The position numbers and the translations under genes are program-made. From positions 1 through 50,440 of the IMG/VR virus record IMGVR_UViG_3300010354_000130: a DNA stretch of 50,440 nt; one strand, 5' to 3'. Of the stretch, positions 1-50,440 are shown in pieces. The notes under the pieces are model-generated. The model worked only from the letters and a program-made list of their open reading frames with translations. It made no database searches and was not told where the DNA came from. This stretch comes from a virus. Each line of letters begins with the position of its first letter. The first letter of the stretch is position 1.

Positions 1-1162
1 CGATGTACACCTTGATCTTGCCGTTGAGGGTACCAGCAAAGGTGTTGCCAGTGTCGTCAACGTCAAGGCTAACATTCAGCGCGGGGCTGATGTTGAGGAA
101 GCCACCCATTGCGAGGGCTGAAGCAACATCTGCCGAGCAGATGATGAAGTTGCCCTTTCCACGGCGGGTATCCTTGGCGATCACATTGCACTCACGCTCA
201 ATCTGGAACATGAGACCACGGAACTTCTCAGCAGACCAACGACCGTCCGAGTCGCGAAGGAGATCATAGACACCACCAGGAGTTGCCAATCCTGTGACTC
301 CGGGATTTGTAGCACCTCCCTGGAAGTTGTAGGTGGCACCCTTATAGAAGAGATCGCTGTGCTGGGCACCGAGTTTGGCTGTTACATAGATCGAACGAAC
401 GACTTCGCGGTTGATTTCAGCAAGAATTTCAGTGCTGAGGATGTTGGCGAGTTCGGTCTCTGCATCCAAGCCGTGAATAGCCTTGAGATCCTGAGCAAGT
501 TCGATGGTGTACTCAGCCTTGAGAGCGCGAGTCCTTGCAGTGACGGCAGCACGCTCAATGGTGAATGCCATTGTGGCAAAATCACTGGTGTTTACATCAC
601 CCAATGCTTCACCAACTTCACGAACCATTCCATATCCAGGTTCCCAACCAGCAGATGTGCCAATGCCAGCAGAAGCAGTGCTACTGAGACCGAAGAGAGG
701 ATCACCGACATATCCAAACTCTGATGTATTTCCGCCTGCGGAAGTGTTGCCAGTGCCACCAGAAAAGCGAGTAAGTGGTTCTTGGAACAATGCTTCGCCA
801 CCACCACGGTTATTATACTGAGACTTCATGGCAAAGATGAGTCCAGTTGGCGAGGTCATTGGCTGAACCGATGCAACATCATATGCCATGAGATTTGGCA
901 TTGCGCGACGAACGAGCGAGATGAGAATTGGATCGTAGCCTGCAAGACCAGCACCACCATCATAGGTCAATGCGCCAGGAGTATTATTGGATCCTCCAAG
1001 GCTATTGACGGAAGATGCCTCGCGAAGAGCCTGTTCCTGATTCTCAAGAAGAATTGCCGTGACTGCACGGCGATAGTTGTCCTTGACGGGCGAGAGGCTG
1101 TCATGCTCCATGACTGGCTGCCACTTGCGCTCAAGTTGTTCGACTAGTGTGAATGTTCCCAT
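1..1162 (-). CDS. gp23: Major capsid protein gp23 (3' end beyond window)
   Basis: Reading the minus strand from the ATG at 1162 gives an open frame to the window edge (387 codons; T4 gp23 is 521 aa, so the C-terminus is missing). It begins MGTFTLVEQLERKWQPV and contains the typical gp23 run of helix-rich N-terminal prohead segment followed by the shell domain, with stretches such as GYDPILISLVRRAMPNLMAY, LKAEYTIELAQDLKAIHGLD and IERECNVIAKDTRRGKGNF that are characteristic of T4-type capsid proteins. An AGGAG Shine-Dalgarno sits at 1172-1176, about 9 nt before the ATG. It is the hexamer-forming shell subunit, expected to be trimmed at its N-terminus by the gp21 protease. It lies directly after scaffold gp22, as in T4. 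Confidence 0.95.
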   Translation of the reverse strand, partial: MGTFTLVEQLERKWQPVMEHDSLSPVKDNYRRAVTAILLENQEQALREASSVNSLGGSNNTPGALTYDGGAGLAGYDPILISLVRRAMPNLMAYDVASVQPMTSPTGLIFAMKSQYNNRGGGEALFQEPLTRFSGGTGNTSAGGNTSEFGYVGDPLFGLSSTASAGIGTSAGWEPGYGMVREVGEALGDVNTSDFATMAFTIERAAVTARTRALKAEYTIELAQDLKAIHGLDAETELANILSTEILAEINREVVRSIYVTAKLGAQHSDLFYKGATYNFQGGATNPGVTGLATPGGVYDLLRDSDGRWSAEKFRGLMFQIERECNVIAKDTRRGKGNFIICSADVASALAMGGFLNISPALNVSLDVDDTGNTFAGTLNGKIKVYI

Positions 1163-1194
1163 TTCTATTTACTCCTAAATTTGTTCTGAACAGA

Positions 1195-2304
1195 TTACCT
1201 GTTCTTAAGACCTTTGCGTGATAGTGCAGAGATGTAGTTCTGCATGATTGGATTTGCTGTTACTGGCTCCTCGACCTGCTCCTGCTCGTCTTCACCCGAC
1301 TCAAGGATCACAGCCTCATTGAGTTCATTGGTGACTGGAGCAGCCCTGCGGGCGCGGCGGGCATTGCCAAAGTATGATTCCTTGAGGACTGCGAGTTTCT
1401 CCTCGAAAAGTTCCTCTGAATCAAACTCAATGCCTTCTGCAAGAGTGCGGAGTTTCTCAATCTGAGTGTCCGCTAGACCATCGCAGTATGATTCAAAGAT
1501 GTCATCGCAACGGAGGGCAAGGATCTGCTTGCGGAGTTCCATGTTCTCTGCGACTTGCTCATTGACCTGATTCTTGAGTTCAGTGACCGACTCATCAAGG
1601 GTATCGATGAGATCGATCTTCTCCTCTGGAACCTGCACATAGTTCTGCTCAAAGATGTCGCGCAGACCCTCAAGGAAGTTGTCAGCGATCTCGTTCTTGA
1701 TGCCGCTTTCGACAACAAGGCGATTCTCCTTCATCCATTCCTCGGCAATGTACGAGATGTAGTCATTGACACGGCTGGCGAGTTCATCAAGAATCTTCTC
1801 GGTGTTCTCGGTGATCGTCTGCTCATATGCCTCTTCAAGTCGGGCAACGATTGCATCGTAACGCTCGTTGATTGCGGCTTCAAAGACTGCAACAGCCTTG
1901 TTCTTGAAGTCCTCTGAAAGTTCCTCTCCATCGAACATGGCGGTCATATGCTCGCTCATGGTGAAGTCGGACTTGTCAGGAATCTTTGCCTTGCCGACAA
2001 ACGGAACCTTTGAAGCGATGGTGGACTTGTTGGCAGCGGACTTGTCATCGGATGGGTAGACGATTTTCGTTCCCTTTCCACTCATATCCATGTCATACTT
2101 TTCCTTGTCAATGACAACTTCATATTGCTCATTGACATCTTCCTCGTCCTCATCGTCCTCATCGTCCTCATCGATGGTATCATCATCGTCTAGGATCTCT
2201 TCGTCCTCGTCAATATAGTCATCATCATCGATTTCTTCTTCGCTGATGGTGTCGTCATCTTCAAGGATTTCTTCTTCTTCGAAAAACTCTTCTGGCTGTG
2301 GCAT
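1195..2304 (-). CDS. gp22: Prohead core scaffolding protein gp22
   Basis: 369 aa, placed between protease gp21 and capsid gp23 exactly as in T4, where gp22 forms the internal scaffold that is degraded after shell assembly. The body is charged and helical with long coiled-coil-like stretches (about residues 125-300), and the C-terminus is the basic SRKGLKNR typical of the family. Residues 5-60 are almost entirely Glu/Asp and contain two near-copies of an EEIL-acid-DDDTI unit; T4 gp22 has no such N-terminal block as far as I recall. A clear AAAGGAG ribosome-binding site precedes the ATG. Assignment rests on position, composition and the C-terminus. Confidence 0.85.
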   Translation of the reverse strand: MPQPEEFFEEEEILEDDDTISEEEIDDDDYIDEDEEILDDDDTIDEDDEDDEDEEDVNEQYEVVIDKEKYDMDMSGKGTKIVYPSDDKSAANKSTIASKVPFVGKAKIPDKSDFTMSEHMTAMFDGEELSEDFKNKAVAVFEAAINERYDAIVARLEEAYEQTITENTEKILDELASRVNDYISYIAEEWMKENRLVVESGIKNEIADNFLEGLRDIFEQNYVQVPEEKIDLIDTLDESVTELKNQVNEQVAENMELRKQILALRCDDIFESYCDGLADTQIEKLRTLAEGIEFDSEELFEEKLAVLKESYFGNARRARRAAPVTNELNEAVILESGEDEQEQVEEPVTANPIMQNYISALSRKGLKNR

Positions 2305-2326
2305 TAGAATCTCCTTTATCTTCCCA

Positions 2327-2334
2327 TATGTATA
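2327..2334 (-). promoter_or_regulatory. Candidate T4-type late promoter octamer before gp22
   Basis: The minus strand reads TATACATA here, one mismatch from the T4 late consensus TATAAATA, in the short gp21-gp22 gap and about 22 nt before the gp22 start. It is only a motif match; A/T-rich octamers of this type occur by chance. Confidence 0.3.
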
Positions 2335-2338
2335 AAAC

Positions 2339-2986
2339 TTAAAGTTTGGAAATGAAGTCCTTGAAGACTTCCAACTTTGCTTCTTCTAGTTCTCGGGATG
2401 TTGCCTTCTTGATGGTGTTCTTGTAGGATGCAATGTGCTTCTCTGCAAGAACACCGTTATTCCATACCCATTCCTTGCCTTCCATGATGCCATTTACAAA
2501 GGCATTCGGGGCTGAGGGATCGGCTACGATGTCTACGGTGGCAAGATTGAAATCATCCTGTACCTCGTTGATTCCGTTCACCTGCTTGAGTGAACCCATT
2601 CCACGGGACGAGACTCCAAGACGCACACCTTCATCGATTAGATTCTGAACGATCTTTCCATAGGGAGTGTCAAGAATCTTTGCCTTGCCATAGACGGTGG
2701 CTCCGTCCATCTTAAGTTCCTTGATGATATGGCAGACGCGATCAAGATTGATGCTCGGACCTTCGGGATGCCCAAGTTCTCCAAGAGAACGACTGGTCTT
2801 GATGTACTTGTCATTGTATCTACTAACCTCACGCTCCATGATGGGCTTGCGGTACATTCTGCCATTGTTGTTTACGCGCTCGGACTCCATGAAGATGCCA
2901 CGGATGAAGTAGTTCTTCTTTCCTCCACCTGCGTCCTCAGAGAGGGTCTGAATGTTGTCTTCAGTATGTTCGGTGATCAGTAGCAT
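2339..2986 (-). CDS. gp21: Prohead core protease gp21
   Basis: 215 aa, matching the usual size of T4 gp21 (212 aa). The family's serine-protease signatures are visible: GELGHP with His73, GVSSRG with Ser126/Ser127, and the conserved LATVDIVADPSAP segment around 148-160. Before processing the enzyme sits in the prohead core; once assembly is complete it cuts scaffold gp22, core peptides and the gp23 N-terminus, allowing head expansion. It is flanked by the gp68-like core protein upstream and scaffold gp22 downstream, the T4 order. Confidence 0.93.
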   Translation of the reverse strand: MLLITEHTEDNIQTLSEDAGGGKKNYFIRGIFMESERVNNNGRMYRKPIMEREVSRYNDKYIKTSRSLGELGHPEGPSINLDRVCHIIKELKMDGATVYGKAKILDTPYGKIVQNLIDEGVRLGVSSRGMGSLKQVNGINEVQDDFNLATVDIVADPSAPNAFVNGIMEGKEWVWNNGVLAEKHIASYKNTIKKATSRELEEAKLEVFKDFISKL

Positions 2987-2997
2987 CTTTGGCTCCT

Positions 2998-3363
2998 TTA
3001 GCGGTACATGCCCTTGTTCTTGGTCTTTGCTGCTTGTTCGGGAGTCAACTTACCCGATTTGACGGCGGCATTAATGCGGGAACCAAGGACTTCATCCTTT
3101 GGATTCTCCACCATGCCATCCTTGTCATAGTCCTTGCCACCCTTCTTCTTTGGCAAAGTGCCACCGCTATAGCGATTGGCAGACATCTGACCTTCATTCA
3201 TTTCCTCGCAGTCATCGCAACCAAATAGATTTGCACCGACTTCCTGACGGGCAAGTTCAAGTTGATCTGCAACCGCAGAGAATACAAGATTCTTCGTTAG
3301 TTCTTTGGCAGCGACGAAATCCTCGTCCATGATCGATCTGATTAGTTCTTTGGTGTCAGACAT
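2998..3363 (-). CDS. gp68: Prohead core protein, gp68-like
   Basis: 121 aa between portal gp20 and protease gp21, where T4 has core genes 67 and 68. The N-terminus (DTKELIRSIMDEDFVAAKELTKNLVFSAVADQLELARQEVGANLF) is a helical segment of the type found in T4 gp68-like core proteins of environmental T4-like phages; the C-terminal half is Lys/Gly-rich (PKKKGGKDYDKDGM) and likely flexible. Only one gene occupies the interval, so one of the two T4 core genes is missing or fused. Assigned by position and the helical N-terminal motif, not by catalytic residues. Confidence 0.65.
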   Translation of the reverse strand: MSDTKELIRSIMDEDFVAAKELTKNLVFSAVADQLELARQEVGANLFGCDDCEEMNEGQMSANRYSGGTLPKKKGGKDYDKDGMVENPKDEVLGSRINAAVKSGKLTPEQAAKTKNKGMYR

Positions 3364-3381
3364 TTTATTCTCCAGTAATCC

Positions 3382-3389
3382 TATTTATT
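3382..3389 (-). promoter_or_regulatory. Candidate late promoter octamer overlapping gp20 stop
   Basis: The minus strand reads AATAAATA, with the gp20 stop codon TAA inside the octamer, 18 nt before the gp68-like start. Its layout is the same as the octamer before gp19 at 5694-5701. Confidence 0.35.
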
Positions 3390-5082
3390 TCTTCTTGGAT
3401 GTTTGAGATTTCTTTGAATCGGAAGGCTTTTGTTCGTCCTGTCCAGACATCTGCTGAAGCATCAGTTCATCGTGCTGTGCCTGTAGTTGCTGCTGGTTCT
3501 GAAGGTCTCCCATGAGCCTCTGGGTGTCTACCTGAGTAGTCACCTGAGTCGGCATTGCTGCCTCTGGGTTCATAGCCTTTTCTTCCTCTATCTGTGCATT
3601 CATGTCCTCAATCTCTTCATCGGACATACGCATGATGTTCTTCTGCACGAAATGCCTTGAGAAATACTTGCCGATGTATGGATCGGCAGCAGTGACAAGA
3701 TTCAATCTTGTGGTCAGGGTCTCGTTCTCCTTGGCTTCGGTGAAGTAAGAATCCTTGCGGAACTCAAACCGAATCGCGGGGTGCAGATATTCCCAATCTT
3801 CCTTGGTGATCACGCCCTTGAGAATCAACTGCGTCTTGAGAAGTTCAAGGAATAGTTCGGAGAACTTCTTTCGTAGACGCTCAATGAATCTAAAGAACTT
3901 GAGTTCGTCTCTGGTGATCTCGGCTTGCCTACCCATATTGAAACCGTTCTGATCGGTCTCAAGACGAGAGGATGGAACATTGAGGGACTTGTATAGTTTC
4001 TTCTGGAAGTAAAGAACATCTTCCATCTGCCCAAGGTTCTGCCCACCAGGAAGTGTGCTGATCTCTGTTCCCTTTCCACCTTCACGGCGGGGAAGCCAGA
4101 AATCCTCCATCATGGTCATGTGTCTACGCTCATCCTTCAGTTCACCTGTGGATGCATCATAGACCAACTTGTTGCGATAGCGGTTCATGATCTCCTTGAG
4201 ATACTGCTCTGCCTTGTTCTTTGGGAGATTGCCGACATCGATATAGAACACCCTGCGCTCAGGCGCGCGCGAGAGCCTGTAGATGACCACGGCATCCTCG
4301 ACCATCCTGAGTTGGTTCAGTGGCTTGAGTGCCTTGTGGATGTATGACAGAACCCTCTTCTTGCCCGCATCGAACAATCCGCTATGGACATAGCAGATGG
4401 AATCCGTAGCGATCTTCACACCCTTCACAGGTGCTGCATTGATGAATGCTGCCGTGCTGTTGGAGGTCTCTTCGCGATCATTATAGAGGAAGAACTCATC
4501 GACCTGTGCCACGATGTCGGCATTGGTGGTTTTGTCTTTTCTCTTGACCACATTTCGCACCTTGCGAATGTGAGTGGATTCAATCGGACGAACTTCGACA
4601 AGACCTCTTCCAAGATTCTCCTTGTCGATGATCTTGTGATAATAGAGTCGCCCGTCGATATACCACTTGCGGAATATCTCATATCCCTTGTCTTGGAACT
4701 TGAGCAATCGCAGGATCTCATCAAACTCTTCGGCAATCTTTCCCTTGATCTTGGGAGAAAGACTCTTTGTATCTACCTGTATCTCAACAGGTCTTTTCGT
4801 ATCATCAAATACAATGGCTTCATTGCAGATATCATCGATAGCCATCTCCACCTCGGGATAAAGAGCCATCTCGCGATATTTCTTTATCATGTCGGCAGAG
4901 GACTTGATGCCTCCGTCAAAGTCCATGTATGAACTGAAATAGACACCCGATGAAATGGGGAAAGCCCCATCCTCATAGTCAGGAGGTGCAAACGATGTGT
5001 TTGCTGTCACCTCATCCTGCTTCAAGGTTGGGGCTAACTTGCCTGTTCTGCCAAACGAAAAACCAAAAAGTTCAAAAGCCAT
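3385..5082 (-). CDS. gp20: Portal vertex protein gp20
   Basis: 565 aa (T4 gp20 is 524 aa). The protein shows the classical T4 portal pattern: an N-terminal segment SADMIKKYREMALYPEVEMAIDDICNEAIV, a clip/stem region with ILRLLKFQDKGYEIFRKWYIDGRLYYHKIID, and the wing-region sequence with FWLPRREGGKGTEISTLPGGQNLGQMEDV and RLETDQNGFNMGR. The dodecameric portal occupies one capsid vertex, nucleates head assembly, is the DNA channel for terminase gp17, and later binds neck proteins gp13/gp14. The Gln/Met-rich C-terminus (after residue 510) appears disordered. A GGAGAG ribosome-binding site lies just before the ATG. Confidence 0.95.
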   Translation of the reverse strand: MAFELFGFSFGRTGKLAPTLKQDEVTANTSFAPPDYEDGAFPISSGVYFSSYMDFDGGIKSSADMIKKYREMALYPEVEMAIDDICNEAIVFDDTKRPVEIQVDTKSLSPKIKGKIAEEFDEILRLLKFQDKGYEIFRKWYIDGRLYYHKIIDKENLGRGLVEVRPIESTHIRKVRNVVKRKDKTTNADIVAQVDEFFLYNDREETSNSTAAFINAAPVKGVKIATDSICYVHSGLFDAGKKRVLSYIHKALKPLNQLRMVEDAVVIYRLSRAPERRVFYIDVGNLPKNKAEQYLKEIMNRYRNKLVYDASTGELKDERRHMTMMEDFWLPRREGGKGTEISTLPGGQNLGQMEDVLYFQKKLYKSLNVPSSRLETDQNGFNMGRQAEITRDELKFFRFIERLRKKFSELFLELLKTQLILKGVITKEDWEYLHPAIRFEFRKDSYFTEAKENETLTTRLNLVTAADPYIGKYFSRHFVQKNIMRMSDEEIEDMNAQIEEEKAMNPEAAMPTQVTTQVDTQRLMGDLQNQQQLQAQHDELMLQQMSGQDEQKPSDSKKSQTSKKK

Positions 5083-5104
5083 TCATCTCTCCAAGGAGTT
5101 GATA

Positions 5105-5674
5105 TCAGCCACCAGGAGTGAACGAGTTCAAGCCTGGTCTGGGGTTGGCATCGGGCGTTCCGATGTTTGATGTGAAATACGAATATGCAAGCGAGACTGA
5201 GAACTCCTCAATCTGATCCGATGCATCGTAACTGAGTTCGATTGGCGAGATTTCCGTGGGGAAGCAGCCGACCAAGGTGTATGCCTTGACGGGCTTTCCT
5301 GCACGATCAAGTTGGTTCACCGTCCAATCGCAGAACACTGGCTGTGCGAAGTTGATGAACTCGTTGGTGGCGACATTCCTCTCCACCGACTGAATGGCAT
5401 TCACCCATAGTTCAAACAGGTTCCTCAACTGGAACTTATTGTCATTGATGATGGTGATAGACCAATCCGCATATGTCCTGTCTCCAGGAACCTTGATCCT
5501 TCTGCCACGATAGGGAATCTCAATGGTTCCCAAAGCGGTGCCTGGCAATGATGCAGATCGCACAAGGAATGGGGTGAGGGGGCTTTCGGTTCCTCCGATA
5601 GATCCTTGAACCTCAAAGAGCGATGGCTTGACGCCCGCTCCCTGCATTGCATTGGCAAAGTTCTTGATGTTCAT
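5105..5674 (-). CDS. gp19: Tail tube protein gp19
   Basis: 189 aa, against 163 aa for T4 gp19. It has the gp19 layout: MNIKNFANAMQGAGVKPSLFEVQ at the N-terminus, then LTPFLVRSASLPGTALGTIEIPYRGRRIKVPGD, TYADWSITIINDNKFQLRNLFELWVNAI and the C-terminal LVGCFPTEISPIELSYDASDQIEEFSVSLAYSYF beta segments. Hexamer rings stack to form the inner tail tube on the gp48/gp54 cap. It is immediately downstream of the sheath genes. AGGAG precedes the ATG. Confidence 0.95.
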   Translation of the reverse strand: MNIKNFANAMQGAGVKPSLFEVQGSIGGTESPLTPFLVRSASLPGTALGTIEIPYRGRRIKVPGDRTYADWSITIINDNKFQLRNLFELWVNAIQSVERNVATNEFINFAQPVFCDWTVNQLDRAGKPVKAYTLVGCFPTEISPIELSYDASDQIEEFSVSLAYSYFTSNIGTPDANPRPGLNSFTPGG

Positions 5675-5693
5675 TTAGTTACTCCTGTATCCC

Positions 5694-5701
5694 TATTTAT
5701 T
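5694..5701 (-). promoter_or_regulatory. Candidate late promoter octamer overlapping gp18 stop
   Basis: The minus strand reads AATAAATA, which fits the NATAAATA form of the T4 late promoter and contains the TAA stop of the upstream sheath gene. It is 19 nt before the gp19 start, so a transcript initiating there would have a short leader containing the AGGAG site. Confidence 0.35.
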
Positions 5702-8423
5702 CGGTGACGGTTAGGTTGAAATCGCCCTTAGTCGCAATGAAGTTCAACTGCACAAAGTTAATCGACTTGGCTGGCTTGATGTAGATGTCTGCCACGAACT
5801 GATTGTTAGCAATCACTTCCGAGGTATTGTTGCTTTCATCGCAGACAACTCTGAAGTCGCTGATTCCGCGCTGCGATTGAATGCTGGCAAGGAATGGATT
5901 GACCAAGTTGCGGAACTGCGAACGGCTGAACTCATCATTGAACTCGAACAGCGAATACTTCGCTGCCTTGGCAATAGCCTTCTCAGCAGCAATGAATACC
6001 CTGCGAACATTGATGCGATCAAATGCGCTTGGCTTGACGAGAAGAGTCTTGTCTCCGAAGAGAGCAGTTCCTGTTCCATCATTGAACTCAACGAAGAAGT
6101 TGATTTGATTCTTGTAGAGATCATCCCTGTTTGTCTTGTTGAAGTTCGTCTCAAGGCGAATGACATTCCTCAATCCACCGCGTGCAAATCCTGCTGGAGA
6201 CTCCCATGGAATCTCCTGTGCGGAAAGAATACCGGCGACATCGGATGCAAGACTCATCTTGCGAATCTGATTATTAAAGGTGTCAAAGAACAACTTTCGA
6301 CCAGCAACAAGGATTGTGTATGAGTTGGGAGGAAGGTTTAGAGAAGACTTCCTGTAGTTGATGGCATACGATGTTGCCTGAGATGTATGCTGAGTTGCGC
6401 TTGCTGGCTTTGGGGTTGGAAGGACGAACAGAGTGTCCTTTCTTGGTTCTATGACGGTCTCGTATACAGTCTTTTCAACTAGTGCCTGTTGTGATGTTGC
6501 ATCATTTGGAACAGAGGATTCCTGCATGAACAGAATATCAACTGCCGATTCATCGTCTGCAAATACCGAATATCCACCAATTTTTTCCTGATCCGTTGGA
6601 TTTGATGTAGATGATGCACCAAATCCAAATGATGCCTCATAGTATCCATTGATGATATATGTGTTTCCATCCGGAAGAACATATCTGCTTGTGATATCTC
6701 CAAATGCTGTTGAGGCTGGTGCAAGAGTAGAACCACCACCAACAAACGAGAATGGCTTGGTCATGTAGACATACTTTGAGTTGGTGTTGATATAGTCTCG
6801 GTAGAATATAGCCTCACCATCAAGGTTCTTTCCGTCAGTAGCCTTGGAAAGAAGTTCAAATCTTTCAAGAACAGCATTCTTTGGACCGAACTTTCCTCCG
6901 ACATCAAGCACTGCTATGCTGATTTCGTCGTTTGATCCACCTTGGCTTCTTGCATACTCGGATGTACCAGGAACATTCTGGAAGATGCGGGCAACAGAGA
7001 AATCCTCTCTGTTCTCAACCGATGTATTTGCGGTTGATCTGCCGAACTGCTTCAAACCATAGGCAAAATCTTCCCTTACGGTTGATAGGGTTGCGTTTGC
7101 TATGAAAGTCAAGCCAGTTACAGGAGATGCAACTCCATTTACTGTTCTGTTCAAAATCCTACCTGTCGATGGGGTGGTCATTCCAGCAAGCAATGCCCAA
7201 CCATTATTGAAGACACTCAATGTGGTGGTCTTTTCCTGATTGAATATATCCTTGTAAGTCCTAGACCAAGTGTTTCGATAAAGATCAAATAGTGTCTCAT
7301 TGAAGATCAACTCTCCAAAGTGAGCAGAAAGCCCGCTATACTGGAAGTTAAACAACCTTGTGATAGGCTTGGTTGGTACAGAGGGAAGTGTTCCACCAAC
7401 TCTTGCAGCATAGTTCATGTTAGTGTGATCACCATCAAGCAAGATGATATCAACCGCATCAGGAATATTTGGATTTGGTTTTGCAAAGATATTCTTTGGA
7501 TTGATATTGCTCACAGAACTAATATTATACTTGCTAAATGGATTATACTTTACTCCACTTCCAATAGAAGCATCTTCCACAGAATAGTAGTTGATATAGT
7601 TTCCAGTTGGATTTGATCCTGTTCCTGTCAGTAATATGTTTGCTGCACTTGATCCTGTTGCATAAAGAGTCTCAAATCCATTTGCCCTTGACAAGGAATC
7701 AATGAACAGACCAGCGCAAAGACCAGGTGAAAGAAGAGTGATTGTGAGATATTTGAGCGAAGCATTAGCCGTGATACCAGTTACAAGAATAGGGGATCCG
7801 TCAAATGAAATTCCATCGACATATTCAAAACTGAATGTGTAGCCAATAGTTCCTTCTTGTATGCCCGTTGTTCCAGCAGCGTACCCTCTTGCTAGGGTAT
7901 AATCAACATACTGAGGATTGGTGGTCTCGGAGGTCGATCCATCATATGCAATGACTCTGAGTGAGTTTCCAAAGTTGCCAGCATATCTTCCACGGAACTG
8001 AGACAGTGGCTCTATTCCATTTTCGGCTGAAAATCCGCCAAGTGCGCGGAACTCGTCTTCGTTCTTGATGATTCGGTTGGTGCAGTTTCCTATAGATGTT
8101 ATTCCTGGATCAAGGGAGGTTGCATTTGCATCTCCCGATGGAACAACACGAACCACCTTAAGGTTGTTTGAATACTTGAGGAAGTTTGATGCAGCAAAGA
8201 AATCTTCCTCACTGAGTGTGTCAGATGGATCAAGTGTTGGATTTCCAAACACAGCGGCAAGTTCAGACTCGCTTGAGACCGTTGTTGCAACCGATCCTGG
8301 TCCCCAATTGAATACTCCGACCATTCCCGCACTATTTGCTGCCTGTGGCTGCACAAACTGCGATAGGTCTATCTCTGATACATTTACGCCTGGGCTAAGT
8401 TGATTGGGAATAGGACTAGCCAT
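5697..8423 (-). CDS. gp18: Tail sheath protein gp18, large paralogue
   Basis: 908 aa, much longer than T4 gp18 (659 aa). The N-terminus (QLSPGVNVSEIDLSQFV ... GVFNWGPGSVATTVSSESELAAVFG) and the C-terminal domain (GDKTLLVKPSAFDRINVRR, AAKYSLFEFNDEFSRSQFRNLV, NNQFVADIYIKPAKSINFVQLNF) are the conserved sheath core that polymerises around the tube. The extra length is in the middle, about residues 140-500, the region that forms the outward-facing protrusion domains in known sheaths. It lies 9 bp downstream of a shorter paralogue that shares both conserved ends. A strong AGGAGAG site is located in that gap. Confidence 0.92.
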   Translation of the reverse strand: MASPIPNQLSPGVNVSEIDLSQFVQPQAANSAGMVGVFNWGPGSVATTVSSESELAAVFGNPTLDPSDTLSEEDFFAASNFLKYSNNLKVVRVVPSGDANATSLDPGITSIGNCTNRIIKNEDEFRALGGFSAENGIEPLSQFRGRYAGNFGNSLRVIAYDGSTSETTNPQYVDYTLARGYAAGTTGIQEGTIGYTFSFEYVDGISFDGSPILVTGITANASLKYLTITLLSPGLCAGLFIDSLSRANGFETLYATGSSAANILLTGTGSNPTGNYINYYSVEDASIGSGVKYNPFSKYNISSVSNINPKNIFAKPNPNIPDAVDIILLDGDHTNMNYAARVGGTLPSVPTKPITRLFNFQYSGLSAHFGELIFNETLFDLYRNTWSRTYKDIFNQEKTTTLSVFNNGWALLAGMTTPSTGRILNRTVNGVASPVTGLTFIANATLSTVREDFAYGLKQFGRSTANTSVENREDFSVARIFQNVPGTSEYARSQGGSNDEISIAVLDVGGKFGPKNAVLERFELLSKATDGKNLDGEAIFYRDYINTNSKYVYMTKPFSFVGGGSTLAPASTAFGDITSRYVLPDGNTYIINGYYEASFGFGASSTSNPTDQEKIGGYSVFADDESAVDILFMQESSVPNDATSQQALVEKTVYETVIEPRKDTLFVLPTPKPASATQHTSQATSYAINYRKSSLNLPPNSYTILVAGRKLFFDTFNNQIRKMSLASDVAGILSAQEIPWESPAGFARGGLRNVIRLETNFNKTNRDDLYKNQINFFVEFNDGTGTALFGDKTLLVKPSAFDRINVRRVFIAAEKAIAKAAKYSLFEFNDEFSRSQFRNLVNPFLASIQSQRGISDFRVVCDESNNTSEVIANNQFVADIYIKPAKSINFVQLNFIATKGDFNLTVTE

Positions 8424-8432
8424 TTTCTCTCC

Positions 8433-10328
8433 TTAGATGATCTCAGTGAAGGTACTGTCTGTTCTCGTTGCAACAAAGTTCAACTGAATGAAGTTGATAG
8501 ACCTGTTTGGCTTGATATAGATGTCTGCCACAAACTGATTGTTATCAATCACGCTTGCCGTATTGTTGGTCTCATCACAGATAACCTTGAAGTCAGTGAT
8601 GCCTCTCTGTGACTGCACATTTCGTAGATAAGGAATGACCAAATTACGGAATTGAGAACGAGTGAATTCATCGTTTACTTCGAACAACGAATATTTAGCG
8701 GCAGCAGAGATTGCCTTTTCAACAGTGATGAACAACCTACGAACATTTATTCTGTCAAAGGCACTTGGCTTCTTGAGAAGAGTCTTGTCTCCATAGAGAA
8801 GAGTTCCTTCTCCGCTGAATGTTGCCACAGGATTGACTCCCGCAACATAGAGAAGATCGCGTGCTGCCTGATCTGGATTAAATGCCAGTTTGATGACATT
8901 CTTGATGTTTCCACGATTGAGACCTGCTGGCGAGTACCATGCCTGAGTATTGAACTCGGTTCTGGCGCAAAGACCAGCGATGTCTGCATTCAAGGGAATG
9001 TAGCGGAAGATGTCATTGTACTTGTCATAGATGTACTTCCAACCACTATCCATCACGACATACGAAGAGTTGATTCCGTATGTGGTGTTTCTGGTGGTGA
9101 TGACATTGCTTGCTGCCTGTGTCTGCGTCTTGTTCAACACATCAGAAAGAAGGGGAGATACAAACAGGACACAGTCCTTGCGATCATTGACAAGATCCGC
9201 AAGCAACTTGACATTGTTTGCATTTGCTCTTCCTGCAATCAGCAAGGAGATATCGACATTGTCGCGGTCAATGAACTTGCTATATCCTCCAGCATAAAGC
9301 ATGGCTGATGGATTTGATGATCCTGTTGCTCCGCTGAAACTATATCTTGAGACCTTGGCATAGTTTACAGATACATCAGGGAATGCAAAAGCAAGATCTC
9401 TAGTAACTGTCTGTCCCCAAAGTTGCTCGACATTTCCTGCCCAGATATATTTAGAGTTGTTGTTTATGACGCTAGTGATATAGTTTGGAACACCATCATT
9501 GTTCTTGGCATCATAAGCCTTTGATACATTCTCAAATACCTCAAGAATCGCTCCCTTGGTTCCTGTGAATGCCCCATCTTCGTCAACAACAACCACATTG
9601 AGTTCGTCGTTTGATCCACCACGGGCAGTTGCCTGAGTGCTAGTATCTGCCGACAACTGAAATAGATCGGCGTATTTGCTACGATAGGTGAGTTGTGCTG
9701 ATGTTGGTATGGTACTGGCAACAAAGTTCTTTGTCGTAACCACCGCACCAGATGCAGAGTCAACCAAGAAAGTTTGTGAAAAGTTACTGGTTGAATAAGT
9801 CAGTTTGTCATTTTCTTCAAATGTTCCACCAACGCTTGTCGTGAGTGTAATAGTATTCGTGGCAACTGCGGTTGCAGCAGCGGTTGTCACAGTAGTCTCA
9901 CCGTTTCCATCTATGAGAACTACCTTTAGGGAGTTTCCTAAAACTCCTGGATATCTTGCATAGAACGATGCTGTGGCACCAGAACTTGCGGCAAATATGT
10001 CCTCATTCTTGAAAATTGCTCCAGTGAAGCCCGAAGAATTTGCATTGCTTTCCTCAGTTCCGACAACACGGACAACCTTGAGGTTGCGGCTATACTGAAG
10101 GAAGTTTGCTGCACAATGAAAGTCGATTCCATCCTCAGTCCTTGCTGGCTGACCGAAGACAGTCTTCAGTTCATCCTCAGAGGTTACTGTGGTGATCTTT
10201 TCCGCTGGTCCCCATTGAAAGACCCCTGCGAATGCTCCGATTGCTGTTGCGACATTAGGAACCGTCGTTGTGAGGTCTATTTCCGAATAGTTCACACCGG
10301 GGCTAAGTTGTACTGGTAGTCTGCTCAT
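8433..10328 (-). CDS. gp18: Tail sheath protein gp18, second paralogue
   Basis: 631 aa, close to T4 gp18 in length. It opens with QLSPGVNYSEIDLTTTV and GVFQWGPAEKITTVTSEDELKTVFG and ends with the same conserved C-terminal block as the neighbouring 908-aa gene (KPSAFDRINVRRLFITVEK, AAKYSLFEVNDEFTRSQFRNLV, NNQFVADIYIKP). It therefore encodes a complete sheath-type subunit, not a fragment. Whether both are incorporated in one sheath (for instance at different discs) or one is used differently is not visible. The preceding 52 bp to gp17 contain no gene; CGGGAGAAC supplies the ribosome-binding site. Confidence 0.92.
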   Translation of the reverse strand: MSRLPVQLSPGVNYSEIDLTTTVPNVATAIGAFAGVFQWGPAEKITTVTSEDELKTVFGQPARTEDGIDFHCAANFLQYSRNLKVVRVVGTEESNANSSGFTGAIFKNEDIFAASSGATASFYARYPGVLGNSLKVVLIDGNGETTVTTAAATAVATNTITLTTSVGGTFEENDKLTYSTSNFSQTFLVDSASGAVVTTKNFVASTIPTSAQLTYRSKYADLFQLSADTSTQATARGGSNDELNVVVVDEDGAFTGTKGAILEVFENVSKAYDAKNNDGVPNYITSVINNNSKYIWAGNVEQLWGQTVTRDLAFAFPDVSVNYAKVSRYSFSGATGSSNPSAMLYAGGYSKFIDRDNVDISLLIAGRANANNVKLLADLVNDRKDCVLFVSPLLSDVLNKTQTQAASNVITTRNTTYGINSSYVVMDSGWKYIYDKYNDIFRYIPLNADIAGLCARTEFNTQAWYSPAGLNRGNIKNVIKLAFNPDQAARDLLYVAGVNPVATFSGEGTLLYGDKTLLKKPSAFDRINVRRLFITVEKAISAAAKYSLFEVNDEFTRSQFRNLVIPYLRNVQSQRGITDFKVICDETNNTASVIDNNQFVADIYIKPNRSINFIQLNFVATRTDSTFTEII

Positions 10329-10380
10329 TTATTGTTCTCCCGATGAATCTATGAGATATGTAGGATTTTTGGTATTTGGG

Positions 10381-12039
10381 TCAGTACCAAGGATTCATGT
10401 CTTTTTCCCTTTGCTTGAACCAAAGGGTTCCATCGGGAGCCTGTTCCCACGGCTGCGGATCATCTATCCCATCGTCTAGGAATCCAAACGGGGTCATCTC
10501 TTCCTCGACTTGCTTGATCTTGTCCTGATAGATGTCCTTACGGATATCTAGATTAGAGAGATCCTTGAAGTAGGGTTGACTGGACAGCCACCCGAATATC
10601 ACCAAGGTCATCACAAGATCATCATGATATCCCACCTCTGCCTCATAGGAGTTCTTCTTGGCGACGAAGGCAAACATCTCCTTGATCACATCGAAGTCCT
10701 GTATGATGATCTTCTCGCCCTCCACCAGTGACTTGAGGATGGAGCAACCCGTCCTCTTGACCACCTCGCTCATGCGGACTCCGAACTGACTGACTCCACC
10801 ACCGAACCCGCCGTCGAGAACCTGCCCCTTCCTGCCACGGAGGGTGGCAGACAACAGGTTCTCATATTCAAGTTCGCTGTGAATGATCTCAGCGACCTGC
10901 CCGCCCATGTCATTGATCTCAATCAGGATGTAGGCATTGTTGTATTGCTTTGCAGCGGCATGGATGGCATTGGGAAACACCATCGGGGACATCGTGTTGT
11001 TCTTGAAGGTGGCGACCAACCTGTAAGGAGTCGTGGTAATGTCCATGACCGTGAATGCTGAATAGTCAATGTTCTGCCCTCGCGAGACATCCACGCAGAT
11101 CACATAGGTGTGCTTCTCCTCTGGCTTGGCATAGACCTTGAATCCCTCTCCGTTCTTATAGATCGGATCCACATATGCCAGAGTCTTCAACTTGGAAGGA
11201 GCGATCAGGGTATGAATGGATCCGACGAAGTCGCATTCAAACTCGGTGCGGAACTGCTCCTCCGAGGTGTTTGCAATCGTCTCTTCCTTCCACTTCTCGT
11301 CTCGACCAGGCACATCCGACCAATGGACATCGATTGGAATGTATGAGTTTCTCTGATTGGTGGCATCCGTCCACAACTTATAGTAGAGGTTCATTCCGTG
11401 TGGAGTCGAGACGATGAACACCTTTGTCTCCTGACCCGACGAGATGGTGGGATAGACTGAGGAGAAGAACTCCTCTGCCACATTCTGAGGAACATAGGCA
11501 AACTCGTCAAGGAAGATCATGTTGAAAGATCCACCACGGACGGCAGATGATGATGTGGCGGATGCAAGAACCCTTGAACCATTCTCAAGTTGAATCGATC
11601 CCTTGTTCCACTCAAGGACTCCCTGCTGCAACCACTTGGGAAGATACTCGTATGCCAACTTGAGGCGAGACAATAGTTCCCTAGCCGTGCTGAGTTTGTT
11701 GGCTAGGATGGCTACATTCACGCTCTGATTGAATAGGATGTAATGCAGCATGTATGCCGTGACCGTGGTGGACTTGCCGCTCTGACGGGGCAACTTGGCG
11801 ATCACAAATCGATTCGTATGAATCGTCCTGACCATCTCCTCTTGAAAGTCATAAAGTTCAAAAGGAACCAAGCCTTTGTCGAGGGAGACGATCTTGACAT
11901 ACTTCTGAATGAAATAGATCGGATCACGGGAACACTTGGCATATTCCTCAAGTTGCTCCTTCGTCCAATCGATCTTGACATCCGTTGCCTTTAGGTTTGG
12001 GTTGCCAAGGTAGTTCTTGCTGTTCTTGGTATCAGCCAT
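10381..12039 (-). CDS. gp17: Terminase large subunit gp17 (packaging ATPase-nuclease)
   Basis: 552 aa (T4 gp17 is 610 aa). N-terminal ATPase: Walker A AKLPRQSGKST at about 81-91 with Lys89, Walker B MIFLDEF with Asp178/Glu179, and a STPHG coupling motif at 211-215. C-terminal RNase-H-like nuclease: Asp317 in ICVDVSRG, Glu374 in ILIEIND, and Asp473/Asp474 in YHDDLVMTL, corresponding to the metal ligands of T4 gp17. It cuts concatemers and drives DNA through the portal. The start overlaps the end of gp16 by 8 bp (ATGGCTGA), implying coupled translation of both terminase subunits. Confidence 0.96.
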   Translation of the reverse strand: MADTKNSKNYLGNPNLKATDVKIDWTKEQLEEYAKCSRDPIYFIQKYVKIVSLDKGLVPFELYDFQEEMVRTIHTNRFVIAKLPRQSGKSTTVTAYMLHYILFNQSVNVAILANKLSTARELLSRLKLAYEYLPKWLQQGVLEWNKGSIQLENGSRVLASATSSSAVRGGSFNMIFLDEFAYVPQNVAEEFFSSVYPTISSGQETKVFIVSTPHGMNLYYKLWTDATNQRNSYIPIDVHWSDVPGRDEKWKEETIANTSEEQFRTEFECDFVGSIHTLIAPSKLKTLAYVDPIYKNGEGFKVYAKPEEKHTYVICVDVSRGQNIDYSAFTVMDITTTPYRLVATFKNNTMSPMVFPNAIHAAAKQYNNAYILIEINDMGGQVAEIIHSELEYENLLSATLRGRKGQVLDGGFGGGVSQFGVRMSEVVKRTGCSILKSLVEGEKIIIQDFDVIKEMFAFVAKKNSYEAEVGYHDDLVMTLVIFGWLSSQPYFKDLSNLDIRKDIYQDKIKQVEEEMTPFGFLDDGIDDPQPWEQAPDGTLWFKQREKDMNPWY

Positions 12040-12511
12040 TGTCTATGATCTTCTTTGAAGTATCGATGATCGTATCGGTTTCCTGCAATGCCTTGGCGAA
12101 ACTTCTCTTGGGATTGATAAGTTCCTGCAACTCCTTGGTCGAGCCAAGGAAGATGGCATTGGTCGTGTTGTTCGTGGTCTTGGTCTCGTACTTGTCTTCC
12201 TTGATGGTCTTCATGCGCTGATGGAGTTCAACGAGATCCTTGTTGGTCTCGGCAACTGCCTTGATCATCTGAGCGACCACTTCATAGGCTCGGGGAGAGT
12301 CTCCCTCGCTTGCCACCTTGAGTACGCCATCGATGGCAAGAAACCCAAGGTTGACAAGTTCCTTGAGATTCTCCCGTGCCTTCTGAAAGTCCTTGTCAAC
12401 CTCCTCCATCTCGACTTTCACCTCGACGGCATTCGGTGGTCTGACAACAAGAGGCTTCGACTCTGGTTCGATGTTTAGGATTTCCGATAGGTTCTGATCC
12501 ATTCTGCTCAT
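12032..12511 (-). CDS. gp16: Terminase small subunit gp16
   Basis: 159 aa (T4 gp16 is 164 aa), all-helical, immediately upstream of and overlapping gp17. The central region (DKDFQKARENLKELVNLG ... EVVAQMIKAVAETNKDLVELHQRMKTIKE) contains the two long antiparallel helices that form the central coiled-coil of gp16 rings, followed by a Thr/Asn-rich linker TTNNTTNAIFLGSTKELQELIN typical of the family. It regulates gp17 ATPase and initiates packaging. Confidence 0.88.
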   Translation of the reverse strand: MSRMDQNLSEILNIEPESKPLVVRPPNAVEVKVEMEEVDKDFQKARENLKELVNLGFLAIDGVLKVASEGDSPRAYEVVAQMIKAVAETNKDLVELHQRMKTIKEDKYETKTTNNTTNAIFLGSTKELQELINPKRSFAKALQETDTIIDTSKKIIDNG

Positions 12512-12526
12512 TTCACATCTCCATGA

Positions 12527-12679
12527 TTAGTTAGCAGTTATTCCAATCAGAATACTACTAAGCAAATAATCTGACAGAGTCTTACCCGTAGGATAAGTCA
12601 TTCCAGCAGTATATGTTACTTGCACATAAGTCTTATAGTTGATCAAAAATCCACCAAGAGATACATCTTGAGCGGTCAT
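12527..12679 (-). CDS. Small unknown protein (50 aa), coupled to gp15
   Basis: A short frame reading MTAQDVSLGGFLINYKTYVQ and ending SSILIGITAN. Its ATG overlaps the gp15 stop as ATGA (12676-12679), and its stop lies 15 bp before the gp16 start, so it exactly fills the gp15-gp16 gap. Perfect fit and coupling suggest it is expressed. No motif is recognisable; the TYTAGMTYPTGKTLSDYLLSS part could be a small beta/alpha unit. Function unknown. Confidence 0.55.
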   Translation of the reverse strand: MTAQDVSLGGFLINYKTYVQVTYTAGMTYPTGKTLSDYLLSSILIGITAN

Positions 12680-13335
12680 GAGAAACCATCCAAATCAAAG
12701 AAGTTGACAGAGACTTGCTTGATCACCTTGCTACTCTTAATGGGACCGAATATGTAAGACTTGGCATCAAATGCCAGCGTGTGTGTTACGGATCTTCTTG
12801 TGTCTAGATCCCCCTCATAGTCTTCCACAGTCGATACAGATGATAGAACAATAGGTACATCCACCTTGCGATCAATCTCGCTGAAGTTCATGGTGATGGT
12901 GAAATCGGGGGTGAAATATGGAAGTATCTGCTCAAGTATCTGATAGCCATCATCTATGTTCCTAGTCATGACATTGAGGTTAAAGGACACATTGTATGGA
13001 ACCTCGCTATACGAATAGGATGCGGTGTTTCCCGATTCAGTCCTTGCTGCAAAAGACTTGTTGAGGCTATTTACCTTCCTGCTAGGATCATACTGCATTC
13101 CCGAAATCTCAAACCCGATCCTCGGCAGGATGTTCTCGACTGCATCTCTTGACTCAACTGAAAGTTCCTCTATCTTGCGGAAGAACTTTTCCTTCGGTCC
13201 ATAGGAGATGGGAACCTTTATCTTCTTAAGTTCGGTTCCATTTGCATTCTTGCGCGAGATGTATATCTCATCGAACAGAGATCCGAATGCAACGACGAGT
13301 TTCCTCATGCTTCCATGGTAGAAGTAGTCGAACAT
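12676..13335 (-). CDS. gp15: Tail sheath stabiliser / tail completion protein gp15
   Basis: 219 aa, somewhat shorter than T4 gp15 (272 aa). It begins MFDYFYHGSMRKLVVAFGSLFDEIYI, equivalent to the MFGYFYNSSFRR start of T4 gp15, and retains IKVPISYGPKEKFFRKI, VENILPRIGFEISGMQYDPSRKVN and YQILEQILPYFTPDFTITMNF. Missing length is at the C-terminus, which is extended and Pro-rich in T4. gp15 caps the tube and sheath and joins the tail to the neck. Its start overlaps the gp14 stop as TGATG. Confidence 0.92.
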   Translation of the reverse strand: MFDYFYHGSMRKLVVAFGSLFDEIYISRKNANGTELKKIKVPISYGPKEKFFRKIEELSVESRDAVENILPRIGFEISGMQYDPSRKVNSLNKSFAARTESGNTASYSYSEVPYNVSFNLNVMTRNIDDGYQILEQILPYFTPDFTITMNFSEIDRKVDVPIVLSSVSTVEDYEGDLDTRRSVTHTLAFDAKSYIFGPIKSSKVIKQVSVNFFDLDGFS

Positions 13336-14180
13336 CAGTAGTTGCCCTCCGAGAACGGATCCTTGTCGGTGAAGTCTATGATGTCATTGACTGCTCTCTC
13401 AAGTTCCATTGCACCGCCGTTCTCATTCAACGAATCCACATAGTTCTTCTCAGTAATGTTCGTGCTAGAGTATGCTGCCGTCATTCCAGACACTGATCCC
13501 TTGAGTAGCAGAGAGGAGTTTGGAGTTCCCGACTCGCTTCTTATGTCAAGCAGGTTTCCATTTTGATTCAGAATCACGCCGCTATATGTGCTGCTTGCAA
13601 GGTCAGCCCCCTGATAGATCGTCTCGCCTTCATAGAATGCCTTTGCAGCATCCAACTGAAACTGACGAACAGGAGTAAGAAGATCCCCTTCGATGATATC
13701 GACTTCCTTGATCTTGGTGTCGAGATCCTCACCGCTGTAGCGGAATAGTTCACAAGACAGTTCATATGCAAAGAAAGAGTTCCTTGTCTGCACATACTTG
13801 ATCTCGTAGAGACCGTTGTACTCGGGGAAGTAGATTATGTCTCCCTCATTGGGAGCAGTATCGGTTCCGTACTTGGAAGCCTCTTCGGTGAACCTCTTCT
13901 TGGATACCATGAGAGTAAGGGTATCCTGTAGGCTGATTCCAAACTTGTCTATGATCTTGTTCTGATGCTCAAAGAACTCGTAGTTGCCGACGAACATCTC
14001 TATCTGAAAACTCTTGTCAAACTTGGAGACAGGATCTTCTCCAAACAGAGAATCAAGGTTCTGAAACTTCCTAAAGATGTAATGAACATCGAAGCCGAAT
14101 ATCTGTATCTGCTCTCTTACGAGTTGCTGAAACAGATCCGACTCTCGCGATGATACCTTGAAATAAGGATTTCGTGCCAT
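13335..14180 (-). CDS. gp14: Neck protein gp14
   Basis: 281 aa (T4 gp14 is 256 aa). Family hallmarks are ESDLFQQLVREQIQIFGFDVHYI near the start, then FEHQNKIIDKFGISLQDTLTLMVSKKRF and the EGDIIYFPEYNGLYEIKYVQ strand pair, and FRYSGEDLDTKI. gp14 with gp13 seals the packaged head and forms the tail attachment site. The junctions to gp13 (upstream) and gp15 (downstream) are both TGATG one-base overlaps, so the three neck/tail-completion proteins are probably made in coupled amounts. Confidence 0.92.
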   Translation of the reverse strand: MARNPYFKVSSRESDLFQQLVREQIQIFGFDVHYIFRKFQNLDSLFGEDPVSKFDKSFQIEMFVGNYEFFEHQNKIIDKFGISLQDTLTLMVSKKRFTEEASKYGTDTAPNEGDIIYFPEYNGLYEIKYVQTRNSFFAYELSCELFRYSGEDLDTKIKEVDIIEGDLLTPVRQFQLDAAKAFYEGETIYQGADLASSTYSGVILNQNGNLLDIRSESGTPNSSLLLKGSVSGMTAAYSSTNITEKNYVDSLNENGGAMELERAVNDIIDFTDKDPFSEGNY

Positions 14181-14950
14181 CAGCCCACCATGAAGTCCAC
14201 TGGAAGTTCAAACTTACTCTGAACAGTTGATTCGATCTCTGTGAGTTCCGTTGTTGCGTCTGTATACATTGTTGCTGCATCGAACTTCATTCCACCAGGA
14301 AGTGCTATGTTTGAGAACTTGCTTAGGTTAGCCGCCCATTGTCTCTTTATCAATGCAGTGACATATCTCTTTAATAGTATGTCGTTGTAAATCTCAGGGT
14401 ATGTCTCTGGACTTAGTGAGACATAAGCCTGTACCATCATCTTGTCACCAACCTTGAATGTCTGTGACCAATCTGCATGAATCCTTAGTTTGTTTGTGAC
14501 TCGGCTGAAAGATGTCTGCTTCTCTGGGCTTAGGAACTGCTGTAGAAGAGACAGATACTGCTTGGTCGTGTCATAGTAACTAAGATTCGATGTTCCCGTG
14601 AGGAATCCATTAAAGTAATCATTCAACATCAACTGATACTGAACGCTGAACATCCCGCTTTGAACAGCCTGATCGATGATGAATATCTTTTCAACGCTGA
14701 CGATTTCACTGCCCGTTGATCCAGTGGGTATGTTGTTCGTGTCTATGTACTTGTTATCGATGTCGGTTTGAGTAAGAACATAGGGAAGATAGAGCATTTC
14801 AACGCCATCAAAATGATACTGAGAGAAGAACTGCAAGGCATCGTCTATGCGATCCTCAACCTGAGCATCATCGACATTGATCTCAATGACAGGGAATCCT
14901 AGCCTGCGGAGGGCATAGTCCTTGAGTTGTTCCCTTGACGAGATGATCAT
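14180..14950 (-). CDS. gp13: Neck protein gp13 (head completion)
   Basis: 256 aa (T4 gp13 is 309 aa). Recognisable parts are REQLKDYALRRLGFPVIEINVDDAQVEDRIDDALQFFSQYHFDGVEMLYLPY at the N-terminus, and SRVTNKLRIHADWSQTFKVGDKMMVQAYVSLSPETYPEIYNDILLKRYVTALIKRQWAANLSKF in the C-terminal half. It binds the portal after packaging. Its ATG overlaps the stop of the small upstream gene as ATGA. Confidence 0.92.
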   Translation of the reverse strand: MIISSREQLKDYALRRLGFPVIEINVDDAQVEDRIDDALQFFSQYHFDGVEMLYLPYVLTQTDIDNKYIDTNNIPTGSTGSEIVSVEKIFIIDQAVQSGMFSVQYQLMLNDYFNGFLTGTSNLSYYDTTKQYLSLLQQFLSPEKQTSFSRVTNKLRIHADWSQTFKVGDKMMVQAYVSLSPETYPEIYNDILLKRYVTALIKRQWAANLSKFSNIALPGGMKFDAATMYTDATTELTEIESTVQSKFELPVDFMVG

Positions 14951-15234
14951 TGGCGTGTTCCTTTTTGTAAGTTCTTAAAATACTTATCATCTGTCTCACG
15001 CTGACTTCTGCATATCCTCAACTCTGCAAGGTGCTTTTCTATAGTTTCTGCAAAGTGATACGGCATCTCACAACCAACCTGATTCAAACCATCAGAGACA
15101 TAATGTTTCTTTTCATCATAATGATGAATTGAATGCATCCTCTTATCATACTGAGGAAGCACATTCATCAAATCGGAGATGTGAAACGCCTCTCCGTTTA
15201 TGTTCAAATAGTCACCAGAACGATGTAAAATCAT
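14947..15234 (-). CDS. Unknown small protein (95 aa) upstream of gp13
   Basis: Reads MILHRSGDYLNINGEAFHISDLMNVLPQYDKRM and is unusually rich in His (8) and charged residues; the C-terminal third (HFAETIEKHLAELRICRSQRETDDKYFKNLQ) should be helical. It sits between the LamG-like fibre protein and gp13, with an ATGA overlap into gp13, where T4 has wac (fibritin), but it shows no coiled-coil whisker pattern or foldon and is not a wac homologue by eye. No function proposed. Confidence 0.7.
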   Translation of the reverse strand: MILHRSGDYLNINGEAFHISDLMNVLPQYDKRMHSIHHYDEKKHYVSDGLNQVGCEMPYHFAETIEKHLAELRICRSQRETDDKYFKNLQKGTRQ

Positions 15235-15237
15235 AGA

Positions 15238-17187
15238 TTAAATAAAATCAAACTCCTCTGGAGGAATGATGACTGCAAACTCAGAGCCAGAGGGTTTGTT
15301 GTTTTTTGCATACTTTACTTCATTTTTGGTTGATGCACTATTGATTGCTGAGATCGTTGTGTTCAAAGCAGTCATCAGGCTATTTTGATAATCTAGTATA
15401 TCCAATCTTAGATTGATCATGTCTGTTGAAGTTAGATTTCGCATGATCCCTCTACCATCAACAAATGAATAACTAGCACTGACTATTCCCTGACTTGCAA
15501 GATAACCGTTCTCCATGATATATCTCATGGTTTCCGTATCAAGGGGATCTATGTACAGTGAATTGTGTGCAAGACCCACTCCATAGCAATTTCCACATCC
15601 ACCCGATCCTCCAGTGCCAAACAAACGAATGAATGGATTTGTTCCATACTGAGTTTGAAAGACACTGCCCTTTGAACCTTTGTCTTGATAGGCTCCCTCT
15701 ATCATCGCCAGCAAGGACAGATTGGTATCGTATACAGTATCATTTCTATAGTTTACTCTAAACACATTCAAACTTAGATTGTTGTCTATGACATCAATAA
15801 GAGGATGAACATAGTCTGTGCCATGGGTAAGTGAATTTCCTGATGCAGGAACAAATGGAAGTATGATATGCCCATACGAGAGGGTGTACCCAGTAGGATC
15901 TGAATATCCTGTCACTCCAGTAAAACCAATCGTATGCCTAACAATATTCCTAACTCCAATTTCGGCGCGATCAGAAAGTATCGGTCCTGTCAGACCAAAG
16001 GTTAGATTAGATACACGGGTTACTGTTCCAGATATGAAGTCTTTGCTTTCTGCGTAGAAATCAGATGAGTCGGGAACTCCATTGAAATTCAACATGAAAG
16101 CAGTCTGAGAGTTACGAGTAAATCCAGAAAATTGAGGGATTGATAGAGTTCCACTTCCATATGGAAGGAATCCATAAGTAGTGAAGATTCCTCCCGTACT
16201 TGAGGATTCAAGAACTCTAAGCGAGTCAATATATCCAGAGAATGCTTCGTTTCCTGCGCTATCGCATCCTATTCTTATTCCATCCCCATATCTAAACTCT
16301 GGAAGACCTGTAAGAGTAACTCCTTCAGTAAAGACATTTCTTCCATTGAAGTAACCAGATATTAGATATCCAGTACCTGATGGAACATTCCTAATCACGG
16401 CAACTGCTGCATGATGCCACATGTTTAGTGTCATTCCAGCAGTATTCACTATATTTCTAGAGTAGTTGTATCCTCCTGCGCTTGCTCCGGTTGTTCCGTA
16501 GGATTGCCATGCAAACTGAAGGAATCCAGCCGAACTGTCATAGCCAATCTTCCAATTTGCCGATGCTCCAGCAGCACCCTTCTGCATGATGGTGAAATTT
16601 GAACTTGCTGATGTGGGGTAGAAGAAAAACTCCATTGCATAGGAAACCGTAGCATTTGCTCCGAGTGTATTGTGTGGAGCAGTATATCCAGCATAGTTGT
16701 TCTTGCTTATGTTTGTCACTAGCAGACCACCACCAGTGTATCCAAGAACACTCTTCGTGAACTTACCTGATGCGCTTCCAATCCTTACTTGTGCAGTAGA
16801 GTGAATTGGTCTTGTACTCGCATCGGTTGCATTATTGAATGCCGTTACTTTGGTGACATCCTGATAGACTCTATCGCCTTGGTTGAACTGCAAATTCTGA
16901 TTATTTACAACAAGAACAACTTCAGTTCTTGGATCATATTGAGTTGATCGTTGATCCCCTCCAGAGATTATAAAATTAACTCCGTCTATACTGGATATGA
17001 CTTCATCATCTGATCCTGCAATCCTATCGGTAAGAGCAGTAGATATGATCGTCTCATCAATGAAGGCAAAAGCCTTCGGGTTTTGAAGAACTATATCCTT
17101 CACCGCATAATTTGTTGACGGATATGACTCCTTGGATATGGAGGTGATCTTTCCTGTTGAATCAAATGTGCATATTCTGTATGCCAT
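15238..17187 (-). CDS. LamG/concanavalin-like fibre or adhesin protein
   Basis: 649 aa. Residues about 135-330 form a laminin-G/concanavalin A-like jelly roll: YAMEFFFYP, NWKIGYDSSAGFLQFAW, LNMWHHAAVAV (the W-H-H-A-A strand usual in such domains), GYLISGYFNGRNVF and FSGYIDSLRVLESS. The N-terminal 130 residues look like a separate attachment domain; the C-terminus has a helical segment (DMINLRLDILDYQNSLMTALNTTISAINS) that could trimerise or pack on the tail. Such domains usually bind carbohydrate, so a surface-recognition role on the virion is inferred. It begins a block of five fibre-type genes. It starts with a clear ATG; the gap to the next gene is 12 bp. Confidence 0.75.
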   Translation of the reverse strand: MAYRICTFDSTGKITSISKESYPSTNYAVKDIVLQNPKAFAFIDETIISTALTDRIAGSDDEVISSIDGVNFIISGGDQRSTQYDPRTEVVLVVNNQNLQFNQGDRVYQDVTKVTAFNNATDASTRPIHSTAQVRIGSASGKFTKSVLGYTGGGLLVTNISKNNYAGYTAPHNTLGANATVSYAMEFFFYPTSASSNFTIMQKGAAGASANWKIGYDSSAGFLQFAWQSYGTTGASAGGYNYSRNIVNTAGMTLNMWHHAAVAVIRNVPSGTGYLISGYFNGRNVFTEGVTLTGLPEFRYGDGIRIGCDSAGNEAFSGYIDSLRVLESSSTGGIFTTYGFLPYGSGTLSIPQFSGFTRNSQTAFMLNFNGVPDSSDFYAESKDFISGTVTRVSNLTFGLTGPILSDRAEIGVRNIVRHTIGFTGVTGYSDPTGYTLSYGHIILPFVPASGNSLTHGTDYVHPLIDVIDNNLSLNVFRVNYRNDTVYDTNLSLLAMIEGAYQDKGSKGSVFQTQYGTNPFIRLFGTGGSGGCGNCYGVGLAHNSLYIDPLDTETMRYIMENGYLASQGIVSASYSFVDGRGIMRNLTSTDMINLRLDILDYQNSLMTALNTTISAINSASTKNEVKYAKNNKPSGSEFAVIIPPEEFDFI

Positions 17188-17199
17188 GTGTCTATCCTA

Positions 17200-18192
17200 T
17201 TAAGTGGATGTTATGAGATCAAATATGGAGAAATCACCCGTTAGACCTCCACCGAGACCAGTGTTTCCAGAAGCGTCCTCTGGCTTAAACATGAATGGTG
17301 GGGGTTTTACAGAAGCATAGCAGTCTCTTCCTCTTGAAATTACAGAAAGAAGACCTGTTGGAGAAAGTGTGGAGGCTTGCACAACACTTGATGTGACAAT
17401 GTTGCTGTAGTCCACTGAATGACTGAACGGAACAAATCTATAACTTGCCGCAGGATTTCCCAGTATGTTTGCTGCTGCGGTACCCGTCACCGATGTTGAT
17501 ATCTGAGACCATACAAAATTCAATGGCTTTGACTCAACTCTTTGTCCAGAGAATCCTGCACTGAGAGTTCTTCCCGTCAATGAGAAGGAAACATTATCAC
17601 AATACGAGTTGTTGATGCTACGGAAATGGGTGGGAGTTGGAAGGACATTCATGCTATTGAAGTTGAAGGTGGTGCTTTCAAAATCCACTGGCATGAACGA
17701 TGAGTTGTGATTTGTCTCAACACCAAATCTAAGTGGGAAGACAGATGCACTTCTGACAGCATTTATGCTTGAGGAATTTGAACAGAGGAAATTTGTATCG
17801 CATTGTGTGGATACCGAGCCTCGAATTATCGCAGAAGAAGAATACATGATGGCAACTCCCCTCTGTGCTATAAGTGCTGCACATGAGGTCAAATCTGCCG
17901 ATGAATCTTTAATGCTTGAGAATGCATTGCTTCTGCTTAATACAGCCACCGATGAATTGCAACGCATACTTGACGAGTTCCATGCCAGATAGGCATGACC
18001 AGAGACCACCTGTGTGCTAACTATCTCATATTGATAGGATGTGGTTGCAAACGATCCCTGATTTACAACCGTTACGGGATATGGAAATCCTGCTGCCAGA
18101 GTTGTGTAGTTTGTCAGTGACTCATCCGCTATATCAAGCGAAATGTCATACTGATCCAATGCTCCAGATGTTGTGGATGTTATAGTTGACAT
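17200..18192 (-). CDS. Ser/Asn-rich virion surface protein (probable fibre component)
   Basis: 330 aa, extremely rich in Ser, Asn, Thr and short hydrophobics with scattered Cys (MRCNSS, QCDTNFLCSNSS, YCDNVS). The alternation of short hydrophobic strands with SS/NS turns (HAYLAWNSSSMRCNSSVAVLSRSNAFSSIKDSSADL) suggests stacked beta-strand coils such as a beta-helix. It lies inside the fibre gene block, between the LamG-like and the beta-helix proteins, and probably works with them. I recognise no named family. Confidence 0.6.
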   Translation of the reverse strand: MSTITSTTSGALDQYDISLDIADESLTNYTTLAAGFPYPVTVVNQGSFATTSYQYEIVSTQVVSGHAYLAWNSSSMRCNSSVAVLSRSNAFSSIKDSSADLTSCAALIAQRGVAIMYSSSAIIRGSVSTQCDTNFLCSNSSSINAVRSASVFPLRFGVETNHNSSFMPVDFESTTFNFNSMNVLPTPTHFRSINNSYCDNVSFSLTGRTLSAGFSGQRVESKPLNFVWSQISTSVTGTAAANILGNPAASYRFVPFSHSVDYSNIVTSSVVQASTLSPTGLLSVISRGRDCYASVKPPPFMFKPEDASGNTGLGGGLTGDFSIFDLITST

Positions 18193-18204
18193 CTCTAGTT
18201 TCCA

Positions 18205-20016
18205 TTACCTCTGAGTTGTTGGATCGCCGCCCTCGGCAGCACCGACACGAACTGCGATCTGTAGTAATTTTTCCCTTGCATTCCAATCCCAAACTGTTCC
18301 TGTTATTTTTCCATCTGGAGTCGCAAATGTCTGACCAGGGATGAACGAATCATCCTGCAATGTGACTCCAGAACTCTTCATACGAATTGAGACTATTGAT
18401 TGACCAACAAATCCTGCATAGCATCTTTCTGTTACCATTGAAGAGTTGTTGTATGCTGAATAGGCAGCGGAGCCAACTCCTGTACATACACTTCCTGTGG
18501 TCAGCAATGTTGATCCACTATTTGCCACAATACCGAAAGAACAATTTGATGCTGCTATCTTTCCAAGAGAACATCTACTGTGATTGTCGCAATATACCGC
18601 AGTATGAAAATTTGCAATTCCAACATTGCTGCAAAGACCGATTCCAAGTCCAATAGGTTCATTCGGAACATACTGACCTAGTCTAGAGTTTGATGAATAA
18701 ATTGCCATCTTATTACTATATCCGTCGATAGATGACGAACCGTTCGAGATCATGTTATAGTGGTAGTACATGTCTTTTCCATCAAAGAATATGTTCTTGA
18801 TTTTTCTAAGACCAGAGACATTGATAGAAAGAATATTTCCAAACCTACGGAACACAGTAGGAAGAATCTTAACCGTTATAGTATTGGAGTTGTTTGTTCT
18901 CCATTCAGCAGAACTTCCGATTCCAGTATTGGAGATAGACGACCAGTGGTTATAGTTGTTTCCAAATTGGATGGTGTCATTCAAGACTGACTCCACCGTT
19001 GGACCTGAGCAAGTATAGAACCCGAGTGAGGTTCCAGTCAACTGTTGGAAATTAAAAGATGCAGTCGAACCCGCAGTAGTTCCAATCGGATATGTTATTC
19101 CGATGAAATTTGCGGTTCCTCCTGATGGCATTCCACTTGTGTTTTGTTTGCCATAGTAACCAACAGGAACGCTGCTTATGAAATGCCCTCTTGCAGGATT
19201 TGCCGTGGTGAACCATGAATTTGTTTGCGTCTCGGATCTGTCAGAGGCATTTCCACAAATACCTGATGTATACTGAACATTGTTCTGTGCGTTTCCGTAC
19301 ATTCTACCGTTGCTCAGGCTTGATGCCGACACGGGCAGACACATCCAGTCATCTCTTATGAATGATTCAACAGAAATACTTGGAGAAGTCACTCCTGTTA
19401 CCGATTCTAATCGGTGGCAACCAAGTACAGATGCTGTTCGAACTATGTTGTTTCTGGGGTGAGCAGGAAAAGATGAATAGAAACTGATTGGATTGTATGA
19501 ATCATCGTAGACTAGATTGTAATCCTCTACCACTACACCATAACCAGGCGTAAGTGTTGTTATGGCATTTGATGAATCTATCTCAACAAATCCGCTAGTG
19601 TCGTTCGGCTTGACACAGTTGAAAATCATTCCATGTCTTACTGTGGAATAAAAGTTTGCGAGTGCAGTCGAAGTAAAACCTTGCGTATTGTATGAATCAA
19701 CATATCGAAGAATGAGCGTCTCTGGTTCTGCTCCTACGATAGCGATTCTTTCTCCCTCTGGATGATTGATAGCAACATCATCAATGAAGTCATATATGCC
19801 TCTGGCGAAATTTATGGTAACGAAACCAGATTCACTGATGTACTTATCCTTCAGATAGTTCATTGCGCCAGCAAGCGTCTTAAATGGGCTTCCAGGATCC
19901 AATCCCGTATTGAAAATATCAACTCCATCATTGGAGACATAAAGAGAAAGATGAGTCGTAATAGCGACTCTATCTCCGCTTGGAGCGACCAATGTGTGTG
20001 CTGAAAATTCTGCCAT
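18205..20016 (-). CDS. Right-handed beta-helix tail fibre/spike-type protein
   Basis: 603 aa. The N-terminal part contains NTGLDPGSPFKTLAGAMNYLKDKYISESGFVTINFARGIYDF, the opening typical of right-handed beta-helix (pectate-lyase-like) phage proteins, followed by GERIAIVGAEPETLIL and later coil-like repeats such as LRKIKNIFFDGKDMYYHYNMISNGSSSIDGYSNKMAIYSSNSRL and HTAVYCDNHSRCSLGKIAASNCSFGIVANSGSTLLTTGSVC. Proteins of this fold are host-surface polysaccharide-binding or depolymerising spikes; catalytic residues cannot be assigned by eye. The C-terminal about 50 residues (KITGTVWDWNAREKLLQIAVRVGAAEGG) may be a trimerisation tip. Confidence 0.72.
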   Translation of the reverse strand: MAEFSAHTLVAPSGDRVAITTHLSLYVSNDGVDIFNTGLDPGSPFKTLAGAMNYLKDKYISESGFVTINFARGIYDFIDDVAINHPEGERIAIVGAEPETLILRYVDSYNTQGFTSTALANFYSTVRHGMIFNCVKPNDTSGFVEIDSSNAITTLTPGYGVVVEDYNLVYDDSYNPISFYSSFPAHPRNNIVRTASVLGCHRLESVTGVTSPSISVESFIRDDWMCLPVSASSLSNGRMYGNAQNNVQYTSGICGNASDRSETQTNSWFTTANPARGHFISSVPVGYYGKQNTSGMPSGGTANFIGITYPIGTTAGSTASFNFQQLTGTSLGFYTCSGPTVESVLNDTIQFGNNYNHWSSISNTGIGSSAEWRTNNSNTITVKILPTVFRRFGNILSINVSGLRKIKNIFFDGKDMYYHYNMISNGSSSIDGYSNKMAIYSSNSRLGQYVPNEPIGLGIGLCSNVGIANFHTAVYCDNHSRCSLGKIAASNCSFGIVANSGSTLLTTGSVCTGVGSAAYSAYNNSSMVTERCYAGFVGQSIVSIRMKSSGVTLQDDSFIPGQTFATPDGKITGTVWDWNAREKLLQIAVRVGAAEGGDPTTQR

Positions 20017-20027
20017 CTATTATTCCT

Positions 20028-21905
20028 TTATATCGCGGTTCCGCCACCATACATGACTATGTTCAAAAAATCGAATGAATCACTGTTTGTTGCACCAATA
20101 ACATCAAAGATGCGAACACCAAATGTATAGCCACCAGTTGTACCATAAGGATTTGCAACAAGAACAGGACCAAATGCGTTAGTGCTGCTCTGTTTTGTGA
20201 CTGTAGCCTCAACTATGTATTTCGATGCCTCGGTTGTTATTCCACCAACATCATTGAAATAGTTGTGAGTAAACACATAGTTTCCTGATCCTATTCGCTG
20301 AACTCCCCATGCTCCATAAGATATATCAACTGTTGCTCCTGCACCGGGAGTTGTCATTCTAGCCCACTTCTTTGCGGTGTTCTTGGCAAGAACTGCACCA
20401 CCGCTTGAAGGACCGAGTTTGAGCAACTTGGCATAGGAATCCTTACGAACCTTGATTATCCAAAGCATGACAACATGCTGCGGAACATTGTTGTGTGGAA
20501 GATTTGCACCAACATCAGTCATGGTTCCCGACACCGTTGGATTTAGAGTGTTTGTATTTACTGAAATGGTTCCCACTACGCCATGGGTGTGCAATCCTTC
20601 TTGTGATGACTTTCCAAGTGTCGGAAGAATGCCAACAGGAGATTGCTTTAGTCGATAAGACCTTTGCGCTCCATCGCTAAATGCTTGTTGTGCAATCACG
20701 CTTGCCTGAGTCAAATCAGGATCACCGAGAAAAACATCAGAATCTCCAGCAATAAGATGGAAATGACTTCCACTTTCTGTTGTTGACAGATTGAATGTAG
20801 TTTGAACTTGTCCCGATATTACAGAAGTCAAGGACAGATTGTGCTTATGTGCTGGCAACTGATCGATAGTGAGAGTGTGTTCTTCGGCACCACCATATAT
20901 TCCAAGATCATAGGGGTTGAATGTCGTGTTTTCAGCACCACCGATGGTCTTTGAATCACCGACAACAAACCTTGATCTCATGTCGGGCTTTCTGAACTGA
21001 GTCTTTGAGCCAGCACTAGAAACTGTATATGTTGCATTCTGTATGGTAGTTGCATTTCCATTAGTTATTTGCAAATTATGAAATGTGTTGTCTACAGTTA
21101 CAGGCTCAACCAATACATCAGCATTGCTTATGTTTCCATTAGTTTCAAGGGTTCCACTCAGGATAGTGCATCGGAATGAACTGCTTGGGGATGAAATGAA
21201 GAATGTTGAGTTGACTATGCTTGCTGGATTTGATCCGCTGTTCTTGGTCAAAGAAACTGGTGACTGCACGAATCCATAAAGACTTCCACTCTTAAGAGCA
21301 GAGAAAAGATCAGAATAGGTGGTCGTACTCAAAAAACCACCATCACATAGTTCCCAGCCAGCGGGTATGTTTGCAGTCGATCCTGCGAAGGCACTCACCG
21401 ATCCAACAGGCTGTACATCGCTAAGATCAACAGTTGAGTCACCTGTGATTTGTGTTCCAATGGTATTGATCACAACACCATCGATTGTACCGAGTGGAGA
21501 TGGGGAAGAATCATAGAGTGTTCCCGATACCACCATCACAGGCTTTATGATGCTTCCCTGATTTGATGGTGGAGAAATAGTTAATTTTCCTGCCTGTGTA
21601 TCAGAAAGATAGAATACTTGTGCTGTCGTTGCTCCTGCGACGGAAAATATTGAATCTGGTAGGCTTATCTCTCCAGAGTAAACTATAGTCATCTCATTAT
21701 TGTTTAGAGTCTCAATTACGCCCAATATCATTGAGTTCTCTGGAGTATCTGCCCTAGCCAGAAGATACTTGTCGCTCAGGGCATCATATCTCACTACATC
21801 TCCAACCGAAAATGGATTTCCGGTGGTTATGCCCGCGATGTTAATCTTGTTTTTAACTGATCGAACATCAGCCAGAACGATTGGATCGAATGCACTAGTT
21901 CCCAT
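20028..21905 (-). CDS. Tail fibre protein with phage collar domain
   Basis: 625 aa. Residues about 33-130 carry a module (GDVVRYDALSDKY ... QVFYLSDTQAGKLTISPPSNQGSIIKPVMV) that recurs twice in the upstream 847-aa fibre gene. A collar domain starts near residue 165 (QPVGSVSAFAGSTANIPAGWELCDG), followed by FRKPDMRSRFVVGD and EEHTLTIDQLPAHKHNLSL, the usual pattern of short-tail-fibre (T4 gp12-like) tips. His and Gly residues of AHKH are as in metal-bound collar domains. The C-terminal 150 residues (WARMTTPGAGATVDISYG ...) look like a distinct beta domain. A role in receptor binding is likely. Confidence 0.8.
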   Translation of the reverse strand: MGTSAFDPIVLADVRSVKNKINIAGITTGNPFSVGDVVRYDALSDKYLLARADTPENSMILGVIETLNNNEMTIVYSGEISLPDSIFSVAGATTAQVFYLSDTQAGKLTISPPSNQGSIIKPVMVVSGTLYDSSPSPLGTIDGVVINTIGTQITGDSTVDLSDVQPVGSVSAFAGSTANIPAGWELCDGGFLSTTTYSDLFSALKSGSLYGFVQSPVSLTKNSGSNPASIVNSTFFISSPSSSFRCTILSGTLETNGNISNADVLVEPVTVDNTFHNLQITNGNATTIQNATYTVSSAGSKTQFRKPDMRSRFVVGDSKTIGGAENTTFNPYDLGIYGGAEEHTLTIDQLPAHKHNLSLTSVISGQVQTTFNLSTTESGSHFHLIAGDSDVFLGDPDLTQASVIAQQAFSDGAQRSYRLKQSPVGILPTLGKSSQEGLHTHGVVGTISVNTNTLNPTVSGTMTDVGANLPHNNVPQHVVMLWIIKVRKDSYAKLLKLGPSSGGAVLAKNTAKKWARMTTPGAGATVDISYGAWGVQRIGSGNYVFTHNYFNDVGGITTEASKYIVEATVTKQSSTNAFGPVLVANPYGTTGGYTFGVRIFDVIGATNSDSFDFLNIVMYGGGTAI

Positions 21906-21917
21906 TGTTATCCTCTT

Positions 21918-24461
21918 TTATAGTTCCGATTCCACTTGATAGTGAATATTGATTTCTGTTGTTCCTGTTCTACTTGCACGGAATCCATTATTTCCATAGG
22001 TAAGACCTGTAAAGGTTACTGAAGCATTGTTCAAAAGTGATACTGTGGAAGACGATCCATTTCTAATAGGAACGGAATATCTTGGAGATATGACGGTGGT
22101 ATTAACTACAATTGAATCTTGACTTGAACTAAATGAACTTGTTAAGTTTCTAAATGGAACAGAGTTTGATGTGGTCTGATAGTATCTCATGCATCTATTC
22201 AACTCAGTCTGTGGATCGGGATCAAAGAATGGGGTTGCTGCCATTCCTTCCTCAAGTTGAACCTGTGCTATCTGTATCTTGTAGTTTGCTGCGCCAGGGA
22301 TATTTGGATCTATCGCGCTGGCTACATCCTTGCCCGCGAATGTCGTTCCTGCCCGAAGATAGAATCTTATCTCAGGACCATCATTTCCATTAAGCCCAAC
22401 AACTCCACCATTTGAATCGGGGAGAGTGAATGTGTGGGTGATCTTTGTCCATCTATCGGCAGGAATATCAAACACAGGACCAGCCACTCTCTGCATTGAG
22501 GTCAATCCATCTGGAGCAGTTCCACCACCAAAGTCCCTGCGGAACCCAACTCCGAGTTTTGCTCTAGAATCAGATGCCTTGGCATAGAATGATATAGTTG
22601 CAAATCCGGATGGCAGATGCTCTATTCCTTCCACTCGTTGAAATAGATAAGTCTCGCTATTTGCGCCGTATCCACCAGTTCCCACATCAAACTCAAGTGC
22701 ATATTTCGAGTATACATTGCTGTTAGGAAGTATTCCTAGAGGCAGTGCCACTCGATTTACCTGCACGGATAGTTTGTCTGCATTGGATGCTCCGCTGTTA
22801 ACAAGTTTCCATCTGTCGGCACAGTACCTATCAGCATCTGCTGTGGTCTTGTATGAGAATGTGGTTCCTCGCTGCCATATATCGAAGTTTCCGTTTATCA
22901 ACTTGTTGCGGAAACCAACAGTTCCTTCTGTTATTGCAGTTGAAGTGGATACGGCACCAGGCGTGCTGTTGACTATGCCGACATAGTTCTGCACAATAGC
23001 GGTGTTTGGGCTGATGGCGACGAGCATGGGCTTTCTGACAGATCCTATGCCGATTGGAGGGGTATCAGTCAACTTTCCTGGATTGGTCGAAAGATAGTAA
23101 ACCATTCCTGGAGAAAGAGTGCTTCCCATTCCTGCCAAATCAATAAACCCTGATATGGTGAGAAGAGATGAAGCCGAGTTCCCACCATAAGATGTCTTTG
23201 ATACGACTCCAAGTGCTTCTGCAAACTCTGGTCCTGATGCATTTGCTTTGACATACGAACCATATGGTCTGCTTGCCGATGTGACTCCCTCTTCAAATCT
23301 GACTACATCTCCCACGGTAAAGAAATTAGGATTGTGGTTGATTATGATTGTGGATGCTGCCAGTTTAGAATGAAGAGTATCTATATTGGCTATTTTGTTG
23401 CCCACATAGTTCATTACCATCGCTTTATTTGAACCCAAGGCATACAGAATAGGTTTTCTAACTTCATCCGTGTTTGAAGGAGAGGTCTTTGTTATTTTTC
23501 CTGGCTCAGATGCGGACAGAAAATAGAATTCTCCGGTTCCAAGTGAAGTAGCCGCATCGGAAGATGCTATCACTGACGAGAATGTTCCACCCACATACCC
23601 AAGAAGATTGACATCAACTATCTGTGCAGAAGAATTGACACCCACCGCTATTCCTATAGATTCTGCATTGTTGACATTGTTTGCCTGTGCTAGTGTCAAT
23701 CCACCAGTAATAGGATCATGCCTCACCACAGAGCCAAATGTTATTCCTATGGCTGATATATTAGTTACAGAGGTAAATCTTTTTATAAGAGACGAATCTA
23801 TCATTCTTGAAGATCCATCGCTCAAGAAGTTGATGTTCGTATAGGTAAGACCTGGATTTGCAAATGATGTTTGCAAATCAACTGTTATGCCAGTTGCGTA
23901 GGTGTTTATTCTTAGAGATGATGCAGGAGTAGATGCAGATCCCTCAATGAATCTAAAGGTGTTGTTGTTGGAGTAAAACCTTGCATCTCCTGTGAATGCA
24001 AGGGCATCACTGATTCTCCATGCAGGATATGCTCTACTTCCTTCAGTCTCTTTCCATAAGAAATACTTGTTTCCCGATGATCCAGCAATGATGAGACCAC
24101 CACCACCAGCCGTTGTTATGACAGTATCATTTGTTCCACCATCACTCGCTCCCACAGCACCAAGAACTAGATTATAATCATCTATGGTGACGAGATTGGT
24201 GTTTACTGTGGTGACAGTTCCATTGAAAGTTATGTTTCCTGTGAATGTGTGGTTTCCTGGAACAGTCTCTGCCAGAAAAACAGTTGCAACTCCATCGCTT
24301 GCAAGGGATATTCCTATGCCTGTATTCCCTGCCAAAGTATACACTTTGATGCGATTAAGTTTGTCGATTACCTCGTCATTCGTCAACTTATACCATTCAT
24401 AGAATGTGTCTGACAGCGTCAGCGGCGGAATAATGTAGTTACTGTTTGCTGGAGTCGTCAT
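21918..24461 (-). CDS. Large tail fibre protein with repeated modules and FDIWQRG domain
   Basis: 847 aa. The N-terminal approximately 45 residues (IIPPLTLSDTFYEWYKLTNDEVIDKLNRIKVY) are of the kind that anchors fibre proteins to baseplates. Then follow shaft-like beta repeats (GNHTFTGNITFNGTVTTVNT). Residues about 240-355 and 382-497 are two copies of a VVRxx ... YFLS/YYLS ... PGKxT ... RKP ... NYVG module. From about 517 the segment FRNKLINGNFDIWQRGTTFS begins a domain common at the distal end of many phage fibres, probably carbohydrate binding (galactose-binding-like jelly roll). Expected to be displayed on the tail. Confidence 0.78.
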   Translation of the reverse strand: MTTPANSNYIIPPLTLSDTFYEWYKLTNDEVIDKLNRIKVYTLAGNTGIGISLASDGVATVFLAETVPGNHTFTGNITFNGTVTTVNTNLVTIDDYNLVLGAVGASDGGTNDTVITTAGGGGLIIAGSSGNKYFLWKETEGSRAYPAWRISDALAFTGDARFYSNNNTFRFIEGSASTPASSLRINTYATGITVDLQTSFANPGLTYTNINFLSDGSSRMIDSSLIKRFTSVTNISAIGITFGSVVRHDPITGGLTLAQANNVNNAESIGIAVGVNSSAQIVDVNLLGYVGGTFSSVIASSDAATSLGTGEFYFLSASEPGKITKTSPSNTDEVRKPILYALGSNKAMVMNYVGNKIANIDTLHSKLAASTIIINHNPNFFTVGDVVRFEEGVTSASRPYGSYVKANASGPEFAEALGVVSKTSYGGNSASSLLTISGFIDLAGMGSTLSPGMVYYLSTNPGKLTDTPPIGIGSVRKPMLVAISPNTAIVQNYVGIVNSTPGAVSTSTAITEGTVGFRNKLINGNFDIWQRGTTFSYKTTADADRYCADRWKLVNSGASNADKLSVQVNRVALPLGILPNSNVYSKYALEFDVGTGGYGANSETYLFQRVEGIEHLPSGFATISFYAKASDSRAKLGVGFRRDFGGGTAPDGLTSMQRVAGPVFDIPADRWTKITHTFTLPDSNGGVVGLNGNDGPEIRFYLRAGTTFAGKDVASAIDPNIPGAANYKIQIAQVQLEEGMAATPFFDPDPQTELNRCMRYYQTTSNSVPFRNLTSSFSSSQDSIVVNTTVISPRYSVPIRNGSSSTVSLLNNASVTFTGLTYGNNGFRASRTGTTEINIHYQVESEL

Positions 24462-24462
24462 T

Positions 24463-24633
24463 TCAGTTTCTCAATGCTAGTAGTTCTGATACCATTCTCT
24501 TTAGGTTATTTATCTCGTTTTCCATGAGATGCATCTTCTCCTCAACCGCTCTTTCACGAAGAATCTCCGATTCTTTTTCTCGGTTGTTGAAGAACAATGC
24601 CCCTGTCTTTGAATCTCTAATGTAGTCTTTCAT
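24463..24633 (-). CDS. Small coiled-coil protein (56 aa)
   Basis: The start is placed at the ATG at 24633, which overlaps the stop of the upstream 1747-aa gene as ATGA; a longer frame upstream would run back into that gene. The protein begins MKDYIRDSKTGALFFNNREKE and its second half (EKMHLMENEINNLKRMVSELLAL) has a clean heptad pattern of Met/Ile/Leu, predicting a short coiled coil. It ends just before the 847-aa fibre gene starts. Position between a baseplate protein and a fibre suggests a small linker or assembly factor; that is inference. Confidence 0.7.
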   Translation of the reverse strand: MKDYIRDSKTGALFFNNREKESEILRERAVEEKMHLMENEINNLKRMVSELLALRN

Positions 24634-27600
24634 TTGAGTGCTATCATTCTGAGGTTCTTTATGGTTGGAACCTTGGACTTGTCGGTGGAATACATGCAAA
24701 TCTTCACCGAGAATGTATCAAATGATTCATATGACATCAGGTTATGTGTGAAGGAAATCTCTCGGAAATCATTTGGGTTCAATGAATAGGTCGTGTTTCC
24801 ACCCACGATGAACTCGTTGATGTCTCCATCAGCCATCAGCACATAGGGCTGATCATTCACCGTGGCGTTCAGTTGACTTGAGTTGAACATTCTTGCATAC
24901 ACTCTTACAAAGGTGTCTTGTGGAATGTTTGCATCCATGATTACCTTTAGTTCATTGGCATTGCTGCCAACAGGTAGAGTCACCTTCTTGCTTATGTACC
25001 GTGCAGTCGAATCGGTGACTCCAGATGTAGATGACAACTCGCGTGTGTTGTCTCCACTTCCGTTGATCAGGTTCTCAACCACCACGGCGGATGTCCTATC
25101 CATGTCTATCATGAATGTCGATACAGTTGTCTGCACTATATTCGGGGTGATCACCAGATCAAATGATTCCGAATCTGTGAGAACATATGTTTTTGGTAGA
25201 TACAGGTTCCTGTTTGGAACTGCATCATATGAGTCAGAGCCAAGTCTAACCTTTGTGCTTACAGACACTCCTGGAGGAGTGAACGCAAAGACAACTGGTT
25301 GTACTAGATTAATAACACTGTCAGCAGCCTGATCAACATGCTCAAGTATGATGGTGCTGGCGGTGAGTTGAGCAAATGCACATCTGTTCAACTTGAACAT
25401 CAGATCAGTGCTTGTGTCTGCCTGTGGCTCTGCGCTATTCTGCGGCTTGAACAATGCACCACCCGCAAATGTGGTGGATATGCGCTCATCTGTTATGATG
25501 TCAAGTTCACCGATGTTCGCTGCAAACAGCGAGTAATTGGATGTGTTTGACTTGACGATCAAACCATATGTTCCCGGTGCAAGATAGACTGGCGACGAGA
25601 ACTTGAAATTGGTAGCCTGTGGGGAGTTTGCGTTTGCTGTGATTCCAGAAGGATTCTTTACCACCGTGCTGAACGGAATGATGACGGATGAGTTGGGAAC
25701 ACCATTGACAGTTGGGCATAGTTCCGCTGTGATCGGTAGATTCGAATCCTTTGTTGCAATGTATAGATCCACACTGTCGATGTAGATTCCATTTGGATAT
25801 GAGGAATCCGATATCTCAAATGTCTGCACAAGAGGATCAATCCACTGATTGTAGGTTGAGGTGTTGATGTTCTTCTGTGGATACAGAGGATTAGATACGA
25901 TCTTGCTGCTGTTTGGAGTCTTCTTCCTTATCTCAGCAGAGCGAATCGAATATACCCCATTGTATTCATCTTCCTTGATTCCACTGCAACGATAGGTGGT
26001 TTCGGCAATCGTGGTGGCATTTTCTATGATGTTGTTGGCATCATCAATGATCCGCAGTATCTTCTCACCAACCTCAAACATTCCTTCTGGAAGTTCCATA
26101 GTGACATTGAGAAGAGAACCATCAAGTTCATTGGTCGTGAATGGACCAGCCTGATTGCCAATCTTGCAATATTGATTGACATTGACATTGTCGAAGAAGA
26201 CATGAACCTCAACCTTTGGCTTCAAGTTGTAGACATTGAATGTGATAGTGTTTCCGCGAACCAAGGGAACAACACTCTTGTTGACTATGGTGTTTGAGGA
26301 AACCTCGGTGTAGAAGTTCTTCTTTCTGAAGTCTGCAAGGTACTTGCTCTTTATCTTGTCAAGAGAACTTGTGAATCTCTGTATTCCATAGGTGGAGGCA
26401 AATAGATCATCTACAGGCTTGATGTTCTTTTTAGTCCTGGGCTTGGAGAAGAAATCGGCATTCTTCTGCGACTCGGCATCTGTCAACTCGACGGATATTC
26501 CTGTCCACAGACTTTCCCAATCGTTCCACTGGCTCCCATATCCACGGGAGCCATTCATGTTGCTGACCAACCACGCATCATTCACATTGTTCTGATTGCT
26601 CTTGATGATTGGTCTCTCGGTTCTATCAAACCAGTTGTCCGCAGAAGGAGTGATCTTGATATTGCCAACCCAGTTCGGAAGATTGAACGGATTTACCTTA
26701 ATCGATACACTTGCCTTCTCTTGAGATATGATCGGAGTGGAAAACTTTGTATAGTCGGAGCATAGTATGTTGTCTGATGTAAGGGTTATTCCCTGACCAG
26801 ATCCGCTGTAGACGAACTTATAGCAGTTTGCATTGAATGATGGCTTGAGTTCGCCCTTCTCAAGATCAATGGAGCAGCGGTGGTCTCTATCGGCAACATC
26901 GGCAATCGAATGACCATCGAATGTATCGACAAGAATAGCCTTCTTGATTCCTGGCTGACCAAGTGCATTGTTTATTGTTCTTGAGGCAACATCAAGTTCA
27001 AGTTCATTGAGGACTGCGAACTGCTCAAGATCATCGACTCTCTTCGATATATTCCCAATATCCTTCATGGTGTATCTGGAGTTTCCGATGTTGTCTGACT
27101 TCACATCTCCAGCATTGTAGGTGTAGGCAGGAATGCTCATCACGAACAGTGTCATTGAATCTCCAAGATCCTCTGGAACTATTGGAGAGTCGCTTGGAAC
27201 TCCCTCCACTCTCTGAAGAGTGGTGATGTCTCCATCATTTGAGATGTTGCGAGAGACAACTATCTTGTCTATTCTTGGAAGATATGCATCATGGGAATGC
27301 CTCACGCTGAGTGGAGTGGGGACTATTCCATTTACATAGGATATGATCGGTCTATTGAAGATAATCGATGCTGTAGTTGATGTCGCAGATCCCTCCGTTG
27401 CTCCACTTGGAGCATAGCCAACGATCTTTGCGACATATCTGTAGTCCACGGCATTTGCAAGGTTGAGACTCTTCTCGGTGGTTGGACTGATGTACACTGG
27501 TATGTTGTCATATGAGATTCCACCATATGACTCTTTGAGGAATGGTCCGTATCCAGAGTGCTGGAAGTATGAGTAGGTTACGGTGAGTATAAACTCAGAT

Positions 27601-29873
27601 CCCGTGTACTTGCTGAAGTATTCTGGCTTAACATATATCCTTGCAAGATCATACACGGAGTCCCTTTGTCCGTTGTCAAACAAGAACTCGTTTGTAACAT
27701 CAGAGATGTCTTCATTGGTTATTGATAGTATCGAATGAACATCAGAGTAGTTTAGGACAAAATACATTTCCTGTATTGATCCTGCCGAGTTTCTCTTGAT
27801 GACTCTCTTGAATGTGTTTATGGTGTCCATGCTTCCCGCTATGTTCTCGGTATAGGATGGAACCAAGATTTTGTTTCTTATCTTTGTAGCGGGATCAGTT
27901 GCTGAGGATATGGCTATGCTGTTATTTTTCGCCTTTCCGACAAGATAGTATGATCCAAATGGAAGTTGGCTTGTTATTACGATTGTATCACCATCTCCAC
28001 TGATTCTTCCCCTTGCAGTAATCTGACCAGAAGGGAGTTGTGTGGACGGAGAAACTATCTTTATGACTGTTCCTATTGGAATGGTTGCAGTCTGATTGTT
28101 CACCGTCGAGGCATAGACAAGGTAGTATCCATCATCACCCTGCAACAAATAGTCGGTTCCAGTCGGAACAAATCCACCCTGAGAACACCAATCGAACTCA
28201 GAACCAAGCCCAAGTGATATTGATGGGTTCACATTTGCACTATCCACGACAAAACTGCGACTGACTTCATGAACATATGATAGATTTCTGACAGACTTAA
28301 CCACCGTAGATGGCTTGTTTCCATTCAACGGATATATCAATGACTGTGCATCAATTCCTGTTATAATCGGAAGAACCGAAGGATTTGCAGAACCATTTCC
28401 CGATCTCTGATTCGTAACATCCCCAAGCAACTTATATGAAACATTTGTTCTTGGATCGAACAGATATAAGTTCATGATGTAGGATACATCTGTTGGTGCA
28501 GTGGTATTGATATAGGATATGTCGCTAAGATAGGCACGGAAGGACATCGTCCCCCCCTGTGTTCCATATAGACCATCATCACTCTGCATTCTCAGAAGTC
28601 TTGCCGAAAACACCGCATTTGACAAGTCTGGTCCTGTAGACGGACCAGTAGCACCGTATACTATTGGTGCAGTGGTGTTGTCTCCAATTCTAACGCTTGT
28701 GAATATGGTATTGAACTGCGTGAACAAATCCGTAGGATTGTACTTTCCTACGATGTATGCTCCATAGTAGTTGTCAACTCCATAATCATTATATTGTGCT
28801 ATTGTTCTAGCCTTTGGAATATCAACTACATCCTTAAACTTGGTCTCGTATTCATAACCAAAGACATAAGCCTTTCCTGATCCAATATCCGCAAAGAAAG
28901 TATTTCCCGATCCGTCTCGGAAAGACACATCAAACGGCTTGACGATGTAGTTTCCGCTCTCATCAAAAGTCCTCTGTGCAAAGAGACGGATTAGGTCTGA
29001 ATACTGTGTATCCTCAACCTTCTTGGTGATGTTTCCACTGCTGTAGGTAACAAGTTCGATGAAATCCCGATTTGTGCTGTTCTCAACAAACTTAAGTGAC
29101 AGGTTTATCTTGTAGCGGTGCGAGCCAGGAGCATTGTAGTTGTAACTTCCGCTGGCTGGATCCTTTAGCGTATAGTCATCAGAATCTGTGACGATTACTG
29201 ACTGTACATCGAATCCCATTATACCTGTTGGGCTTCCGAATTTTCTTATTCCATTCGATACATTGTATGCTGGCTCAAACTGATTCTCTGTCTTAACAAA
29301 GAAACCATCGATGTAATAGATGCCTTCATTAGTACCAACAACCTTGCATGTTCCTGTGTGTGGAATGTTTGGATTGGTGCCAGGTGCAGTCTGCACATTT
29401 ATCACAATATCTGGATTGGTGCTTTCAATGGTGGTGGATGGAGAAAATTCGCCGCCTGTCAAATATGTGACTACAGCAACACCGTAGGGATCTTCTTCAT
29501 ATTCCTTTGGCAAGTAGTCAACTACCCTTGCCCTGACTAAGATGTTTCCAGAACCATCGCGTTGAATTAGATCGTAGCCAACGACATCATCATGAGACAA
29601 AGTTCTGATGGGGGCATTTGATGTAGTGGGCAAAAGCCGTATGAATGACAGTGTCTGTGTGGAAATCTCTCCACCAAGTATTCTGGAACCATCCTTGAAT
29701 ACATGGTTTCCAAATCTCTCAATCTGATTCTGTAGAATCGTCTGTAGTTGAGTCAGTTCCCTTGATTGAACGGCATAACCAGGACGAAACAGCATCCGAA
29801 GAAACTTCTTGTCCTCATTGAAGTCATCGTAGTATGGATTTACATTGAACAGTGTTGGATCGTAAGAAGGCAT
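24630..29873 (-). CDS. Giant DUF4815-type baseplate/tail protein
   Basis: 1747 aa, the largest gene in the window. The N-terminus (PSYDPTLFNVNPYYDDFNEDKKFLRMLFRPGYAVQSRELTQLQTILQNQIERFGNHVFKDG) is the hallmark of the DUF4815 family of large phage structural proteins found in environmental T4-like phages. Further parts are beta-rich (many fibronectin-like or jelly-roll strands), including YPNGIYIDSVDLYIATKD and APGTYGLIVKSNTSNYSLFAANIGE around residues 1370-1460. It lies directly after gp8, where T4 has genes 9 and 10, so it may supply the peripheral baseplate/fibre-attachment functions of gp7/gp10. That equivalence is inferred only from position. Confidence 0.75.
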   Translation of the reverse strand: MPSYDPTLFNVNPYYDDFNEDKKFLRMLFRPGYAVQSRELTQLQTILQNQIERFGNHVFKDGSRILGGEISTQTLSFIRLLPTTSNAPIRTLSHDDVVGYDLIQRDGSGNILVRARVVDYLPKEYEEDPYGVAVVTYLTGGEFSPSTTIESTNPDIVINVQTAPGTNPNIPHTGTCKVVGTNEGIYYIDGFFVKTENQFEPAYNVSNGIRKFGSPTGIMGFDVQSVIVTDSDDYTLKDPASGSYNYNAPGSHRYKINLSLKFVENSTNRDFIELVTYSSGNITKKVEDTQYSDLIRLFAQRTFDESGNYIVKPFDVSFRDGSGNTFFADIGSGKAYVFGYEYETKFKDVVDIPKARTIAQYNDYGVDNYYGAYIVGKYNPTDLFTQFNTIFTSVRIGDNTTAPIVYGATGPSTGPDLSNAVFSARLLRMQSDDGLYGTQGGTMSFRAYLSDISYINTTAPTDVSYIMNLYLFDPRTNVSYKLLGDVTNQRSGNGSANPSVLPIITGIDAQSLIYPLNGNKPSTVVKSVRNLSYVHEVSRSFVVDSANVNPSISLGLGSEFDWCSQGGFVPTGTDYLLQGDDGYYLVYASTVNNQTATIPIGTVIKIVSPSTQLPSGQITARGRISGDGDTIVITSQLPFGSYYLVGKAKNNSIAISSATDPATKIRNKILVPSYTENIAGSMDTINTFKRVIKRNSAGSIQEMYFVLNYSDVHSILSITNEDISDVTNEFLFDNGQRDSVYDLARIYVKPEYFSKYTGSEFILTVTYSYFQHSGYGPFLKESYGGISYDNIPVYISPTTEKSLNLANAVDYRYVAKIVGYAPSGATEGSATSTTASIIFNRPIISYVNGIVPTPLSVRHSHDAYLPRIDKIVVSRNISNDGDITTLQRVEGVPSDSPIVPEDLGDSMTLFVMSIPAYTYNAGDVKSDNIGNSRYTMKDIGNISKRVDDLEQFAVLNELELDVASRTINNALGQPGIKKAILVDTFDGHSIADVADRDHRCSIDLEKGELKPSFNANCYKFVYSGSGQGITLTSDNILCSDYTKFSTPIISQEKASVSIKVNPFNLPNWVGNIKITPSADNWFDRTERPIIKSNQNNVNDAWLVSNMNGSRGYGSQWNDWESLWTGISVELTDAESQKNADFFSKPRTKKNIKPVDDLFASTYGIQRFTSSLDKIKSKYLADFRKKNFYTEVSSNTIVNKSVVPLVRGNTITFNVYNLKPKVEVHVFFDNVNVNQYCKIGNQAGPFTTNELDGSLLNVTMELPEGMFEVGEKILRIIDDANNIIENATTIAETTYRCSGIKEDEYNGVYSIRSAEIRKKTPNSSKIVSNPLYPQKNINTSTYNQWIDPLVQTFEISDSSYPNGIYIDSVDLYIATKDSNLPITAELCPTVNGVPNSSVIIPFSTVVKNPSGITANANSPQATNFKFSSPVYLAPGTYGLIVKSNTSNYSLFAANIGELDIITDERISTTFAGGALFKPQNSAEPQADTSTDLMFKLNRCAFAQLTASTIILEHVDQAADSVINLVQPVVFAFTPPGVSVSTKVRLGSDSYDAVPNRNLYLPKTYVLTDSESFDLVITPNIVQTTVSTFMIDMDRTSAVVVENLINGSGDNTRELSSTSGVTDSTARYISKKVTLPVGSNANELKVIMDANIPQDTFVRVYARMFNSSQLNATVNDQPYVLMADGDINEFIVGGNTTYSLNPNDFREISFTHNLMSYESFDTFSVKICMYSTDKSKVPTIKNLRMIALK

Positions 29874-29885
29874 CTATGCTTGCTC

Positions 29886-32198
29886 CTAGAAGCCAATCAC
29901 AATCTTGAATTCCTCAGATTGCTCGGCATTTCTCTCTACAGGTCGTACATTTTCTATGTATAACAACTCTCCAGAACCTACCCTAACTTCAGGTTGCTGT
30001 ATGGATGTTATGCTTACAGTAGTAAGGCTTGTTTCCGCAGTTGAACCATATGGTATGAAAGACAGGCGATCAGTTGAGTTGAAGGAACCGGTCAAATTGG
30101 TGAGATGAATGGTTCCAGTCGTTCCGCTTCCGTTTGAAACAAAGAAGTCAACGATATCTGCGGTAGTCAATTTAAGTGTTGTTGAATCCGTTTGCTTTAG
30201 TTTTCCATCGATGCAGTTTGAACCTGCAATTTGTCTATCGATGAAGGAACCGGATGTCTGCAAGTTCATCCTTGTAGTTGCTCTGTATTCTCCAGCATCA
30301 TCCACCTGTGTTGGGACGAATTGAGAAGATGCGAGCCTCCCATAGTTTTCATTTCCTCCAAATGTCAGGAACTCACTTCCACTATTGGTTCCCCGAACAT
30401 ATTGACCTAACATCTCTCCATGTTCCTGATCAACATCAATTATGCTTGATGCTGTAAGTCCAGAGGCTGATCCGAAAGAAATGTTGAGTGCAGACTGAAA
30501 TGCTCCAAACGATGTATCGATGACAATCGTTCCCTCTGACATGTCATATGTTCGAACCTTTCCTTGAGCAGTTAGGGTAAACCCTTGGTTAGAAACATAT
30601 TGATATGCATTGTCTCCTGTTGCCAATGGAGATGATGGAGTATAGGTTGAGTCAAAATAAACTCTGGTTGCAAGTGAGTTTGGATTTGAGAACCTAAAGT
30701 TTCCAGAAACATCAGTCAAATATATCCTGTAGTAGTCTGACCCAGATATCCTCTCCGAACCAAGTATTCTTGCAGTAGAGTTGGTTTCTCTACCTATGAT
30801 ATAGTTACCAACAGGGAATGTTGTGGAAAGATATGTGTCTTTCTTTGATGGTTCCTTCTTAATCAGAGCATTCAAAGAAAGCACTTCCTCACTACCAGCA
30901 AGGGTAAGCCCACCATAGAGCAGTGGATTCTTAATAATTCCAAACTGCCTATAGTCATTTCTTGTGGAAATTTTCCCACCTTCAATACTTTCAATGTCCA
31001 CGGCAATCATTAGATCTGAAGAACCAAGTTCTTTGACTGCATTAGCACCATGTCCAATTGGTATGGACAGGCTTGCAGTCATCGTGTTATTCAGTTGTAG
31101 TACCCCCGCTCCGATGTCCCCGCTAGTCGCTTCAGAAACAACTCTTGGTTTGGCATATGTAAAGTTTATTCCTGGCTTTATCAGATTCAACCCAAATATC
31201 TTCTGACCAGAGGTTGTAATTGGAACCACCACAGCATCGCTTCCATCTCCATCAACAACAATATATGGAACAACCTTTAGCACACTGTTTCCAGGAACCA
31301 ATGTTCTCTCTATCGTTGGGTGAACATTTGCATAGTGATAACTTGATCCCGATCCCGCCTTATGGAAGTTTATGATTCTGAAGTATTGACCTATTCCATT
31401 TCCAGAAACCACATGAATTGCGTAGTCGTTTAGATATGAATTGCCCTGATCAGAGGGTACTTCTCCAGCAACATCGAATGTAATATACGACGATCCTGCC
31501 AAGTTCGCTGTTCTTCCAGTATCTGTGAAAAAGGAAGGAACATTGGTGCAGAACTTAGTTCCTCTGAATGTCTTTGAAAATACAGGGCTTATTGTGGAGT
31601 CGATTGAGATGCGATCAATAGATCCTGCCTTTGCCTGACTCTCCACCAATCTTTGATCCGCGGATTTTTCATCGGCTATGAAAACTGGAATGTATTCAAG
31701 GGTTATGAATCCAAGATAGTCCTCTGGCACGGTATAGATGTATTTCCATGTATATCCGTCTGCAAGTGTAATTGGACTAGAAGACTTTCCCGTTGGCATG
31801 ATTGAAGAGGAAACAGTTCCTGCCTTCAAGCACTTATAGACATTGTATTCTCCAGTCATAACATAGTATGCTTTACCCACCATGTCTGTTGTCTCAGAAT
31901 ACTCATCATAAAAAGTTCCACTAGTCCAGTCTCGTCTTGGAATAACAATTCTAAGATTGTCTGTGGTGATCCTCTTCATGAACAAGATGCTTCTCATAGC
32001 ATCGTATACGCTTCTAGTAGACTCGCGAATTGATGGCGGATTTGAATCGCTCTCGGCAATGGTTGTCGTTGCAGCATCATCCTCGTATGGCAGAACCTTA
32101 CTTACGAAGAAGTAGTACCTGTTGCTTTCAGATAGATTTCCCTTGATCATTTCGATCAAGTCTGTTTTCATTGATGTCTTTAGAGCGATGTTTGCCAT
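29886..32198 (-). CDS. gp8: Baseplate wedge protein gp8
   Basis: 770 aa, more than twice T4 gp8 (334 aa). The gp8 core is visible at both ends: N-terminal helix MANIALKTSMKTDLIEMIKGNLSESNRYYFFVSK, SVYDAMRSILFMKRITTDNLRIVIPRRDW (the VIPRRDW motif, residues 85-91, is shared with T4), VYKCLKAG, PITLADGYTWKYIYTVPEDYLGFI, and the terminal GELLYIENVRPVERNAEQSEEFKIVIGF. The middle (about 230-680) is an insertion of beta-rich modules. gp8 is one of the wedge proteins surrounding the hub and contacts gp6, gp7 and gp10 in T4. Confidence 0.88.
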   Translation of the reverse strand: MANIALKTSMKTDLIEMIKGNLSESNRYYFFVSKVLPYEDDAATTTIAESDSNPPSIRESTRSVYDAMRSILFMKRITTDNLRIVIPRRDWTSGTFYDEYSETTDMVGKAYYVMTGEYNVYKCLKAGTVSSSIMPTGKSSSPITLADGYTWKYIYTVPEDYLGFITLEYIPVFIADEKSADQRLVESQAKAGSIDRISIDSTISPVFSKTFRGTKFCTNVPSFFTDTGRTANLAGSSYITFDVAGEVPSDQGNSYLNDYAIHVVSGNGIGQYFRIINFHKAGSGSSYHYANVHPTIERTLVPGNSVLKVVPYIVVDGDGSDAVVVPITTSGQKIFGLNLIKPGINFTYAKPRVVSEATSGDIGAGVLQLNNTMTASLSIPIGHGANAVKELGSSDLMIAVDIESIEGGKISTRNDYRQFGIIKNPLLYGGLTLAGSEEVLSLNALIKKEPSKKDTYLSTTFPVGNYIIGRETNSTARILGSERISGSDYYRIYLTDVSGNFRFSNPNSLATRVYFDSTYTPSSPLATGDNAYQYVSNQGFTLTAQGKVRTYDMSEGTIVIDTSFGAFQSALNISFGSASGLTASSIIDVDQEHGEMLGQYVRGTNSGSEFLTFGGNENYGRLASSQFVPTQVDDAGEYRATTRMNLQTSGSFIDRQIAGSNCIDGKLKQTDSTTLKLTTADIVDFFVSNGSGTTGTIHLTNLTGSFNSTDRLSFIPYGSTAETSLTTVSITSIQQPEVRVGSGELLYIENVRPVERNAEQSEEFKIVIGF

Positions 32199-32199
32199 A

Positions 32200-34227
32200 T
32201 TAGTAGTTCGGTGATGTCAAGTTGGTGCCTTCTATCAAGCCATATTCGTTGTTTGTGCCTGTGATTCCAGCATAAGGTGTTCCTGCTGCATTTGAATGGA
32301 AATGATATCCTATTGGCATCTTGAAGAATGGATTGAGTGCTATTGCTCCAAAAGAGGCTCCAGGTCCACACAATCCATTCCAAACACCGGTTAATCCATA
32401 TATTGATCTGGTGTTTGGGTGATGATGTACACTCCAATAAGGATAACTAAATCCCTTCGCTTCTATGTATCCCTCAACGCTTCCACTTGCACCAAGAGGA
32501 AGTCCGAGTGTCTGATGAGTCGAACCATCATTTTCCACTACTATTCCCGTACCAAATCGAATCCTGTCTATCGTGGCAGTAAATCCAGCCGTTGCTGTAC
32601 GCATTGTGAGGGTAGCACCCTCAACAAATCCATCTCCATACAGAGTTCCAGCACTGGCAAGATTAAAATCGATCATATTCAGCAGGAGAACACCATAAGT
32701 TGCTCCACTATTGAGTATTCTAAATTCAAATACACTCCCACTTATTCCTCGGTTCGAAGAACCACTTGCACCAACAAAAGTCCATATTGCAGAACTGCTA
32801 AAAGTTGTACCAGCAACTCTTGGTGTGACAAATAGTTTTCCTCCGCTCTGCCCATAGTTCTGAGTGGAACTGAACACCTGTCCTCTAGGATTGAATCCAT
32901 TGGGGTATTTTGAGAACAGATCGGCAGTAGTACCCATCCTGTAAGGGGTATAGTGTCCGATGAATGGAATCTCATATCTCTGCATCTCCGAATGGAACGG
33001 CAGAGAATCTATGATGTTCCGTTTGATCAATATCTCACCAAACATCTTGAAGCCTGCTGGGTGTATGAGTTTCTTGTATAACTCCTTGTATCTGGCAAGC
33101 GATATCTCGCTACGGAGGACATAGGAGTATTCCTGATAGTAATCAGAGTCAAACAATCTTGTAGTCGAACTCAACTTTCCCTTGTTGCCAAAATAGTAAC
33201 CAGGGTAGTATGTAATCCCCCCAACTTTTGCGATCACTCTTGCCGTTCCATTGCCCGTGTTTGACACAACATTCAAACTAGGTGCTGTAGAATAGCCAAC
33301 TCCAGAATCACCGACTCTGATCTCCCTTATCCTGCCATCAAGATCGACCACCCCAACAGACAAGAAAAGATTCAATCCATCTCCTGATGCGGTTATTCCT
33401 ATAGGATCTCCCACCTCATAGCCGAGACCACTATTGACTATTTCAAATGCAGACACGACAGGATAGACGGTCTCTGATAGAGTGGTCGATCCTTTCTTGA
33501 CATATATCTTTGAGTTCGGCAGGAAGTTTCCCGTTACATTCTTGAGAAATATCTCCGTGACAGGATACTGCTGAACCGAATACTGTATGACATCCGATAC
33601 AGTAGCATAGGAAAGTATGTTTCCCGTGACAGGATCGATCTGATAGACCTGTTCCCCTATCATTCCAAAGTTTGCAGTGCCGCCCTCGCTGGTTGTCTTG
33701 ATCGATATGCGCTCTATCCATTCACCAGCAGAGCATTTCAATATATCCTTGGCGGGATACTTGATCTCCATAGATGTGTTATAGATGAGACGAAACAGGA
33801 ACCTAAATCCCTTCTCCGTTCCCTTAGATCCATAGAACTTTCTTGCATTCTTGAGAAAGTTAGCCTCACTAACGATATTTCCATTGGAGTCGGTGGCAAG
33901 CCTTGACGGAAAGTTAGCAAGATACATCGAACGAAAGTTTTCAGTGAACAAACCTATGGTTTGATCTATGTCAGTATGTTCAGTGAATGCATCGATGATT
34001 CCAAAGGCATTCTGATACTGCTCAAGCCACTCATAGTATGCCTCGACAAATCTCCGAAATGTCTCATGATCCTTGTTTATGAAATCTGGAACCTGATCTA
34101 CGATGAGATTGCTAGGACCAAGCCTCTTTATGACACGCGGTGTCTCCTCCGACAACGATATGCTCGTTATTCGGGGAGCGGCTTCACCGCCTGAGTTTAG
34201 AAGGAGTGGTAGTTGCTGTATTCCCAT
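32200..34227 (-). CDS. Baseplate wedge component in gp7 position
   Basis: I place the start at the ATG at 34227, one-base-overlapping the gp6 stop (TGATG); the frame could extend one TTG codon further. 675 aa. The N-terminal 170 residues (VDQVPDFINKDHETFRRFVEAYYEWLEQYQNAFGIID, then NFLKNARKFYGSKGTEKGFRFLFRLIYN) form the helical domain found in a widespread family of phage baseplate proteins; the rest is beta-rich with Gly/Ser linkers. T4 order is 6-7-8, and this gene lies between 6 and 8, so it is the candidate gp7 counterpart. T4 gp7 is 1032 aa and I see no direct sequence match. Confidence 0.7.
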   Translation of the reverse strand: MGIQQLPLLLNSGGEAAPRITSISLSEETPRVIKRLGPSNLIVDQVPDFINKDHETFRRFVEAYYEWLEQYQNAFGIIDAFTEHTDIDQTIGLFTENFRSMYLANFPSRLATDSNGNIVSEANFLKNARKFYGSKGTEKGFRFLFRLIYNTSMEIKYPAKDILKCSAGEWIERISIKTTSEGGTANFGMIGEQVYQIDPVTGNILSYATVSDVIQYSVQQYPVTEIFLKNVTGNFLPNSKIYVKKGSTTLSETVYPVVSAFEIVNSGLGYEVGDPIGITASGDGLNLFLSVGVVDLDGRIREIRVGDSGVGYSTAPSLNVVSNTGNGTARVIAKVGGITYYPGYYFGNKGKLSSTTRLFDSDYYQEYSYVLRSEISLARYKELYKKLIHPAGFKMFGEILIKRNIIDSLPFHSEMQRYEIPFIGHYTPYRMGTTADLFSKYPNGFNPRGQVFSSTQNYGQSGGKLFVTPRVAGTTFSSSAIWTFVGASGSSNRGISGSVFEFRILNSGATYGVLLLNMIDFNLASAGTLYGDGFVEGATLTMRTATAGFTATIDRIRFGTGIVVENDGSTHQTLGLPLGASGSVEGYIEAKGFSYPYWSVHHHPNTRSIYGLTGVWNGLCGPGASFGAIALNPFFKMPIGYHFHSNAAGTPYAGITGTNNEYGLIEGTNLTSPNY

Positions 34228-36062
34228 CAAATGTTCCTAGTGGCAGAGTCCCTTAGATCGATCATTATCGAATCTGCAATCGTTTCATCGACAAGCAATA
34301 TCTGATTTCTCTTTGGGACTATGTCATATCTCTGATCGGGAATGACTTCCACTCTGATGTATGGGAAGTTTCCGCTTATGGATGGATTGAATGATATGAG
34401 GTTCAACCTACCAGTTGAATAGTCTATGGAACCGATGGAATCTCGCACTATGGTCTTTGTTCCAGCAATGATGCTGTAAAGGACTAGGGTTCCGTAGCCG
34501 TCATCCTCAACAAAGCATTCGCGTGAGACATTATCACTATCCCTGTGCATGAATGTGTTTGTCTTGACAATGCTCTCTGCACCATCGGAAACATGACTTA
34601 GTGCCGTTCCATAGTCAAGGACATAGTTTCCCACACCCGCCAATGGAACGATCTTCTTCATCAATCTTGTAGTCAATCTATTGCTGACGATGTTGTTGCT
34701 AGCCAGATCGATCTGCCGTGAAAGAACGGAATATCTGAAGGCATTTCCAAATGTCTCAAGTGCCGCACCAGAGTACCGAATGATACTAGCCCGAATAGCA
34801 CTCTTCACCGACATCTCATTGGTTATTGATCTGTTTGAGTCGAATGTTGCGAAACAGTCGATCATGACATATGTGTAGTCTGGATCAACAAGATCAGTGG
34901 TCACGGCTACCATTCTCTTCTTGTCGAGTATGTCCGATACCAACTGCTTCTTCTGCACATCGCTGAGGATCTGTGAGTTCTTTGGGAGAATCGAAACAAA
35001 CACCTTTCCAAATTGAGGAGGATCATTTTCTTCTCCTCCCCAGATTCGAACCGCAGCAGCATCGGGATACTCGCGCAATATTATGCTTTCATAATCGGAG
35101 GTTGTCACTGCCCTGTCCTGAGATTGATAGTATTTGGTAGCCGTATAGCGAATCTTCTCTTCTGGATCCCTATCTCCTCCACCAGATGAAGGAGAAACCG
35201 TGGATACGGTGGCATCGAAGTCATTTCCCTGTATGCCCGAGAAGACAAACGATGATACAGTTGTGTCCTGTGTACCGATGCCGTTTCCTTCAAGACCAGA
35301 TGTCTCAAAGTATTGAACCACGATGTAGTTTCCCTTTGACGGAGTTGCACCAAGTATGCCATCGCCAAATGAAATCTGATATGTTCCCTTATAGTTCTCG
35401 TTTATGAAGTAGACCTTGCTTGTCGGAGTCAACTGAAGATAGTCCGTGTTCTCCTTCCATGCGATGTCTGCATTTCCGAGATCAGTCGGAGAGTTCATCA
35501 CATACACCCGAATGAAACTCTTGTCTATGTTCTTGCTTGGTATCTCAAACTTGGTTGAGTTGCTGTCTGGATCATAGACGAATGACACACTCTTGAACAA
35601 TCCCTGGCGAAGAACTACATTCTTGGCTTTGAACGGTTGAGTGGTCTTATCGATTGGAAAAGATTCGACAAGGGTGAACGGATAGTTGATTCCGTTCTTT
35701 GTTGCATTGAATCTGGTTCCCGTAGGCAGAGATGATGGGACTCCAGTAGTAGTTCCCATGGTCACATCGACAGTTGCCCTTGCAGCAGTCATCGAATTTG
35801 GAACATAGCCAAGGTTCTTTGCAAGGGACACTATTGACTTTCGCAAGACAGCGGAATCAAGGAATGACTCTGCCGCAAGCATATTTGCATACATTGCGGT
35901 GTAGTGAGTGTTGTATGCAAGAAGATCAAGAAGAACACTGATGCCCGATCCCTCAAAGTTATAGTCGGAGAACTCATCGGTTGTCGAGAGATAGTTCTTT
36001 AGGTTCTCCTTGATCCTGTCAAAATCAAGTTCTGTAACGGGAGTCAATACGCGGTTTGCCAT
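34227..36062 (-). CDS. gp6: Baseplate wedge protein gp6
   Basis: 611 aa (T4 gp6 is 660 aa). The N-terminal motif LDFDRIKENLKNYLSTTDEFSDYNFEGSGISVLLDLLAYNTHYTAMYANMLAAESFLDSAVLRKSIVSLAKNLGYVPNSMTAA is the signature of gp6 and of the related Mu gp47 / J-like baseplate proteins. Central parts include GSGGGDRDPEEKIRYTATKYYQSQDRAVTTSDYESIILREYPDAAAVRIWGGEEN-like sequence shared by this superfamily. gp6 dimers form the inner ring holding wedges together. Start overlaps the gp25 stop as TAATG. Confidence 0.94.
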   Translation of the reverse strand: MANRVLTPVTELDFDRIKENLKNYLSTTDEFSDYNFEGSGISVLLDLLAYNTHYTAMYANMLAAESFLDSAVLRKSIVSLAKNLGYVPNSMTAARATVDVTMGTTTGVPSSLPTGTRFNATKNGINYPFTLVESFPIDKTTQPFKAKNVVLRQGLFKSVSFVYDPDSNSTKFEIPSKNIDKSFIRVYVMNSPTDLGNADIAWKENTDYLQLTPTSKVYFINENYKGTYQISFGDGILGATPSKGNYIVVQYFETSGLEGNGIGTQDTTVSSFVFSGIQGNDFDATVSTVSPSSGGGDRDPEEKIRYTATKYYQSQDRAVTTSDYESIILREYPDAAAVRIWGGEENDPPQFGKVFVSILPKNSQILSDVQKKQLVSDILDKKRMVAVTTDLVDPDYTYVMIDCFATFDSNRSITNEMSVKSAIRASIIRYSGAALETFGNAFRYSVLSRQIDLASNNIVSNRLTTRLMKKIVPLAGVGNYVLDYGTALSHVSDGAESIVKTNTFMHRDSDNVSRECFVEDDGYGTLVLYSIIAGTKTIVRDSIGSIDYSTGRLNLISFNPSISGNFPYIRVEVIPDQRYDIVPKRNQILLVDETIADSIMIDLRDSATRNI

Positions 36063-36460
36063 TACCTTAGCCTCTCTATGCTTACGAATACCCTTGAGGT
36101 AGTCCTTGAGTTGGTCATCATGAATGAGACAAGAACATCAAATGAGTTCTTCCTCTCGTCAAAAACCACTTGCACATCGTTTAGTCTAGCCCTTGGTTCA
36201 TATGATGATATGATGTCCATGATGTTCGATCTGATTGCCAAGGCTACAAGAGGACTCACAGGTTCAAACAGTAGACGATAGATTCTGGAATCTATCTCAG
36301 GACGAAAGGGCTTGTCATAGCGAGTCATCAGGATCAAGTTCCTCACTGATCTCTTGACAGCCTCTTCATCCGTTTTTTGAGAGATATCACCCGTCACTGG
36401 ATGTGCGGTAAAGTCCAGATCCAAATCCTTGAATATGTTCTTTTTGATGATCCCTGCCAT
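36062..36460 (-). CDS. gp25: Baseplate wedge protein gp25
   Basis: 132 aa, the same length as T4 gp25. It has the GPW/gp25 domain: FKDLDLDFTAHPVTGDISQKTDEEAVKRSVRNLILMTRYDKPFRPEIDSRIYRLLFEPVSPLVALAIRSNIMDIISSYEPRARL, including the conserved E-P-R core motif (EPRARL) near residue 89. In T4 gp25 nucleates sheath assembly on the baseplate with gp6 and gp53. It precedes gp6, with a TAATG junction. Confidence 0.95.
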   Translation of the reverse strand: MAGIIKKNIFKDLDLDFTAHPVTGDISQKTDEEAVKRSVRNLILMTRYDKPFRPEIDSRIYRLLFEPVSPLVALAIRSNIMDIISSYEPRARLNDVQVVFDERKNSFDVLVSFMMTNSRTTSRVFVSIERLR

Positions 36461-36492
36461 GCTTTATGTCCCTTAGTGAATATTTAGCGTTG

Positions 36493-37362
36493 CTACTTGA
36501 GGCTTGGTATGTGATCTATGAGATTAACAGGCGATCCTTCTATCTTTGTCCCGCTTTGAGTTGCTATGCCGTCCAGTGTCTGACTTGTTCCTGGATTCAG
36601 TAACAAGTTCTTCATCAATTGCGCCCCAAAGCACGGGTCAGTCAGTGACGAGGAAAGTATTGTATTTCCGAGGACATACCGCTCAACTGCGGCAAGAGCG
36701 AGGGCAAAAGCAGCATTGTCATTGTTTATGAGTGTCTGTATATTCGATGATATTGAGTTAATGTTGTCGGTTAGTTGCCTTAGTTGCCCGACAAACTCTG
36801 CTGCCCCGGTCGCTCCACCTAGGGCTAGTTGAGCCTCTATGTTCGATAGGACACCACCGATGCTGTTCATGTTCTCGCCAAAGTTGTCAAAGAACGGTCC
36901 GATGATCTGTGGGTTTAGTGATGAAAACGCATTTGAGAAGTTGTCCTCAAGGAGTTCTCCTGGATCCTTGAGCAAGTCCTTGATTGAATTATAGGTGGAC
37001 ATGACTCCGATGATCTCATCAAGGCTAGGAAGAAGATCATCGGTGCTTAATCCACTCAATCTATTTGTGTGAGCGACAAGAGCGGATAGTTCTCCGTTTA
37101 CTCCATTGAGAGCAGCATTTAATCTTGCAAGTTCAAAGCCACCAGGACCATCTAAATCGATATTTCCTATCTTGCCAAGAGCCTCGCCAACTTTTCCTGA
37201 CAATATTCCCGCCGCTTGCTGTATCGGATTGCGTAAGGCATTACCATTCATGAAGTCAGCAAGGAACTCCTTTGCCCCCGCTGGCAACAATTGAGAAATC
37301 AGGCTACAGTTTGCCGCATCCCATATCTTTGGATATCCAGGTTGATCGCTTGCCCAAGCCAT
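36493..37362 (-). CDS. Unknown helical baseplate-region protein (289 aa)
   Basis: The N-terminus has aromatic and Cys residues (MAWASDQPGYPKIWDAANCSLISQLLPAGAKEFLADF), then long amphipathic helices rich in Ala, Leu, Asn and Gly without predicted membrane segments, e.g. residues 85-130 and 165-220. It sits between gp25 and the PAAR tip, TAATG-coupled to the PAAR gene, so a baseplate or hub assembly role is likely. I recognise no specific family. Confidence 0.65.
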   Translation of the reverse strand: MAWASDQPGYPKIWDAANCSLISQLLPAGAKEFLADFMNGNALRNPIQQAAGILSGKVGEALGKIGNIDLDGPGGFELARLNAALNGVNGELSALVAHTNRLSGLSTDDLLPSLDEIIGVMSTYNSIKDLLKDPGELLEDNFSNAFSSLNPQIIGPFFDNFGENMNSIGGVLSNIEAQLALGGATGAAEFVGQLRQLTDNINSISSNIQTLINNDNAAFALALAAVERYVLGNTILSSSLTDPCFGAQLMKNLLLNPGTSQTLDGIATQSGTKIEGSPVNLIDHIPSLK

Positions 37363-37622
37363 TATCCAGCCTCCACATTGCTACTAGACATTAGAGGATT
37401 CCCGCAACTTGCTGGCATTCCATCTGTACATACAGGTAGATCCTCGACTATGACACCCCTAAACCCTTGAAGCATCTTTGCATTGTCATGTTTGTTCAAC
37501 CCATGATCCTTGATCCTGCTACCTTGCCTGACAGCAGGGCAGTCATTGATGATCACGGAGTTAGCCCCGTTGATTACGATTCCACCAGCGATGTCCATTC
37601 CTGCTCGTCCGATGCTAGGCAT
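37362..37622 (-). CDS. gp5.4: PAAR-domain spike tip protein (gp5.4-like)
   Basis: 86 aa. The sequence MPSIGRAGMDIAGGIVINGANSVIINDCPAVRQGSRIKDHG follows the PAAR pattern (start P-x-I-x-R-x-G-D, glycine-rich turns, V-N-x-x-P-A-A/V-R), and His40, His46 and later Cys residues (PVCTDGMPASCGNP) could bind the metal at the tip. PAAR proteins are small cones that sit on the gp5 beta-helix and pierce the outer membrane; T4 gp5.4 is the example. The neighbours are gp5 and a 64-aa gene, with TAATG junctions on both sides. Confidence 0.85.
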   Translation of the reverse strand: MPSIGRAGMDIAGGIVINGANSVIINDCPAVRQGSRIKDHGLNKHDNAKMLQGFRGVIVEDLPVCTDGMPASCGNPLMSSSNVEAG

Positions 37623-37816
37623 TAGAACTCTCCTCCATCCATGACATCAACTGAATAAACTCCCATTCTTTCGAATCCAGACCTATACGAGTAGGGAATA
37701 TAGCCTGTGGCATTTTCACGAACGCATATGAACATATAGTCATAGAAACTTACAACATCCCCTATTTGATAGGTGATGTACGGATTCCATTGCCCTCTCC
37801 ATCGCATGCCTTCCAT
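37622..37816 (-). CDS. Stand-alone CBM5/12-like carbohydrate-binding module
   Basis: The ATG at 37816 (TGATG overlap with the gp5 stop) is the best start, giving 64 aa; one further in-frame TTG codon precedes it. The core MRWRGQWNPYITYQIGDVVSFYDYMFICVRENATGYIP matches the W-x(3-5)-Y-x(2)-G-D-V-V-x(n)-Y-x-C pattern of chitin/cellulose-binding CBM5/12-type domains, with the surface aromatics W, Y, F and Y present. It is encoded between hub gp5 and the PAAR tip. It may bind cell-wall or capsule sugar at the tail tip; this is inferred from fold resemblance. Confidence 0.7.
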   Translation of the reverse strand: MEGMRWRGQWNPYITYQIGDVVSFYDYMFICVRENATGYIPYSYRSGFERMGVYSVDVMDGGEF

Positions 37817-38940
37817 CAACTGCTACCTTCTGCCTTGATTGCAGGATCATTCTGCTTGTCTCCCCGCTTGCAGTTCAACTTGATGTTTCCACCAAACATG
37901 TATAGATCCGACTCACCCATCTTTATGAATGCTGGAGAAGAGGATGTTCCACCGCTTACTCCAAATGCACCAGAAACCTCGGTTATGAAGTTCTTCCCGA
38001 TTTTGCTGTACTTGTTTCCCTCTATCGTCTCCCGATAGTCCCCCTTGACGGTCAGGTTGAAGTTTCCTTCGACATTTCCCTTCAGATTCTTCTTTACAAA
38101 AAGATTTACATCCCGATTGACCTGTATGTTGAGGTCTCCCTTGTTTTCTCCCGCCCCAATGAATATCTTGGCAGAACCATCTATCGTGATCCTTGCCGTT
38201 CCCTTGATGTGGATGAAGTCATCTCCTGCAAGAATCTCATAGTTGTTACCATTTACCTTCTGCACCCTTGTGCCAGGAGGATCCTTCTCCCATCCGTTTG
38301 CCACTTCCTCAAAACTACCACCTGGATGATAGGTGTGGTGACGCTCCTTCTCGGGGGTATCATCCCACTCCTCAAGCATTCCTGACTTGGTGGCAAAGAC
38401 CTTGTTGTTTGGATACTTGGTCTTGTATGGGGTCTCTGGTTCGGACCACTTTTCCTTGTCTTCATTATCCAATGCCACCAAGACATCTTTCTTCCTACCG
38501 TCCTTCTTGGACTTCACTATCGTCTTGTCGGTCTCATCGCCAGTGGCAAGGCGATTGGTATCGGGGACTTCCTTCTCCGTTGGATAGACTCCGTTTGGAT
38601 CATTGAATCCCTTCTTCTTGTCCGCGAGTTCCGCAGGAACTCCACCGACGCTGAACATGATGACCGGCTGCTGTGCATTGACTCCATCACGAAAGAACCC
38701 AAAGACATGAGAACCCGTGACAAGCCCCGTGGGAGACTTTCCTATCCCACTGATGGATGCGCTTCCGATGTCCTGCAAGGGATGCGCCCATGGTAGTTCT
38801 ACTGTCGGTATGGCTTTTTTGTCATCCGTGTGATAGCCGAATATCCTCACACGCGCGCGACCGAGTTTCAATGGATCATCGATGTCCTCAACGACACCGA
38901 ACCACCAGACGAATCCGGATTGACCCATGAACTCTATCAT
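37816..38940 (-). CDS. gp5: Baseplate hub spike gp5 without lysozyme domain
   Basis: 374 aa against 575 aa for T4 gp5. The N-terminal OB-fold domain is clear (FVWWFGVVEDIDDPLKLGRARVRIFGYHTDD and ELPWAHPLQDIGS, then GSHVFGFFRDGVNAQQPVIMFSVGG). After a Lys/Asp/Glu-rich linker (about 120-215) the C-terminal beta-helix begins: YEILAGDDFIHIKGTARITIDGSAKIFIGAGENKGDLNIQVNRDVNLFVKKNLKGNVEGNFNLTVKGDYRETIEGN, strands alternating hydrophobics as in gp5. The 160-residue muramidase domain with its E-D-T motif of T4 gp5 is absent. The trimer forms the central spike under the hub. Confidence 0.88.
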   Translation of the reverse strand: MIEFMGQSGFVWWFGVVEDIDDPLKLGRARVRIFGYHTDDKKAIPTVELPWAHPLQDIGSASISGIGKSPTGLVTGSHVFGFFRDGVNAQQPVIMFSVGGVPAELADKKKGFNDPNGVYPTEKEVPDTNRLATGDETDKTIVKSKKDGRKKDVLVALDNEDKEKWSEPETPYKTKYPNNKVFATKSGMLEEWDDTPEKERHHTYHPGGSFEEVANGWEKDPPGTRVQKVNGNNYEILAGDDFIHIKGTARITIDGSAKIFIGAGENKGDLNIQVNRDVNLFVKKNLKGNVEGNFNLTVKGDYRETIEGNKYSKIGKNFITEVSGAFGVSGGTSSSPAFIKMGESDLYMFGGNIKLNCKRGDKQNDPAIKAEGSS

Positions 38941-38943
38941 CTA

Positions 38944-39084
38944 TCATCGTTTCCTGTCTTGGTTTCCAAAGTTGTCGTTTCCCCAACGCTCCCAATCAAG
39001 CAGTTCTTCCTTTGTATAGGGCAACTTGCGGAGTTTCTCTTCGGTTTCCTGTGGGGTGATTACATGACGCTCTTGATTTTCCAT
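38944..39084 (-). CDS. Small unknown protein (46 aa) between hub and gp5
   Basis: Starts with ATG at 39084 behind a GGAGATAG ribosome-binding site and ends with TGA 3 bp before the gp5 start. Sequence begins MENQERHVITPQETEEKLRK and is charged and helical, with a WERWGNDNF segment. It lies in the otherwise empty 158-bp gap between the 435-aa hub protein and gp5, so it is probably a real small gene; no function is suggested by the sequence. Confidence 0.55.
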   Translation of the reverse strand: MENQERHVITPQETEEKLRKLPYTKEELLDWERWGNDNFGNQDRKR

Positions 39085-39098
39085 GATCTATCTCCATT

Positions 39099-40406
39099 TC
39101 ACTTTATGTTTGAGTTTGTCTTCTCGAAACTGTCTGGTATTCCCTTAGCCAGAGAATCCTTTGCCATCTCCACCAATGTCCTGTAGTTTCCTACCTTATT
39201 TATGGTGGTCTTCAGCGATGTAATAATGTACTTGCCGCTCAGGTAAGAATCCTGCCATTCCTCTTCGCCAAGCATCATGTAGCCGAACTTTGGAATGACG
39301 AACTCAATCGTATCAAGAAGCCGCAGAGTAGAGTTTCCAGGAACTTGAATAGTTACCCTGTTCGTGGAGAACTGCTTTGACATGCTTCTCTTGTTCAGAT
39401 AGAACTTCTCAGGAACCTCATTGTCGCGAACCGAGTCATGCTTTCCCAACTGAACAGGGACAAAGTTTCTGAACGACTGTATGCTGTTTCGCAACTCGGT
39501 GTTCCTTCTGGGGAACAATGGATGCTTGTTCATGTGTGGGGTAGTGTCGAACAGTTCATCATAATCCATCGTATATGTGTTTATCTGCTTTGTCGTGATG
39601 TCATGCGTGTGCAGAGTTCCTGAGTGCATTCCACCAGCAACCTCACTGAGACGATCAAAGTAAGATGTGATTGAATATGACTGAACTCTCTTCATGTAAG
39701 AGTTGACATCAGAAATGTTCAGTGCGCTAACTGGCTCAACACGATAGGTCATGACAACTGGCTTACGCGAGGCACTCAGCATGTCTCGCAGATGAAACCC
39801 ATCTACATCCTCATAGAAGACAAAGTACGATGCCTCCCCGAAGTATGCCCTTGCAGCAAGCCACTTGGCGGTGAAGATAGGAGACCAGTATGGAATGATG
39901 AACTTGTGCTTTCCCTGAGTTGGGTTTACAGTCTTGAGTTTGCTTGGGTTGCTTCCAAAACTCTGTTCGAATATCTGCCTTATGATATCTGACACGGTTC
40001 CGCTGTATGAGGAACTCAGTCTCTTGAGTCTGCTTGAGAAGGTGGCAGATGAGACAAACTGTAGTTTGTAAACCTCCACCTTTTCGTTCTCAGTCCTTGC
40101 CTTTCCAAGAACTGCTGTGACACGACCGACGATCTCGACATAGTTTGAGTCGGAACCAAGAGTCTTGTAGGAAATGAATACTGTTTCGTTTCCCACGATG
40201 GGAACAGTCTCAGCGAAGTTCAACCCGTCCAAGAGAAGTATCTCTCCAACCAGTTTGTCGTCATCTATGCTTTCATAAATGACGATCTCCACGAACTGAT
40301 TTCGAATATCGATGGAATCTCCACCTTGGTTTGATCGTATTTCCAATCGCGATAGATCATAGCCATTGTCGCTATATGATTTCTGTTCTGTATTGCTTTC
40401 AGCCAT
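39099..40406 (-). CDS. Baseplate hub protein, gp27-like candidate
   Basis: 435 aa (T4 gp27 is 391 aa). It begins with a beta barrel-like region (LSRLEIRSNQGGDSIDIRNQFVEIVIYESIDDDKLVGEILLLDG), then FSSRLKRLSSSYSGTVSDIIRQIFEQSFG with KHKFIIPYWSPIFTAKWLAARA, the pattern seen in hub proteins that form the tube-like barrel connecting tube and spike. The adjacent small gene and gp5 follow. The gene next to gp5 in hub modules is usually the gp27 counterpart, so this is a positional plus pattern assignment, not a direct match. The start overlaps the gp53 end by 8 bp (ATGGCTGA). Confidence 0.62.
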   Translation of the reverse strand: MAESNTEQKSYSDNGYDLSRLEIRSNQGGDSIDIRNQFVEIVIYESIDDDKLVGEILLLDGLNFAETVPIVGNETVFISYKTLGSDSNYVEIVGRVTAVLGKARTENEKVEVYKLQFVSSATFSSRLKRLSSSYSGTVSDIIRQIFEQSFGSNPSKLKTVNPTQGKHKFIIPYWSPIFTAKWLAARAYFGEASYFVFYEDVDGFHLRDMLSASRKPVVMTYRVEPVSALNISDVNSYMKRVQSYSITSYFDRLSEVAGGMHSGTLHTHDITTKQINTYTMDYDELFDTTPHMNKHPLFPRRNTELRNSIQSFRNFVPVQLGKHDSVRDNEVPEKFYLNKRSMSKQFSTNRVTIQVPGNSTLRLLDTIEFVIPKFGYMMLGEEEWQDSYLSGKYIITSLKTTINKVGNYRTLVEMAKDSLAKGIPDSFEKTNSNIK

Positions 40407-41265
40407 TCAACAGCAACTCCACATCTCGTTCAATGTTGTTCAAGTATGATTTTGAGACCATGGTTATGTTTCTGTTCTGATCATTCACCGCGATCTCATG
40501 CTCCCTGTTCGTCACAGTGTAGTTTCCGAAGTCCTCAATGATGTATCTTCCAAGAGGAGTAGCCCCAAAGGTAAATCCAAAGTCAGAGGTCTCCATGAAC
40601 TTATTGTGATATTGTATGGGTATCCTCGGATCAAGAGTCTCCCCATCGGAGTTTACAAAATGGTGTGCAGCAAACTGAGACTCAAGAACTTTGCCGATTC
40701 TTGCCACATAGTATGTCTTGTTTCCAAGAACATCCGTATTCTGCCCCGCCACATACTCCCCTTCCACGGGAACCCATGCGGTTTTCTGCGTGAACTCAAT
40801 CACCAGTCGGCAATAGACAGGATCATAGGAAACAACTCTTGCATTCTTAAGAGAGTCAGAAATAGACGGTTGTGCCGATGCAAGAGTCGATCCCGTCGAG
40901 AAGACAATGTCGTTTGTCCTAAACGAACCAGTAAATCCCCTAAGACCAGATATGTCTGTTAAGAACAGAGTGTACCCAGGATATTTTTCCTCCATGTAGT
41001 TCTCGAATGCCTGTGGGCTGAGAACCCACTCATAGAAGGGGTTCACCTTGTTGTTGAGGTTTAGTATCACCCAATGCAGTCTAGGATTGCCATAGACACG
41101 GTGTGCAAATACCTCTGGTCGATCTGTCTCTGGTATTGAGACATCTATCGGATAGGCACCTTCCTCAATCACCTTTTGCGTTACTCTGAAGGTTGTGGTT
41201 ATGTCGGATACTTCTTTGTATCCCTGTGGGGTGATGTATCTTACTCTTGGTAACTTGTCGTACAT
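40399..41265 (-). CDS. gp53: Baseplate wedge protein gp53
   Basis: 288 aa (T4 gp53 is 196 aa). The conserved block RPEVFAHRVYGNPRLHWVILNLNNKVNPFYEWVLSPQAFENYMEEKYPG corresponds to T4 gp53's ANAIYGNPQLYWVLLMCNDNYDPYYGWITS region. N-terminus YITPQGYKEVSDITTTFRV is typical of the family; the extra C-terminal 100 residues (beta-rich) extend beyond T4. gp53 clamps the gp6-gp25 interface and completes the wedge. Next to gp48 and the hub, consistent with baseplate assembly. Confidence 0.9.
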   Translation of the reverse strand: MYDKLPRVRYITPQGYKEVSDITTTFRVTQKVIEEGAYPIDVSIPETDRPEVFAHRVYGNPRLHWVILNLNNKVNPFYEWVLSPQAFENYMEEKYPGYTLFLTDISGLRGFTGSFRTNDIVFSTGSTLASAQPSISDSLKNARVVSYDPVYCRLVIEFTQKTAWVPVEGEYVAGQNTDVLGNKTYYVARIGKVLESQFAAHHFVNSDGETLDPRIPIQYHNKFMETSDFGFTFGATPLGRYIIEDFGNYTVTNREHEIAVNDQNRNITMVSKSYLNNIERDVELLLNG

Positions 41266-41268
41266 GGA

Positions 41269-42786
41269 TTAGTATCCGTGAATGATGTGTTCGCTTGTGA
41301 GTTGTTCCATTTCCTGGAACCCAAGGTCTAGTCGGATGAATGCTGGCTTGCCGTCCACGAATGTCTTGAAGTCACCAGCGTCTGAGTAATCAACTGAGAT
41401 TGATGCTAGGGCAAGTCTTGGAAGTTTAGGAAGATTGTCGTTGACCAATACCATGCCATCAGGAGCAATCGTATAGAATGTCGCTTGGAACTCGGCAGGG
41501 AATGTGAAAAAATGTCCACCGCCACCAAGAAGACCTGGATAGGCATGATAGCGAAGCATTCTTATGATGTTGAGAACTGTCTCTGCTTCCTCCGCGTTCT
41601 TTGGAGCAAACTGAAAAGAGAAAGAGTGATTTCTCAGACTTACATCCTTAAACATGGCTTCTCGCCTTGGATTTGATGCACTTCTGGTTGATGCATTTCT
41701 CAACCCCTGAACATTGACATTGTCAACTCCAACTCTGCTGCCAAGTTCATTGACTGCATCAGCAAATTTGCTAGTTCCTGCCTTCTCAACGATTCCCGAA
41801 ACACCACCACGCTTGGTTGCTAGGGCATCAAGCAACTGCTTTGTCATTCCCATCTCTTCTTCATTGTAGACAAGGGCATCATTTATGGTGATTTTTTGTG
41901 GCATGTACAGACAGATGGTGTCTTTTGACTTCTTGTTTGCAAAGTTGAATCTACGGTTTGCTAGAAGTATGTTCCTATCCTTCTTTGCTCGGTTCACCCT
42001 CTTGCCTGATATTCCGACTTGGTTCTCATTCTCTGCTTGCTGATTTGCTGGATCAAGATAGTCTCTGGTAGTCTCCTGTATGAGTGACTGCAAGTAACCA
42101 CCGACATCACCTGCAAAAGATCCTGCTGCATCATACAAAGAAGACAACACCTCTCCTGTGGAAAGATCACCATCTCCAGCCTCTGCTTTTTCCCGTGCTG
42201 CTGCTTGCAACCTACCCACGAAAACTTCCTCAATTGCATTTATTCTTTCATCTGAGACCACACCATCAGCAGTTCTTAGTTCTCCAACACTTGATGAATA
42301 AAGCCTGGCGAGTTCATTCAACTGCTCACCTTGAAACCCTGCCTGTGCAAGAAGAACCTGTGCTTCTCTAAATGCCTCTTCAGAACCAGACTGACTCCCC
42401 AATCCACTGTCTCCCTTTGCCAAGAAAGCACTGGACACCTGATTTAGTTCCCTTTGCTTTAGTCGAACAGAATCAGACTCACCTTGATAAATATTGAATA
42501 CTATGAAGTGGTGATATCTTCTGTTCCTACCAAGATCCTGCGGATATGCAAGAAATGCAGGTATGTCCAGAAAATCATTCTGTGCCTTGAAGTCTATCTC
42601 GCTTAGGTTTGGATCATTGACGGTGGCATCGTTAAACTGCCCCCTCTTTCGAGTAGACAATATCATGTCTTGTAGGACACGATCCTGCTCGTATGGCTTC
42701 TTTATTTGATTTCCTACAGCCGCCACTAGCGGAAACTCAAGTTGTGTAGGAATCGTCTGATTCTCTGTATAGATTTTATCGTTCAT
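41269..42786 (-). CDS. gp48: Baseplate tail-tube cap protein gp48
   Basis: Start placed at the ATG at 42786; the frame could reach a TTG at 42825 but that lies inside the divergent gp4 gene. 505 aa, longer than T4 gp48 (364 aa). The C-terminal domain is a tube-like fold: KDVSLRNHSFSFQFAPKNAEEAETVLNIIRMLRYHAYPG, FFTFPAEFQATFYT and LALASISVDYSDAG, matching the conserved tail-tube/cap motifs. The N-terminal 120 residues (TENQTIPTQLEFPLVAAV ... QDRVLQDMILSTRKR) and a helical middle form the extension. gp48 with gp54 caps the hub and starts tube polymerisation. No obvious Shine-Dalgarno is seen in the 12 bp to the gp4 start. Confidence 0.82.
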   Translation of the reverse strand: MNDKIYTENQTIPTQLEFPLVAAVGNQIKKPYEQDRVLQDMILSTRKRGQFNDATVNDPNLSEIDFKAQNDFLDIPAFLAYPQDLGRNRRYHHFIVFNIYQGESDSVRLKQRELNQVSSAFLAKGDSGLGSQSGSEEAFREAQVLLAQAGFQGEQLNELARLYSSSVGELRTADGVVSDERINAIEEVFVGRLQAAAREKAEAGDGDLSTGEVLSSLYDAAGSFAGDVGGYLQSLIQETTRDYLDPANQQAENENQVGISGKRVNRAKKDRNILLANRRFNFANKKSKDTICLYMPQKITINDALVYNEEEMGMTKQLLDALATKRGGVSGIVEKAGTSKFADAVNELGSRVGVDNVNVQGLRNASTRSASNPRREAMFKDVSLRNHSFSFQFAPKNAEEAETVLNIIRMLRYHAYPGLLGGGGHFFTFPAEFQATFYTIAPDGMVLVNDNLPKLPRLALASISVDYSDAGDFKTFVDGKPAFIRLDLGFQEMEQLTSEHIIHGY

Positions 42787-42798
42787 GTTGGTGCTGCT

Positions 42799-43254
42799 AT
42801 GGCTAGAGAGAAAAAGTATCTGCAAGGCGTGTTCACGCCAAAGAACCCGAAGAAGTATCGGGGGAATCCCACTCAGATTATTTATCGCAGTTCATGGGAG
42901 AGGAAGTTCATGGATTATTGCGATTTGAAGGATTCCATAGTGGAATGGTCTAGCGAGACCACGATTGTTCCATATCGGTACGATCTTGATGGCAGGATGC
43001 ATAGGTATTTCATAGACTTCCGCATCGTGGTCAAGGAAAAGACGGGAAACCTACAGACCTACCTTGTTGAGATCAAGCCCGAGAAGAAGACCAAGCCACC
43101 AAAGCAACCCAAAAGGAAATCCAAGAGTTTCATCTATGAGTCAATGGACTATGTGAAGAATCAGAACAAATGGGAATATGCCAGAAGATATGCCAACGAC
43201 CGAGGGTGGAAATTCGTGGTCTTGACTGAAAACGATCTAGGAATAAAAAACTGA
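42799..43254 (+). CDS. gp4: Head completion protein gp4 (nuclease-fold)
   Basis: 151 aa (T4 gp4 is 150 aa) from the ATG at 42799; an in-frame TTG upstream at 42742 would extend it into gp48 and is unlikely. Strong T4 match: KKYLQGVFTPKNPKKYRGNPTQIIYRSSWERKFMDYCDLKDSIVEWSSETTIVPYRYDLDGRMHRYFIDF, then YLVEIKPEKKTKPPKQPKRKS. The Glu34, Asp73 and Glu91-x-Lys93 arrangement fits the restriction-endonuclease-like fold proposed for this family. In T4 it is needed to finish filled heads before tail joining. It is the first gene of the plus-strand block, with a TGATG junction to the next gene. Confidence 0.94.
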   Translation: MAREKKYLQGVFTPKNPKKYRGNPTQIIYRSSWERKFMDYCDLKDSIVEWSSETTIVPYRYDLDGRMHRYFIDFRIVVKEKTGNLQTYLVEIKPEKKTKPPKQPKRKSKSFIYESMDYVKNQNKWEYARRYANDRGWKFVVLTENDLGIKN

Positions 43255-43967
43255 TGTTCAATCCGATCAACCTATTCAGAGAAGAACAGCAAGATCCAAC
43301 GGCAGTGCGGGATCTCAAGGGTATATTTGAAGCACTGAACAATATACAGCAACGAGAACTAGACGATCCAAATGACGAGAAATCCGAAGAGGCACTTGAG
43401 TTCTTTGAGAACTTTGCCGTGGAGGCATATCAGCAGATCACAAAGGCAAATCAGTTCGATCAGAAGGCAAAGAGGCAGATACTCAACAACAGCATGAAGG
43501 ACTATCTCTCAAAGCAAAGAAAGCCTGGCATGATGTATACCTTCATGTATGAGCCAGAATCCGACAGGCTCGACTATTGGGACAAGTTCCCGCTCATCTT
43601 GCGAATGATCGATGAATCTGACTCCCTTACATCGATACTTGGAATCAATCTTCACTACCTTGATCCAAGAAGAAGATGGGTTCTGCTCACCAACCTGATG
43701 ACCTTGCTGAGTGGAAATGAAACCAATCCTGACAGTAGAATAATCGGTCTCAACATGAACAAGTTGGAACTTCCGCGAAATAGATATTCTAGGGTCTGCA
43801 TCCGTAGGTACAAATACGACAATATCAGAGGAAGAGCATTGATGATACCACCAGAACACTGGATAAAGATGATCTTCCTGCCAACTTATCAGTTCATAGG
43901 ACAGAAGCCCGCGCGCGTGTGGAAAGACTCCATCCGTAGAATGAGAAAGAAAGGCATACCTCTCTAA
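43254..43967 (+). CDS. Conserved T4-like phage protein of unknown function (237 aa)
   Basis: 237 aa, basic overall. A distinctive middle reads KPGMMYTFMYEPESDRLDYWDKFPLILRMIDESDSL ... ILGINLHYLDPRRRWVLLTNLMTLLSG, followed by KLELPRNRYSRVCIRRYKYDNIRGRALMIPPEHWIKMIFLPTYQF; I have seen this D-K-F-P ... N-L-H-Y pattern in hypothetical proteins of T4-like phages but cannot name the family. It is placed between head completion gp4 and the tube initiator, TGATG/TAATG-coupled on both sides, so it is probably virion or assembly related (T4 has gene 2 near 4, but I see no match). Confidence 0.7.
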   Translation: MFNPINLFREEQQDPTAVRDLKGIFEALNNIQQRELDDPNDEKSEEALEFFENFAVEAYQQITKANQFDQKAKRQILNNSMKDYLSKQRKPGMMYTFMYEPESDRLDYWDKFPLILRMIDESDSLTSILGINLHYLDPRRRWVLLTNLMTLLSGNETNPDSRIIGLNMNKLELPRNRYSRVCIRRYKYDNIRGRALMIPPEHWIKMIFLPTYQFIGQKPARVWKDSIRRMRKKGIPL

Positions 43968-44857
43968 TGGCAGACTTCCTAAGTTCACTATTCAATACCT
44001 CAGCAAACACCAGAGGCAAGGAAGAGGCGGAAGCACTTGCCAGAGCCAATGATGAACGGGCTAGTATTCGCGATACCGCTCTCTATGAAGAGATGCGTCA
44101 GAATCGGCTGAATGAGGAAATCAACTCTTTCTTTGCTCAGAGGGAGGCAGATGTCGGTGGCTACAAGAACCGAGATCGGTTCACCAGCAACATCAGTCGG
44201 CAGATAGCCCATATCAAGAACATGGGAATGTATGCAAGACCAACTCGTTTTGCATTTGACATACATGGATTGGGTACATTGGTAAACGAAAGACTCAACA
44301 GAAACTGCATGAATACATCCATTCCAGGCAGATCGATTCAATCCCAACCATATAAAATCTACGGTCCTCCCATTGAGTATGCCTATGAGGCAAACTATGC
44401 GAATGAACTTTCCATGGTGTTTCGTGTCGGTGAGGATATGTTTGAGCGCGACTTCTTTGAAGGGTGGATGGGATCGATCATATCTCCGCTGTCTGGCGAC
44501 TTGCAATATCCCGACAAGTACAGGACAACGATGAGAATCTATCAACTTGATCGGCGCGACAACAAGGTATATGCCGTCGAGTTGTACAATGTATTCTGCA
44601 AGGCAGTTGGAGAAATGGAACTTTCCACGGATTCATCGGATCAGATATCGACAATCAATGTCACATTGTCTTTCTCCGAGTATCAGACGATTGGAAAGGT
44701 AAACTTCTGGTACGATCCAAGACGAGATCGCGGAGTATCTGAACCAACAAGATCCACAAGCGATCTCATAAACGAACAGATAAGAAAGCAAGACATAGAT
44801 CAACAGGGATTCAAGCAGACAATGGGCGACTTGAACTTTATACTTGAACAACAATAA
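43967..44857 (+). CDS. gp54: Baseplate-tail tube initiator, gp54-like
   Basis: 296 aa (T4 gp54 is 320 aa). A helical N-terminal 80 residues is followed by a tail-tube type fold: TRFAFDIHGLG, KIYGPPIEYAYEANYANELSMVFRVGEDMFERDFFEGWMGSII, QYPDKYRTTMRIYQLDRRDNKVYAVELYNVFCKAVGEMELSTDSSDQISTINVTLSFSEYQTIG; gp19 and gp48 show the same strand pattern, including the terminal (E-L-S) ... (N-V-T-x-S-F) motif. gp54 lies between gp48 and the tube and starts polymerisation. Its TAATG junction follows the 237-aa gene. T4 gene 54 is beside 48; here the two are separated and on opposite strands. Confidence 0.75.
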   Translation: MADFLSSLFNTSANTRGKEEAEALARANDERASIRDTALYEEMRQNRLNEEINSFFAQREADVGGYKNRDRFTSNISRQIAHIKNMGMYARPTRFAFDIHGLGTLVNERLNRNCMNTSIPGRSIQSQPYKIYGPPIEYAYEANYANELSMVFRVGEDMFERDFFEGWMGSIISPLSGDLQYPDKYRTTMRIYQLDRRDNKVYAVELYNVFCKAVGEMELSTDSSDQISTINVTLSFSEYQTIGKVNFWYDPRRDRGVSEPTRSTSDLINEQIRKQDIDQQGFKQTMGDLNFILEQQ

Positions 44858-44870
44858 CATGGAGTAAATC

Positions 44871-45572
44871 ATGCCACTACCGAAGATCGCAACACCAAAA
44901 TATCAACTTACTATTCCTTCTAGCAAGAAGAAAGTGACCTTTAGACCGTTCCTCATGAAGGAACAGAAGGTTCTCATGATGGCAATGGAAGGAAAGAATG
45001 ATGCAGATGTCCTTCGCGCGATGTGTGACATAATCGTAAGTTGCGTGGATGGAATCGATAACATCGATACCATGCCGATGTTCGATGTCGAGTATATTTT
45101 CGCACAGTTGAGGGCAAAGTCTGTCGGAGAGAATGTCGATGTTCGCATCAAATGCCCGAAATGCAATGTAAGAAACGATGTATCTGTTCAGATAGACACG
45201 ATTGAAGTGGTGTTTCCTGAGCAAGCGAGCAACAAGATAATGTTGAACGAGAATCTTGGCATCATTCTGAAGTACCCGTCCTTATCAGATAGAAAGCCCG
45301 ATCCAAAGAAGATAAACACAGACGAGGCATTTAAGTTCATCTGTGACTCAATTGAAATGGTGTTCGACAACGAAACCACATACACAAGAAAGGACTTCAC
45401 TGCCGACGAGATCAATGAATTCATCCTTTCCATGAGTGCAGAGCAGTTTGAGAAAATAGCAAAGTTCTATGAAAGTCTGCCTTATCTGAACAAGCAGATA
45501 GACTGCAAGTGCATCGGATGCCAGCATGAGTTCAAGGTTGACTTCAGAGGGTTGCAAGATTTTTTTACCTGA
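44871..45572 (+). CDS. gp26: Baseplate hub assembly protein gp26
   Basis: 233 aa (T4 gp26 is 208 aa). The N-terminus is nearly T4-like: MPLPKIATPKYQLTIPSSKKKVTFRPFLMKEQKVLMMAMEGKN ... PMFDVEYIFAQLRAKSVGENVDVRIKCPKCN. A zinc-ribbon type pair of CxxC motifs is visible (Cys95/Cys98 and Cys214/Cys217). The ATG has a GGAG site 6 nt upstream. The C-terminus ends ...GLQDFFT at a run of seven T followed by TGA (45560-45572), in phase for a -1 frameshift into the next gene. gp26 is needed for hub assembly in T4. It is two genes upstream of the tape measure. Confidence 0.9.
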   Translation: MPLPKIATPKYQLTIPSSKKKVTFRPFLMKEQKVLMMAMEGKNDADVLRAMCDIIVSCVDGIDNIDTMPMFDVEYIFAQLRAKSVGENVDVRIKCPKCNVRNDVSVQIDTIEVVFPEQASNKIMLNENLGIILKYPSLSDRKPDPKKINTDEAFKFICDSIEMVFDNETTYTRKDFTADEINEFILSMSAEQFEKIAKFYESLPYLNKQIDCKCIGCQHEFKVDFRGLQDFFT

Positions 45573-45574
45573 TG
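45560..45574 (+). promoter_or_regulatory. Possible -1 programmed frameshift site (T TTT TTT) at gp26 stop
   Basis: Seven consecutive T (45560-45566) are read as xxT TTT TTT in the gp26 frame, a slippery X-XXY-YYZ heptamer. A -1 slip continues through the following codons into the frame of the 60-aa gene whose ATG (45572-45574) overlaps the gp26 TGA. A downstream stimulatory RNA structure was not evaluated. Confidence 0.5.
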
Positions 45575-45754
45575 CTCTGCCACGATAATCTTGCAAACAT
45601 GTATCAGACGAATTTCGCCATGATGCATCACTACAAGTATTCGCTGACGGAGTTAGAAAACATGTTTCCGTGGGAAAGAGAGATATATGTCACGCTTCTC
45701 TCCAGGCATATCAAGGAAGAGAATGAGCGCATGAAGCAGCAGAGAGCAAGATAG
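45572..45754 (+). CDS. Small tail protein (gp51 / tail assembly chaperone position)
   Basis: 60 aa, reading MLCHDNLANMYQTNFAMMHHYKYSLTELENMFPWEREIYVTLL and ending charged (RHIKEENERMKQQRAR), i.e. two helices. Its start codon overlaps the gp26 stop (TGATG) and it lies in the -1 frame of gp26 after a slippery T7 run, so it may be made both separately by reinitiation and as a gp26 fusion. In tailed phages a short -1 frameshift extension immediately before the tape measure gene is the tail assembly chaperone arrangement. T4 gene 51, a larger hub-assembly factor, is its positional analogue. No sequence match to T4 gp51 seen. Confidence 0.72.
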   Translation: MLCHDNLANMYQTNFAMMHHYKYSLTELENMFPWEREIYVTLLSRHIKEENERMKQQRAR

Positions 45755-45756
45755 AG

Positions 45757-47715
45757 ATGGCTCTACCAAATCCAAATCCAAACCAACAGCCCCCACAGTT
45801 TGGGGCATCATATCAACCATTCAGCGTGAGAGAATCAATAGGAACTCGCTCATCGGCTGCTTTCCTACAGGCACAATCAGCATTATTCTCAAGGACTCTT
45901 CTTAGGCTTATTCCTGGTTCTGGTGTATTGAGCGAAAGAGCGGACTTGAAGAGACGCGAGATGTATGAGCAAAAGGGAAGAGATCCGAACACAGGAAGAA
46001 AACTCACCAAGGATGAGATTGCGGAGAAGGAAGCAAGAAAATATGATCGCGGCGCGCTCGGTGAAATACGCGATCTTTATGTCAATGAGTATCAAGACAG
46101 CGGAGTTCCAGTCTTCGTCAAGCCAGATACCGATGCTTGGTTCCTCCTTGAGAGAATGGAGATCATTCTCACCGACATCAAGAATGCGCTCACGGCTGGT
46201 GGAATGGGAGTTTTCTCCGTTGGTGGTAACTATGCCTCAAACATGGCAGGATCATCTGAAATTCTTGATCCTGATGGCGATCCAGGAAACCTGACTCTTG
46301 CAGATGTTCCTACTCCAAATGATGAAAGAGAACTTGCAAGACAGGAAGCGATGGACGAGAGGGAGCGCGAGGACGACGAGGATCAACTTGAGGCAGAGGA
46401 AAGACAGCAGGGATTCTTCAGCAAACTATTCGGTAGTCTGAGAGGCAAAGAGGAAGATAGCAGTAATAGTTTATTCGGCAGTGTACTATCCGCTTTATCA
46501 GGTCTTGGAAGTCTCATATCCGATCTGTTCGCCAAGTACATTGGTGGCATGCTCATTGGAAAACTTCTTGGTGGCGGTGGCTTAGGAGGAGCGGGTGGCT
46601 TGGGTGGTCGATTGAAGGGTGTGGTCTCGGGTGCAGGTAGGATGATCGGTGGTGCGGGAAGAGCAATTGGCTCGGCAATAGCAGGATCAGCCGCAGGAAA
46701 AACATTCGCACAGGCAGGTGGAGAGATTGCAAAGGGTGCAAGGGCAACTGGCGGTGCCATCGCCCGCGCAGGAAGCGCAATCGCTGGTTATGGAGGCAAG
46801 GCACTTGGTGCAGTGAAGGCAGTGGGATCTGACTTGCTGGCATCAAGAGCCAGAAGTGGAGGAGGATTCCTCAGCAGGGCTTTCAATGCAGTCAAGGACA
46901 CTGCCACCAAACTGAATCCAACAAAGGCAATCACAGGTTTCGTATCAAAGAATGCTGGTAAGTTGCTCAAGGGTCTGACAAGCGTGCCTGGTCTCAGTGC
47001 AGCCATCTCTGGTGTCATTGGTGCATTGAACATACGGAGCATTGCAAATGATGTGTCATTATCGATTGATGAAAAGAAGGAAGCAATAGGAAAGGAACTC
47101 GGTGCAGTTCTTGGTAGTGCAATCGGATCAATCGGTGGTGGTGCGCTTGGTTCACTGCTGCCTATTCCAGGAATAGGAACTATTCTAGGAACATTCGGTG
47201 GAGGATGGGTCGGTGAGAAGGTAGGCGAGGCTCTTGCAGAGGCGATTGGACCAAGAGGAATCTATGATTTCGTTGAGTCGATACCAGGAATCGGCAATCT
47301 TGTTGCAATTGATGGCGATTCGGCTGATGGAAAGGCAGAAGCAAAAGCAGATGCTGCTGCCGAAGCACAGAAAACAGGAGATCAAACAACCGACCCCCTC
47401 AATGCAGAGACTCCAAGCAGCGCACCCGTGATAAGCACTCCTGCTGCATCGATGGCTCCACCACCGCCAGCAACCGTTCCACTCTCATCGGGAGAAGGAA
47501 TGTCAACGGCACCGATGGATATTCCATCCTCGGCGGCAGAGAATGCAGCACTCAAGACCGCACCACCAATAATCGCACCCACGAACAATACCGTGGCAAA
47601 TGTGAGCAACAACAACAGTGCAACTTTCGTCGGTCCCGTGACGGCATCGCGAGGAACAGGAATCGACATGGATTCGGGTTACAATGGAAGCGGGTTTAGG
47701 CTGTCCCTGACATGA
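45757..47715 (+). CDS. Probable tail tape-measure protein (gp29 position)
   Basis: 652 aa (T4 gp29 is 590 aa). N-terminal 200 residues are charged and helical; residues about 255-340 and 420-510 are very Gly/Ala-rich with hydrophobic zipper-like stretches (GGMLIGKLLGGGGLGGAGG..., GSAIGSIGGGALGSLLPIPGIGTILG, IYDFVESIPGIGNLVAIDG) able to insert in a membrane, a usual feature of tape measures and of proteins released through the tail. It follows gp26 and the small gene, the T4 order 51-27-28-29. The C-terminus (540-640) is Ala/Pro/Thr/Ser-rich with a few Asn runs. No identifiable lysozyme or protease domain is visible. Confidence 0.58.
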   Translation: MALPNPNPNQQPPQFGASYQPFSVRESIGTRSSAAFLQAQSALFSRTLLRLIPGSGVLSERADLKRREMYEQKGRDPNTGRKLTKDEIAEKEARKYDRGALGEIRDLYVNEYQDSGVPVFVKPDTDAWFLLERMEIILTDIKNALTAGGMGVFSVGGNYASNMAGSSEILDPDGDPGNLTLADVPTPNDERELARQEAMDEREREDDEDQLEAEERQQGFFSKLFGSLRGKEEDSSNSLFGSVLSALSGLGSLISDLFAKYIGGMLIGKLLGGGGLGGAGGLGGRLKGVVSGAGRMIGGAGRAIGSAIAGSAAGKTFAQAGGEIAKGARATGGAIARAGSAIAGYGGKALGAVKAVGSDLLASRARSGGGFLSRAFNAVKDTATKLNPTKAITGFVSKNAGKLLKGLTSVPGLSAAISGVIGALNIRSIANDVSLSIDEKKEAIGKELGAVLGSAIGSIGGGALGSLLPIPGIGTILGTFGGGWVGEKVGEALAEAIGPRGIYDFVESIPGIGNLVAIDGDSADGKAEAKADAAAEAQKTGDQTTDPLNAETPSSAPVISTPAASMAPPPPATVPLSSGEGMSTAPMDIPSSAAENAALKTAPPIIAPTNNTVANVSNNNSATFVGPVTASRGTGIDMDSGYNGSGFRLSLT

Positions 47716-48091
47716 TGTTCATGTCGAACTCATGAATGCCATCGTCCATCGTGTAGCAGATGCGATCAAACACCTTGCCACACCAAGGCATGCACTTGGG
47801 ACAAGGGCGAGATATGCGCATCTGCCCGAATGAGTTGAACCTAAAGTTCCACAACTCAAGCCCATCCCTGCGATCACACTTGAGGAATGCATCAAGTTCA
47901 GAATGCACTTCCCCAAACAGGTAGCCGTGCTTGACGGCAAGCGGGTGCGTCTTGAATCTATTGATGCCAACGGCAAGAATCTTGTTCTTGTGCATGATGA
48001 TGCTGCAATGCTTCTTGCGGCGTGGAATCTCCATGCACTTCTCATAGGCAAACGAGATCAACTTCTGATGTTTCGCGGGTTCCAGGATCAT
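47696..48091 (-). CDS. Cytidine/dCMP deaminase-like zinc protein
   Basis: 131 aa. Two zinc signature motifs of the cytidine deaminase-like fold are complete: H63-S-E65 (with Glu as proton shuttle) in YLFGEVHSELDAFLKC, and P96-C97-P98-K99-C100 in ISRPCPKCMPWCGK. The beginning (EPAKHQKLISFAYEKCMEIPRRKKHCSIIMHKNKILAVGINRF) is the usual helix-strand-strand start of this fold. Substrate (free dCMP, cytidine, or nucleic acid base) is not decidable; phage dCMP deaminases supply dUMP for dTMP. The 3' end overlaps the convergent tape-measure gene by 20 bp, and it is read away from the early genes. Confidence 0.75.
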   Translation of the reverse strand: MILEPAKHQKLISFAYEKCMEIPRRKKHCSIIMHKNKILAVGINRFKTHPLAVKHGYLFGEVHSELDAFLKCDRRDGLELWNFRFNSFGQMRISRPCPKCMPWCGKVFDRICYTMDDGIHEFDMNIMSGTA

Positions 48092-48097
48092 CTTAGT

Positions 48098-48250
48098 TTA
48101 TTCCCTGATCAACTGGGACACACTATCTAGATCGGGCATTGAAGACTCCACCGTAACATTCTTTTCGAATCCAAAAGAAACTTTGGACTGCTCTCTTGCA
48201 CACGACGATGTAAGAATACTCGCAAGGAAACAGGAGTCAAGCAAGTTCAT
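48098..48250 (-). CDS. Possible small unknown gene upstream of the deaminase-like gene
   Basis: A 50-codon frame from ATG 48250 to TAA at 48098, ending 6 bp before the deaminase-like ATG. It reads MNLLDSCFLASILTSSCARE and ends DLDSVSQLIRE, with no known motif. Fit between the promoter region and the next gene is good, but the ribosome-binding site is poor (CTTTG before ATG) and composition is unremarkable, so it may be leader sequence. Confidence 0.35.
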   Translation of the reverse strand: MNLLDSCFLASILTSSCAREQSKVSFGFEKNVTVESSMPDLDSVSQLIRE

Positions 48251-48293
48251 CAAAGGAAACTTTCAACCGTCAAAGAATCTGTTGACAAACTAC

Positions 48294-48321
48294 TTGACTT
48301 CGTTTGGGGACATTCTATATT
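48294..48321 (+). promoter_or_regulatory. Sigma70-type promoter for the 48376-49077 genes
   Basis: TTGACT (48294-48299) and TATATT (48316-48321) are separated by 16 bp, in the intergenic stretch 48251-48375 before the AAAGGAG-equipped gene at 48376. TTGACA also occurs at 48282-48287 but its spacing to the -10 is 28 bp. The two-box pattern with near-consensus hexamers suggests host RNA polymerase recognition, i.e. early or middle expression. Confidence 0.6.
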
Positions 48322-48375
48322 TGTCTTCGTGCAGAGAGCATAGATAGGAAGTTCGTGCATTTAAAGGAGATGACA

Positions 48376-48792
48376 ATGAAGATGAGTCTAGATCATACAT
48401 TCGTGGCAGCATTCGGAACCTTCATGAGTTCCCTCAAGCAGATCGTGGCAGACAAGACCGCCAACATTCAGACCCCGCAGGGTACGAGCGTATGGGAGGT
48501 CTCCTATGAGGAGGGATACAAGTATGTGCGTGTCGTTCTTACAAGCGAGTCGCCCAACGGCACCAAGCAGAAGACTGCATGGGGCTTCATCGACAAGCGC
48601 AGCGGCGATATCTTCCGCAGTGCGAGTTGGAAGGCTCCCTCCCTCAATCACATCCGTGGAAACATCTTTGACGAGAACAACGGTCTGAAGAATGTCCACT
48701 GGACTGGTCCTGCGTACATATGGGAGATCAACGGAAAGGAGAAGGAAGAGACAGTCACCACAACCACCGCACCCGCAACGGAGGTGGTCTGA
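48376..48792 (+). CDS. Conserved phage protein of unknown function (138 aa)
   Basis: I chose the ATG at 48376 because AAAGGAG (48363-48369) lies 6 nt before it; ATGs at 48370 (too close) and 48382 are alternatives. 138 aa, starting MKMSLDHTFVAAF. The middle region VWEVSYEEGYKYVRVVLTSESPNGTKQKTAWGFIDKRSGDIFRSASWKAPSLNHIRGNIFDENNGLKNVHWTGPAYIWEI follows a pattern recurring in phage unknowns (AWGFID...GDIF...ASWKAP...RGNI), so this is a conserved domain without known role. C-terminal tail is Thr/Ala-rich. Driven by the promoter at 48294. Confidence 0.72.
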   Translation: MKMSLDHTFVAAFGTFMSSLKQIVADKTANIQTPQGTSVWEVSYEEGYKYVRVVLTSESPNGTKQKTAWGFIDKRSGDIFRSASWKAPSLNHIRGNIFDENNGLKNVHWTGPAYIWEINGKEKEETVTTTTAPATEVV

Positions 48793-49077
48793 ATGTTTCG
48801 CCTTCACATCGACATTCCTCTTCCCTATACTGAGGAAGAAGCCGCGAAGATGGCAAAAGCCATCATTGCAACTTTAGATCCCAACAAACTTGATGTCTAT
48901 TGCATCAACTACCGACTCGGGCATGATGAGGATCGGCAGAAGTCCAACTATCTCGACAAGAACGAGAATGGGCATGTCAGCAACAAGAAGGGTAAGATTC
49001 TGTTCAAGAAAGATTCTTCGGATGTTTCAAAGATTCATTCATGGGATGCATTGACACCGACCGATGATGTCGTATAG
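48793..49077 (+). CDS. Unknown small protein (94 aa) following the conserved gene
   Basis: The ATG directly follows the TGA of the previous gene (48790-48792), so translation is presumably coupled. Reads MFRLHIDIPLPYTEEEAAKMAKAIIATLDPNKLDVYCINYRLGHDEDRQKSNYLDKNENGHVSNKKGKILF; beta-alpha-beta start, acidic C-terminus (DSSDVSKIHSWDALTPTDDVV). No family recognised. The last codons contain the -10 box of the tRNA promoter. Confidence 0.6.
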   Translation: MFRLHIDIPLPYTEEEAAKMAKAIIATLDPNKLDVYCINYRLGHDEDRQKSNYLDKNENGHVSNKKGKILFKKDSSDVSKIHSWDALTPTDDVV

Positions 49078-49078
49078 T
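49051..49078 (+). promoter_or_regulatory. Strong sigma70-type promoter upstream of the tRNA cluster
   Basis: Consensus -35 TTGACA (49051-49056) and TATAGT (49073-49078) with a 16-bp spacer, overlapping the end of the 94-aa gene. Predicted start near 49085, about 9 nt before the first tRNA, so tRNA processing begins close to the transcript end. Confidence 0.7.
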
Positions 49079-49093
49079 TAAGGAGTCAAGAAC

Positions 49094-49168
49094 GCGCCGT
49101 GGGAGGTCTTGGCATCCTCAGCCTGATTTATAACCAGGTAAGACTAGGTTCGAATCCTAGACGGCGTA
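49094..49168 (+). tRNA. tRNA, probably tRNA-Ile (anticodon UAU)
   Basis: 75 nt. Acceptor arm GCGCCGT pairs with ACGGCGT (one G-U at 1:72) and the discriminator is A. D-arm stem GAGG/CCTC with GG-containing loop and T-arm CTAGG/CCTAG with loop TTCGAAT are perfect. The anticodon arm is weaker: CCTGA/CCAGG with an A-C apposition next to the loop and a loop TTTATAA that would place UAU at 34-36 (Ile, AUA codons); two connecting nucleotides lie before it. An alternative pairing leaves a 9-nt loop. So the tRNA is secure, its identity less so. No CCA encoded. Confidence 0.65.
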
Positions 49169-49234
49169 TTGTGAGCGAGATGGCTTGGATCAGTCTCTTG
49201 CTCGGTTTCAAGTGTGATCCATGGAGATTATGAC

Positions 49235-49531
49235 ATGTTTGACAAGAATAGCGTGTTCAAGAGCGTTGCAGTCCTGTCCGCACTCGGCTTTGTTGCCTTC
49301 TCGTTCCTCTTCCCTGAGATCGCGAATGCACAGATGAAGGCGAACTTCTGCCTCATCGTTGGTCTTGGCTCCCTTGCCATCTACTTCTACACGAAGGGAA
49401 GCAACGAGGTCGAGTTCAATGAGCGTGACAGCGTGTACCGTCACATCGACAGCGTCACGGATGGGCTTCAGCGTCAGATCGATGACATTCATCGCGAACT
49501 TGACTGCTGCAAGAAGCAGAAGAGCAAGTGA
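49235..49531 (+). CDS. Small membrane protein with C-terminal coiled coil (98 aa)
   Basis: Start at ATG 49235, 8 nt after GGAG (49223-49226). Two hydrophobic segments, about 9-28 (VFKSVAVLSALGFVAFSFLF) and 37-53 (NFCLIVGLGSLAIYFYT), then a hydrophilic C-terminal domain (about 55-98) with heptad-like spacing (VYRHIDSVTDGLQRQIDDIHRELDCC). The first segment could alternatively be a cleaved signal (EIANA site). A membrane-anchored coiled-coil oligomer is inferred; I see no family signature. It sits between the first tRNA and the tRNA cluster, on the same strand. Confidence 0.6.
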   Translation: MFDKNSVFKSVAVLSALGFVAFSFLFPEIANAQMKANFCLIVGLGSLAIYFYTKGSNEVEFNERDSVYRHIDSVTDGLQRQIDDIHRELDCCKKQKSK

Positions 49532-49607
49532 GTAGAGGGGTGTCTGTCTACCCTACCCACAAGTGACAGCAGAGGGGCGCGCAATTCTGCGAATCACGCG
49601 CTTTGGT

Positions 49608-49679
49608 GCGAATGTAACTCAGCGGTAGAGTCTCGGTTTTCCAAACCGATGGTCGTGGGTTCGAATCCCATCGTTCGCT
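49608..49679 (+). tRNA. tRNA-Gly (anticodon UCC)
   Basis: 72 nt. Acceptor GCGAATG/CGTTCGC, D-stem with ACTC/GAGT and a GCGGTA loop, anticodon stem TCGGT/ACCGA with loop TTTCCAA (UCC), T-arm GTGGG/CCCAT-type with loop TTCGAAT, discriminator T. GGA is the cognate codon. No CCA encoded. Confidence 0.93.
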
Positions 49680-49684
49680 TTCAT

Positions 49685-49776
49685 GCGTAGTATCAGTCGA
49701 GTAGCGCACTCGGAGGCTCATCTAGGATTGCAATGTATATTGCAATTGAGAAAGGGTTCAAGTCCCTCACTACGCT
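49685..49776 (+). ncRNA. tRNA-like element lacking a canonical anticodon arm
   Basis: A perfect 7-bp acceptor-type stem (GCGTAGT with ACTACGC) and an adjoining T-arm (GGG/CCC core, loop TTCAAGT) are tRNA-like. The 60 nt between acceptor and T-arm hold a 5-bp hairpin (TCGAG/CTCGG, loop TAGCGCA) and a 7-bp hairpin (ATTGCAA/TTGCAAT with a 6-nt loop TGTATA). Scanning every 5-bp stem with a 7-nt loop gave only the former, whose loop lacks U33. Could be a degenerate class II tRNA, a tRNA-like stable RNA or a mis-fold. Confidence 0.5.
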
Positions 49777-49778
49777 TT

Positions 49779-49841
49779 TGCAATCTCATGAGGCTACTAC
49801 CCTTCAATGCCCGTTGGACTTGCAACGGTCATGAGATTGCA
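49779..49841 (+). ncRNA. Structured RNA element, long stem with nested hairpin
   Basis: A perfect 13-bp stem (TGCAATCTCATGA at 49779-49791 with TCATGAGATTGCA at 49829-49841) encloses a 6-bp hairpin (CCGTTG/CAACGG at 49811-49816 and 49823-49828, loop GACTTG), stacked on its 3' side, and a 19-nt single-stranded bulge on the 5' side. It lies between tRNA genes, so it would be in the same transcript. It has no T-tract after it, so it is unlikely to be a rho-independent terminator. Confidence 0.5.
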
Positions 49842-49846
49842 TTTAT

Positions 49847-49917
49847 TGTCCGATTGTGTAACGGTAGCACAAGAGATTCTGGTTCTCTTTGTCCTAGTTC
49901 GAATCTAGGTCGGACAA
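49847..49917 (+). tRNA. tRNA-Gln (anticodon CUG)
   Basis: 71 nt. Acceptor TGTCCGA/TCGGACA (T1-A72, usual for tRNA-Gln), discriminator A; D-stem GTGT/GCAC, anticodon stem AGAGA/TCTCT with loop TTCTGGT giving CUG, T-arm CCTAG/CTAGG with loop TTCGAAT. No CCA encoded. Confidence 0.9.
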
Positions 49918-49920
49918 CTT

Positions 49921-50001
49921 GGTTGTGTACTCAAGTGGCAACGAGGGCAGACTGTAAATCTGCTGACATAGTCTTCGGGGGTTCGAGTCCCTCCGCAACC
50001 A
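49921..50001 (+). tRNA. tRNA-Tyr (anticodon GUA), class II
   Basis: 81 nt. Acceptor GGTTGTG/CGCAACC, anticodon stem GCAGA/TCTGC with loop CTGTAAA (GUA), an extended variable arm (TGACATAGTCTTC) as in bacterial tRNA-Tyr, and T-arm GGGGG/CCCTC-type with loop TTCGAGT; discriminator A. Only 3 nt separate it from tRNA-Gln. Confidence 0.93.
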
Positions 50002-50006
50002 TTCAA

Positions 50007-50078
50007 GCCGCCATAGTATAAAGGCTATTACCGTTGATTTGTAATCATCAAATCTGAGTTCGATTCTCAGTGGTGGCT
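50007..50078 (+). tRNA. tRNA-Thr (anticodon UGU)
   Basis: 72 nt. Acceptor GCCGCCA/TGGTGGC (one G-U), anticodon arm GTTGA/TCATC with one U-U apposition and loop TTTGTAA (UGU), T-arm CTGAG/CTCAG with loop TTCGATT, discriminator T. The D-stem is weak (GTA/TAC). No CCA encoded. Confidence 0.87.
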
Positions 50079-50083
50079 TTAAA

Positions 50084-50119
50084 GGTAGACCACTCCTATA
50101 TATTACTAGGAGGTCTACC
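50084..50119 (+). promoter_or_regulatory. Hairpin sequestering the HNH ribosome-binding site
   Basis: GGTAGAC (50084-50090) pairs with GTCTACC (50113-50119), and CTCCTA (50093-50098) with TAGGAG (50107-50112), leaving a 2-nt bulge and an 8-nt loop TATATTAC. The 3' arm contains AGGAGG (50108-50113), the Shine-Dalgarno of the gene starting at 50121. Ribosome access is therefore blocked when the hairpin forms. Confidence 0.75.
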
Positions 50120-50120
50120 A

Positions 50121-50440
50121 ATGAAAGAATCAGTCTGTGTGTGTTGTCAAAGTTCCTTTAAATACAAACCCGCCGCATCTCTTGGTAAGTATTGTTCCAA
50201 TGCTTGTCAACACAAACACCAACTCAAAGTAAGAATAGACTCTTGGCTGAATGGTGATAAATCAATCTCAACCCAAACCATAAAAAAACATCTACTCAAT
50301 GAGAATCCGTCTTGTAGTTCCTGTGGAATATCAAACTGGAATAATCTTCCTCTAGTTTTAGAACTTGAACACAAAGACGGAAATGCAGAAAACAATCAAC
50401 CATCAAATGTATGTCTAATCTGCCCCAATTGCCACTCGCA
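50121..50440 (+). CDS. HNH endonuclease (3' truncated by window end)
   Basis: 106 complete codons before the window edge. ATG at 50121 is 7 nt after AGGAGG. An N-terminal zinc-binding part (CVCC ... YCSNAC, Cys6/Cys9/Cys25/Cys29) precedes a spacer and the HNH core: CSSC (65-68), LELEHKDGNAENN with His84 and Asn88/Asn91-92 candidates, and CLICPNCHS with Cys101/Cys104/His105. This is the usual layout of small homing-type endonucleases in phages. Its codon use is more A/T-rich than the flanking late genes. The segment fits a free-standing homing endonuclease beside the tRNA cluster. Confidence 0.85.
   Translation, partial: MKESVCVCCQSSFKYKPAASLGKYCSNACQHKHQLKVRIDSWLNGDKSISTQTIKKHLLNENPSCSSCGISNWNNLPLVLELEHKDGNAENNQPSNVCLICPNCHS

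Follow-up and report, generated by a model that had tools for sequence, protein, structure and literature searches.

A probable programmed -1 ribosomal frameshift in the proposed gene for a tail assembly chaperone in a T4-superfamily phage

We report a gene junction in an uncultured T4-superfamily phage that very probably constitutes a programmed -1 ribosomal frameshift in the gene for the tail assembly chaperone (TAC), yielding a short and a long form of the protein. Most ribosomes would stop at the TGA at position 45570 and release the short chaperone, gp26, of 233 aa, and a minority would slip on the heptamer T TTT TTT into the -1 frame, generating a 294-aa gp26-gp51 fusion. A downstream RNA stem that begins 7 nt past the heptamer may hold ribosomes up, and an upstream Shine-Dalgarno (SD)-like sequence may aid the slip. 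If the two forms work as those of lambda G/GT do, the short one would coat the tape measure protein, and the long one, made in smaller amounts, would recruit tail tube subunits via its extra C-terminal part. We infer the occurrence of slippage, its rate, the roles of the stem and the SD-like sequence, and the chaperone function. The frameshift reading, which follows the original prediction made on this DNA, is adopted because the heptamer and its phase are conserved, many relatives lack a start codon for the second frame, the downstream stem covaries and T4 gp51, an in-frame version of the fusion, is homologous across the junction.

The proposed frameshift explains why a small 'gp51' gene is omitted or arbitrarily started in several cyanophage and other T4-like genomes, and links a large group of T4-like phages to the chaperone frameshift common to most long-tailed phages. 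It also offers a testable route for the loss of the frameshift in T4, and a wealth of natural variants that combine a constant slippery site with a changing RNA stimulator.

Reading frames at the gp26 junction

The analysed window is a virus record of 50,440 bases (IMG/VR IMGVR_UViG_3300010354_000130, positions 1 to 50,440), in which the junction comprises the following elements.

44871 to 45572, plus strand: gp26-type gene of 233 aa, proposed short tail assembly chaperone (Pfam T4_baseplate PF12322, E=4.8e-59; phrog_150 columns 5-233 of 282)
45560 to 45566, plus strand: slippery heptamer T TTT TTT, in phase with gp26 (T TTT TTN in 128 of 131 representative relatives)
45570 to 45572, plus strand: gp26 stop codon TGA, one sense codon (ACC) past the heptamer, a spacing identical in 108 of 128 relatives
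45566 to 45754, plus strand: -1 frame part of the fusion, 62 codons plus stop, which would give the proposed long chaperone its gp51-like C-terminal domain (phrog_634, E=1.9e-27; phrog_150 columns 236-282)
45572 to 45754, plus strand: 60-aa open-reading frame (ORF) taken alone, with its ATG inside TGATG (no SD at normal spacing; ATG changed to ACG in relative L079)

Direct reading of the sequence gives CAA GAT TTT TTT ACC TGA as the 3′ end of gp26, in agreement with the heptamer coordinates, phase and gene order originally described. The -1 frame is open from 45542 to its stop codon at 45752-45754, which bears out the claim that a -1 slip runs into the following 60-aa gene. The reading after the slip is TTT TTT TAC CTG ATG CTC, leading directly into the 60-aa gp51-like ORF, and slippage of both Phe codons would produce the 294-aa protein with the junction ...QDFF-YLMLCHDNLANMYQTNF...

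Long T runs are avoided in the window, since TTTTTTY is seen 4 times on both strands against 20.4 expected from dinucleotide content (about five times rarer). Phe codons in six neighbouring genes are divided between TTC and TTT in a ratio of 52:17, and both junction Phe codons are TTT. From the rarity of T runs and this codon preference, the junction heptamer is more than a chance occurrence within the window.

Conservation of the slippery run among relatives

Relatives were drawn from IMG/VR and from annotated phages, and collapsed at 90% identity across the junction to 131 representatives. Alignment of the junction, which had been proposed as a check, found the slippery heptamer and the -1 phase conserved in these non-redundant relatives: T TTT TTN lies in phase at the same place in 128 of the 131 (last base C in 100, T in 24, G in 2 and A in 2), counts inflated by kinship, as the representatives are still related to one another. 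The three representatives without an in-phase run are L073 (an Ackermannviridae phage), L138, where the run is shifted by one base, and L072. The displaced poly-T of L138 sits near the gp26 stop (GAA TTT TTT TAA TGG), and a slip there would involve the stop codon; L072, from Aeromonas phage 31, is a spurious ORF on the strand opposite other genes. Three Ackermannviridae-like records (L068, L070 and L073) keep a gp51-like -1 frame after gp26 and lack T TTT TTN, carrying CTT TTT G, ATT TTC or GTT TTC in its place. The signal is therefore not common to every gp26 homologue, and a different slip site or mechanism may operate in these records.

The codon preceding the run ends in T for any amino acid (GAT, AGT, TCT, AAT, GCT). 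With the amino acids and the local codon usage taken as fixed, the choice of NNT TTT has a naive probability of about 10^-39; a smaller set, for which 85% was the collapsing threshold, gives about 10^-11, and both figures are uncorrected for shared ancestry. In AF3 and in L111-L113 the second Phe has become Leu through substitution of the seventh base alone (giving TTG or TTA), with the six Ts intact; it is therefore the slippery run that is kept, and not the Phe-Phe pair. The zero-frame stop lies 3 nt past the heptamer in 108 of the 128 representatives and 0-24 nt past it in the remainder. Where the stop falls up to 24 nt after the heptamer (L101, L104-L107, L126, L161, L163, L180, L184, L187 and L191), the short form gains a tail and the heptamer stays. 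Judged by comparison of the relatives' sequences, very distant ones included, the predicted programmed frameshift, and not chance, is very probably what this pattern reflects.

Capacity of the second frame for independent initiation

The -1 frame was scanned for ATG, GTG and TTG from the point where it opens up to 50 nt past the heptamer, and 55 of the 128 representatives have none of them; in these, any possible start lies downstream of the first conserved residues (ALSHDSLENYY.TNF). The second ORF is unannotated in the GenBank records of S-CAM1, LPCS28, vB_AdhaM_G2 and ACP17. The original prediction had the 60-aa gene starting within the stop codon: the ATG at 45572 does overlap the TGA in the window, but it is not conserved, and L079 has TAACGC at this place. 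Among the window's nearest relatives L078 and L080 retain the ATG and L079 has ACG; the element maintained by selection is therefore not the ATG. No SD was found at a normal distance from the window ATG, the nearest candidate, GAGGG, being about 20 nt away. The -1 frame thus continues into a conserved ORF that, with 55 of 128 representatives start-less and the ATG not conserved, cannot in general start by itself. Homologues without a slippery run and with independent ribosome-binding sites had been named as the pattern that would speak against slippage, and what we find is the run in 128 of 131 representatives and no start codon in 55 of 128.

No annotated joined CDS across the junction was found in the annotated phage records examined. 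A zero-frame fusion in the window's lineage was considered and ruled out, the 60 best fusion matches in annotated phages all being in two pieces.

An ATG at the stop codon recurs across unrelated lineages, which is what would be expected if both processes took place, with the frameshift making the fusion and re-initiation making a free gp51 peptide that has its own role in ATG-bearing lineages. We regard this as rather unlikely: since large clades have no such ATG, a free peptide cannot be a general requirement, and such a scheme would add to the frameshift reading rather than replace it. In the window, where the ATG overlaps the stop, re-initiation might contribute some gp51 as well. Much less probable again is that termination-re-initiation at TGATG gives separate translation of the 60-aa gene, in which case the T run would be incidental or only the trace of a conserved Asp-Phe-Phe. 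The stop and an ATG do share bases in the window, L001, L078, L080 and several annotated phages, and 59 of the 128 representatives have some ATG within the region scanned for starts, but separate translation is hard to reconcile with the 55 representatives that lack ATG, GTG and TTG, with the loss of the ATG in L079 and with a window ORF that has no SD at normal spacing. It also accounts poorly for the six Ts that remain where the second Phe is Leu, and for T4 gp51, in which this segment is joined to a gp26-like part with no change of frame. We thus retain the programmed frameshift as the preferred reading.

RNA elements flanking the heptamer

Candidate stimulatory elements for the frameshift lie on both sides of the heptamer.

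45546 to 45551, plus strand: SD-like AGAGGG, a candidate 5′ stimulator 8 nt ahead of the heptamer (duplex with the 16S tail at -6.3 kcal/mol, within the best 7% of gp26 positions; relatives have a similar element)
45574 to 45582, plus strand: 5′ arm GCTCTGCCA of a proposed stimulatory stem of class B, 7 nt past the heptamer (covariation across 12 sequences)
45645 to 45653, plus strand: 3′ arm TGACGGAGT of the proposed class B stem (8 of its 9 pairs are present in the window)

The stem tests covered nested structures. The downstream 124 nt fold more stably than synonymous resamplings, with a mean z of -2.26 over 126 sequences, and control windows inside gp26 give a weaker mean of -0.79. A stem with its 5′ arm 3-9 nt past the heptamer reaches p<=0.05 in 69 of the 128 representatives. 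The relatives present three stem classes (A, B and C), and because these classes differ a single consensus structure for all lineages is weak (-0.77 kcal/mol).

Class A stems (CCCUUUC:GAAAGGG) start 6 nt past the heptamer and close about 100 nt, with at least 6 of 7 pairs formed in 44 representatives and compensations of the GCC/GGC and CUC/GAG types; the otherwise uncommon codons GCC, CTT and AGG are fixed in both arms. In the clade of alignment A3 the class A stem is fully paired with no two-sided changes, the compensations being present only in the wider set. Class B stems, to which the window belongs, close about 80 nt. In the 12 class B sequences 89.8% of cells are paired, a percentage biased upward by the fact that the sequences were picked partly for showing such a stem, and the two-sided changes observed in five of the nine pairs are the stronger evidence. 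Covariation in this class amounts to 0.308, versus 0.148 when shuffled (0/500) and at most 0.071 when slid. One representative (L158) has a wholly different yet perfect stem at the same place (GUUCGGCUA:UAGCCGAAC). Class C is a local hairpin, found for example in Sf-FR1 and S-CAM1.

The class B stem of the window contains one mismatch and one G-U pair. The stretch 45572-45656, chosen with the stem in view, folds at a z of -3.5, and the unselected 124 nt of the window reach only p 0.07 against synonymous resampling. The region initially suggested for folding, 45567-45640, is not special (z -0.45) because it cuts off the 3′ arm, but the longer stretch does contain the covarying stem 45574-45582:45645-45653.

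Duplexes between the SD-like site and the 16S tail average -5.9 kcal/mol, versus -3.2 kcal/mol elsewhere in gp26, a signal for which a conserved Gly codon accounts in part.

The homopolymer of seven Ts in the window would suit slippage of RNA polymerase instead of the ribosome as the source of the fusion, but this is highly improbable, as polymerase slippage usually requires longer runs, the run consists of six Ts followed by C in 100 of the 128 relatives with no selection for longer runs, and the downstream stems are spaced as they would be for ribosomes, in agreement with tandem tRNA slippage.

Relation of the fusion to T4 gp26 and gp51

Taken alone, gp26 matches phrog_150 over columns 5-233 of 282 (214 bits), and the fusion matches it over columns 5-281 of 282 in one stretch (254 bits). 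T4 gp51 spans columns 13-280 of the same family, and its alignment to the fusion profile, 242 columns long, continues straight across the junction. The short form aligns with T4 gp26, and both T4 proteins match PF12322. Since the fusion is collinear with T4 gp51 across the junction, the short and long forms appear to have a gene each in T4; gp26- and gp51-type genes are separate and divergent in T4, ZX14 and Aeromonas phage 31. The T4-type arrangement, with the long form as its own intact gene, was not found in the window, where the gp51 part lies in the -1 frame directly after gp26; the record, a 50-kb fragment, has one PF12322 match and no second.

The simplest history would have the frameshift arrangement first and T4-type phages then replacing it with a second in-frame gene, a direction that we infer. 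Opinion is evenly balanced on the broader proposal that a nearly fixed slippery run is combined with at least three interchangeable 3′ stems (a local hairpin, one closing about 80 nt and one closing about 100 nt), each starting 3-9 nt past the heptamer, that this frameshift arrangement is ancestral, and that the separate gp26 and gp51 of T4 arose from it by duplication with in-frame fusion.

Neighbouring genes and chaperone function

Two genes flank the junction pair.

43967 to 44857, plus strand: upstream neighbour, tail tube-like protein (phrog_45 tail tube, E=1.8e-33)
45757 to 47715, plus strand: downstream neighbour, 652 aa, Gly/Ala-rich, tape measure candidate by position only (weak phrog_1047 match over a Gly/Ala-rich stretch)

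The pair had been placed just before the tape measure gene; the ORF at 45757-47715 is indeed next in order, but it takes that label from its position only, and BLASTP of the 652-aa product against the HTVC008M putative tape measure and its Melnitz-3 counterpart gave no convincing match. An AlphaFold2 model of gp26 (mean pLDDT 87) has no significant match in the PDB. The highest probabilities among the matches listed in the fold search belong to two HK97 tail assembly chaperone chains (2ob9) and to 3fgx (0.54, 0.41 and 0.30), none significant with E about 1 or more. Tail assembly chaperone is the best reading of the gene, from its tail tube neighbour, these fold matches and the T4 literature as conveyed by citing papers. 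Further downstream, the window holds five tRNA genes at 49094-50079 (Ile-TAT, Gly-TCC, Gln-CTG, Tyr-GTA and Thr-TGT), and several short ORFs overlapping them are probably spurious.

Comparison with known systems

A 2016 review (PMC5009743) describes G-T frameshifting as conserved in long-tailed phages 'except T4'. Later papers credit Vladimirov, Gautam & Davidson 2022 (Virology 566:9-15) with T4-like TAC genes and poly-T slippery signals (PMC10885494, PMC12846349): some T4-like phages are described as having a short gene and a longer fusion gene (PMC10885494), and poly-T sequences as known -1 signals in the TAC-N genes of T4-like phages (PMC12846349). The original view that such a frameshift was undescribed for T4-type gp26 is, on the word of these citing papers, probably out of date. 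No description of three stem classes with a fixed run and a free last base was met in the literature searched, which is weak evidence of novelty, the 2022 study being covered via citing papers. A literature search for such a frameshift in cyanophages turned up only the phage Adele paper (PMC12846349).

The chaperone frameshift reported there for Vandenendeviridae/Andersonviridae resembles the present one, as described, in its conserved -1 extension past a poly-T motif late in the short chaperone gene and in the misannotation of its second part, but it belongs to other phage families and uses the motif GTTTTT. The parallel with lambda G/GT (PMC5009743), already drawn in the original prediction, holds in that short and long tail assembly chaperones are the best reading: in both systems the first ORF has a slippery heptamer close to its end and an extension in the -1 frame, and the pair described here follows a tail tube-like gene and precedes an ORF that is a tape measure candidate by position. 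Unlike lambda G/GT, the proteins here are of unrelated sequence, with zinc-ribbon-like Cys pairs in gp26, the heptamer is T TTT TTN and the stop usually follows one codon later. T4 gp26 and gp51 belong to the same protein families as the window's short form and fusion (PF12322), but T4 carries them as two separate, divergent genes, whereas the long form of the window would exist only through a change of frame. The frameshift principle is thus known, reportedly also in T4-like phages, and the phage analysed here adds a probable further case.
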